Assembly (NCBI GenBank): GCA_011390065.1 | Contig: JAABTD010000011.1 | Coordinates: 1-42,358 of the forward strand | Length of the DNA stretch: 42,358 bases | Reading direction: 5' to 3' | Source: Desulfobacteraceae bacterium | GTDB lineage: Bacteria > Desulfobacterota > Desulfobacteria > Desulfobacterales > JAABSP01 | Shown: one piece after another, positions 1 through 42,358 of the stretch | Layout of the letters: each line of letters starts with the position of its first letter | Position numbering within the stretch: the stretch's first letter is position 1 | Made by a program: the position numbers and the translations under genes | Notes under the pieces: model-generated | Seen by the model: the letters and a program-made list of their open reading frames with translations, nothing else | Databases searched by the model: none | Told to the model about the DNA's origin: nothing

Positions 1-143
1 TTGAGATGGTCATGCCCGGCGACAACGTGACGATCGAGGCGGATCTGATCACCCCGATCGCGATGGAAAAGGAACTGCGGTTCGCTATCCGCGAGGGCGG
101 CCGCACCGTGGGCGCCGGCGTCGTCAGCGATATCATCCAGTGA
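1..143 (+). CDS. tuf: Elongation factor Tu, C-terminal end (partial)
   Basis: This is the last 46 residues of EF-Tu; the rest lies upstream of the window. The reading frame starts at base 3 and ends with TGA at 141-143. The visible stretch is the C-terminal beta-barrel domain 3, including the conserved [32 protein letters not shown] segments. EF-Tu delivers aminoacyl-tRNA to the ribosome in the cytoplasm. The short gap to rpsJ places it at the junction of the str and S10 operons, the usual arrangement in Desulfobacterota. Identity is close to certain. Confidence 0.96.
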
Positions 144-159
144 AAATGAGATGGAAAGT

Positions 160-468
160 ATGATGAACACCAAAATTCGGATCAGGCTGAAGGCGTACGA
201 CCACAAATTGCTGGATCAGTCCGCATCGGATATTGTGGATACGGCCAACAAAACGGGCGCAAAAGTCGTGGGACCTATTCCGCTCCCGACAAGGATCAAT
301 AAGGTGTGCGTATTGCGGTCTCCCCACATCGACAAAAAATCCCGTGAGCAGTTCGAGATGCGGACCCATAAACGGCTTCTGGACATTCTGGAACCGACGC
401 AGCAGACAGTGGACGCGCTGATGAAGCTGGATCTTTCCCCCGGCGTCGATGTGGAGATTAAACTCTAG
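160..468 (+). CDS. rpsJ: 30S ribosomal protein S10
   Basis: S10 is a component of the 30S head and, as NusE, of transcription antitermination complexes. The protein matches the whole family: [16 protein letters not shown] near the N-terminus, GPIPLPTR in the centre, and the C-terminal [18 protein letters not shown]. The start is ambiguous: in-frame ATGs lie at 151, 160 and 163. GGAAAG at 153-158 sits just before the last two, so I chose 160 (102 residues, close to the usual 101-103). It is the first S10-operon gene, 16 bases after tuf. Confidence 0.96.
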
Positions 469-488
469 GATTGGAGAGTGTGAACGCC

Positions 489-1136
489 ATGAGTAAAGGA
501 ATGTTGGGAAAAAAGCTGGGGATGACGGGATTTTTCGCCCCGGATGGGCGATACGTGCCGGTGACGATTATTCAGACAGGACCCTGTGTAGTGACCCAGA
601 TCAAGACCGAGGCAACGGACGGATACAACGCCCTGCAGCTGGGATTCGATGAGAAAAAGCCATCCCGGGTGAACAGACCGGAAAAAGGTCACATGGCCAA
701 AAGCGGCGACGCCTGTTTTGCCCATCTGAAAGAGGTTTCGGTCGATAATCCCGAAGAATACAGCGTCGGGCAGACCTTGACGGCGGATCTCTTCCAAGTG
801 GGAGAAAAGGTCACGGTGACGGGGCAAACAAAAGGACGGGGCTTTTCAGGCGTCATCAAACGTCACGGCTTTCATGGAGGCCGGAAAACTCACGGCAGCA
901 AAAGCCATCGTATTCCTGGCTCTATCGGGTGCAGCGCCTGGCCCGCCAAGGTGATTAAAGGGAAAAAAATGCCGGGACAGTATGGCAACGAACGGAAGAC
1001 CGTGCAAAACCTCGAGGTCATCGATATCCGGATTAAAGACAGCATCATGCTGGTCAAGGGGCCGGTGCCGGGTGCAAAATCGGGAATCGTCATGCTTAAG
1101 AAAACCGATGCCGGCGCCAACGCCAAGCGCGGATAG
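489..1136 (+). CDS. rplC: 50S ribosomal protein L3
   Basis: L3 is an early-assembly protein of the 50S subunit whose central loop reaches toward the peptidyl transferase centre. The 215-residue product starts SKGMLGKKLGMTG and has the loop with SHRIPGSIG and KGKKMPGQYG, where most relatives have GHMG. An upstream in-frame TTG at 471 is open, but GGAGAG at 473-478 lies 10 bases before the ATG at 489, so the ATG is preferred. It follows rpsJ by 20 bases. Confidence 0.95.
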   Translation: MSKGMLGKKLGMTGFFAPDGRYVPVTIIQTGPCVVTQIKTEATDGYNALQLGFDEKKPSRVNRPEKGHMAKSGDACFAHLKEVSVDNPEEYSVGQTLTADLFQVGEKVTVTGQTKGRGFSGVIKRHGFHGGRKTHGSKSHRIPGSIGCSAWPAKVIKGKKMPGQYGNERKTVQNLEVIDIRIKDSIMLVKGPVPGAKSGIVMLKKTDAGANAKRG

Positions 1137-1167
1137 GGAAAATTTCTGAAAACGAATGCAAGATGCC

Positions 1168-1193
1168 GCCGCAATAAATTGCCGCAATGAATT
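1168..1193 (+). repeat. 13-bp tandem duplication in the rplC-rplD gap
   Basis: Two adjacent 13-base units, GCCGCAATAAATT (1168-1180) and GCCGCAATGAATT (1181-1193), differ at one base. They fill much of the 83-base gap between rplC and rplD and look like a recent slippage duplication. No function is evident. Confidence 0.7.
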
Positions 1194-1219
1194 GCTAACC
1201 TGATTGGATGAGTATCGAT

Positions 1220-1840
1220 ATGGCTGTCGTAGATGTGATTAACAGTAAGGGAGAAAATGTATCGCAGGTGACCCTGTCCGAAGCGATATTCAATGTCCCT
1301 GTCAAAGAAAGCGTTTTGCATGATGTCGTGAGGATGCAGTTGGCTCGCCGCCGTTCAGGGACCGCGTCGGTCAAGCGGCGAAGCGATATAAAAGGCAGCA
1401 CTAAAAAACTGTTCAGGCAGAAAGGAACCGGTCGTGCCCGGCGGGGAGACATTAAATCTCCGCTTCTGAGGGGCGGCGGGGTGGTCTTCGGCCCTGAAAA
1501 TCGCGACTTCGACCTCAAAATCTCTAAAAAAGTTCGCCGCCAGGCGCTTAAGATGGCCCTGACCAGCAAGTTGCAGGACGCAAAGTTAACGGTCGTTGAC
1601 GGTTTGGATATGGACCGAATCAAGACCAAGGATTTCATAACGGTTCTGAACGCCATGGGGAAGCGCGGGGGGTTGATCGTTACGAACAATAAAAATGAAA
1701 CGTTGAGTCTTTCCGCCCGGAATGTCCCGGGGGTGAAAATATTGCCTGCAGAGGGGCTCAATGTGTACGATCTGTTGCGTTATCAGGATCTGATTCTTCT
1801 GGAGGGGGCGATTGAGGCGATCGAAGGGAGGCTGGCATGA
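1220..1840 (+). CDS. rplD: 50S ribosomal protein L4
   Basis: L4 lines the peptide exit tunnel of the 50S subunit; in E. coli it also represses the S10 operon by attenuation. The sequence has the family's tunnel loop with [18 protein letters not shown] and RGGGVVFGP. ATGs are available at 1208 and 1220. The weak GGATGAG at 1204-1210 favours 1220 and gives an N-terminus MAVVDV, giving 206 residues in all. The stop overlaps the rplW start by four bases (ATGA), implying translational coupling. Confidence 0.95.
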
Positions 1841-2124
1841 TTGATTACAAGATTGTCAAACGGCCGCTGATGACGGAGAAAACGACGATCCTGCGGGAGA
1901 CCGATAACCAATACACCTTTGAGGTCGATCGCGGCGCCAACCGGGTCGAGATTAAACGAGCCGTCGAGCAGATCTTCAGTGTGCGGGTGGCCAGTGTGCG
2001 CACCATGCAGAACAAAGGCAAGATCAAAATGCGAGGCCGGATTATGGGCAAGCGGAAAGATTGGAAAAAAGCGATCGTGACCCTGTTGCCCGGCGAGCGG
2101 ATCGACATCTTTGAAGGGGCATAG
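1837..2124 (+). CDS. rplW: 50S ribosomal protein L23
   Basis: L23 sits at the tunnel exit and is the docking site for trigger factor and SRP. The 95-residue protein begins [15 protein letters not shown] and continues with the typical [22 protein letters not shown] and [17 protein letters not shown] segments. It has full family length. It overlaps rplD by four bases and precedes rplB by 22 bases. Confidence 0.96.
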
Positions 2125-2146
2125 AGCCGATATTCGGGAGTGAAGC

Positions 2147-2974
2147 ATGGCAATAAAGAAAAGCAAACCCACATCTTCAGGCCGCCGGTTTCAGGGGTAC
2201 GCAACCAACGAAGAGATCACGCGGAAAAGCCCCGAAAAAGGGCTTCTGGCGGTCAATCGGAAAACAGGCGGCCGCAACGTCAACGGCAGGATCACCTGCC
2301 GCCATCGGGGCGGTGGACACAAACGCCATTATCGGATGATCGATTTCAAAAGAGACAAGCACGGCATACCGGCCAAGGTCGCATCCATTGAATACGACCC
2401 CAATCGGAGCGCCCGCATCGCGCTTCTCCATTATGTGGACGGTGAAAAGCGGTACATTCTCGCCCCGGTAAAGCTTTCGGTCGGGGATCCGGTGATGTCG
2501 GGCCCGGAGGCGGACATCAAACCCGGCAACGCGCTGCCACTGGTCAATATCCCCTTGGGCACTCATATCCATAATATCGAGTTGCGCCTGGGGAAGGGCG
2601 GTCAGATCGTCCGCAGCGCAGGCGCCTATGCACAGGTCATGGCGAAAGAAGGACGGTACGCGCTGGTGAAACTCCCTTCAGGGGAAGTCCGGATGGTGCT
2701 CGCCAGATGTATGGCCACCATTGGCCAGGTGGGCAACGTGATCCATGAGAGCATTTCACTTGGGAAGGCCGGTCGGAAGCGGTGGCTGGGTCGACGACCC
2801 GAGGTCCGGGGCGTTGCCATGAACCCGGTTGATCACCCGATGGGCGGCGGGGAAGGCCGTTCGTCCGGCGGCCGGCATCCTTGCACGCCTTGGGGAAAAC
2901 CGACTAAAGGGTACAACACTCGGGTGAACAAAAGTACCGATCGCTATATTGTCAAAAAGCGCACTAAGAAATAG
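2147..2974 (+). CDS. rplB: 50S ribosomal protein L2
   Basis: L2 is one of the most conserved 50S proteins, needed for subunit association and peptidyl transfer. The 275-residue protein has the N-terminal [22 protein letters not shown] region and the C-terminal [14 protein letters not shown] motif, which contains the conserved histidine implicated in peptidyl transfer, and ends in a basic tail. A good ribosome-binding site (GGGAGTGA) lies just before the ATG. Confidence 0.97.
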
Positions 2975-3012
2975 GCCCTGCCCATGCGGGTCCGGAGAGT
3001 AAGGAAATATCC

Positions 3013-3294
3013 ATGCCACGGTCGTTAAAAAAAGGTCCGTACATCGACGACAAACTGATGCACAAAGTAAACGCCGCCCAGGGAAGTCGAACCTCCAGAG
3101 TGATTAAAACCTGGTCCCGGCGGTCTACGATCCTCCCTGAAATGGTGGGAATCACCCTGGCGGTGCACAACGGAAAAAAATTCGTGCCCGTGTTCGTAAC
3201 AGAGAACATGGTCGGCCACAAACTGGGCGAATTTTCTCCGACCCGGACATTTTATGGGCATGCTGGAAATAAAAAGTCCAAACTGAAGCGATAA
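3013..3294 (+). CDS. rpsS: 30S ribosomal protein S19
   Basis: S19 forms a complex with S13 in the 30S head near the A site. The 93-residue protein matches throughout: [14 protein letters not shown] at the start, [14 protein letters not shown] in the middle and [15 protein letters not shown] near the end. It is followed not by rplV directly but by a 158-base structured gap (3295-3452), which is unusual inside this operon. Confidence 0.97.
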
Positions 3295-3330
3295 GGGTCG
3301 TGCATTTTATGCCGCACCGAATCAACGACG

Positions 3331-3420
3331 CGGCTATGAAAGCCGATTGCGGAGCGCAAAACGGAGAATTCAAGGGGCCGAATCGGCCCCTTCTACGGTG
3401 AGCCGATGAAATCCATCGGC
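3331..3420 (+). promoter_or_regulatory. Three consecutive hairpins between rpsS and rplV
   Basis: The gap between rpsS and rplV contains three inverted repeats in a row. The first is a 5-bp stem at 3331-3345 (CGGCT/AGCCG). The second is a 9-bp perfect stem with a three-base loop at 3372-3392 (AAGGGGCCG/CGGCCCCTT). The third is a 7-bp stem at 3402-3420 (GCCGATG/CATCGGC). None is followed by a T-run, so simple intrinsic termination is unlikely. Attenuation, RNA processing or a ribosomal-protein binding site are possible. The hairpins are seen directly; the function is unknown. Confidence 0.6.
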
Positions 3421-3452
3421 GCTGATGGTACGTCAGAATAGGGGTGTCTGTC

Positions 3453-3788
3453 ATGGAGGTAAAAGCGGTACTAAAATACGCGCGGATTTCGCCGCAAAAA
3501 GTTCGCAAACTGGTGGACGCTGTGAAAGGCCAGCCCGTCGAAGGCAGTTTGAATCAGTTGAAGTTCATGCCCCAGAAAGGGGCCGGGATCATCGAGAAGG
3601 TTGTCCGTTCAGCAGTGGCCAACGCAGATCACTATAATCTGGACGTTGATTCCCTGGTGATTCGGAATATCACGGCCGACCAGGGGCCTACGTTGAAGCG
3701 ATTTCGGGCGAGAGCCCGCGGCAGAGGGACGCGGATATTGAAACGGACCTCTCATATTACGGTCATTTTAGCAGAAGATTCGGTATAG
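3453..3788 (+). CDS. rplV: 50S ribosomal protein L22
   Basis: L22 contacts all 23S rRNA domains and its hairpin lines the exit tunnel. The 111-residue protein has the typical [18 protein letters not shown] start and the C-terminal hairpin [29 protein letters not shown] at 3444 is in frame, but AGGGG at 3440-3444 is placed correctly for the ATG at 3453, so that start is chosen. Confidence 0.96.
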
Positions 3789-3810
3789 ATAAATCAAGGA
3801 GGATACAAGC

Positions 3811-4473
3811 TTGGGCCAGAAAGTTAATCCGATAGGGCTGAGACTCGGTATTGTTAAAACCTGGGATTCACGATGGTATGCCGATCGAAATTATGCGGCT
3901 TATATCCTGGAGGATAATAAGATCCGCAAATTCATCAAAAACAAACTCTACCATGCGGGCATTGCCAGGATAGAGATCGAACGCTCGTCCAAGCGCGTCA
4001 GACTCCGAATCTACACCGCTCGACCGGGCATCGTCATCGGCAAAAAGGGGGCGGAGATCGAACAGCTCAAGCGAGAGCTGGAGAAGATGATTTCCCAGGA
4101 GGTCCTCATCGATATCCAGGAAGTGCGCAAGCCGGAAATCGATGCCCAGTTGGTGGCGGAAAACGTTGCTTTGCAGATCGTCCGCCGGGTCGCATTCCGC
4201 CGAGCCATGAAACGCGGCGTCTCTTCTGCCATGCGTTTCGGGGCAAAAGGCATTAAAATCATCTGTTCGGGTCGGCTCGGCGGCGCTGAAATGGCCAGGA
4301 CGGAATGGTATCGCGAAGGGAGAGTCCCTCTGCACACTCTGCGGGCGGACATTGATTATGGGTTTGCAGAGGCGAAGACCACTTATGGCGCCGTCGGCGT
4401 GAAGGTCTTTATCTTCAAAGGGGAAATCCTGAAAAAAGATACCCTCGAAGCGGCCATGGGGCAACAGCAGTAA
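3811..4473 (+). CDS. rpsC: 30S ribosomal protein S3 (TTG start)
   Basis: S3 is a 30S head protein at the mRNA entry channel. The 220-residue protein shows [12 protein letters not shown] at the start, the KH domain with its GXXG loop in [13 protein letters not shown] (about residues 70-83), and the C-terminal [14 protein letters not shown] and GVKVFI segments. The start codon is TTG, preceded by AAGGAGG (3796-3802) at good spacing. There is no competing ATG that keeps the conserved N-terminus. Confidence 0.96.
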
Positions 4474-4522
4474 GAAAATTGACCATCGGCCGCCGCTTTA
4501 AGATGCGATAGGAGAGTGTGGA

Positions 4523-4939
4523 ATGTTAAGTCCCAAAAAGGTTAAATTTCGCAAACAGCAGAGAGGCAGGATGAGAGGCCTGGCCCTGAGAGGGTCTTCA
4601 CTGAGCTTCGGCGAGTACGGGCTTCAAGCTGTCGAATGCGGAACGATAACAGCCAAGCAGATCGAAGCGGCGCGGATTGCCATGACCCGCCATGTCAAAA
4701 GAGGCGGAAAGATGTGGATACGCATTTTTCCGGACAAGCCGTTTACGAAAAAACCCGCTGAGGTCAGAATGGGAAAAGGCAAAGGCGCCCCAGAGGGATG
4801 GGAGGCGGTGATCAAGCCGGGAAGAGTGCTTTACGAGATGGAAGGCGTTCCAAGGGAATTGGCCAAGGAGGCGCTCAGGCTCGCTTCCCACAAGCTGCCG
4901 GTTAAAACGCGATTCGTCGAGAGGAGCGGGCTGCAATGA
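4523..4939 (+). CDS. rplP: 50S ribosomal protein L16
   Basis: L16 organises the A site and tRNA elbow contacts on the 50S subunit. The 138-residue protein carries [17 protein letters not shown], the central [20 protein letters not shown], and the C-terminal [22 protein letters not shown] precedes the ATG. The stop overlaps the rpmC start by four bases. Confidence 0.97.
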
Positions 4940-5133
4940 AGGTGAGCGAGATCAGGGAAATGAATCCGGATGAGCTGCAGGAAAAGCTGCTGTCCATGGA
5001 GGAAGAGCTTTTTAATCTGCGCTTTCAACACGGTATCGGCCAGTTGGAAAATCCAAAGAAAATGCTGCATGTTCGACGGGATATCGCGCGGTTTAAAACG
5101 ATCCTCAATGAGGTCGCCAGAGAGTCTAAATAG
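4936..5133 (+). CDS. rpmC: 50S ribosomal protein L29
   Basis: L29 sits beside L23 at the tunnel exit. The 65-residue, two-helix protein has the family pattern: [27 protein letters not shown] followed by [19 protein letters not shown]. It overlaps rplP by an ATGA junction and is followed at once by rpsQ. Confidence 0.95.
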
Positions 5134-5145
5134 GTGGGAAGCGCC

Positions 5146-5403
5146 ATGAAAACACGAGGAATGAAACGGCAACTGGTTGGAAAGATCGTCAAGGATCGGA
5201 TGGACAAGACGGTCATCGTTCAGGCAGAACGGCTGGTGAAACATCGATTTTATCACAAGTACATCCGCAGACGCGCCACCTATGCAGCCCATGACGAGCG
5301 CAACGAGTGCAAGGTCGGCGACAAGGTCCTCATCACTGAATCGCGGCCGTTGAGCAAGACCAAGAGATGGCGCGTCGCCAGTGTCTTGGAAAAGGCCGTT
5401 TAA
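5146..5403 (+). CDS. rpsQ: 30S ribosomal protein S17
   Basis: S17 is a primary 16S rRNA binder with an OB fold. The 85-residue protein contains VGKIVKDRMDKTVIVQAERLVKH, HDERNECKVGDKVLITESRPLSKTKRW, all family hallmarks. A GTG at 5134, directly after the rpmC stop, is in frame. The ATG at 5146 has GGTGGGAAG just upstream and is preferred; an ATG at 5161 is a further alternative. Confidence 0.95.
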   Translation: MKTRGMKRQLVGKIVKDRMDKTVIVQAERLVKHRFYHKYIRRRATYAAHDERNECKVGDKVLITESRPLSKTKRWRVASVLEKAV

Positions 5404-5424
5404 GCAGATAAGGGATAAGGGAAA

Positions 5425-5793
5425 ATGATTCAGTCAGAATCCAGATTGACAGTGGCGGACAATTCCGGAGCCAAAGTGCTCTATTGCATCAAGGTGCTTG
5501 GCGGCTCACGCAGGCGGTATGCCAGGATCGGCGATATTATCGTGGTCTCCGTCAAAGAGGCCATTCCCAATGCTAAGGTTAAAAAAGGCGACGTCTTGAA
5601 AGCCGTAGTCGTGCGCACCAAAAAGGAACTGCGTCGGCCCGACGGATCGCTGATCCGTTTCGACGATAATTCAGCGGTGCTCATTAATCAGCACCGGGAG
5701 CCCATTGGCACCCGTATCTTCGGACCTGTCGCGAGAGAACTCAGAGCGAAGCGATTTATGAAGATAATATCCCTTGCACCGGAAGTGCTGTAG
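5425..5793 (+). CDS. rplN: 50S ribosomal protein L14
   Basis: L14 forms intersubunit bridges with 16S rRNA. The 122-residue protein is colinear with the family: [38 protein letters not shown], and the C-terminal [13 protein letters not shown] with the final [10 protein letters not shown]. Length is exactly the usual 122. Confidence 0.97.
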
Positions 5794-5838
5794 GCATTTT
5801 CCGGCGATCAACGGGTTGCCCTTTGGAGAAAACAGATC

Positions 5839-6168
5839 ATGCATAAACAGAAGTCCAGATTGAAAAAAGACGACACCGTGAAAGTGATTGCCGGGAAAGA
5901 TAAAGGCAAGATCAGGAAGGTGCTGAAAGCCGCTAACAAGAAAAATCGGGTGCTTGTGGAGAAAGTCAATATGGTCAAGCATCATAGGCGGCCGAATGCC
6001 CAGATGAAACAGGGCGGCATCGTCGAGGCCGAGGCGCCGATTCATGCGTCCAACCTCATGCTGATGTGCAACAAGTGCAATTCCCCGATCCGCATAAAGA
6101 TGCAATGGCTGGATGATGGGAAAAAAGTACGGGTTTGCCGGAAATGCAACGAAATTATCGACAGTTAG
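5839..6168 (+). CDS. rplX: 50S ribosomal protein L24 with C-terminal zinc ribbon
   Basis: L24 initiates 50S assembly. The KOW motif is clear (KKDDTVKVIAGKDKGKIRKVL), followed by NMVKHHRRPNAQMKQGGIVEAEAPIHASN. The C-terminal region retains two CXXC pairs, CNKC and CRKC, which should bind zinc. Many L24 proteins have lost these cysteines, so this is the ancestral-type C+ form. The protein has 109 residues. A 45-base gap separates it from rplN. Confidence 0.95.
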   Translation: MHKQKSRLKKDDTVKVIAGKDKGKIRKVLKAANKKNRVLVEKVNMVKHHRRPNAQMKQGGIVEAEAPIHASNLMLMCNKCNSPIRIKMQWLDDGKKVRVCRKCNEIIDS

Positions 6169-6193
6169 AACGACCGGGTGAGGGAGAAGTGAC

Positions 6194-6733
6194 ATGTCGC
6201 AGCTGAGAAAGCAATACGAAGATACGGTCGCCCCCAAGCTGATCGAGATATTCGGCTACAAGAACAGCATGGAGGTTCCTAGTCTCGAAAAAATCGTGCT
6301 GAATATGGGCTTGGGCAAGGCGATCCAGAATATCAAATTAATTGATTCGGCCACCGAGGAACTGCGGATGATCGCCGGGCAGCAACCCGTCGTCACCCGG
6401 GCCAAACGATCCATCGCCGCATTCAAACTGCGTGCCGGTATGCCAATCGGGGTCATGGTAACGCTCCGACGGAAGCGGATGTATGACTTCCTGGAAAAGC
6501 TGATCAATGTTGCCCTGCCGCGTGTTCGTGATTTCAGGGGCATATCTGGAAAAGCTTTTGATGGGCAGGGGAACTACTCCTTGGGCATCAAAGAGCACAT
6601 TATTTTTCCTGAGATTGATTACGATAAAATCGATGAAATCAAGGGCATGAATGTATCGATTATTACCACGGCCAAGAACAACGAGCAGGGGAAAGAGCTT
6701 CTCAGGCTTTTCGGGATGCCGTTTAGAAATTAA
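6194..6733 (+). CDS. rplE: 50S ribosomal protein L5
   Basis: L5 binds 5S rRNA and contacts the P-site tRNA. The 179-residue protein contains the family motifs [45 protein letters not shown], and [17 protein letters not shown] near the C-terminus. AGGGAGAAG before the ATG is a strong ribosome-binding site. Confidence 0.97.
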
Positions 6734-6751
6734 GAGGCGAAGGAGGCGGAT

Positions 6752-6937
6752 GTGGCGAAGAAAGCGCTGATGACGAAGGCCGTGAGAAAGCCCAAATTCA
6801 AAGTCAGGTCTTACAATCGGTGTCCGATCTGCGGCAGACCGAGAGGATTTCTGAGAAAATACGGCATTTGCCGTATCTGTTTCCGAAATCTGGCTTCGGA
6901 GGGCAAGCTGCCGGGCGTCATCAAATCAAGCTGGTAG
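6752..6937 (+). CDS. rpsZ: 30S ribosomal protein S14, zinc-binding type (GTG start)
   Basis: This is the short, type Z S14 of the 30S head, 61 residues. Two CXXC pairs, CPIC and CRIC, bracket the [12 protein letters not shown] segment and form the zinc site. The C-terminal [15 protein letters not shown] is typical. The start is GTG at 6752, preceded by GAAGGAGG. It follows rplE by 18 bases. Confidence 0.96.
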
Positions 6938-6992
6938 TAGAACATACCTGGTCAGTGCCAAACATCAACGTGAGAATGCGACGGAGAAAACG

Positions 6993-7388
6993 ATGTCAAT
7001 AAGTGATCCCATTGCGGATATGCTGACCCGAATCCGGAACGCGGGAAGGGCGAAATTCAACAGCACGGATATCCCCGGTTCCAAATTAAAGGTCGCGATG
7101 GCCAAAGTCCTTAAAGAGGAAGGGTATATCCGGAATTACAAATTCGTCAAAGATGGAAAGCAGGGAATCCTTCGGATCTATCTGAAATATCATGAAGGCG
7201 TCAATGCCATCTACCGTCTGGAGAGGGTGAGTAAGGCGAGCCGTCGGGTGTACGCCAAAAGCACTGATATCGCACCTGTTTACAGCGGCACGGGCGTCGC
7301 TATTCTCTCCACCTCCCGGGGCGTCATGACGGACAAGCGCGCGAAAGCAGAGAACATCGGCGGAGAGATTCTCTGCAAGATCTGGTAA
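6993..7388 (+). CDS. rpsH: 30S ribosomal protein S8
   Basis: S8 nucleates the central domain of 16S rRNA and in enterics represses the spc operon. The 131-residue protein has SDPIADMLTRIRNAG at the start, the central LKEEGYIRNYK and the C-terminal GVAILSTSRGVMTDKRA with the closing GGEILCKIW. A GGAGAAAACG stretch precedes the ATG. Confidence 0.97.
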   Translation: MSISDPIADMLTRIRNAGRAKFNSTDIPGSKLKVAMAKVLKEEGYIRNYKFVKDGKQGILRIYLKYHEGVNAIYRLERVSKASRRVYAKSTDIAPVYSGTGVAILSTSRGVMTDKRAKAENIGGEILCKIW

Positions 7389-7402
7389 GTTAGGAGAAAA
7401 AA

Positions 7403-7942
7403 ATGTCTCGAGTAGGAAAAAAGCCGATTCCCATTCCGGCAAACACGAAGGTCGGGTACAAGGAAGGGCATATCACGGTCGAAGGGCAGAAAGGAACCCT
7501 GTCCAGACCGGTTCCGCCTATGGTCGATCTTGAAATCGATGGCGAAACCATCCGGGTGACGGCATTGAGACCCGACAAGAAAAGCGTCGCCATGCAGGGA
7601 TTGGCTCGCAGCCTTGTCGCCAACATGGTTACCGGGGTCAGCCAGGGATTTGAGAGAAAACTAGAAATCAACGGCATCGGTTATCGTTCGGAGATCAGCG
7701 GAAAAGCCATCGTCTTTCATCTGGGATACTCGCATCCGATCAATTTCAATATTCCGGAAGGCATTGACGTGGTTGCCGAGAAAAACAATGTGTTGACGTT
7801 GTCCGGCATCGATAAAGAGCTGTTGGGGCATACGGCTGCAGCTATCCGGCGTCTGAGACCGCCCGAGCCATATAAGGGCAAGGGCGTCAAATACGCAGAG
7901 GAATATGTTCAACGGAAGGCCGGCAAGACCGGTACGAAATAA
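7403..7942 (+). CDS. rplF: 50S ribosomal protein L6
   Basis: L6 lies near the factor-binding site of the 50S subunit. The 179-residue protein shows SRVGKKPIPIPANTKV at the start, GVSQGFERKLEINGIGYR in the centre and the C-terminal AAAIRRLRPPEPYKGKGVKY signature. The gap to rpsH is 14 bases and contains AGGAG. Confidence 0.97.
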   Translation: MSRVGKKPIPIPANTKVGYKEGHITVEGQKGTLSRPVPPMVDLEIDGETIRVTALRPDKKSVAMQGLARSLVANMVTGVSQGFERKLEINGIGYRSEISGKAIVFHLGYSHPINFNIPEGIDVVAEKNNVLTLSGIDKELLGHTAAAIRRLRPPEPYKGKGVKYAEEYVQRKAGKTGTK

Positions 7943-7954
7943 GGATCAGAGATC

Positions 7955-8323
7955 ATGGGTTCTACCAATGTGAAAATGCAGGCGCGACTGAAACGGAAGC
8001 AGCGAATTCGAAGAAAGATGACAGGTACGCAGGACAGGCCGCGCCTGAGTGTGTTTCGCAGTTCCAAGCATATTTACGCCCAGGTCATCGATGATACGGC
8101 AGGCCGGACCCTCGTTGCAGCATCCACAATGGAGAAGGCCCTCAAGGACAAGACCGATTTCGAGAACAAGGCATCAAAAGCATTCTACATCGGCAAACTG
8201 GTGGCAGAGCGCGCCAAGGGCAAAGGGGTGTCGAAGGTGGTTTTCGACCGGAACGGATTCATGTATCACGGACGGGTCAAGGCCCTTTCCGACGGGGCCC
8301 GAGAGGGCGGACTGAATTTCTAA
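7955..8323 (+). CDS. rplR: 50S ribosomal protein L18
   Basis: L18 binds 5S rRNA with L5. The 122-residue protein contains [34 protein letters not shown] and the C-terminal [26 protein letters not shown], both diagnostic. It follows rplF by 12 bases. Confidence 0.97.
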
Positions 8324-8353
8324 CCCGATCTGCCGGTTGGGAGACCAGCCATC

Positions 8354-8872
8354 ATGAGCGAAGGAGGCAAGCTTTTGTTCAAGCATGACGCAACAGACGA
8401 CAACCAACTGATCGACAAAGTCGTTCACATCAATCGGGTCGCCAAGGTGGTCAAAGGTGGACGCCGGTTTTCATTTTCAGCCATCGTGGTTGTCGGGGAC
8501 GGGGAAGGCAACGTCGGATTCGGTCTTGGAAAAGCCGGAGAGGTTCCCGAGGCGATCCGGAAAGGCGTGGAAAAGGCTAAAAAAAGCATGATTTCGGTAC
8601 CCCTTACAGAGGGGACGATCCCATTTGAAGTGGTCGGAAAGTTCGGCGCCGGACGAGTGATGCTGAAACCCGCTTCCGAAGGAACCGGACTCATCGCCGG
8701 CGGCGCTGTCCGGGCGGTTCTCGAAGCGGTAGGGGTCCAGAACATTCTGACGAAGTGCCTTGGAAGCAACAACCCGCATAATGTGGTGAAAGCGACCTTG
8801 TCGGGACTCGCAGCGCTTCAGAGCCGATCGACGGTTGCCGCCAGACGCGGCCGACGCGCGGAAGACCTGTAG
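8354..8872 (+). CDS. rpsE: 30S ribosomal protein S5
   Basis: S5 helps set decoding accuracy and the mRNA helicase activity of the 30S entry. The 172-residue protein has the double-stranded RNA-binding-like N-domain ([20 protein letters not shown], then [28 protein letters not shown]) and the C-domain with [25 protein letters not shown] and a basic tail. The start at 8354 gives a short non-conserved leader before the core. Confidence 0.96.
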
Positions 8873-8908
8873 CCGGAGCGTCTTATTTCATTAAGGAGGG
8901 GCGGATTG

Positions 8909-9094
8909 ATGTTGAAAGTGACGCTGAAAAAAAGCATTATCGGACGGCCCGAGAAGCAACGGAAGGTTCTGAAGGGCATGGGCCTGACGAAGTTGAACCG
9001 GACTGTAGAACTGCAGGATACGCCCGGAATCAGAGGGATGGTGAGGGCGGTATCCCATATGGTGGAGGTGGAGGAGACCCGCGATGCAACTTAA
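8909..9094 (+). CDS. rpmD: 50S ribosomal protein L30
   Basis: L30 is a small ferredoxin-like-fold 50S protein absent from some bacterial lineages. The 61-residue product includes [36 protein letters not shown] and [21 protein letters not shown] at 8894-8900 fits the ATG at 8909 better than the TTG at 8906. The gene overlaps rplO by 11 bases. Confidence 0.95.
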
Positions 9095-9539
9095 CGAACT
9101 TAAACCGGTCCCAGGATCCCGCAGACAACGGAAGCGTCTGGGACGCGGCGTCGGCTCCGGAACCGGAAAGACGGCCGGAAGAGGGACCAAAGGAAACAAC
9201 AGCCGATCCGGCGGCGGGGTGAGGCCGGGGTATGAAGGCGGTCAGATGCCGATTCATCGACGCCTTCCCAAGCGCGGCTTTAAAAACATTTTCAAAAAAA
9301 TCATCGCCGTCGTCAATATCGGGGATCTGAAGCGATTTGAAAGCGGACAGACCGTCGACGAGGCAGCCTTGCGGAAGATGGGTCTGGTAAAGGGGCGGTG
9401 CGATGCCGTCAAACTGCTGGCGAACGGAGACATTGACCGGCCATTGACGGTTCAGTTGGAAATGGCGTCTGCTTCCGCCAGGGAAAAGATCATGGCGGCA
9501 GGCGGCAAGGTCGGGTCGTCGACGCCGGGTGAGGCATAG
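9084..9539 (+). CDS. rplO: 50S ribosomal protein L15
   Basis: L15 is a late-assembly 50S protein. The 151-residue protein has the glycine-rich N-terminal extension ([43 protein letters not shown]) and the globular C-terminal domain ending in [10 protein letters not shown]. It overlaps the end of rpmD, suggesting coupled translation, and its stop lies one base before the secY ATG. Confidence 0.96.
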
Positions 9540-9540
9540 C

Positions 9541-10851
<1,311 letters not shown>

Positions 10852-10921
10852 TTTGGCGTTTGGGTGGATCATCACAGGATAACCTGCCCGGAGAAACGCG
10901 GCGGAACGGGAGCGGAAAAAC

Positions 10922-11140
10922 ATGGCAAAAGAAGAACCGATTAAAGTGCAGGGGACGGTGATTGAAACCCTTCCCAATGCGATGTTCAAGGTCGAATTGG
11001 AAAACAAACACCAGATTCTTGCGCATATTTCCGGAAAAATGCGTATGCACTTCATAAAAATTCTGCCCGGCGACACCGTTACGGTCGAGCTTTCTCCGTA
11101 CGATCTCACGCGAGGTCGTATTACCTACAGGGCGAAATAG
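10922..11140 (+). CDS. infA: Translation initiation factor IF-1
   Basis: IF-1 is a single S1/OB-fold domain that blocks the A site during initiation. The 72-residue protein is full-length and typical: [44 protein letters not shown], and the ending [13 protein letters not shown]. It lies 70 bases after secY and just before rpmJ. Confidence 0.97.
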
Positions 11141-11155
11141 CAATAAGGAGAAGAG

Positions 11156-11269
11156 ATGAAAGTCAGAGCGTCGGTGAAAAAGATGTGCAGCAGCTGCAAG
11201 GTGATTCGAAGAAAAGGGATCGTCCGAATCATCTGTAAAAACAAGCGCCATAAACAGCGGCAGGGATAG
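11156..11269 (+). CDS. rpmJ: 50S ribosomal protein L36
   Basis: This 37-residue gene is short and easily missed. It reads [20 protein letters not shown] and ends NKRHKQRQG, matching L36 end to end. The zinc site is intact (C11, C14, C27, H32), so it is the C+ form. AAGGAG at 11145-11150 precedes the ATG. It sits between infA and rpsM, the usual place. Confidence 0.95.
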
Positions 11270-11279
11270 GAGGAAGACG

Positions 11280-11663
11280 TTGGCACGAATTGCAGGTGTA
11301 GACTTACCAAGGCAGAAAAGGATCGAGATCGGGCTGACCTATATCTACGGCATCGGTCGTGCGACTTCCCGCGAGATCCTGGATCGGCTGAACATTGACC
11401 CGGGGGTCAAAACAGATGATCTCAGCAGCGAACAAATCAACGACATTCGAAAGATCATCGATGACGAGTATAAGGTAGAAGGGGAACTCCGTACGGAAAT
11501 CTCCATGAATATAAAGCGGTTGATGGACCTGGGGTGCTACCGGGGCCTTCGCCATCGTAAATCGTTGCCGGTCCACGGGCAGCGGACCTCCACAAACGCC
11601 CGGACCCGAAAAGGACCGAGAAGAACGGCGGTGAAGAAGAAGGGCGGCGCCAAGAAGAAGTAA
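11280..11663 (+). CDS. rpsM: 30S ribosomal protein S13 (TTG start)
   Basis: S13 contacts the P-site tRNA and bridges to L5. The 127-residue protein has [25 protein letters not shown] at the start, the helix-two-turn-helix with [20 protein letters not shown], and the basic tail [21 protein letters not shown]. The start is TTG at 11280 with AGGAGGAAG immediately upstream. Confidence 0.97.
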
Positions 11664-11693
11664 ACCGATATCCATAAGACCGATATCCATAAG
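11664..11693 (+). repeat. Exact 15-bp tandem duplication between rpsM and rpsK
   Basis: The unit ACCGATATCCATAAG occurs at 11664-11678 and again, without change, at 11679-11693. It begins at the base after the rpsM stop and makes up most of the gap to rpsK. It looks like a recent tandem duplication; each unit contains the palindrome GATATC. No role is evident. Confidence 0.75.
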
Positions 11694-11707
11694 ACAGGAT
11701 GCAACAG

Positions 11708-12094
11708 ATGCCGAGAAGAACCCGTACGAAGAAAAAAGAGAAGAAAAATATTGCCACCGGGGTGGTTCATATTCAATCTACGTTCAACAACACCATCATC
11801 ACGATCACCGATCCCAACGGCAACATCGTTTCCTGGTCCAGCGCCGGGGTGCAGGGCTTTAAAGGCTCTCGGAAAAGCACGCCGTTTGCCGCTCAGCTGG
11901 CAGCCGAAGATGCGGCCCGAAAGGCGATGGAGCATGGAATGAAGAATGTGGAAGTGTACGTCAAGGGGCCGGGCGCGGGGCGTGAATCCGCCCTTCGATC
12001 GCTCCAGGCAGTGGGGTTTAACGTTTTGATGATTAAAGACGTCACCCCGATACCCCATAACGGCTGCCGCCCGCCGAAACGGCGCAGAGTTTAG
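11708..12094 (+). CDS. rpsK: 30S ribosomal protein S11
   Basis: S11 shapes the 30S platform near the Shine-Dalgarno helix. The 128-residue protein contains [41 protein letters not shown] and the C-terminal [18 protein letters not shown]. ATGs exist at 11699 and 11708; ACAGGA at 11693-11698 is better spaced for 11708, and the family usually starts close to PRRTR or later. Confidence 0.96.
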
Positions 12095-12111
12095 TGTAAG
12101 GAGGAAAAAGA

Positions 12112-12741
12112 TTGGCACGATATAGAGGTTCAGTTTGCAGGATATGCCGACGGGAAAACCTGAAGCTGTTTCTGAAGGGCGACCGGTGTTATTCAGATAA
12201 ATGCGCCTTCGACCGTCGCGGTTACCCGCCGGGACAGCACGGCCAGCGCCGCCGGGGCAAGATCTCGGGCTACGGCGTTCAGCTTCGGGAGAAGCAGAAG
12301 GTTAAACGAATGTACGGGCTGGTCGAAAATCAGTTTCACCTGTTTTTCGAACGCGCTGAACGGCAGAAGGGCATTACCGGCATCAATCTGCTGGTATCCC
12401 TGGAGCGCCGTCTTGACAATGTGGTTTACCGATTGGGATTCGTCAATTCGCGCAACCAGGGACGCCATTTCGTCCGCCATGGTCATTTTACCATCAATGG
12501 CCGGAAAGCCAATATCCCGTCCCAACTGGTGAACATCAACGATGTTGTTGAGGTGCGCGAGAAGAGTCGCAATGTTCAGGCGATTCAGGATGCCTTGGAG
12601 GCGGTGGTGCGTCGAGGCGTTCCGCCCTGGTTGGAATTGGATAAAGATAATTTCAAAGGTCTGGTGAGTTCCTTTCCAGTCCGAGAAGATCTGACCATGC
12701 CGATGCAAGAGAACCTCATTGTCGAGCTGTACTCCAAGTAG
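12112..12741 (+). CDS. rpsD: 30S ribosomal protein S4, zinc form (TTG start)
   Basis: S4 nucleates 30S assembly, and in E. coli represses the alpha operon. The 209-residue protein has an N-terminal four-cysteine knuckle (CRIC and CYSDKC; C9, C12, C26, C31), the [16 protein letters not shown] segment, and the S4 RNA-binding domain with [17 protein letters not shown] and RQLV-type loops. TTG at 12112 is preceded by AAGGAGG (12098-12104). Confidence 0.96.
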
Positions 12742-12796
12742 AAAGGCATATGACCGAAAATCGGGATAATGCTGCAACACCATTCGGAGTGGATAC

Positions 12797-13819
12797 ATGC
12801 CATCAAATGACCTGATGTACATGAACTGGCAGAATATGATTCTGCCGGAAAAGGTTCATGTCGAAGAGAGTACGCCCTCCCATGGAAAGTTCGTCTGCGA
12901 GCCTTTTGAACGCGGATTCGGAATTACCATCGGCAATTCTTTGAGGAGAATTATCATTTCCTCTCTCTATGGCGCCGCCATTGTCGCAGTGAAGTTCGAC
13001 ACGGTAATGCATGAGTTCAGTGCAGTGCCGGGAGTGCTGGAGGATGTGTCAGAGATCATCCTTAATCTCAAAGAAGTCCGACTCAAAAGCGCTGACAGCG
13101 AGCCCAGGACGGTGCGCATTGATAAAGAGGGGCCCTGCGACGTCAGGGCCGGAGACATCGTCAGCGAGGACGGAAAGGTAGAGGTCCTCAATCCGGGACA
13201 GCACATTGCGACCCTTTCCGACCAAGGGAAGCTGAAAATGACCCTGACCGTGAAAATCGGGAAAGGGTACTCGCTATCCGAGGAAAATAAGGATCCGGAC
13301 GACCCGGTCGGGACGATTCCCATTGATGCCGTTTTTTCTCCCATTAAACGGGTGAATTATACGGTGGGCAATGCTCGCGTCGGGCAAATGACGGATTACG
13401 ATAAACTGACCATGGAGGTATGGACCGACGGCAGCATCATGCCGGAGGATGCGGTTGCTTTCGCAGCCAAGATTCTGAAAGAGCAGATGAGCATTTTCAT
13501 CAATTTCGATGAAAATAAGGAGCCGGAGCCGGAAAAAGGGGCTGAAGAAGATGAAAAACCTCTGTTCAACGAAAATCTCTACCGGAGCGTTGAAGAACTG
13601 GAACTGTCTGTCCGGAGCGCCAACTGCCTGAAAAATGCAGACATCAACAAGATATACCAGTTGGTGAGCAAAACAGAATCCGAAATGCTCAAAACCAAGA
13701 ATTTCGGGAGAAAGTCGCTGAATGAGATTAAAGAGGTCCTCACTGAAATGGGCCTCTCGCTGGGCATGAAGCTTGACGGGTTCGTGCCGCCCGAAGACGA
13801 TACCGAGGAAGGAGAATAG
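12797..13819 (+). CDS. rpoA: DNA-directed RNA polymerase subunit alpha
   Basis: The alpha subunit dimerises to scaffold RNA polymerase and contacts promoter UP elements. The N-terminal domain shows [25 protein letters not shown] and [10 protein letters not shown]; the C-terminal domain shows [35 protein letters not shown]-like and [11 protein letters not shown] motifs. The linker around residues 235-255 is rich in acidic residues. At 340 residues it has normal length. In-frame ATGs at 12797 and 12815 are both possible; neither has a strong ribosome-binding site. Confidence 0.97.
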
Positions 13820-13828
13820 GAGCGCGCC

Positions 13829-14281
13829 ATGAGACATCGCAAAGCCGGTGCAAAACTGGGACGGAACAGCAGCCACAGAAAAGCCATGTTTCGCAACATG
13901 GCGACATCGCTTTTTAAACACGACCGAATTCGTACGACCGATACCAAAGCCAAGGAACTCAGAGGGTGGATCGACCATCTGGTCACTCTGGCGAAACGCG
14001 GCGACCTTCACGCCCGTCGGCAGGCGCTGTCTATCCTCCGGGAAAAGGAGGTCGTGCACAAGCTTTTCGAGGAAGCGTCGGTGCGGTTCAGCGATATCTC
14101 CGGCGGATATACGCGGATCATCAAGGAAGGCATCCGGAAAGGCGACGCGGCCCCGATGTCCATTATTGAACTGGTGGCGGCAGACAAGAAAATAGCCCGG
14201 AAGTCCGAAAAGAAGAAGATCTCTGCACCGGACAGGCCCAAGCCAGCGCGCGCCGTAGAATCGACGGAGAGCACGCCATAG
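13829..14281 (+). CDS. rplQ: 50S ribosomal protein L17 with basic C-terminal tail
   Basis: L17 lies at the bottom of the 50S subunit near the tunnel exit. The 150-residue protein has [44 protein letters not shown] and [26 protein letters not shown], which cover the whole family domain. The last ~30 residues form a low-complexity lysine/alanine/proline tail beyond the usual end. It is the last gene of the ribosomal cluster. Confidence 0.96.
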
Positions 14282-14333
14282 CCGAGGGCCGACCCGCATC
14301 GGTTTCGAGCGCTCCCCAGTAAAGAGTGTTTCC

Positions 14334-14367
14334 AAGGCCCCGTCCGATATCGGACGGGGCCTTTTTA
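14334..14367 (+). terminator. Intrinsic terminator after rplQ
   Basis: A perfect 30-base palindrome (14334-14363, centred on GATATC, arms beginning AAGGCCCCGTCC) is followed by a run of T. The 13-15 bp GC-rich stem plus T-tract is a strong Rho-independent terminator and ends the ribosomal operon, 52 bases after the rplQ stop. Confidence 0.92.
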
Positions 14368-14389
14368 TTACCCTTCAAAGGAGACGGAA

Positions 14390-15268
14390 ATGAACCGAAT
14401 CACCCTCATGGTCAACGGAATCCCGGGGAACATGGCCCTGCAGGTGGCCCGGCAGGCCCTCCAAGACGACCGGTTCGCACTGCTTCCCTATTCGCTTACC
14501 GGACCGGAGATCCCCGAGGATCGGTATGGTCTGGCGGATCGATACATCCAGTTGATCCGGCCCGATGAGCGGGCGTCGCGCCTGCCGGACATCGCCGCCC
14601 AGCCGGTGATCGCCGTCGATTACACCCATCCTTCGGCGGTGAACGACAATGCGCGGTTGTACTGCGACCATAACATCCCCTTCGTCATGGGCACCACCGG
14701 CGGCGACCGGGTGAAGTTGACGGAGACCGTCCAACGCGCCGCCATCCCGGCGGTGATCGCCCCTAACATGGCCAAGCAGATCGTGGGCTTCCAGGCCATG
14801 ATGGAATGGGCCTCGGAGACCTTTCCCGGACTGTTCGAAGGGTATTCGATGAGGATCGAGGAAAGCCACCAGAAGGGCAAGGCGGACACCAGCGGCACCG
14901 CCAAGGCCATGGTCGGCTATTTCAACGACCTGGGGGTTCCTTTCTCAGCCGACGAGATCGTCCAGGTCCGGGACCCGGAAGTCCAGCGGCGGGAGTGGGC
15001 CATCCCCGAGGGCCATCTGGGCGGGCACGGGTGGCACACCTACACCCTGACTTCGCCGGATGAGACCGTCCGTTTCACATTTTCCCACAATGTCAACGGC
15101 CGGGATGTCTACGCCAAAGGCGCCCTGGACGCCGCGGCGTACCTTGCGGGAAAGGTTGCCAAGGGTGAGAAAGGGCGGGTTTTCAGCATGATCGATGTGC
15201 TTCGGGGGGTTGCTGAAGGGGGCGGCACGCTAGATCCATGGATCCAGCGTGCCGGAATGGATTATTGA
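14390..15268 (+). CDS. dapB: 4-hydroxy-tetrahydrodipicolinate reductase, plant-like type
   Basis: This cytoplasmic enzyme reduces hydroxy-tetrahydrodipicolinate with NAD(P)H in lysine and diaminopimelate synthesis. The 292-residue protein has an N-terminal Rossmann-like segment (LMVNGIPGNMALQVA), VAVDYTHPSAV and FVMGTTGGDR-like motifs, and the catalytic loop EESHQKGKADTSGTAKAM, which resembles the plant-type DapB (SHQ..K.DTSGTAKA) more than the E. coli form (HHxxKxDAPSGTA). The C-terminal GRDVYAKGALDAAAYLAG is typical. AAAGGAG precedes the ATG. The stop overlaps the stop of the convergent cytochrome gene. Confidence 0.92.
   Translation: MNRITLMVNGIPGNMALQVARQALQDDRFALLPYSLTGPEIPEDRYGLADRYIQLIRPDERASRLPDIAAQPVIAVDYTHPSAVNDNARLYCDHNIPFVMGTTGGDRVKLTETVQRAAIPAVIAPNMAKQIVGFQAMMEWASETFPGLFEGYSMRIEESHQKGKADTSGTAKAMVGYFNDLGVPFSADEIVQVRDPEVQRREWAIPEGHLGGHGWHTYTLTSPDETVRFTFSHNVNGRDVYAKGALDAAAYLAGKVAKGEKGRVFSMIDVLRGVAEGGGTLDPWIQRAGMDY
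15223..15254. repeat. 32-bp near-perfect palindrome at the 3' end of dapB
   Basis: The arms CGGCACGCT (15223-15231) and AGCGTGCCG (15246-15254) flank the palindrome GATCCATGGATC (15233-15244), with a single A/C mismatch at 15232/15245. It lies in the last codons of dapB and just beyond the end of the convergent cytochrome gene. It could act as a transcription barrier or mRNA end-stabiliser for both convergent transcripts, though no T-run follows. Confidence 0.6.
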
Positions 15269-17313
15269 TTCAGGCTCTCATAAAAAGCAGCGATGGGTTG
15301 GTAGGGTCCCAATTGGTGCTGGGCCTGTGGAAAATCATCCGCATAGGGCGGGTAGGGCGAATCGACCGGTTTGGTGGTCAGATCCGGATAATCGGTCTTC
15401 AGGAATTCCGGGTCCATCTTGGGTCGGACATCCTCCCCGAAGAACAGATAATATCCAGCCACATCATAGGCCTGCTCGTCGCTGAGGAAGGGATCATCCC
15501 AGACAGTCCCCAGCGGCATGTTGGTTTTCATGAATTCCGCCGAGGTGAGCAACCGGTGCATCCCGGCGCCGTTGTTGAAGGGCTTGACATCCGTATTTTC
15601 CCATAGCGGTGGAACGGTCATGGCGCCCTCCGGTTCCCAGGGCGCGCTGTAACCGGCGTGTTCGGGCCAATCCGGCGTGCCGTGGCAGCCCTGACAGTAG
15701 ATCCGGTAGTTTTCCGCGCCCCCGGCCAAGTCGGCCCGCCGCGACGGATTGCGAAGCGTGATCCGACCGACGCCGTGCAGCTCTTCCGGGGTATCCTCCG
15801 GAGTCATCCAGTTGAAAAAGGCCACTATGGCCTGCATCTCCTCACTGTCGACGGGCAGGGGCTCGCCGTTCATGCTCCGTTGCATGCAGCCGTTGATCCG
15901 GTCCTCCAGGCTTGCCATGGCCGCTGCTCGATTCCGGTACTGGGGATAGCGATTCGCCACGCCAAGCCAAGTGAGCCCAAAGGGCTTGGCGCCGGCTTCC
16001 TGATGACAGTTGCTGCAAGTCAGGTTGTTGCCGGCATACCGCATCTCCTCATCTTCGGCCGCCGGGCCGATCAGGCTTGCGGTGCGGGTCAGGAGTTCAT
16101 ACCCGTAGCGGATATCGCCATCGGGCATTTCATCCATGTTCGGCGGCTGCCACCAGCCAATTTTCTGGACGGCTTCCGGGGGCGGCGTCGCCGTGGTCCG
16201 TTCAATATCGGACAGAGACACCAGGAAGCGGAGCAGGGCGTGAACTTCATCCCGGTTCAGGGTTTTGTTCAGCTGAAGCCGCGACATCAGGTCCACCGCT
16301 TCACCCAAGGTCCGGACCCGGCCGTTATGGTAATAGGGGGAGGTCAACACCACTTCACGGAGGGAGGGAACCTTGAAGAAATACTGGTCGGCCGGATCAC
16401 CGGTCACTTCAGATCGGCCGTAGTCGATGGTCGTCTCCTCGACTGTCCCGGTGGCGGGATCGAATTCTTCGGGATAGGGGTAATCGCCGAAGATTCCGAC
16501 CTTCTGGTAAAACTGTCCGCCCAGGACCGGCCCGTTATGACACTGCACACATCCGGCGTCGATGAAGAGGGTCAGCCCCTCTTTCTGGGCGTTGGATAAG
16601 GCGGATTCCTCGCCGGCCAGGTACTGGTCGAATCGGTTCCGGGTAATCAGGGTCCGTTCAAAGGCCGCGATGGCTTCCCCCACATTGTCGTAATTGATGG
16701 CGGGATCATCCTTCGGAAACGCGGCTGCAAATGCATCCGGATATCCTTCCAGGGCCCGCAGCCGTTCCAGAACATCCTGCTCATCGGGCATTCCCATTTC
16801 GATGGGATTCAGGATTGGTCCTCCGGCCTGTTCCTTCAGATCGGCTGCCCGTCCGTCCCAGAACTGGCGGAAGTGGAATCCGGCGTTGAGGGTGGTGGGG
16901 GAATTTCGGGGTCCGAAATCGTTTTTTGAACCGGGCGACGTGATGCGGTTGTCGGCGCCGGCGGCATTCCGATCAATGGGGTGACAGGTATTGCAGGACT
17001 GATCTTTATTGATGGAGATCCCCTGCTCGAAGTAGAGGCGCTCACCCAATGCGACCCTGGCGGGCGTATCCGACAGTGCCCCGGGCATCTGGGAAGGCAG
17101 TTCCCCGAAAAGCACCTGACTCCGGGCCATCAGGGTGCTTGGCTCCTGGGGCGCCGGGGCGGCCGGCTCCTCCACGGGCGGGCCTTCGGACAGATCGCCG
17201 TCATCATCATCGTCGTCGTCATTGTCGCATCCCAAGACCAGCAAACACATCGGCAGCACGCACAGGACCGACAGTTTGAGCCAAAATGACCGTCTCAAAA
17301 ACAGAAGTTTCAT
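15262..17313 (-). CDS. Tetraheme lipoprotein: cytochrome c peroxidase fused to TsdA-like thiosulfate dehydrogenase
   Basis: The 683-residue protein begins with a lipoprotein signal peptide (lipobox LVLGC, acylated C29) and an aspartate-rich spacer (residues 30-40). Residues ~60-370 match di-heme cytochrome c peroxidase/MauG proteins: heme motifs CNTCH (107-111) and CVQCH (255-259), plus FGPRNSPTTLN, FWDGRA, NPIEMG. Residues ~395-630 match TsdA-type thiosulfate dehydrogenases: CSNCH (433-437), then NRYPQYRNR, SLEDRINGCMQRSMNG where C476 fits the unusual Cys heme ligand, then CQGCH (540-544) and KTNMPLG (M599) as a likely distal Met ligand. So it should sit in the periplasm on a membrane. Both halves look intact. 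It is monocistronic and convergent with dapB; AAAGGAGAGG precedes the ATG. The link of thiosulfate oxidation to peroxide reduction is inference. Confidence 0.85.
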   Translation of the reverse strand: MKLLFLRRSFWLKLSVLCVLPMCLLVLGCDNDDDDDDDGDLSEGPPVEEPAAPAPQEPSTLMARSQVLFGELPSQMPGALSDTPARVALGERLYFEQGISINKDQSCNTCHPIDRNAAGADNRITSPGSKNDFGPRNSPTTLNAGFHFRQFWDGRAADLKEQAGGPILNPIEMGMPDEQDVLERLRALEGYPDAFAAAFPKDDPAINYDNVGEAIAAFERTLITRNRFDQYLAGEESALSNAQKEGLTLFIDAGCVQCHNGPVLGGQFYQKVGIFGDYPYPEEFDPATGTVEETTIDYGRSEVTGDPADQYFFKVPSLREVVLTSPYYHNGRVRTLGEAVDLMSRLQLNKTLNRDEVHALLRFLVSLSDIERTTATPPPEAVQKIGWWQPPNMDEMPDGDIRYGYELLTRTASLIGPAAEDEEMRYAGNNLTCSNCHQEAGAKPFGLTWLGVANRYPQYRNRAAAMASLEDRINGCMQRSMNGEPLPVDSEEMQAIVAFFNWMTPEDTPEELHGVGRITLRNPSRRADLAGGAENYRIYCQGCHGTPDWPEHAGYSAPWEPEGAMTVPPLWENTDVKPFNNGAGMHRLLTSAEFMKTNMPLGTVWDDPFLSDEQAYDVAGYYLFFGEDVRPKMDPEFLKTDYPDLTTKPVDSPYPPYADDFPQAQHQLGPYQPIAAFYESLNQ

Positions 17314-17614
17314 ATCCTCTCCTTTAAGATTTAAATCGTTTCATTGACGCCTCACATCCCTGATTCCGTTGAACCGCATCACCCCCTCTCGCCTGTATCG
17401 GCTGAAAATGAATTATTCCCATATTTCTTGTATACACCGGGCAGGAAGGGGGGGGCTATGGGGTATATCTATTATAATCTACGCTGAAAGGGTGTAGATC
17501 GGGCAAGAAAGGTGAGGCGGGAATTCAGGGGGCCGGAAGCCCCTCGGTTTGATCGGCTGAGCCTGGAGGGCCTTTTCAGGGGACACCGCCACGATGGAAG
17601 ACGGCGTTACGGGA
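17314..17614. other. Intergenic region upstream of the tetraheme lipoprotein gene
   Basis: About 300 bases between the start of the tetraheme gene and the end of the 63-residue gene, both on the minus strand. It should hold the promoter of the tetraheme gene; AT-rich blocks are seen at 17325-17345 and 17407-17435. A small GC hairpin (GGGG/CCCC) lies around 17530-17548. No convincing ORF: the minus-strand frame at 17479-17682 is proline/serine-rich noise that overlaps the real small gene. Confidence 0.5.
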
Positions 17615-17806
17615 TTATTTTTCGGCGTCGGAGGATGTGTCCGGCGGTGGGGTGTTTTGGGGACCGGCGACGGTCTCTTCAACGGCGTTGTAAATGGTTT
17701 TAAATGCCTCGGGAAAGGCGGCGGGTGAAATACGTCCCACCTCGATGAACTTGACGATGATCTCTTTGGACGTTCTCAGGATCTGTTCTTCAACGGAGGA
17801 TGCCAT
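17615..17806 (-). CDS. Small helical protein of unknown function (63 aa)
   Basis: The protein reads as a compact helical domain, about residues 1-45 (EEQILRTSKEIIVKFIEVGR, ISPAAFPEAFKTIYNAVEETV), followed by a disordered proline/aspartate-rich tail. The helical pattern, EIV-like helix, short loop, PXXF/L, second helix, resembles the N-terminal part of MucR/Ros-type proteins, but there is no zinc finger, so the similarity is only suggestive. A longer frame runs upstream to 17965, but it overlaps the end of map; the ATG at 17806 with AGAAAGGA upstream is preferred. It lies 59 bases downstream of map on the same strand and is probably cotranscribed with it. Confidence 0.7.
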   Translation of the reverse strand: MASSVEEQILRTSKEIIVKFIEVGRISPAAFPEAFKTIYNAVEETVAGPQNTPPPDTSSDAEK

Positions 17807-17865
17807 GGGCCGCGGTGTTCCTTTCTTATCTGTCGGGGGAAATCTACTGAGGGGCTGAAGTCGCT

Positions 17866-18762
17866 TCAGTCGTAGGGCGTCATGCTCTCGAAGCCGGTTT
17901 CGGTGACCAGCACCGTTTGTTCGAACTGGGCTGAAAGGGAGTTGTCCCGTGTGACGGCGGTCCACTTATCCTTCAACACTTTCAGGTCTTTTTTGCCCAG
18001 GTTGATCATGGGTTCGATGGTGAAGACCATCCCGGGCACGAGGGCCACGCCCTCGCCCCGGACGCCGTAATGGGGGATCTGGGGCGCTTCATGGAAGGCG
18101 AACCCGACGCCGTGGCCGACAAACTCCCGCACCACGGAACACTTCTGGGACTCCGCATAATGCTGGATGGCCCATCCGATGTCGCCGATGGTATTGCCGG
18201 GACGGACCATGTCCATGCCCACCCGGAGGCTTTCTCTGGCCGTCGAAACGATTTTTCGGGCGTCCGGGCCTGGGATTCCCACAAAAAATGTCTTGTTGGC
18301 GTCGGCAAAATAGCCATTGAGAATGGAGGTGACATCCACGTTGACGATGTCTCCGTCATTCAGAATCCGATCATCTGGGATGCCGTGACAAATTACCTCG
18401 TTGACTGAAATGCAGCAGCTTTTGGGGAATCCGCGATAATGAAGGGGCGCCGGCGTTGCGCCATGAGCAAGGGTATGTTCATGGACGATAGCGTCGAGTT
18501 CCCCGGTGGCAATGCCGGGTCGGATGGCGGCTTCCGCCAGATCCAGGGTTTCCAGCACCAGCCGTCCGGCTTTACGTATGGCCTCGATATCCTCTGCCTT
18601 TTTGAGGCGGATTTTGTAGCTGTTGAAATACAGCTCTTCAGTGGACTGCGTTGAGGGTTGCTTTCCCTTGTGGAGGCAACATTTTTTATATTTGCGTCCG
18701 CTGCCGCAGGGGCAGGGATCATTCCGGCCGATCTTCAATGTCTTTTTATCCAGGTACATCAT
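17866..18762 (-). CDS. map: Type I methionine aminopeptidase with N-terminal SEC-C zinc motif
   Basis: The enzyme removes the initiator methionine from nascent proteins at the ribosome. The 298-residue protein starts with a SEC-C motif ([16 protein letters not shown]), a zinc knuckle known from SecA and from some bacterial MetAPs where it is thought to aid ribosome binding. The pita-bread fold follows: substrate histidine in LHYRGFPKS, metal ligands in [19 protein letters not shown] (two Asp), [10 protein letters not shown] (His), FTIEPM (Glu) and FEQTVLV (Glu). The frame extends upstream to a TTG at 18885, but the ATG pair at 18762/18759 gives the natural N-terminus. This gene is not in the secY-infA interval, where map often lies. 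Confidence 0.92.
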
Positions 18763-18930
18763 ATGGTGGTTTTTTCGGAGGCGTCCGCCTCCTTTTCCCT
18801 TTTCATCGACAATAAACGGGTACAATTTAAATAGTTGTGCAAGGTCTGTCAAGAAGGTTTTGGGCGGCCATCCAAAGGTCTTCAAGGCGTGAGTAGGATA
18901 TTTCTACCGATGATTACCTTTCATTACCTA

Positions 18931-18959
18931 TTGATTAACAACGCTTTTGTGTGGAATAT
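18931..18959 (+). promoter_or_regulatory. Candidate sigma-70-type promoter
   Basis: TTGATT (18931-18936), a 17-base spacer and GAATAT (18954-18959) lie in an AT-rich stretch between map and the zinc-ribbon/TPR gene, oriented toward the latter. It would leave a leader of about 145 bases. The match is moderate and is read by eye only. Confidence 0.35.
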
Positions 18960-19111
18960 GTCCTGAAGGAAGAAATGAAGAAACGGCATAAAACATCAAA
19001 GAGATCAGGCCGGATAATGGTGATTTTTACTTTTTTGACGCATTGCTTTTCCGTGGGAAGACGACGACGTTCCGATCAGCCTTGCACTTCTTTTCAACAA
19101 GGACAGACAGC

Positions 19112-20110
19112 ATGCACTTATATGCGAATCTCGTGATACTGGGCCTTGCCGGCGTTCTGCTGTCCGCCTATCTATCCTTCCAGGTGTTGAATCCCTCTGT
19201 TTCTTTCGTCTCGACTGTTCTGGCGTATGTGATCGTTCTGCTGGCGACCTTTCTGCTGACCAAAAAGGATCTGGATCAGAAATACGGCGATCTGCTCAAA
19301 CGGATAAAGCGGAAATACGGCCAGAAAATTCATAAACTGAAGATCGACCATGATATGACCACGCTGGAGCGGACCATCCGAAACGGGACCCAGACCCTGA
19401 TCAAAAACGCCATCGATTATTTCAAGATCGACAACATCAAAAACGAGATGGGAAGCACCGCAGCCATCCAGAACCTCCAGTTGGACAAATATGGACAGAT
19501 CATCGAGTTGCTGGCTGATTTTTCTCTCATCTTGCCCGACTATGAGGAGAATCGGCGGATCGTCCAGCAGGAAATTCATCACCAGATCGATATCTACGAG
19601 ATCGACGAAAAGCCCTTTGCCCTGTTCCTGGTGCGGATTTTGGAAAAATACCGGGTCACTTTCAACAAAAAGCTCCGAGAGCGGGAAGAGCAGAACGGCT
19701 TCGGGCGAATGAAAACCTGTCCTAAATGCGCTGAAAAGGTCTGGCCGAAGGCAAAGGTCTGTCGGCATTGCGGTCACCGGTTCGACGACCCGCCCGTTCT
19801 TCTCCCCGGCGCTTCCAATGGCAACCGCGATTTGATGAGACAGGGCCGCCTCTTGTTCAACGAGGGCAAGCACAAGGAGGCTGTCGATATCTATACCAAA
19901 GCCATTGATGCGGATCCCGAAGCCAGTCAGGCGTACTACAATCGCGGCGTCATTTTCCTGAAGTCGGACAACGAGGTTCAGGGCATCGAAGACCTGAAGG
20001 CGGCGGCCTGCATGGGCCATAAAAAGGCCACCCGATTGCTGGAAGTCCTGAGAATGATGAAAACCCAGGACGAAGGCCAGTATCATCCCGGACCGGAAGG
20101 CCTTTCTTAA
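19112..20110 (+). CDS. Membrane protein with zinc ribbon and TPR, function unknown
   Basis: The 332-residue protein has two predicted N-terminal membrane helices (about residues 5-22 and 32-50), a long charged helical domain (about 52-195), a zinc ribbon with C203, C206, C217 and C220 (CPKC...CRHC) and a C-terminal TPR unit (about 240-310, with YYNRGVIFLKSDNE). The ribbon and TPR should face the cytoplasm, giving a membrane-tethered adaptor. The frame is open from 19043, but AAGGA at 19099-19103 fits the ATG at 19112. I do not recognise a named family. It lies on the same strand as the CHAT gene downstream, but a 318-base gap separates them. Confidence 0.75.
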   Translation: MHLYANLVILGLAGVLLSAYLSFQVLNPSVSFVSTVLAYVIVLLATFLLTKKDLDQKYGDLLKRIKRKYGQKIHKLKIDHDMTTLERTIRNGTQTLIKNAIDYFKIDNIKNEMGSTAAIQNLQLDKYGQIIELLADFSLILPDYEENRRIVQQEIHHQIDIYEIDEKPFALFLVRILEKYRVTFNKKLREREEQNGFGRMKTCPKCAEKVWPKAKVCRHCGHRFDDPPVLLPGASNGNRDLMRQGRLLFNEGKHKEAVDIYTKAIDADPEASQAYYNRGVIFLKSDNEVQGIEDLKAAACMGHKKATRLLEVLRMMKTQDEGQYHPGPEGLS

Positions 20111-20428
20111 GCCAGCATCGTTTCATCCATCTTTACTTCTCGATCAAGGTGCCCTCAAAGGGCGGTTTCACCGCGTCCCCCGTCGTTTTATCCATTTCAG
20201 CAGCATCCTTCTCCACCCGTCAAACACCGATATTGTCATCTACCTCATCTGGGGGGTGGTTTTTCGCCCCCTTGCCGCGCCCACCACTTCGTCATCACGC
20301 ATCATTTTTTATAAGGAAAGCGCCGTTGATCTTTCCCGTCCCGGCATGGCACAGAGATGTTGCGGAAGCCCATGGATCGATGATAAACAAAAGGAATCGA
20401 AAACGACGACGTTAAGGAGTTTTTTCTC
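20111..20428. other. Intergenic region before the CHAT gene
   Basis: This 318-base stretch has no supportable gene. Small inverted repeats are seen, such as GCCCT/AGGGC near 20150-20163 and GGGGG/CCCCC near 20251-20272, the second possibly part of a terminator for the upstream gene. AAGGAG at 20414-20419 is the ribosome-binding site of the downstream gene. Two short + frames here (20149-20415, 20256-20498) have no coding character. Confidence 0.45.
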
Positions 20429-20461
20429 ATGCTGCCAATGCCAATGCCAATGCCAATGCCC
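20429..20461 (+). repeat. In-frame ATG-containing hexanucleotide repeat at a start codon
   Basis: The unit CCAATG is repeated four times in tandem (20435-20458) immediately after the first ATG of the CHAT gene. Each unit adds an in-frame ATG, giving possible starts at 20429, 20438, 20444, 20450 and 20456 and a Met-Pro dipeptide series. Slippage would alter the distance from AAGGAG (20414-20419) to the later ATGs, and the leader length by two residues, without shifting frame. Confidence 0.75.
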
Positions 20462-22792
20462 GTTTCCTTGCGCTGGACCCGCCCGTTCTCGGCGCTGATC
20501 ATGGTGCTTGTCGCGCTGTCCGGATCGGGATTCCGGCCGGCCCATGCCGATGTTTCGGATCGCCCCGTCGCATTTCAAAGTTTACTGGAGAACGGGCAGG
20601 CGCGGTATCGGAAGGGGGATATGGCCGGAGCGGCCCGAGCCCTGTCAGCTGCATTGGAAGCAGCAGACCCTGCCGATCCGGCATCCTTTCAGAGCCGACG
20701 TCTGCTGGCGGCGGCCCATGGGCAGCGCGGCTATTTCAAAGCAGCCTTGGGGCTCCTCCGCGACGGGTTGCCCCTTCTGGAACGTGCGGCAGTCGGTCCG
20801 GCGACAATGGCCCGCTACCTGAGCCAGATGGGGGATCTCCATGTCGCTCTCGGACAGACAGCGGAAAGTCTGGCGGTTCTCGAGCGGGCCGAGGACTGGG
20901 CCGCGACATCCGGGGATGCGGTGGCGCTGGCCGAAGTCCTCAACAATCGGGGCGCCGCCCTCGAACTCGCCGAAGACCGGCCGGATGCGTTGCTTGCCTA
21001 CGCGGAAGGGGTCGATACGCTTCAGGCGCATGGGACGTCCGCGGCCCGGGTTCGCAGCCGGCTGCTGCTGAATCTGGCAAGAGTTTATCTGGAAAGCGGG
21101 GATGCAGCCCGGGCCCGAACTTTTCTCAACTCGGCAATGGGCGATCTGGTTTCGTTGCCCGATGATCACGACGCGGGCGTCGCCCTGATCACGGCGGGCG
21201 CCTTGTCCCTGGAGATCGCCGGAAAAGACGGCGGGGAGCGGGCCGATGATGACGACCATCGGGCCTTTGCCGCGTTTCAGCGCGCCCGGGAGATCGGGCA
21301 AGCTATCGATGATCCGGGGCTTTCGGCCGCCGCCGCCGGACATCTGGGGGGAATGTATGCGGACGCGGGCAACCCGGAGACGGCGATGGCCCTGGTCCGG
21401 GAGGCGGTGTTTCTGGCCCGCCAAGGCCGGTTTCCAGAGCAACTGTATCGGTGGCAGCGGCAACTGGGGCGACTCCATGACGCCCGGGGGGATTCCGACG
21501 CCGCCATCGCATTTTTAACCCGGGCAGTGGAAACCCTCACGCCCATCCGTGGGGAACTGATGCGGGACCGTCGACGCCGGGGGGATGTTTTTTATGAACA
21601 GATCCGGCCCACTTATCTGGACCTGGTGCGGGTGCTGTTGACGACCGCCGACGACATGCCCGCCGGCAGATTGCGGGAAGCGAGACTCCTGGCCGCCAGG
21701 GATGCCATGGAACTCCTGAAGACCGCCGAGTTGGAAGATTTTTTCGAAGATCCCTGCGTGACGGCCCAGATCCGGCGGGAAAAACGGCTCGATCGACCTC
21801 CGGAGGGGACGGCCGTCGTCTATCCCATCGTCTTCAGCGATCGGATCGCCCTCCTCCTGACGCTGTCCGACGGGATGCAGTTGCGGACAACGTCTGTGAA
21901 CGAGGCGCAGCTGGACCGGGCGGTGCGGCGGTTCCGGAGGCTGCTCCAGAGCCCGGGAACGGGCCGCCGGTATTTCTATTATTCCCGGCGACTCTACGAC
22001 TTGCTGATCGGTCCCCTGGACGATGCCCTCAAGAAGCGCAACATTCGCACCCTGGTGGTCGCGCCTGACAGCGTGTTGCGTTTGATGCCCTTCGGCGCCC
22101 TTCATGACGGTGAACGGTTTTTATGCCAGACCTATGGCATGGTCACGGCGCCCGGCGCGACCCTGACCGTATCGGACCGTGAGCGCCTGACCGATCCCGA
22201 GGTCCTCCTCGGCGGCCTTTCCGAAGCCCGGGAAGGGTTCATGCCCCTTCCGGCCGTCCCCGGAGAATTGCGGTTCATCCAGTCGCTTCTGGGCGGCAAG
22301 ATGCTGCTGGATGCCGATTATACCATCGACAATCTCAGGGACGCCTTTGCGCAGACCCCCTACAATGTGATCCATCTGGCGACCCATGGGGAATTCGGCG
22401 GCAGCAGCGACGCGACCTTTCTGCTGACCTCCGAGGGACGGCTGACCATGGATCGGCTGGAACGGTTGATCCATTTGGGCCGTTTCCGGGAAAGCCCGGT
22501 CGACCTGCTGACCCTGAGCGCCTGCCAGACGGCCCTGGGGGATGCGCGGTCGGCCCTGGGGCTGGCGGGCGTCGCCGTCAAAGCCGGCGCCCGCAGCGCC
22601 GTGGCCACCCTCTGGTCGGTGGATGACGACGCCACTTCTCTGGCGGTTCAGACCTTCTATGGACGATTGCGGGAACCGGCCGTCGGAAAAGCCGAGGCGC
22701 TGCAACTGGCCCAGGCCCGTCTGATATCGGACGAGACCTTCCACCACCCGGCCTTCTGGGCGCCGTTTCTGCTTATCGGCAACTGGCAGTGA
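20429..22792 (+). CDS. Exported TPR-CHAT domain protein (caspase-like peptidase family)
   Basis: The 787-residue protein has a signal peptide (hydrophobic core about residues 18-32, likely cleaved after AHA near 41), a long helical repeat region (about 45-450) with TPR-like units such as LAEVLNNRGAALELAEDRPDALLAYAEG, and a C-terminal CHAT domain. The His-Cys catalytic dyad is visible: H653 in HLATHGEF and C699 in LSACQTALG, followed by AGARSAVATLWSVDD and HPAFWAPFLLIG, all CHAT hallmarks. CHAT proteins are clan CD cysteine peptidases related to caspases and separase; the substrate here is unknown. The export signal argues for a periplasmic or surface role. AAGGAG is nine bases before the first ATG. 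The start lies in a hexanucleotide repeat. Confidence 0.88.
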   Translation: MLPMPMPMPMPVSLRWTRPFSALIMVLVALSGSGFRPAHADVSDRPVAFQSLLENGQARYRKGDMAGAARALSAALEAADPADPASFQSRRLLAAAHGQRGYFKAALGLLRDGLPLLERAAVGPATMARYLSQMGDLHVALGQTAESLAVLERAEDWAATSGDAVALAEVLNNRGAALELAEDRPDALLAYAEGVDTLQAHGTSAARVRSRLLLNLARVYLESGDAARARTFLNSAMGDLVSLPDDHDAGVALITAGALSLEIAGKDGGERADDDDHRAFAAFQRAREIGQAIDDPGLSAAAAGHLGGMYADAGNPETAMALVREAVFLARQGRFPEQLYRWQRQLGRLHDARGDSDAAIAFLTRAVETLTPIRGELMRDRRRRGDVFYEQIRPTYLDLVRVLLTTADDMPAGRLREARLLAARDAMELLKTAELEDFFEDPCVTAQIRREKRLDRPPEGTAVVYPIVFSDRIALLLTLSDGMQLRTTSVNEAQLDRAVRRFRRLLQSPGTGRRYFYYSRRLYDLLIGPLDDALKKRNIRTLVVAPDSVLRLMPFGALHDGERFLCQTYGMVTAPGATLTVSDRERLTDPEVLLGGLSEAREGFMPLPAVPGELRFIQSLLGGKMLLDADYTIDNLRDAFAQTPYNVIHLATHGEFGGSSDATFLLTSEGRLTMDRLERLIHLGRFRESPVDLLTLSACQTALGDARSALGLAGVAVKAGARSAVATLWSVDDDATSLAVQTFYGRLREPAVGKAEALQLAQARLISDETFHHPAFWAPFLLIGNWQ

Positions 22793-22922
22793 CGACGCCG
22801 TGTCGGATCGCCGCATCCATTCCGGATACAAAAAGTCTTGCGCCGGGCGGATGGCGCAGATAATTTATGATCTTTGCGGCATTTTTATTCACTGATGGAT
22901 TGATGAGGGCAAGAGTTTTATT

Positions 22923-24935
22923 ATGACAGTTTCATTGAAAACCAAAATCGCGTTCTGGGCCGGCCTCTGCCTGACGGCCACAGCGTGCGTCATCATCGTT
23001 TACTCTCTTTTTTCAGTGCGGGGCAGTGCGCTCCAGGCGGCCCAAGGCAATGCCGTGGCATTCGCCAGGGGCTATGCAGGCCAGGTGCAGGGCGCTGCTG
23101 AAAGGGCCATGAATACGGCCAGAACTCTGGCTCAGGCCCTTTCTCTCATGGGCAGCGATGCCGGATCGGACATCGGCAGGGATCAGGTGAGCCGGATACT
23201 GAAGCGGGTTCTGATCGAAAACCCGGATTTCAAAGCCGTTTACAGCGTCTGGGAACCCGATGCCTTCGACGCCATGGATTTCGGCTACGCCGGCGTGGGA
23301 GACCATGACGAAACCGGTCGTTTCATTCCCTGCTGGCGCCGGGATGAAGGGGGCGAAATCCGATTATCCCCCCGTCGGTTCTATGCTGAAGAGACCGAGC
23401 AGGGCGAGTTTTATCAGCGTCCCAAATCCACCGGAAAAGAGACGGTCACCGATCCATATTTGTATCCGATGGGGGAAAACGAGATCGCCGTCGTCTCCAT
23501 GACGGCCCCTATACGGGCGGAGGACGACTTTCTGGGCGTCACAGGCGTTGACCTGACCCTCCATTTTTTTGAGCAACTGGCCGATCAGATCGACAGGAAC
23601 GATAAGGTTCTCGGCGTCCAGGCGGCCATCATCAGTCACAACGGCGCCATCGTAGGCGCTTCGGATCGGCCGGAACTGGTGGGGCAGCCGGCCGCGGACA
23701 TCTTGACGGAGGCCGAACTGGAGGGGCTTCTCGGTCGGGTCCGGAATGGGGAGATGGTCGTCCATGCAACCGAACGGGATCTGGCTGTTTTTCTTCCCTT
23801 CCACATGGGCGGCGCCGAACGGCCGTGGGCGGTCTGCATGGTGGTTCCCAAAACGCAAATCGTGGCCCAGGCCAATCGATTGATGCGCCATCAGGTCGTC
23901 CTCGGCGCCGTGTGCATCCTGCTGGCCGTGGGAGTGCTGATCCTGGTGGCCCGGAGGATCGAAACGCCCATCGCCGCCGTCCTGGCGGGGTTGATGGAAA
24001 CAGCCGAAGGCGTCAAAAGCGGTTCGGATCAGATGGCCGTCGCCAGCCGGGAACTGTCGGAAAGCGCTTCCCATCAGGCGGCGATCCAGGAGGAATCGGC
24101 CGCCTCTCTGGAGGAGATGGCCGCCATGGTCAAAGGCAACGCCGCTAACGCCGCTGCGGCCGACAGTTTGACCCGGCAGACGGGCGAGACCATGGTTCGG
24201 GCGGGCCGCGTCATGACGGAGCTGACATCCGCCATGTCCGACATCCAGGCGACGGGGAAGGGGACCGCTAAGATCGTCAAGGTCATCGACGATATCGCCT
24301 TCCAGACGAATCTGCTGGCCCTTAACGCAGCGGTGGAAGCGGCCCGGGCCGGAGAAGTCGGGACCGGCTTTTCCGTGGTGGCCCAGGAGGTCAGAAACCT
24401 GGCTGTCCGGGCCGCCGCCGCCGCGGCCGACACCTCGGACCGCATAGAGGAAACAGTCCGGAAAGTCGGCGAGGGCGCCGATCTGGCGGCTCGGGCGGGT
24501 ACGGCCTTCACGGAAGCGTCGGAGAACGCGGCCCGGGTGGGCGACCTCATCGGCGAAATTGCGGCCGCCTCCGGAGAGCAGGCCCAGGGCATCGACGACA
24601 TCAACCAGACCGTCGCGTCCTCGGAAAAGATCGTCCAGGGAGTGGCGGCCAACGCCGAGGAAACGTCGAGCGCAGCCGCCCAGATGGACGCGGCCGCCGG
24701 TGAGATGACGGCGGCCGTGGAACGTTTGCGGCGGCACATCGGCGGGGGCAAGGCGGATTCCGGCGGCAAGCCGGCCCTGGAAAAAAAGCGGGGCGACAGT
24801 CCGCCGCCCGCGGTCCCGTCCGCCAGGCCGGCGAAAAAGGGCGGCGGCAATATCCCGGCCCGGACCCGCCGGGGCGATCGGGAAGTGACGCCGGATCGCG
24901 TGATGCCGTTGGATGATGATTTCGATGATTTTTAG
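22923..24935 (+). CDS. Methyl-accepting chemotaxis protein with dCache sensor
   Basis: The 670-residue receptor has a first membrane helix (about residues 9-31), a periplasmic double-Cache domain (about 35-315, with a DPYLYP...VVSMTAPI and GVTGVDLTL pattern), a second membrane helix (about 323-343) and a cytoplasmic signalling domain. The hairpin tip is unmistakable: [22 protein letters not shown] near residues 457-478, then [16 protein letters not shown] clear HAMP domain is not evident after TM2, so it may be minimal or degenerate. The C-terminus is a basic, low-complexity stretch ending in LDDDFDDF; it is not the NWETF receptor-tethering pentapeptide. dCache receptors often bind amino acids or small organic acids. 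No che genes are adjacent, so its pathway is not shown here. Confidence 0.93.
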
Positions 24936-25115
24936 AAGCGTCGTCCTGTCTTCAGAGGCATCATCAAATCTCCGGGGCAGGGGGCGCCGGACGGCGGCAA
25001 GCGGTCGGAGACAATGCGCCGGCTGCGCGTTAAAAATTTCCTCGACAGCCCTGCCCTGATTCGATAACAATACCCATCAGAACCACAAACCCGGAAGGAG
25101 AACGCCCCACGTCCC

Positions 25116-25967
25116 ATGCCCCACGCCATCCGCCAACTGCTCAAAAACAAACTGGCCGTCTTCGGCCTGGCGATGATCGCCGTCTTCGCCGGGGCGGCCC
25201 TTGTTGCGCCGCTGGTCTCTCCTCATCCGCCCCATGAACAATTCTTCGACGGGTTGACCCTCCAGGGCGCGCCGCTGCCGCCCAACGCCAAATTTCTCCT
25301 GGGCACCGATCTTTTGGGGCGGGACCTGCTCTCCCGGCTGCTGTACGGCGCCCGGACGTCGCTCATTATCGGCATCGCCGCCAACGGGGCGGCGCTGTTC
25401 ATCGGCGCGGTGCTGGGGATCGTCGCCGGGTACGCCCAGGGATGGGTGGGGGCGGTCATCATGCGGTTTACGGACCTGATGATGGCCTTTCCGGCCCTGC
25501 TGCTGGCCATCGCCCTGGCCGCCATTTTCGCCCCGAGCCTCTGGATCGTGGCTTTGGTGATCGCCCTGGTCAACTGGGTTCAGGTGGCGAGGGTCATCTA
25601 TTCCCAGACCGTTTCCCTCACCGCCCGGGAATACATCGAGGCCGTCCGGTCCATCGGCGCTGCGTGGCCCCGGATCCTCTTTTTTCACATCCTGCCCCAT
25701 CTGTGGCCCACCCTGCTGGTCTGGGGCACCCTGGGGATCGCTACTACGGTGCTCCTGGAGGCGACCCTCTCCTTCCTGGGGATCGGGGTCCGACCGCCCA
25801 CGCCCTCCTGGGGCGGCATCATTTACGAGAGCCAGTCTTATTTCCTGGACGCCCCCTGGCTGGTTTTTTTCCCGGGCGTCTGCATCATGTTCCTGTCGCT
25901 TTCCTTCAACCTGGTGGGGGACGCCCTGCGGGACGCGCTGGATCCCACCCAGCGGGGCCGCGGCTGA
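25116..25967 (+). CDS. ABC transporter permease, DppC/OppC type
   Basis: Inner-membrane permease of a peptide/opine/nickel-family importer (283 residues). The sequence has an N-terminal membrane helix followed by the OppC-type GTDLLGRDLLSRLLYGARTSL motif, then four or five further helices, the EAA loop AREYIEAVRSIGAAWPRILFFHILPHL that contacts the ATPases, and the typical ending SFLGIGVRPPTPSWGGII...DALRDALDP. It is the first gene of the operon, overlapping the next by one base. Here DppC precedes DppB, the reverse of the usual order. Confidence 0.92.
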   Translation: MPHAIRQLLKNKLAVFGLAMIAVFAGAALVAPLVSPHPPHEQFFDGLTLQGAPLPPNAKFLLGTDLLGRDLLSRLLYGARTSLIIGIAANGAALFIGAVLGIVAGYAQGWVGAVIMRFTDLMMAFPALLLAIALAAIFAPSLWIVALVIALVNWVQVARVIYSQTVSLTAREYIEAVRSIGAAWPRILFFHILPHLWPTLLVWGTLGIATTVLLEATLSFLGIGVRPPTPSWGGIIYESQSYFLDAPWLVFFPGVCIMFLSLSFNLVGDALRDALDPTQRGRG

Positions 25968-26887
25968 TGATCCGGTTTCTGGCCAAGCGGATCGGGCAGG
26001 CCGTCGCCATCCTGCTGGGGGTGACGGTGGTCACCTTCGTCCTCTCTTTTCTCATGCCCGCCGATCCGGTCCGGATGCTGGCCGGCCGCAGCGCCACCCC
26101 CGAGACCGTGGAATCGATCCGGCGCGAACTGGGCCTCGATCAGCCCCTGCCGGTCCAGTACGTCAAGTACATCACGCGCCTCGTCCAGGGCGATTTCGGG
26201 CGATCTTACAGGCAGAAGACCGAAGTGTCCGCCTTGATCCTCAGCCGGCTGCCGGCCACCCTGCTTCTGCTGCTGGGCGCTATTTTTTTCGAACTGCTCA
26301 TCGGGATGCCGGCGGGCATCTTCTCGGCCACCCGCAGGGGGCGGCCATCGGACAACTGGATCATGGCCTTTTCCTTCGCCGGGGTCTCGATGCCCCAGTT
26401 CGTGATCGGGCTGTTGCTTCTCTATCTCTTCGCCCACATGCTGCCCATTTTTCCGCTGGGGGGATACGGGACGCTGAACCATCTGGTGCTGCCGGCCCTG
26501 ACCCTGGGCATTTCCGGCGGCGGGTGGTATTCGCGGATGATGCGCTCGGCCATGGTGGACGTGCTCCGGAAGGATTACGTCCGGACCGCCCGGGCCAAGG
26601 GGATGACCGAGCGGCGGGTGATCCTCGTTCATGCGCTCCGGAACGCCATCCTGCCCATCATCGCCATGATCGGCCTGGATATCGGCATTTTTATGGCCGG
26701 GGCCGTGGTGGTGGAGTCGGTTTTCGGCTGGCCCGGCATCGGCCAGTTGGCGTGGCAGGCCATCCAGATGGTGGATATTCCCATCATCATGGGCGTCACC
26801 CTGGTGGCCGCCATTGGCATTGTCTTAGGCAATCTGCTGGCCGACCTGGTCATGCCCTTTCTCGACCCCCGGCTGCAACTGGAATAA
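25967..26887 (+). CDS. ABC transporter permease, DppB/OppB type
   Basis: Partner permease of the same importer (306 residues). DppB-type features: RIGQAVAILLGVTVVTFVLSFLMPADPV at the N-terminus, RRELGLDQPLPVQYVKYI, GDFGRSY, six membrane segments and the EAA loop DYVRTARAKGMTERRVILVHALRNAILPI. The start ATG at 25967 overlaps the TGA of the preceding gene (TGATG). The frame is open upstream as far as 25442, but that stretch lies inside the previous gene in another frame and is an artefact. Confidence 0.93.
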   Translation: MIRFLAKRIGQAVAILLGVTVVTFVLSFLMPADPVRMLAGRSATPETVESIRRELGLDQPLPVQYVKYITRLVQGDFGRSYRQKTEVSALILSRLPATLLLLLGAIFFELLIGMPAGIFSATRRGRPSDNWIMAFSFAGVSMPQFVIGLLLLYLFAHMLPIFPLGGYGTLNHLVLPALTLGISGGGWYSRMMRSAMVDVLRKDYVRTARAKGMTERRVILVHALRNAILPIIAMIGLDIGIFMAGAVVVESVFGWPGIGQLAWQAIQMVDIPIIMGVTLVAAIGIVLGNLLADLVMPFLDPRLQLE

Positions 26888-26907
26888 GGGCGAAAGATTT
26901 TTCGCCC
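26888..26907 (+). promoter_or_regulatory. Hairpin between permease and binding-protein genes
   Basis: GGGCGAAA and TTTCGCCC form an 8-bp stem with a four-base loop, starting one base after the permease stop and about 33 bases before the binding-protein start. Hairpins at such positions often stabilise mRNA ends and help raise binding-protein expression; that role is inferred. No T-run follows. Confidence 0.55.
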
Positions 26908-26940
26908 CTGCGAAACTTTATTACCGTAAAGGAGGTTTAC

Positions 26941-28569
26941 ATGGGTAGATGGATGACACGATGGATGGTGATCATTTTGGCATTGATAATGACAATGCCG
27001 GCGCTCGCTTTTGCGACGGACGCCAAACAGGGCGGCGAGATGACCGTCACTTTCAAGGACGATGTGGCCACCCTGGATCCGGCCATCGGATACGACTGGC
27101 AGAACTGGTCCATGATCAAAAGTCTGTACGACGGCCTCATGGATTACGCCCCCGGCACCTACAACCTCCGGCCCGGTCTCGCTGAAAGCTACGAGGTCTC
27201 CCCGGACGGGCTCGCCTACACTTTCCGGCTGCGGGAAGGCGTTAAATTCCACAACGGCCGGCCCATGACCGCCGAGGACGTCAAGTATTCCCTGGAGAGA
27301 ACGGTCAACCCCAAGACCCAGAGTCCGGGCCAGGGGTTTTACAGCAGCATCAAGGGATTCGATGCCGTGACCTCCGGCGAGACAACGGATTTGACCGGCG
27401 TGATCGTTGTGGATCCGAAGACCGTCCGGATCGAACTGTCCAACCCCGACGCCACATTTCTTCATCTCGTGGCCCTCAATTTTTCTTTTGTCGTTGCCAA
27501 AGAGGCGGTGGAGGAGTACGGCGCGGACTTCGGCAAGCATCCCGTGGGAACCGGCGCCTACAAACTCTCGGCCTGGAATCTGGGTCAGAACCTGATTTTT
27601 GAACGGAACAAAGATTACTATCGGTCCGGGGTCCCCAAGCTGGACAAGATTACCTTCGAGATCGGTCAGGAGCCCACCGTGGCCCTGCTGCGCCTCCAGC
27701 GGGGCGAAGTCGATGTGCTGGGCGACGGCGTGCCCCCGGCCCGGTACATCAAGATGAAAAATGATTCCCAGTACGCGGACAACTTCATGGAGGGCCCCCA
27801 GCTCCAGACGAGTTATATCACCATGAACGTCAAGATGAAGCCCTTCGACAACGTCAAGGTCCGGCAGGCTGTGAACATGGCGGTTTTCAAGGAGCGGATC
27901 TGCAAGATCATCAACAACCGGGCCGTGCCCGCCAACCAGCCTTTGCCGCCTGCCATGCCGGGGTATGCCGAAAATTACGACGGATATTCGCTGGATCGGG
28001 GAAAGGCCAAAGCCCTGCTGGCGGAGGCCGGGTATCCGGACGGGTTCACCACCGAACTCTACGCCATTAACACCGACCCCAACCCGCGCATCGCCCAGGC
28101 CATCCAGCAGGATCTGTCCGCCATCGGCATCAAGGTGGACCTCAAGACCCTGGCCGCTTCCACGGTCATCGCCGCCGGCGGGGAGCCGGATCAGGCCCCC
28201 ATGCTCTGGTCCGGCGGTCTGGCATGGCTGGCCGATTTTCCTGACCCGTCCAATTTCTACGGCCCCATCCTGGGGTGCGGCGGCGCGGTAAAGGGCGGCT
28301 GGAACTGGGCCTGGTACTGCAACGAGGAAATCGACGCCAAGGCCAAAAAGGCCGACGCCATGAGTGATCCGGACCTGGTCGACCAGCGCATCGATTTGTG
28401 GCGGGACATTTTCATCGAGATCATGGAAGACGCGCCGTGGGTTCCGGTTTTCAACGAACTGCGCAACACCATGCGTTCCGATCGGATCGGCGGATCCGAG
28501 GACTTTTTCGTGGACCCGGTCTTCCGGCCCTGCAACTATCGGTACGTATTTGCCAGGGACGCTCAATAA
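26941..28569 (+). CDS. ABC transporter substrate-binding protein, family 5 (DppA-like)
   Basis: Periplasmic solute receptor of the importer (542 residues). A signal peptide is visible (hydrophobic core about residues 9-22, likely cleavage after LAFA, before TDAKQ). The mature part is a family 5 binding protein: TLDPAIGYDWQNW, LRPGLAESYEVSPDGLAYTFRLREGVKFHNGRPMTAEDVKYSLER and GTGAYKL-type motifs. These proteins bind peptides, nickel, opines or other small amides; the ligand cannot be read from sequence. AAAGGAGG ends seven bases before the ATG. Confidence 0.93.
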   Translation: MGRWMTRWMVIILALIMTMPALAFATDAKQGGEMTVTFKDDVATLDPAIGYDWQNWSMIKSLYDGLMDYAPGTYNLRPGLAESYEVSPDGLAYTFRLREGVKFHNGRPMTAEDVKYSLERTVNPKTQSPGQGFYSSIKGFDAVTSGETTDLTGVIVVDPKTVRIELSNPDATFLHLVALNFSFVVAKEAVEEYGADFGKHPVGTGAYKLSAWNLGQNLIFERNKDYYRSGVPKLDKITFEIGQEPTVALLRLQRGEVDVLGDGVPPARYIKMKNDSQYADNFMEGPQLQTSYITMNVKMKPFDNVKVRQAVNMAVFKERICKIINNRAVPANQPLPPAMPGYAENYDGYSLDRGKAKALLAEAGYPDGFTTELYAINTDPNPRIAQAIQQDLSAIGIKVDLKTLAASTVIAAGGEPDQAPMLWSGGLAWLADFPDPSNFYGPILGCGGAVKGGWNWAWYCNEEIDAKAKKADAMSDPDLVDQRIDLWRDIFIEIMEDAPWVPVFNELRNTMRSDRIGGSEDFFVDPVFRPCNYRYVFARDAQ

Positions 28570-28588
28570 AAGCAGTGGATGGTGGCTG

Positions 28589-28648
28589 GTGGATAGTGGT
28601 CAGTGACGACCAGCCGCCACTATCCACAAATCACAAGCCACTATCCAC
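28589..28648. repeat. Inverted and direct GTGGATAGTGG repeats
   Basis: The 11-base word GTGGATAGTGG occurs at 28589-28599 and its exact reverse complement CCACTATCCAC at 28617-28627 and again at 28638-28648. The first pair can form a long hairpin (with CTGGT/ACCAG partly extending it). They fill the 94-base gap between the binding-protein gene and the amidase gene. They look like a small dispersed extragenic repeat. Confidence 0.65.
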
Positions 28649-28663
28649 GATGCTGAGGAAAGA

Positions 28664-29607
28664 ATGAAGATCGCAGCGGATTACACGATTCACGAAGAAT
28701 GCCGCCACTACGGCTGGGACAATTCTTTGAGACCGGCCCTGACCGTCGCCCCCGGCGACACCGTGACCTTCGATGTGCCCGACGCGTCGGGGGGGCAGTT
28801 CACGCCGGCGTCCAAAGCCGGGGACATCGCGGCGCTTGATTTTTCCAACGTCAACCCGGTGACGGGTCCGGTTCGTGTGGACGGGGCTGAACCCGGCGAC
28901 GCGCTGAAGATCACGCTTTTGGAATTCGAGCTGACGGACTGGGGCTGGACCGCTATCATTCCCGGTTTCGGCCTGCTGGCGGACGACTTTCCCGACCCGG
29001 CCATGTACATGTGGCGGTTCGCGCCCCAAACCGGCGCACTGGCTGAATACGGTCCCGGGGGGCGGGTCCCCATCCGGCCTTTTCCCGGCACCATCGGCCT
29101 GGCCCCAGCGGCGGCCGGCGTCCAGGAGGTGATCAACCCCCGCCGGGTGGGCGGCAACATGGACACCCGGGACCTGACGGAAGGGACGGTTCTTTACCTG
29201 CCGGTGGAAGTCGGGGGCGCGTTACTGTCCATCGGGGACGGCCACGCGGCCCAGGGAGACGGCGAGGTCTGCGGCACGGCCATCGAAAGCCCTTTCAGGC
29301 TGACGGTGAAGCTGGAACTGGAAAAAGGGCTCGCGCCGCCCTTTCCCCGGTTCACCACTCCGGGGCCCGTCACCCGTCACATCGATGCAAAGGGATATGA
29401 AGTGACCACCGGCGTGGGGCCGGACCTGATGGCCTCGGCCCGGGCCGCCGTTGCGGCCATGATCGACCTCGTCTCCGGCGGGTACGGGATGACCGCGCCC
29501 GAGGCCTACATGCTGTGCAGCGTGTGCGCCGACCTTCGCATCACCGAGATTGTGGATGCGCCCAACTGGATCGTGGCCTGTCACTTTCCCCTGTCGGTTT
29601 TTGCCGG

Positions 29608-29611
<4 letters not shown>
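28664..29611 (+). CDS. Acetamidase/formamidase family amidohydrolase
   Basis: The 315-residue protein belongs to the FmdA/AmdA family, which hydrolyses formamide, acetamide or related short amides to ammonia and the acid in the cytoplasm. Family markers: GWDNSLRPALTVAPGDTV near the N-terminus, VDGAEPGDALKI, and the signature SIGDGHAAQGDGEVCGTAIE around residues 188-207. There is no signal peptide. The stop overlaps the start of the next ABC ATPase gene by four bases (ATGA), so it is translated as part of the importer operon, which suggests that the transporter brings in its substrate. Confidence 0.9.
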
Positions 29612-30598
<987 letters not shown>

Positions 30599-30609
<11 letters not shown>

Positions 30610-31582
30610 TCCGACCATGACGCATGATCTGTTGAAGGTGGAGGGCCTCCGGAAATATTTTCCTGTGAAGGGGAGCCCCAGGAAAGTCCATGCGGTGGAG
30701 GATGTCAGCCTCCGCCTCCGCCACGGGGAAACCCTGGGGGTGGTGGGGGAATCCGGATGCGGCAAGTCGACCCTGGGCCGGGTGATCCTGCGGCTGCTGG
30801 CGCCGACGGAAGGCCGGATCTGGCTGGACGGCGTCGATGTGGCGGGACTGGGCCCCCGGCAACTCCGGGCGGCCCGGCGCGACATGCAGCTGATTTTCCA
30901 GGACGTGTACGCTTCCCTGGACAAGCGCCAGAAAGTGGGACAGATCATCGCCGAACCGCTCACGGTCCATGGCGTCGGAGACCGGAAGGCGCGCCGGGAG
31001 CGGGTGATGGAACTCCTGGGGATGGTCGGGCTTGAACCGTCCGCCGCAGACCAGTACCCTCATGAGTTTTCCGGAGGACAACGCCAGCGGATCGGCATCG
31101 CCCGGGCCATCGCGCTCTCCCCCAAACTGGTGGTGGCCGACGAACCGGTATCGGCCCTGGATGTTTCCATCCAGTCCCAGATCCTCAATCTGCTGGTGGA
31201 TCTGCGGAAACAACTGGGGCTTTCCTACCTCTTCATTTCCCACGATATGGCCGTGGTGGAGCATATCTGCAACCGGGTGGCCGTGATGTACCTGGGCCAG
31301 ATCGTGGAGACGGCCCCGGTGGAAGACCTGTTTTCCGGCCCCCGGCACCCCTATACCCGGGCCCTGCTGGCGGCCATCCCCCGGCCCGATCTCCGGCGCC
31401 GGCGAGGGGAGCGGCCCCTGCTCCACGGCGAACCGCCCAACCCCGAAACCCCGCCCCCCGGCTGCCGGTTTCATCCCCGCTGCCCCCAGGCAATGGCGGT
31501 GTGCCGATCGACGGCGCCGCCTGAATATTCAGCGGAAGGGGCGGGCCGGTTTCATGGCGTGAAATGTCATCTCTATGGATGA
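30599..31582 (+). CDS. ABC transporter ATP-binding protein, DppF type
   Basis: Second ATPase of the importer (327 residues). It has the DppF-type start [15 protein letters not shown], Walker [10 protein letters not shown]-loop [15 protein letters not shown], signature [14 protein letters not shown], Walker [32 protein letters not shown], and the C-terminal [12 protein letters not shown] plus GCRFHPRCP motif. Possible starts at 30575, 30599 and 30617; the last two lie in a 15-base repeat of period 18 (CCATGACGCATGATC). I chose 30599, which overlaps dppD by 11 bases. Confidence 0.92.
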
Positions 31583-31710
31583 TGATCGCGATCGGGCCCT
31601 GAGACGCCGGCCGCCAGTCAAGCGCCGGGACGCCAAGCGGATCATGAAGGCGCCGGTCGGCCCGGAACCGGGTTTGAAGGATCAAGCCATTTTGGCCTCG
31701 CGGCCGGCGA

Positions 31711-32976
31711 TTATATAAAGCCCATCAGCCGGATGACCAGGTAACCCGACAGTGCCGCCAACCCCACGGAGAGCGGGACGAGAATGAAAAAAGCCTTCCG
31801 GTAGAACAGATAGGCCGCCCGGAGGGTGGCGTCGGTGGGCGGTTCGCCGGTCGATCCTTTGGGATCGAGGCCGGTGGCGTTGATGAACCGCTCGATCTCC
31901 CGGGCCCGGACCCGCTGGCCGTTGGACTTGAGCGCGTCGATGGCTTTTCGCAGTTGGGCCAGGGCGCGTTTTTTGTCCCGCCGGGACGATAGGCGGCCTT
32001 GGGCGTATCGCTCTTTGACCTCCAGAAAATCGGCGTAAACCGCATCGATGGCCTGTTGATCTTTGTCGGACTGACGGGCTTCCAGCCGCTTCCGGGCATC
32101 GATCTTTTTCTGAAGCCGTTCAACAGTGGCGTCCACGGTCTCCATAAAGCCTGCCACCTGGTCTCGCCGTTCCTCGTTGCCCAGGGCCTCGAACAGATCG
32201 CGGTACCGCCTGAGTTCATCTTTCTGGGCTATGAAGGTGTCGATGTTGGCGATATCGGCGAGGGTCGACTGGTACATTTTGAAGACAACCCCCGCCTGAT
32301 CCAGGAGGAATTTGACGGATCGCCTGGACTGCTGGTCCATGGCCCGCGCGGCTCGGTTGATGGCCTGCCTGAGCTTGGTCAGTCCGTTTTCCAGCCCCTT
32401 GTCCCCCTCGAAAACCGCATAACGGGATTCGATCTCATCCAGCCGGGCGCGATACTCTGAAATTTCCTTCAGGAGCGTCACGGCTTCTTCTTCGTTCCGG
32501 GGTTTAATGAGCTTTCGTCTGGGCAGGGCGTCCTGGATGTCCCGGGCCTCCTTCACCAACGCCATGACCTCCACGGATTTCCGCCGGGTGCGTTCAAAGA
32601 CCTCGGATTTCAGATGGATCAGGCTTTTGAGGGAGGTGTTCCGCAGCCCGAAGACAGAGGCGGCCATCAGGGCCTCGAACCGGCGTTTTTTGGCCATATA
32701 ATGGCGGAACTCCGGGGCCGGCATCTCCTGAGAATCGAGATGGAGCCGACCCCCCTCCTTCAGCTGGATGCTCACCTGGAACAAACGGGGAAGTTTGTCG
32801 AACAGGCTGCCGGTCTGATGGGCCTGGACGATTTCCCGGTTGACCCGCTCGAGGGTCGCGGACACCTCCCCCGGATGGGGCGGACGCCGCCGGGCCGTCA
32901 GCCGATCGTTGATTTCAGCGACGATGATCCGGTTCAGCGCCTGTTCGGTTTTCTGATAATCGGTGAGCGGTTTCAT
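31711..32976 (-). CDS. Coiled-coil protein with C-terminal membrane anchor, unknown
   Basis: A 421-residue protein that I do not recognise. It is almost wholly helical and highly charged, with extended coiled-coil-like stretches (about residues 110-200 and 255-350, for example RRDQVAGFMETVDATVERLQKKI). A single hydrophobic segment at the very C-terminus (about 391-418, FFILVPLSVGLAALSGYLVI) suggests a tail anchor, so most of the protein should be cytoplasmic. No enzyme motif or nucleotide-binding loop is visible. Its start overlaps the stop of the upstream gene by four bases, so it is the last gene of a three-gene minus-strand operon. Confidence 0.75.
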   Translation of the reverse strand: MKPLTDYQKTEQALNRIIVAEINDRLTARRRPPHPGEVSATLERVNREIVQAHQTGSLFDKLPRLFQVSIQLKEGGRLHLDSQEMPAPEFRHYMAKKRRFEALMAASVFGLRNTSLKSLIHLKSEVFERTRRKSVEVMALVKEARDIQDALPRRKLIKPRNEEEAVTLLKEISEYRARLDEIESRYAVFEGDKGLENGLTKLRQAINRAARAMDQQSRRSVKFLLDQAGVVFKMYQSTLADIANIDTFIAQKDELRRYRDLFEALGNEERRDQVAGFMETVDATVERLQKKIDARKRLEARQSDKDQQAIDAVYADFLEVKERYAQGRLSSRRDKKRALAQLRKAIDALKSNGQRVRAREIERFINATGLDPKGSTGEPPTDATLRAAYLFYRKAFFILVPLSVGLAALSGYLVIRLMGFI

Positions 32977-33860
32977 GGTCGCCCTGCCCGGCGTCGGGTC
33001 GGGGCCGCCGTGCGGCTTTCCCGGATGAATTTCTGGAAGGCCCGGCGACGCGCTTCATGTTGAAAAGAGAGCTTTTCCGCCTTTTGCCGGATTTTGCGCG
33101 AATACCCTTTGGCGGACAAGCGATGCAGCAGGTTCCATCCCTCTTTGAGTTCTGCCGCGGCTTTGTCGATTTTGCGACCGCGCTGCTCCAGCTCCTCCCA
33201 CATGGATTGAACGACCCGGCCGAAAGGCGACAGGGTCGCCACCCGCAAGGCCTCGGCGGAACCGTTTCCGCCTGTCGACCCGGCATCCGGTCTCCAGCTT
33301 TCCATGCCGTCCACAGCGTACGTTAGTTGCCGGATATCTTCGGTGGTCCCCCCCACCCGATAGGCGACGGTGGGCCGATGGGCGAACCGTTCCAAGAGGA
33401 TGTCCAGCAGCGTTGCGGCCCGTTTCATGGAAACGGAGTGGTCCGAGACGATTCGGCGCACCTGTTCCCCCTGCCGGAGGGCCTCCTGGACGATGCGGAC
33501 CTCGTCGGTCAAATGGGCCAACAGTTCCATCCCGTGGCGCTTGAGTCGGCCGAAACATCGCCGGGCCTGCTCCCGTTCTTCGGCCGATCCATTGTTTCCG
33601 CTGTTTTCTTCGTACTGAAGATCAACGATCCGTTGCCTGGCGTCGGTCAGGTTGGCGAGGAGGGTCGGCGCCGCGTCGGAGAGTTCCCGCCAGCAGGCGT
33701 CGAGCTGTCGGGCGGCCCTGCGGCTGTTCAGATCTGCATTGCGCAGGGCGTCGTCCACCACGGCGGAGAGTCGAATGTATCGCGAAATTCGGCTCGTCAG
33801 CGGTCGGACGTCGATGCGTCGAATGCGCCTGGATATGTCGTTCAGGACGGAAAGGTCCAT
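32973..33860 (-). CDS. Helical protein of unknown function, middle gene of three
   Basis: A 295-residue, arginine-rich, almost wholly helical protein with no signal peptide, membrane segment or recognised catalytic motif. The N-terminal half (about residues 20-185) reads as a multi-helix bundle, then a glycine-rich loop (GSTGGNGSAE, about 213-222) and a basic C-terminal helix ending in arginine/proline-rich tail. It follows the 394-residue gene by 12 bases and overlaps the next by an ATGA junction, so the three products are likely made together and may form a complex. Confidence 0.72.
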   Translation of the reverse strand: MDLSVLNDISRRIRRIDVRPLTSRISRYIRLSAVVDDALRNADLNSRRAARQLDACWRELSDAAPTLLANLTDARQRIVDLQYEENSGNNGSAEEREQARRCFGRLKRHGMELLAHLTDEVRIVQEALRQGEQVRRIVSDHSVSMKRAATLLDILLERFAHRPTVAYRVGGTTEDIRQLTYAVDGMESWRPDAGSTGGNGSAEALRVATLSPFGRVVQSMWEELEQRGRKIDKAAAELKEGWNLLHRLSAKGYSRKIRQKAEKLSFQHEARRRAFQKFIRESRTAAPTRRRAGRP

Positions 33861-33872
33861 GGAAGGGGTCGG

Positions 33873-35057
33873 CTACTCGGTGAGCTTGAGGAGCTTTTCG
33901 ATCTCCTTCCGGTTTTCCTGGATCTGTTCCAGGCGGAGGTTGTCGTTTTTTTTGTAGACCTCTTCCGCCTCCTTGAGAGCGTTGTATTCCATCTCCCACT
34001 GGGGACTTGCCGCGATCTGATCCCCCACCAGGGAGGCGTATCGGCCCAGGACCCGGTTGCCGTCGTCGATGCTTTCCACGATCATCACCATGGACTGGGT
34101 GACCCGGGCCACGCCGGAGCAGATCTGGGAGACGTTGTCCACGGCGATTTTCATGTGGCTGGCGCCCTGGGCGAATTTATCCACCATGTTGACGTGGATG
34201 TCGCCCCGCTCCTTGAAATCGTTGATGAGGGTCCGGTAGCTTTTCAGCGCCGCCTGGTATTTGACCCCCATGTCGATGTTGGTTTTGTACTTCAGCTCCA
34301 TGCCCTGGCTCTCCCGCAGGGTCATTTCAAGGTGATCCCGCTGTTTTTCCACCTCGGCGTACCGGTCGTGGAGAGGGGACATGGCGTCATGGACAGGGAT
34401 GATCTCTTCCAGCTGCTGTTCCAGTTCCCGGCTGTGGGCCACCTGGGATTGATAGGCCCGGCGGTCGCCGTGGATCTGGTCCGTGAAGGCGTCGCTGACC
34501 TGGGTGAGGTTTTTCACGATGCCGTCGACTTCGTAGACCGTCTCCCGCAGCCCTTCGTTGAGACCCTGAAGGCTGCCGAGGTAGTTTTCAATCATGACCC
34601 GGAATTCGGTGATCAGGACATCGTCCGGGTCCCGGGGGATCTCTTTACGGACGATTTCGTAATCGGTGTAATCTTCGTATTCCTGCTTTTTAACGCCCAG
34701 CCGGACCAGCAGTTTGTCGAGGCCCGCCGTGTGGACGGGCCGCCGTTTTTCCACCGGAACCTCTTCCTCGATGATCTTGGTGGTTCGGGCGGCGATGATG
34801 TTTTTGATGCCGTCTTCGATGATTTTGATCTCATCGACGATATGCTGGAGCTTGTCGGCGTCGAATGTTCGGGAATGCACCTCGTCGGCTTCATAGTAGC
34901 GGACTGAAGGGGGACGATAACGCCTGGAAGCCGCCGCATCCGGCGCCGGCCCTGCGGTCATCTCCCTGTCAGAGGATTTTTGAAGCACCTGGTCGATGTG
35001 TTTATCGGCATCCTCCGGCGCCGGGGCGTTGCTCCGGGCGGTGTTCTGGTTTGCCAT
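33873..35057 (-). CDS. Coiled-coil protein of unknown function, first gene of three
   Basis: A 394-residue protein without recognised motif. Residues 1-65 are low-complexity and probably disordered. A short conserved-looking VRYYEADEVHSRTFD segment follows, then long helical, coiled-coil-like stretches (about 75-100 and 165-390), including RELEQQLEEIIPVHDAMSPLHDRYAEVEKQRDHLEM. No membrane segment. The frame is open from a TTG at 35099, but the ATG at 35057 has GGAGG about 11 bases upstream and is preferred. It heads a minus-strand operon and is transcribed away from the metallo-hydrolase gene. The general look recalls proteins that scaffold or remodel membranes, but that is only an impression. 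Confidence 0.74.
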   Translation of the reverse strand: MANQNTARSNAPAPEDADKHIDQVLQKSSDREMTAGPAPDAAASRRYRPPSVRYYEADEVHSRTFDADKLQHIVDEIKIIEDGIKNIIAARTTKIIEEEVPVEKRRPVHTAGLDKLLVRLGVKKQEYEDYTDYEIVRKEIPRDPDDVLITEFRVMIENYLGSLQGLNEGLRETVYEVDGIVKNLTQVSDAFTDQIHGDRRAYQSQVAHSRELEQQLEEIIPVHDAMSPLHDRYAEVEKQRDHLEMTLRESQGMELKYKTNIDMGVKYQAALKSYRTLINDFKERGDIHVNMVDKFAQGASHMKIAVDNVSQICSGVARVTQSMVMIVESIDDGNRVLGRYASLVGDQIAASPQWEMEYNALKEAEEVYKKNDNLRLEQIQENRKEIEKLLKLTE

Positions 35058-35245
35058 TTCGGGAATTTCCTCCATGATCATCCTAATTATAGTCGGCAAA
35101 ATATAATCAATGTCCGGGAATGGGTCAACAGGAATCGGAGTTTCCAGACCGTCCTTGACATCATCATGCGCTTGTATCCGGTGGCGAAAGATGATATTCG
35201 CCTTCAGAAGACTTATGGGAAGGAAGGAGATAAATCAACCTCGAA

Positions 35246-36040
35246 ATGAATGCCCACGTCCCGGACGAGCCCAATCTGATCCTCTGCATCCTGGCCAGCG
35301 GCAGCCAGGGCAACGCCATTTACGTCTCCGACGGCGAGACGTCGCTATTGATCGACGCCGGTCTTTCAGGGGTGGAGATCGAGCGGCGGATGCGGTCCAG
35401 AGGGCTCGATCCGACCCGCCTGGACGCCATCCTGGTGACCCATGAGCACGCGGACCATGTTAGGGGGGTCGGGGTGCTCTCCCGGCGCTACGATCTGCCG
35501 GTCTACCTCAGCCCCGAGACCGACGGCGCGGCCGCCCAACAGATCAAAAAGATTCGAGATGTTCGGCATTTTCAGTGCGGCCGATCGTTTCGGATCAACG
35601 ATCTGGCGCTCCATCCTTTCAGCACCTCCCACGACGCCCGGGATTCGGCGGGGTTCACGGTTCAGCGAAACGGCCTCAAGATCGGCATCGCCACGGACCT
35701 CGGCATCCCCACTGCCGTGGTCAGAACCCACCTCAAAAACTGCTCGCTGCTGGTCCTGGAATCCAATCACGATTCGAAGATGCTGATGGAAGGTCCGTAT
35801 CCCTGGCATTTGAAGCAGCGGGTCCGGGGCCGGACCGGCCATCTGTCCAACGATGTCTCCCGGGACCTGCTCGGTGAACTGCGCCATGAGGGGTTGGCCC
35901 ATGTGGTGCTGGCCCATCTGAGCGAAGAGAACAACACCCCTGAAACCGCCCTGCGCACCGTGGGGCCGGTACTCGCCCCTACCCGCGTCCGGCTGTCCGT
36001 GGCCGCCCAGAATGTGTGCAGCGAGATATTTCGGCTGTAA
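35246..36040 (+). CDS. Metallo-beta-lactamase-fold hydrolase, YycJ/WalJ-like
   Basis: The 264-residue protein is a cytoplasmic MBL-fold hydrolase. Metal ligands are visible: HEHADH (about residues 73-78), a His in FSTSHD, Asp in GIATDLG, and the final His in AHLSEENN. The YycJ-type features LASGSQGNAIYV at the start and LVLESNHD are present, as is RTGHLSND. Relatives have nuclease or phosphodiesterase activity and are linked to DNA repair or cell-wall signalling; the substrate here is unknown. The ATG at 35246 has only a modest upstream AGG-rich signal. Confidence 0.88.
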   Translation: MNAHVPDEPNLILCILASGSQGNAIYVSDGETSLLIDAGLSGVEIERRMRSRGLDPTRLDAILVTHEHADHVRGVGVLSRRYDLPVYLSPETDGAAAQQIKKIRDVRHFQCGRSFRINDLALHPFSTSHDARDSAGFTVQRNGLKIGIATDLGIPTAVVRTHLKNCSLLVLESNHDSKMLMEGPYPWHLKQRVRGRTGHLSNDVSRDLLGELRHEGLAHVVLAHLSEENNTPETALRTVGPVLAPTRVRLSVAAQNVCSEIFRL

Positions 36041-36060
36041 GTCTTTTTCCGGATTCGTCC

Positions 36061-36092
36061 TTGACATCCGTTTCGACATCCACTACTAAATA
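36061..36092 (+). promoter_or_regulatory. Candidate promoter of the polyamine-type importer operon
   Basis: TTGACA (36061-36066) is a perfect sigma-70 -35 hexamer. An AT-rich -10 region follows 17-20 bases later (TACTAA or TAAATA, 36084-36092). It lies 60-90 bases upstream of the first permease gene. The -10 match is weak. Confidence 0.4.
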
Positions 36093-36151
36093 TTGAGAAT
36101 CTTTTTCAGTTTCACCAAATGGATGAATCTCTATCATTTTTTGAAAGTGCG

Positions 36152-37012
36152 ATGGAAACTAAACGATGGAAACCATGGGCAATGCTGGCGCCGTCGCTGA
36201 GCGCCGTTTTTTTTCTGCTGGTCATCCCCGTCTGTTTTGTCGTGGTCTACAGCTTCTGGCTGCGATCGCCCTACGGGGCGGACATACCGGCGTTTCAGTT
36301 CGGGAACTACGCCAAGTTTTTTGACGATTTCTTCTATCCGTCGCTGTTGATCCGGACCATCCGGGTCGCCCTGGAGACGGTCGCCCTCTGCCTGGTAATG
36401 GGCTACATTCCCGCCTATTTTTTCTATCGGACCGAATCCCGCCTGAAACCGTTTCTGATGATCCTCATCATGCTGCCGTTCTGGATCAGTTTCATCATCC
36501 GGACCCTGAGCTGGATCAACATTCTGGGCGATTCCGGCCTGATCAACCACCTTCTGATGAAAGGCGGCTTCATCAGCGCCCCATTGCCGATGCTGTACAA
36601 CGAAGCGGCGGTGCTCATGGGCCTGCTGCAATATTTGCTGCCCTTTATGATCCTGAACATCTACGTCAGCCTCGACGGCATCGACAAGAGTCTGACCGAG
36701 GCGGCCAAAAGCCTGGGCTGCACCGAATGGCAGGCCTTCAAGGAAGTGACCCTTCCCCTGAGCCTGCCGGGGGTCAGCGCCGGATGCCTGCTGGTGTTCG
36801 TTTTGACCTGCGGCACCTATCTTCCGCCCATGATTCTTGGGGGGCCGGGCAACGACATGATCGCCAACCTCATCTTCAAGCGCATCGTCGGCACCCTCGA
36901 CTGGCCCTTCGGCGCCGCCCTGAGCACTATTTTGCTGGGGCTCCTGGGGGTCATCGTCTACACCTATAACCGGTATCTGGGCATCAACCAGATTTTCAAA
37001 ACCCTTCAATAG
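36152..37012 (+). CDS. ABC transporter permease, PotB type
   Basis: Inner-membrane permease (286 residues) of a spermidine/putrescine-family importer. Six membrane segments are visible; LAPSLSAVFFLLVIPVCFVVVYSF at the N-terminus, the LPFWISFIIRTLSWINIL segment, and the EAA loop LTEAAKSLGCTEWQAFKEVTLPLSLPG. The frame also has an ATG at 36119 without a ribosome-binding site; the ATG at 36152 has GAAAG upstream and gives the usual short N-terminus METKRWKPW. The next permease gene starts 9 bases after the stop. Confidence 0.92.
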   Translation: METKRWKPWAMLAPSLSAVFFLLVIPVCFVVVYSFWLRSPYGADIPAFQFGNYAKFFDDFFYPSLLIRTIRVALETVALCLVMGYIPAYFFYRTESRLKPFLMILIMLPFWISFIIRTLSWINILGDSGLINHLLMKGGFISAPLPMLYNEAAVLMGLLQYLLPFMILNIYVSLDGIDKSLTEAAKSLGCTEWQAFKEVTLPLSLPGVSAGCLLVFVLTCGTYLPPMILGGPGNDMIANLIFKRIVGTLDWPFGAALSTILLGLLGVIVYTYNRYLGINQIFKTLQ

Positions 37013-37020
37013 GATTTCAG

Positions 37021-37818
37021 ATGAAGCGTTTATCCGGCTGGTCGTTGATCAAAATCTACACGGTTCTCATCTATGTGTGGATGTTCACGCCCATCGTGGC
37101 GGTGGTGTTGCTGTCTTTCAATTCCCAGCAGTTCGGGTCGTTTCCCATGGAGGGGCTCAGCTTCCGCTGGTATGTGAAGCTGTCCCAGAACGCCTCGATC
37201 CTGGACGCTTTTAAAAATTCCCTTGTGCTCGGGAGCCTCACCTCCATCATGACGACGGCCATCGCCATCCCGGCCGCCATGGCGTTCGTCCGGTACGATT
37301 TTATAGGGAAAGAGGCCCTGAACACCCTGCTCCTTGCGCCCATTATGATCCCGGAGGTGGTGCTGGGCGTCGCCCTGCTGATCTTCATCCGGTGGCTCCA
37401 GCAACCCAAGAGCTTCGCGCTGCTGCTCATCGGCCACGTGGTGCTGACCCTGCCTTACGTACTCCTGGTGGTCCAGGCTAGGCTGGTGGGCATCAAACGG
37501 GTTTACGAAGAGGCGGCCCAAACCCTTGGCGCCAGTCCGCTTCAGACTTTCTGGGCGGTCACGTTTCCCCTGCTGGCGCCGGCCATTTTCGCCGGCATGT
37601 TGTTTTCCTTTACGATATCCTTTGACGACGTGACGGCCACGCTTTTCTGGGCGACGGCCCAGAACCAGACCGTGCCGGTGAAGATCTTCGGCATGTTGAG
37701 AGACTCCATCAGCCCGGAGATCAACGCCCTGGGGGCGGTCATGATTTTTTTGACCGTATCCCTCCCGCTGGCGGCGGGGTATATTTCCCGTCGTTTCGCA
37801 AGGGGAAGCGGCGCATGA
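37021..37818 (+). CDS. ABC transporter permease, PotC type
   Basis: Second permease (265 residues) of the same importer, with six predicted membrane helices. It shows PIVAVVLLSFNSQQ near the start, LSFRWYVKLSQN, MIPEVVLGVALLIF, and the EAA loop VYEEAAQTLGASPLQTFWAVTFPLLAPAI, followed by SFDDVTATLFW, a PotC hallmark. Closely spaced with its neighbours. Confidence 0.92.
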   Translation: MKRLSGWSLIKIYTVLIYVWMFTPIVAVVLLSFNSQQFGSFPMEGLSFRWYVKLSQNASILDAFKNSLVLGSLTSIMTTAIAIPAAMAFVRYDFIGKEALNTLLLAPIMIPEVVLGVALLIFIRWLQQPKSFALLLIGHVVLTLPYVLLVVQARLVGIKRVYEEAAQTLGASPLQTFWAVTFPLLAPAIFAGMLFSFTISFDDVTATLFWATAQNQTVPVKIFGMLRDSISPEINALGAVMIFLTVSLPLAAGYISRRFARGSGA

Positions 37819-37860
37819 TCCTGATTTTAAAAACCCAACACGAAAAGAGGAGGCTTGACC

Positions 37861-39021
37861 ATGGGAAAGAAGATGGAAGAGAAACTGGATCGACTGTTTG
37901 AAAGTCATATGGAAGGCAAAATTTCAAGGCGCGATTTTGTCAAATACCTCGGCATCGCCGGGGCTGCGGCCGGTCTTGCCGGCGGCCCCTTCGGTCTGGC
38001 CCGGAAGGCGTTCGGGGCACAGTCGATTACATTTCACAGTTGGGGCGGGTCCACTTCCGAGGCCCTGCGGAAACATGCCTTCGACCCGTTCACAAAGGAG
38101 ACCGGCATCAATGTGATCGACGCCGCCTTCACCGGCATGGATACGTTTCTGACCCAGGTCAAAGCCTCTTATCCGCCGGGCGGAGAGTTCAATCTCGCCC
38201 ATTTGAGCGCCGTTTACGACTACGCCCGGTACAAGAACCTGGGATTCAACTCGGTGCTGGACGAGAGCAAGATTCCGAACCTCGAAAACGTACTGCCCAA
38301 AATGCTCGACACACTGAGGGCGATCACCGGCGGCGATCTTTCGGCAGTGCCCTATGACTACGGCCAGACCGGCATCGCCTACAACACCAAGTACATCAGC
38401 AAGGAAAAAGCGGAAAAACTCGGCGCCTCCCTTCTCTGGGACAAGGACCTCAAAGGCAAACTCGGAAGCTGGGGCGGCGACTTCCGGACCAACATGTGGT
38501 ATGCGGCCCTGCACACTCGCCAGAGCCCCAACAACATCACCCGGCTGGATGACGTCTGGAACGCCCTGAAAGAACAGCGGGAGATGGTCAAAAAGTACTG
38601 GGCCTCCGGCTCCGAGCTGATGAGCCTGCTGGCCAACGAGGAGATTTACGCCACTGTGGCCTGGTCCGGCCGTGTGGCCAACATCCAGGCCGAGGGCCAT
38701 CCCATTGCATATCTGGCCCCGCCCAACACCTATTCCTGGATGGAGTACATGTACGTCCTGAAGGGGACCGACATGGCGGTGGCCCAGAAGCTGCTTAACT
38801 TCATGCTGGAGCCCGAACCGGCCATCGCCGTGGCCGAAGCCCAGAAATATCCGCCCAGCCTCGATCCGCGCAAGATCGACATGCCGGAATCCATCACCAA
38901 GGTGCCGGCGTACGATCCCACCGGCACCCTGGACGGATATCTGTTCGCCGATCCGGAGTACTGGAACAGCCATCAGCTCGAGTGGACGGAGAAATGGGAC
39001 CGGATCAAGGCGGGCGCCTAA
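37861..39021 (+). CDS. ABC transporter substrate-binding protein, PotD-like, Tat-exported
   Basis: Periplasmic binding protein (386 residues) for the importer. The N-terminus carries a twin-arginine signal, ISRRDFVKYLG (about residues 23-33) followed by an alanine/glycine-rich hydrophobic stretch and a likely cleavage before QSITFHSWGG (about residue 52). The mature domain follows the COG0687 pattern: ITFHSWGG at the start, AVPYDYGQTGIAYNTKYIS, and a hinge. The ligand may be a polyamine or another cation; it cannot be read from sequence. GAGGAGG lies eight bases before the ATG at 37861; a TTG at 37855 is in frame. A Tat signal on this family is less common than a Sec signal. Confidence 0.9.
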   Translation: MGKKMEEKLDRLFESHMEGKISRRDFVKYLGIAGAAAGLAGGPFGLARKAFGAQSITFHSWGGSTSEALRKHAFDPFTKETGINVIDAAFTGMDTFLTQVKASYPPGGEFNLAHLSAVYDYARYKNLGFNSVLDESKIPNLENVLPKMLDTLRAITGGDLSAVPYDYGQTGIAYNTKYISKEKAEKLGASLLWDKDLKGKLGSWGGDFRTNMWYAALHTRQSPNNITRLDDVWNALKEQREMVKKYWASGSELMSLLANEEIYATVAWSGRVANIQAEGHPIAYLAPPNTYSWMEYMYVLKGTDMAVAQKLLNFMLEPEPAIAVAEAQKYPPSLDPRKIDMPESITKVPAYDPTGTLDGYLFADPEYWNSHQLEWTEKWDRIKAGA

Positions 39022-39029
39022 AACCAACC

Positions 39030-39160
39030 TAACCCCCCCGGCCCCCCTTCCCTGAGAGGGAAGGGGGGAGATCGGCGTCCAACCGCCTTACCGGTAGGCG
39101 AAGCGCTGAACAGTCATCACCCCCTCTCCTTCCAGGGGAGGGGGCCGGGGGGAGGGGTTA
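39030..39160. repeat. GC-rich inverted-repeat element between binding-protein and ATPase genes
   Basis: The element is bounded by TAACCCCCCCGG on the left (39030-) and GGGGGAGGGGTTA-like sequence on the right (to 39160), which are imperfect inverted copies. Inside are a perfect 12-bp stem with a three-base loop (39042-39068, CCCCCCTTCCCT/AGGGAAGGGGGG) and a smaller hairpin around 39084-39100 (CGCCTTA/TAGGCG). It resembles the dispersed extragenic palindromes found in many GC-rich genomes. It splits the operon and could tune expression of the ATPase. Confidence 0.75.
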
Positions 39161-39205
39161 TCGGTGAGCCATCTATCATGACTGTTTTAATGGGAGAGTG
39201 ATGTT

Positions 39206-40306
39206 TTGGAAAAGGAGAAAAATCCCGGTTTGGTTCAGTTCAGAGGCGTGATGAAGCGGTTCGGCGATGTGCTGGCCGTCGAAAAAACCGATCTGGACAT
39301 CCCTGAAGGCTCCCTGGTCACGCTTCTGGGGCCGTCGGGCTGCGGCAAGACGACCCTGCTTCGGATGGTGGCGGGCCTGGAGACGCCCACCGAGGGCGAC
39401 ATCTACATCAAGGGCAACCGGATCAACGATGTTCCGATCCACAAACGGAACCTCGGGATGATTTTCCAGAATTACGCCCTGTTCCCCCATAAAACGATTT
39501 TCGACAACGTCGCCTTCGGTCTGAAATACCGGAATATCCCCAAAGACCAGATCAAGGAAAAGGTCTCCCGGGCCCTGGAAATGGTCCGCCTGCCGGGGGT
39601 GGAAAACCGGATGCCCTCCCAGCTCTCCGGGGGCCAGCAACAGCGGATCGCCCTGGCCCGGGCCATCGTCATCGAGCCGGACGTGCTCCTCATGGACGAA
39701 CCCCTGTCGGCCCTGGACGAGAACCTGCGGGAGGAGATGCGCCTGGAGATCGACAACATCCAGCGGATGCTCGGGGTCACCAGCATCTTCGTCACCCACG
39801 ACCAGCGCGAGGCCCTGTCCATGTCCGACAAGATCGTGGTCATGGAAGGGGGCAGGAAGCAGCAGGAAGGCGGGCCGGAGGAGGTCTACAACAATCCGGC
39901 GAACCACTTCGTGGCCGACTTCCTGGGCCATTCCAATTTCGTGGACGGCGTGATCCAGAGCCGGGACGGCGACGGCTATCGCGTAAAGCTCGAAGACGGC
40001 AACGAATTGATGGCCGAAGGCGGCGACTGGCGGGAAGGCGACGCCGTGGAAGTGGTGGTGCGCGCCCAGAAGCTGGACATCGTCCCGCGGGATTCCCACC
40101 AAACCGACGACGCGGTCAACTGCTTTTTCGGCAAGATCAAGGAACGCAGCTACATGGGGGGCGAGGTGAGTTACTTCGTGGAACTGGAGAACGGAACGGT
40201 GCTTCATGTCATCGGCATCGTCAAGACCAAGCCGTTTCGGAGAGGGGATCCGGTGGCGGTGACGGCGCCGCCGCGGCATTGTAAGTTGTTGCGGAAGGAA
40301 TCATGA
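39206..40306 (+). CDS. ABC transporter ATP-binding protein, PotA type (TTG start)
   Basis: ATPase of the polyamine-type importer (366 residues). Walker A GPSGCGKTT, Q-loop FQNYALFPH, signature LSGGQQQRIALARA, Walker B LLMDEPLSALD, and switch His in FVTHDQREALSMSD are all intact. The C-terminal TOBE-like domain (about residues 240-360) follows the ATPase core. The start is TTG at 39206, preceded by GGGAGAG; an ATG at 39201 is out of frame. It is separated from the binding-protein gene by a repeat element, but no separate promoter is evident. Confidence 0.92.
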   Translation: MEKEKNPGLVQFRGVMKRFGDVLAVEKTDLDIPEGSLVTLLGPSGCGKTTLLRMVAGLETPTEGDIYIKGNRINDVPIHKRNLGMIFQNYALFPHKTIFDNVAFGLKYRNIPKDQIKEKVSRALEMVRLPGVENRMPSQLSGGQQQRIALARAIVIEPDVLLMDEPLSALDENLREEMRLEIDNIQRMLGVTSIFVTHDQREALSMSDKIVVMEGGRKQQEGGPEEVYNNPANHFVADFLGHSNFVDGVIQSRDGDGYRVKLEDGNELMAEGGDWREGDAVEVVVRAQKLDIVPRDSHQTDDAVNCFFGKIKERSYMGGEVSYFVELENGTVLHVIGIVKTKPFRRGDPVAVTAPPRHCKLLRKES

Positions 40307-40440
40307 TTGGGCGTTGTTTGGGATCGCTTGATACGTGGAGAAACAGTAAAAAAGATGTATATTTCATAATTCCGCAGCCGCTTGTGAATAAATGGAGCCG
40401 CATAAGGACAAGGTGGCGGCAGACATAAAAACATGACCTT

Positions 40441-40475
40441 TCAGCCATGCCAAAAGCATGGCTGATTTCTTTTGT
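40441..40475 (+). terminator. Intrinsic terminator downstream of the importer operon
   Basis: TCAGCCATGC (40441-40450) and GCATGGCTGA (40456-40465) form a perfect 10-bp stem with a CAAAA loop, followed by TTTCTTTTG. It lies 134 bases after the importer ATPase stop and should end that transcript. Confidence 0.8.
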
Positions 40476-40561
40476 CGGACAGCATCCAAATTGTTATGAT
40501 GACCGTCTTGGGCGATAAAGTCCGACTGTCGGATAGTGTCATTAATTGGATGTTGGCCGAC
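40474..40561. repeat. Long imperfect inverted repeat
   Basis: Matching segments run inward from both ends: GTCGG/CCGAC, CATCC(A)AATT/AATTGGATG and ATGAC/GTCAT, with a centre holding the 13-base palindrome TCCGACTGTCGGA (40521-40533). The right end is followed by five T. It could be a decayed mobile-element end or a structured RNA. The boxes do not fit an attC. Confidence 0.5.
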
Positions 40562-40699
40562 TTTTTGTTGGTGAGCTTAATGCGGAAAAAAAGATATAAA
40601 TTCAATTTTTTAGAATTTAGTTTGTGAAACTTCGATCCTTTTTATAAAATGAAAAGAGATTCTTATTTTGAATGTTGACCGGAAACCGTACAATCACTG

Positions 40700-40706
40700 G
40701 TTAGGC
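40700..40706 (+). promoter_or_regulatory. Integron-type recombination core site (GTTRRRY)
   Basis: GTTAGGC matches the GTTRRRY core consensus and lies 18 bases upstream of the cassette gene's ATG. Recombination would cut after the G, so the cassette begins at 40701. No matching RYYYAAC partner or stem is seen upstream, so this is an attI-like or secondary insertion site rather than a full attC. Confidence 0.6.
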
Positions 40707-40723
40707 TGGAGGAATAAAAGACC

Positions 40724-41080
40724 ATGGAAGCGATGACACTTCCGATTGGAGTCGGGGCGATAGTCGGCGCTATCATCGGACTCAAAGTCTTTTTCACGCT
40801 TTGGCGGATTCTGGAGAAACGCCTCCATCCTGAGAACTTCGTTAAGCCATCATCAACACCCGAGACCGCGTTCCGAGGCCTCAAAGGCAAGGCCATCATC
40901 GTCCACATGAAGAACGGCGAGGTCATATCGGATGTTAAGTACAAGGCGACGCTCTTCTTTGGTCATGGAGAATTCGGAACGTGCACTCTTGTCTATTTTG
41001 ACATGGAGAGAAGCGACGGGGCCCAGGTGTTCATCTGTGGAACAGACATCCTGAAAATTGAGACAACCAAGAAAGCCTAA
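40724..41080 (+). CDS. Cassette-borne small membrane protein, function unknown (118 aa)
   Basis: The protein has one N-terminal membrane helix (about residues 6-28, IGVGAIVGAIIGLKVFFTLW), then a soluble domain (about 50-115) of alternating beta-like segments (KAIIVHMKNGEVISDVKYKA, TLVYFDMERSDGAQVFICG). I do not recognise a family; the soluble part reads like a small beta-barrel or SH3-like fold. The stop codon TAA (41078-41080) lies inside the left core of the attC, as is common for integron cassettes. GGAGGAA precedes the ATG by about a dozen bases. The cassette carries no promoter that I can identify. Confidence 0.75.
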   Translation: MEAMTLPIGVGAIVGAIIGLKVFFTLWRILEKRLHPENFVKPSSTPETAFRGLKGKAIIVHMKNGEVISDVKYKATLFFGHGEFGTCTLVYFDMERSDGAQVFICGTDILKIETTKKA

Positions 41081-41151
41081 CACTATCCTGAACCGTATTT
41101 CAAAACCGCCGCTTCGCTCTGGTTTTGAAAACGGTTAGGATCACGTTGGGC
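41075..41151 (+). other. Integron attC recombination site
   Basis: The 77-base element has the left core GCCTAAC (RYYYAAC, 41075-41081) and the right core GTTGGGC (GTTRRRY, 41145-41151). Between them are inner arms ATCCT-G-AACCGT (41085-41096) and ACGGTT-AGGAT, with an unpaired G in the left arm (an extrahelical base, the classic strand marker), then TTTCAAAACC/GGTTTTGAAA with a further unpaired A, and a terminal loop GCCGCTTCGCTCT. The site lies directly 3' of the cassette gene, in the expected orientation. Confidence 0.85.
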
Positions 41152-41220
41152 ATCGCGGTTGAGAGAAAAAGCTGTAGATAGTGTTATTGAATATTCATTT
41201 GCCAATGAAAGGAGCTATAA

Positions 41221-41463
41221 TTGGCGCAATCACCACTAAAATCATTGCATCCTGATAGCTCTTTGAGCAATGCAAAGCTGGAAGCTTACAGTAAGATAGG
41301 CACACCAGGTCTTATTGACTCCTTAAAACCAGGCGAACCAGGATCATTAAAGGTTCAGTCGAATGGTACTATCATGGATGGTCACCATCGTATTCATGTC
41401 CTTCGAGAGCGTGGAATAGATGTTGATGCATTGCCTCGAGATATTCAGGAGAGAAAAGGGTAA
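41221..41463 (+). CDS. ParB/Srx-fold-like small protein (80 aa, TTG start)
   Basis: The 80-residue protein has the motif GTIMDGHHRIHVLRERGIDV (D53, G54, H55, H56, R57), which resembles the GxxR core of ParB/sulfiredoxin-fold domains, where a GNHR-type loop binds nucleotide. The rest is too short for a whole ParB; it may be a minimal domain or a partner protein. TTG at 41221 is preceded by AAAGGAG (41208-41214). It lies 6 bases before the phosphatase gene, so the two form a bicistron. This pair begins shortly after the attC, so it is likely a second cassette or an insertion next to it. Confidence 0.65.
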   Translation: MAQSPLKSLHPDSSLSNAKLEAYSKIGTPGLIDSLKPGEPGSLKVQSNGTIMDGHHRIHVLRERGIDVDALPRDIQERKG

Positions 41464-41469
41464 AAAACC

Positions 41470-42111
41470 ATGAGTGTCGATATCTTCTGGATACCTTTTG
41501 AAGGACCCGGCCGAATTGGCATTTCAACACGGCCGAGCGGAGGGGACTGGCTAAAAGATGATATCCGTTATATTCGTGAAGCTGGAACGGACTTGCTGGT
41601 TTCTATGCTAACACCTGCCGAGGTTGACGAATTAAAACTATGGATGGAAAAGGAACTATGCCAAAAGGAAGGGTTGATTTTTCAATCCATTCCCGTTCAG
41701 GATCGAGGAGTGCCACAGACAAGGAGAGAGATTGATGGATTTGTACACCAGCTGGCAGGACTTTTTGAGAGCGGTACAAATATTGTCGCTCATTGTCGCC
41801 AAGGTATAGGTAGGTCGGCTATGATGATTGCCTTAATAATGGTTGCATGCGGAATGGAAGTCAATCATGCGTTTGAAATAATAGCAGAAGCTCGTGGTCG
41901 TCCTGTGCCTGATACTGAGGAACAACATGCTTGGGTTGAACAATATGCGGCGGGTCTGAACATATCAGATCAATTGAAAGTAGCTGAAAAAGTGGAGCCA
42001 TACCAACCCATATCCCAAGCATCCAAAGAGCAAATTGGGTCTGAGATAATAGACGTGACCGGACCAGCCCAACCAATAAATTCAGCGGAGCGCAAAAAGC
42101 GCGCCCGCTGA
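41470..42111 (+). CDS. Cys-based protein phosphatase (dual-specificity/tyrosine type)
   Basis: The 213-residue protein contains the phosphatase P-loop HCRQGIGRS (residues 108-116; nucleophile C109, R115), matching HCX5R. A likely general acid is D78 in VQDRGVP, about 30 residues before the loop, as in the family. The N-terminal part (about 1-75) gives the alpha/beta core, beginning IFWIPFEGPGRIGIS. After residue 165 a tail with low complexity ends in a basic RKKRAR. Its substrate is unknown. It is coupled to the ParB/Srx-like gene upstream. It is AT-richer than the genes of the main chromosome segment. Confidence 0.82.
   Translation: MSVDIFWIPFEGPGRIGISTRPSGGDWLKDDIRYIREAGTDLLVSMLTPAEVDELKLWMEKELCQKEGLIFQSIPVQDRGVPQTRREIDGFVHQLAGLFESGTNIVAHCRQGIGRSAMMIALIMVACGMEVNHAFEIIAEARGRPVPDTEEQHAWVEQYAAGLNISDQLKVAEKVEPYQPISQASKEQIGSEIIDVTGPAQPINSAERKKRAR
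42082..42111 (+). terminator. Hairpin over the phosphatase stop codon
   Basis: TCAGCGG/CCGCTGA and GCGC/GCGC pair around an AAAAA loop, with the TGA stop inside the right arm, followed by TTTAAA. This may serve as a weak terminator for the two-gene unit; the T-tract is short. Confidence 0.45.
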
Positions 42112-42150
42112 TTTAAACGTTCTACCACCGGTGCAACAGGGAGATACAAA

Positions 42151-42264
42151 ATAATATATTCAGGCGCATGCTGCCTAAACAGACCGTTTGATGATCAAAA
42201 CTATGACGGGATACGATTAGAACCAGAAGCGATTTTTATTATCATGAATCGCATGTATGCCTGA
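42151..42264 (+). pseudogene. Decayed PIN-domain fragment
   Basis: The frame from 42151 reads IIYSGACCLNRPFDDQNYDG then IRLEPEAIFIIMNRMYA and stops at 42262-42264. It matches the N-terminus of PIN-domain toxins (pattern IYLDTCCLNRPFDDQ..RIRLEAEA). The catalytic Asp appears replaced by Gly, no ATG precedes it, though GGGAGA sits at the right place before the ATA at 42151, and most of the protein is missing. It is a relic of a toxin gene. Confidence 0.6.
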
Positions 42265-42325
42265 GACAGCCAAAAAACCGTTGAAGAATAAACAGAGACG
42301 GTTTCAGTAAGCTTTGGGGATAGTT

Positions 42326-42358
42326 ATGACACAAATAGCAGAACAATTCAGCGATGTT
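42326..42358 (+). CDS. Possible start of a gene running off the window
   Basis: ATG at 42326 is preceded by GGGGA (42316-42320) and opens a frame MTQIAEQFSDV that continues to the end of the window. Eleven codons are too few to identify it; the start and ribosome-binding site are the only support. Confidence 0.35.
   Translation, partial: MTQIAEQFSDV

Follow-up and report, generated by a model that had tools for sequence, protein, structure and literature searches.

How did integron gene cassettes come to lie in a contig that holds no integron integrase gene? The locus that raises this question is in the window, the whole 42,358-nucleotide stretch of DNA analysed here, which is contig C135 of a draft genome (5.04 Mb, 464 contigs, 98.6% completeness). 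The initial annotation described a cassette beside a core transporter operon. The cassette is real, but the locus is now better read as a relic integron, with an attI-like site, the remnant of an integrase gene leader, and a second cassette. Its features are as follows.

40440 to 40561, minus strand: relic of the 5' leader and promoter region of an intI gene, now lost, that read leftwards (nhmmer E value of 5.2e-11)
40655 to 40702, plus strand: attI-like site, core CCGTACAATCACTGG/TT, with the slash marking the crossover at 40700/40701 (41.6 bits, E value of 6.6e-10 with profile R3)
40701 to 41145, plus strand: gene cassette 1, 445 bp, one open reading frame (ORF); starts with (G)TTAGGC, of which its R'' is the exact reverse complement
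40724 to 41080, plus strand: ORF of cassette 1, 118 amino acids, with a probable N-terminal membrane segment (translation and profile searches)
41075 to 41151, plus strand: attC of cassette 1, from R'' GCCTAAC to R' GTTGGGC, the R' belonging to cassette 2 (fold, shuffles, and covariance model)
41146 to 42119, plus strand: gene cassette 2, 974 bp, two ORFs; starts with (G)TTGGGC, of which its R'' is the exact reverse complement
41221 to 41463, plus strand: ORF of 80 amino acids, ParB-like by eye (DGHHRIHVLRERG), with no profile match
41470 to 42111, plus strand: dual-specificity or tyrosine phosphatase of 213 amino acids (Pfam DSPc, 1.4e-11; Tc-R-P, 5.3e-11; PDB relatives)
42067 to 42125, plus strand: attC of cassette 2, from R'' GCCCAAC to R' GTTCTAC (covariance model, 23.4 bits, E value of 0.00036 in the window)
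42120 to 42358, plus strand: start of a further cassette or right end of the array, up to the end of the contig (42153 to 42255 is 79% identical to positions 7037 to 7139 of locus L111)

Two cassettes and their attC sites

The core GTTAGGC at 40700 to 40706, the ORF stop within the left core GCCTAAC, and the 77-base attC ending in GTTGGGC were all found as initially annotated, and the paired arms described there folded into a near-perfect hairpin (-36.3 kcal/mol for the top strand and -34.1 for the bottom). This attC is the sole RYYYAAC...GTTRRRY pair of attC-permitted length in the 42-kb window. Its symmetry of 0.779 compares with a maximum of 0.766 among candidates in 200 dinucleotide-shuffled versions of the window (8.5 Mb in total), and a looser cut was passed by only 8 of 398 shuffle candidates. 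We also trained our own covariance model on 15 other attCs, taken from class 1 plasmid integrons and from relatives in the order and aligned with their loops trimmed. The model scored the attC at 21.8 bits (E value of 0.001 in the window), and also detected the second attC at 42067 to 42125, whose right-hand R', GTTCTAC, departs from the GTTRRRY consensus. The initial annotation, which listed one cassette, had therefore captured only half of the content.

In a true cassette, the R'' of the attC pairs with the first bases of that same cassette when it is circular. Start and R'' are exact reverse complements at seven of seven positions both in cassette 1 (GTTAGGC and GCCTAAC) and in cassette 2 (GTTGGGC and GCCCAAC). 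The cores flank an imperfect palindrome and each R'' is complementary to its own cassette's start, as in integron gene cassettes, and the claim that cassette 1 is genuine is upheld by fold, shuffles, covariance model, and start match alike. Because the covariance model scores are by themselves marginal at whole-genome scale (E value of ~0.04 for the second attC, the first not being listed), the case for two cassettes rests on the combined evidence. When the attC DNA was searched against its own genome, only its own locus and chance matches were returned, and an Rfam search of 40300 to 42358 gave nothing over threshold. Having two attCs but no nearby gene for an integron integrase, the array falls within the definition of a CALIN, for which we used the IntegronFinder 2.0 threshold of at least two attCs. 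Two more probable attCs lie on contigs C91 and C254 of the same genome (L104, 1929 to 1987, and L099, 6417 to 6496), one on a short contig and one near a contig end; one of them has a perfect R''/R' pair, GCATAAC/GTTATGC.

The cassette 1 protein belongs to no family in Pfam, NCBIfam, or PADLOC and has no match in plasmids or phages. Its relatives are found in Verrucomicrobia and Lentisphaerae metagenome-assembled genomes (MAGs) at 48 to 69% identity. Since one of these relatives sits between GTTAGGC and GCCTAAC (L046) and another has an attC-like site directly 5' of it (L047), sequence comparison suggests a cassette family spanning different phyla. Beyond cassette 2, the contig ends 233 bp past the second attC, and the stretch from 42153 to 42255 resembles the 5' part of a gene, PIN-domain-like by eye, of the same-genus genome G084.

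The attI-like site and the leader of a lost integrase gene

The left flank of the array, from 40250 to 40698, is 90% identical to the same locus in G084, and its last ~45 bases recur elsewhere in that genome. There, the ~45-bp motif (core CCGYAYAATCACTGG/TT) lies 90 bp from an intact, divergently oriented 507-amino-acid IntI reading frame, which is the position of an attI site. This IntI passes the TIGR02249 cut-off (374 versus 265 bits), and the match begins at residue 196 of the frame, making it an extended IntI. By homology, the window site therefore shares what defines an attI site: a place beside intI, divergent orientation, and junction with the first cassette at G/TT. It was detected with profile R3, built from 20 motif copies with the window copy left out, and is the only copy found in its own genome. 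Within the site is TACAAT, a candidate for the -10 box of a promoter serving the cassettes; a TACAAT/TATAAT box is conserved among the motif copies, and a promoter scan of the window did not list TACAAT. In G084, a second attI-like copy (L050, 16434 to 16474) lies ~390 bp past the second attC of the array, before another ORF.

A leader profile, made from the region upstream of four sister-genome attI copies, had its best match in the window at 40440 to 40561 and also matched the orthologous G084 locus (L106; E value of 8.4e-12). That locus retains the leader relic together with most of the motif; from the core onwards its sequence diverges, and other genes lie beyond. Because both are kept in the ortholog, the leader relic is older than the divergence of the two species, and what lies behind it has since changed. 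The initial annotation had also raised the possibility that the cassette segment is conserved in relatives without integrons; instead, the G084 locus holds an attI relic without cassettes, and G084 is itself not free of integrons, having its intact IntI elsewhere in the genome.

The reported lack of an intI gene near the cassette extends to the whole contig, and no integrase passed the TIGR02249 cut-off in the 5.04-Mb assembly; this absence could be an assembly gap, since the genome is a draft in 464 contigs. The locus has only the leader relic in place of the intI gene that a complete integron carries in cis with attI, and its attI-like site sets it apart from an attG array, which lies in ordinary chromosomal DNA. 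We conclude that it is very probably a relic sedentary integron that has lost intI while keeping the attI-like site and cassettes, that is, a CALIN formed by intI loss. This origin can be read directly here because the attI-like site and the intI leader relic remain.

The ancestral unit would have lain 3' of a potABCD-type transporter operon, with intI reading leftwards, then the attI-like site with its candidate promoter, and the cassettes reading rightwards. Established integron chemistry suggests that cassettes would have entered by recombination of the folded attC bottom strand with attI, between G40700 and T40701, using IntI supplied either in cis, by the gene since deleted, or in trans, by a different integron. 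Of intI itself, which was deleted, only part of the 5' leader is left; the attI-like site and two cassettes remain. The TACAAT box just 5' of the crossover probably drives the first cassette, although this is a weak inference. Cassette exchange would now be conceivable only with IntI supplied in trans, and on this analysis the array is possibly still loadable in that way.

Off-target insertion, a published route to CALINs (PMC8618304), would instead have an IntI encoded elsewhere place the cassettes in a non-classical genomic site (attG) whose left flank is ordinary chromosome. The absence of intI in cis agrees with this; however, the left flank is the very motif that elsewhere occupies the attI position beside an intact IntI, and an intI leader relic lies 5' of it. 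The case is thus largely refuted at the left boundary, and we regard such an origin as very unlikely.

The initial annotation had offered a choice between an integrase-less cluster and an integrase lying past the end of the window. A complete integron split by assembly, with intI beyond the right end or on an unassembled piece, is suggested by the short distance from the second attC to the contig end and by the fragmented MAG. In an integron, however, intI normally lies on the attI side of the array. An integrase past the right end is therefore improbable, because the attI side is the left one, which lies wholly within the contig and holds the leader relic only, and an assembly of 98.6% completeness gave no TIGR02249 match over the cut-off. 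We give a split integron a very small chance and retain the integrase-less cluster, read as a relic that lost intI.

A dispersed family of attI-like sites

Matches to the motif (profile R3, E value of 0.001 or better) occurred in 35 of the order's 291 genomes, with as many as 15 in a single genome. Outside the order, none was found in a phylum sample of 395 genomes (E value of 1e-4 or better); the two matching genomes both belong to the order, one being that of the window. Weak matches (22 to 28 bits, many in family f23) were mostly without attCs and were left out of the set of established copies. A comparison of 63 distinct copies showed strong conservation as far as G/TT and an abrupt drop beyond. 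Across 64 motif loci (503 kb), with palindromic double matches counted once, there were 32 attC matches in 22 loci, all but one of them downstream of the motif on the same strand (31/32; binomial P value of 5e-18), at a density ~30-fold above that of the window's own genome (9 matches in 5 Mb). Cassette start and R'' agreed at 87 of 124 variable positions, compared to 52 in shuffled pairings, with 0 of 20,000 shuffles reaching 87, and 13 of 31 pairs were perfect where 1.5 were expected. Starts outside the GTTRRRY consensus were among these, for example GTTATAC in L144, whose R'' is GTATAAC. Since the attCs lie downstream on the motif strand and the starts agree with R'', the motif is a cassette junction and not a promoter alone.

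It is extremely unlikely that the repeated motif is the promoter or operator of a regulon and not a recombination site. The TATAAT is positioned as a -10 box would be, and some copies have an upstream palindrome, but conservation stops exactly at G/TT, the seven bases past it correspond to R'' in the attC that comes next, same-strand attCs lie downstream, and IntI or its remnants adjoin several copies; the two roles can coexist. Chance palindromes beside the operon, in keeping with the marginal genome-scale model scores, are effectively refuted by the combination of independent tests, namely, that no shuffle candidate was as symmetric, that two consecutive R''/start matches are exact, and that an attI motif and intI leader relic are present.

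The remnants beside several of the motif copies are divergently oriented and derive from the same long IntI. Residues are numbered mostly on the 507-amino-acid open frame of G084; because the true start is likely near residue 40, residues 1 to 39 represent leader. What remains is residues 1 to 306 and 483 to 507 in L144 (from a one-contig, 6.9-Mb genome), 1 to 210 and 275 to 345 in L108, 36 to 122 and 451 to 507 in L162, 1 to 81 in L146, and 479 to 507 only in L110; L107 and L109 retain mainly the intI leader, and L212 has an interrupted intI gene. The window, with its leader relic, represents the final stage of this series. An IntI match at an E value of 1e-40 or better is present in 107 of 194 genomes from the order, and 92 have one over the cut-off. 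Many sister genomes carry several attI-like sites with intI at differing stages of decay. Genome G093, with 15 motif copies, has neither an IntI over the cut-off nor intI remnants at the copies; in situ decay may therefore not explain every solo site, and some may have spread by another route. The dispersed sites may also be dead relics only.

A 666-bp spacing between IntI match and motif, common to G024:C278 and G084:C168, was dismissed as independent evidence because the two contigs are 99.7% identical over 4.3 kb, an identity that, between different families, probably reflects cross-binning or very recent transfer. In genome G167, the same ~167-bp segment with an attC, which leaves little room for an ORF, comes after the motif at three loci (L221, L229, and L230). 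A weak inverted second motif lies ~150 to 240 bp away in L212, L221, and L229, and a ~30-bp palindrome, CGGCTAACA...TGTTAGCCG, lies directly 5' of the attI-like core in L144, L146, and L153 (G117 and G093).

Known integrase-less arrays and viral contigs

CALINs have been proposed to originate by off-target insertion, intI loss, or rearrangement (PMC8618304, PMC9024848), and their origin is hard to read from single loci. Like other CALINs, the window array has two attCs in one orientation and no integrase gene in cis; unlike them, it keeps an identifiable attI-like site and an intI leader relic. One CALIN with its own attI has been published, in Shewanella prophage M16-3, where the same attI type precedes a complete integron and an integrase-less array in one genome (PMC9892861). 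That is a single case, whereas the family described here is dispersed, with up to 15 copies per genome in one order and graded intI decay. Pseudogenes and intragenomic duplicates of intI, as well as longer deltaproteobacterial IntI proteins (clade 15, ~120 amino acids longer), have also been published (PMC2426708). That survey likewise found intI decay and duplication to be common and IntI to be extended as here; conserved dispersed attI-like sites with cassettes were not described there, and the likeness to clade 15 is one of IntI length alone. Functional delta-attI sites are known inside mobile integrons (PMC12901181). A literature search, confined largely to open-access papers and so weak evidence of novelty, found none that speaks of orphan, solitary, dispersed, or multiple attI sites.

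CALINs and intI pseudogenes were already known; the novelty lies in a family of attI-like platforms dispersed across genomes of a whole order, with intI decayed to graded extents. By definition the window array is a CALIN; it is also demonstrably a relic integron and belongs to this family. Because the family offers intact, truncated, and nearly erased intI as well as solo platforms in one order, all sharing a site that can be searched for, both action in trans and the route by intI loss become directly testable. The series shows how integrase-less cassette clusters can arise, and the motif supplies an attI-like sequence for integrons other than class 1, whose attI sites have been poorly characterized (PMC9024848). 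More tentatively, and with the odds somewhat against it, the order's integrons might form a distributed network in which scattered solo attI platforms without their own intI would be loaded in trans by one IntI per genome, and a phage group may share the core CCGCATAATCACTGG/TT and tap in.

The exact core CCGYAYAATCACTGGTT occurs in 27 stretches of viral contigs (IMG/VR). In eight of these (L266, L268, L270, L271, L273, L274, L275, and L279) it is followed by attC matches on the same strand, and in six of the eight R'' is exactly complementary to the bases after GTT. ORFs inside the viral stretches run mostly in the opposite direction, and several encode DNA methyltransferases; portal or terminase genes are present in L268 and L274. 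No IntI was seen in the viral stretches examined, save for one weak 24% match in L278. The viral copies are possibly phage-borne attI-like sites or attC halves with the same core. The idea that all of the phage core matches are due to chance was dropped, with about one-third having attC matches downstream; the remainder look like chance, as with one apparently coding segment present in six near-identical copies.
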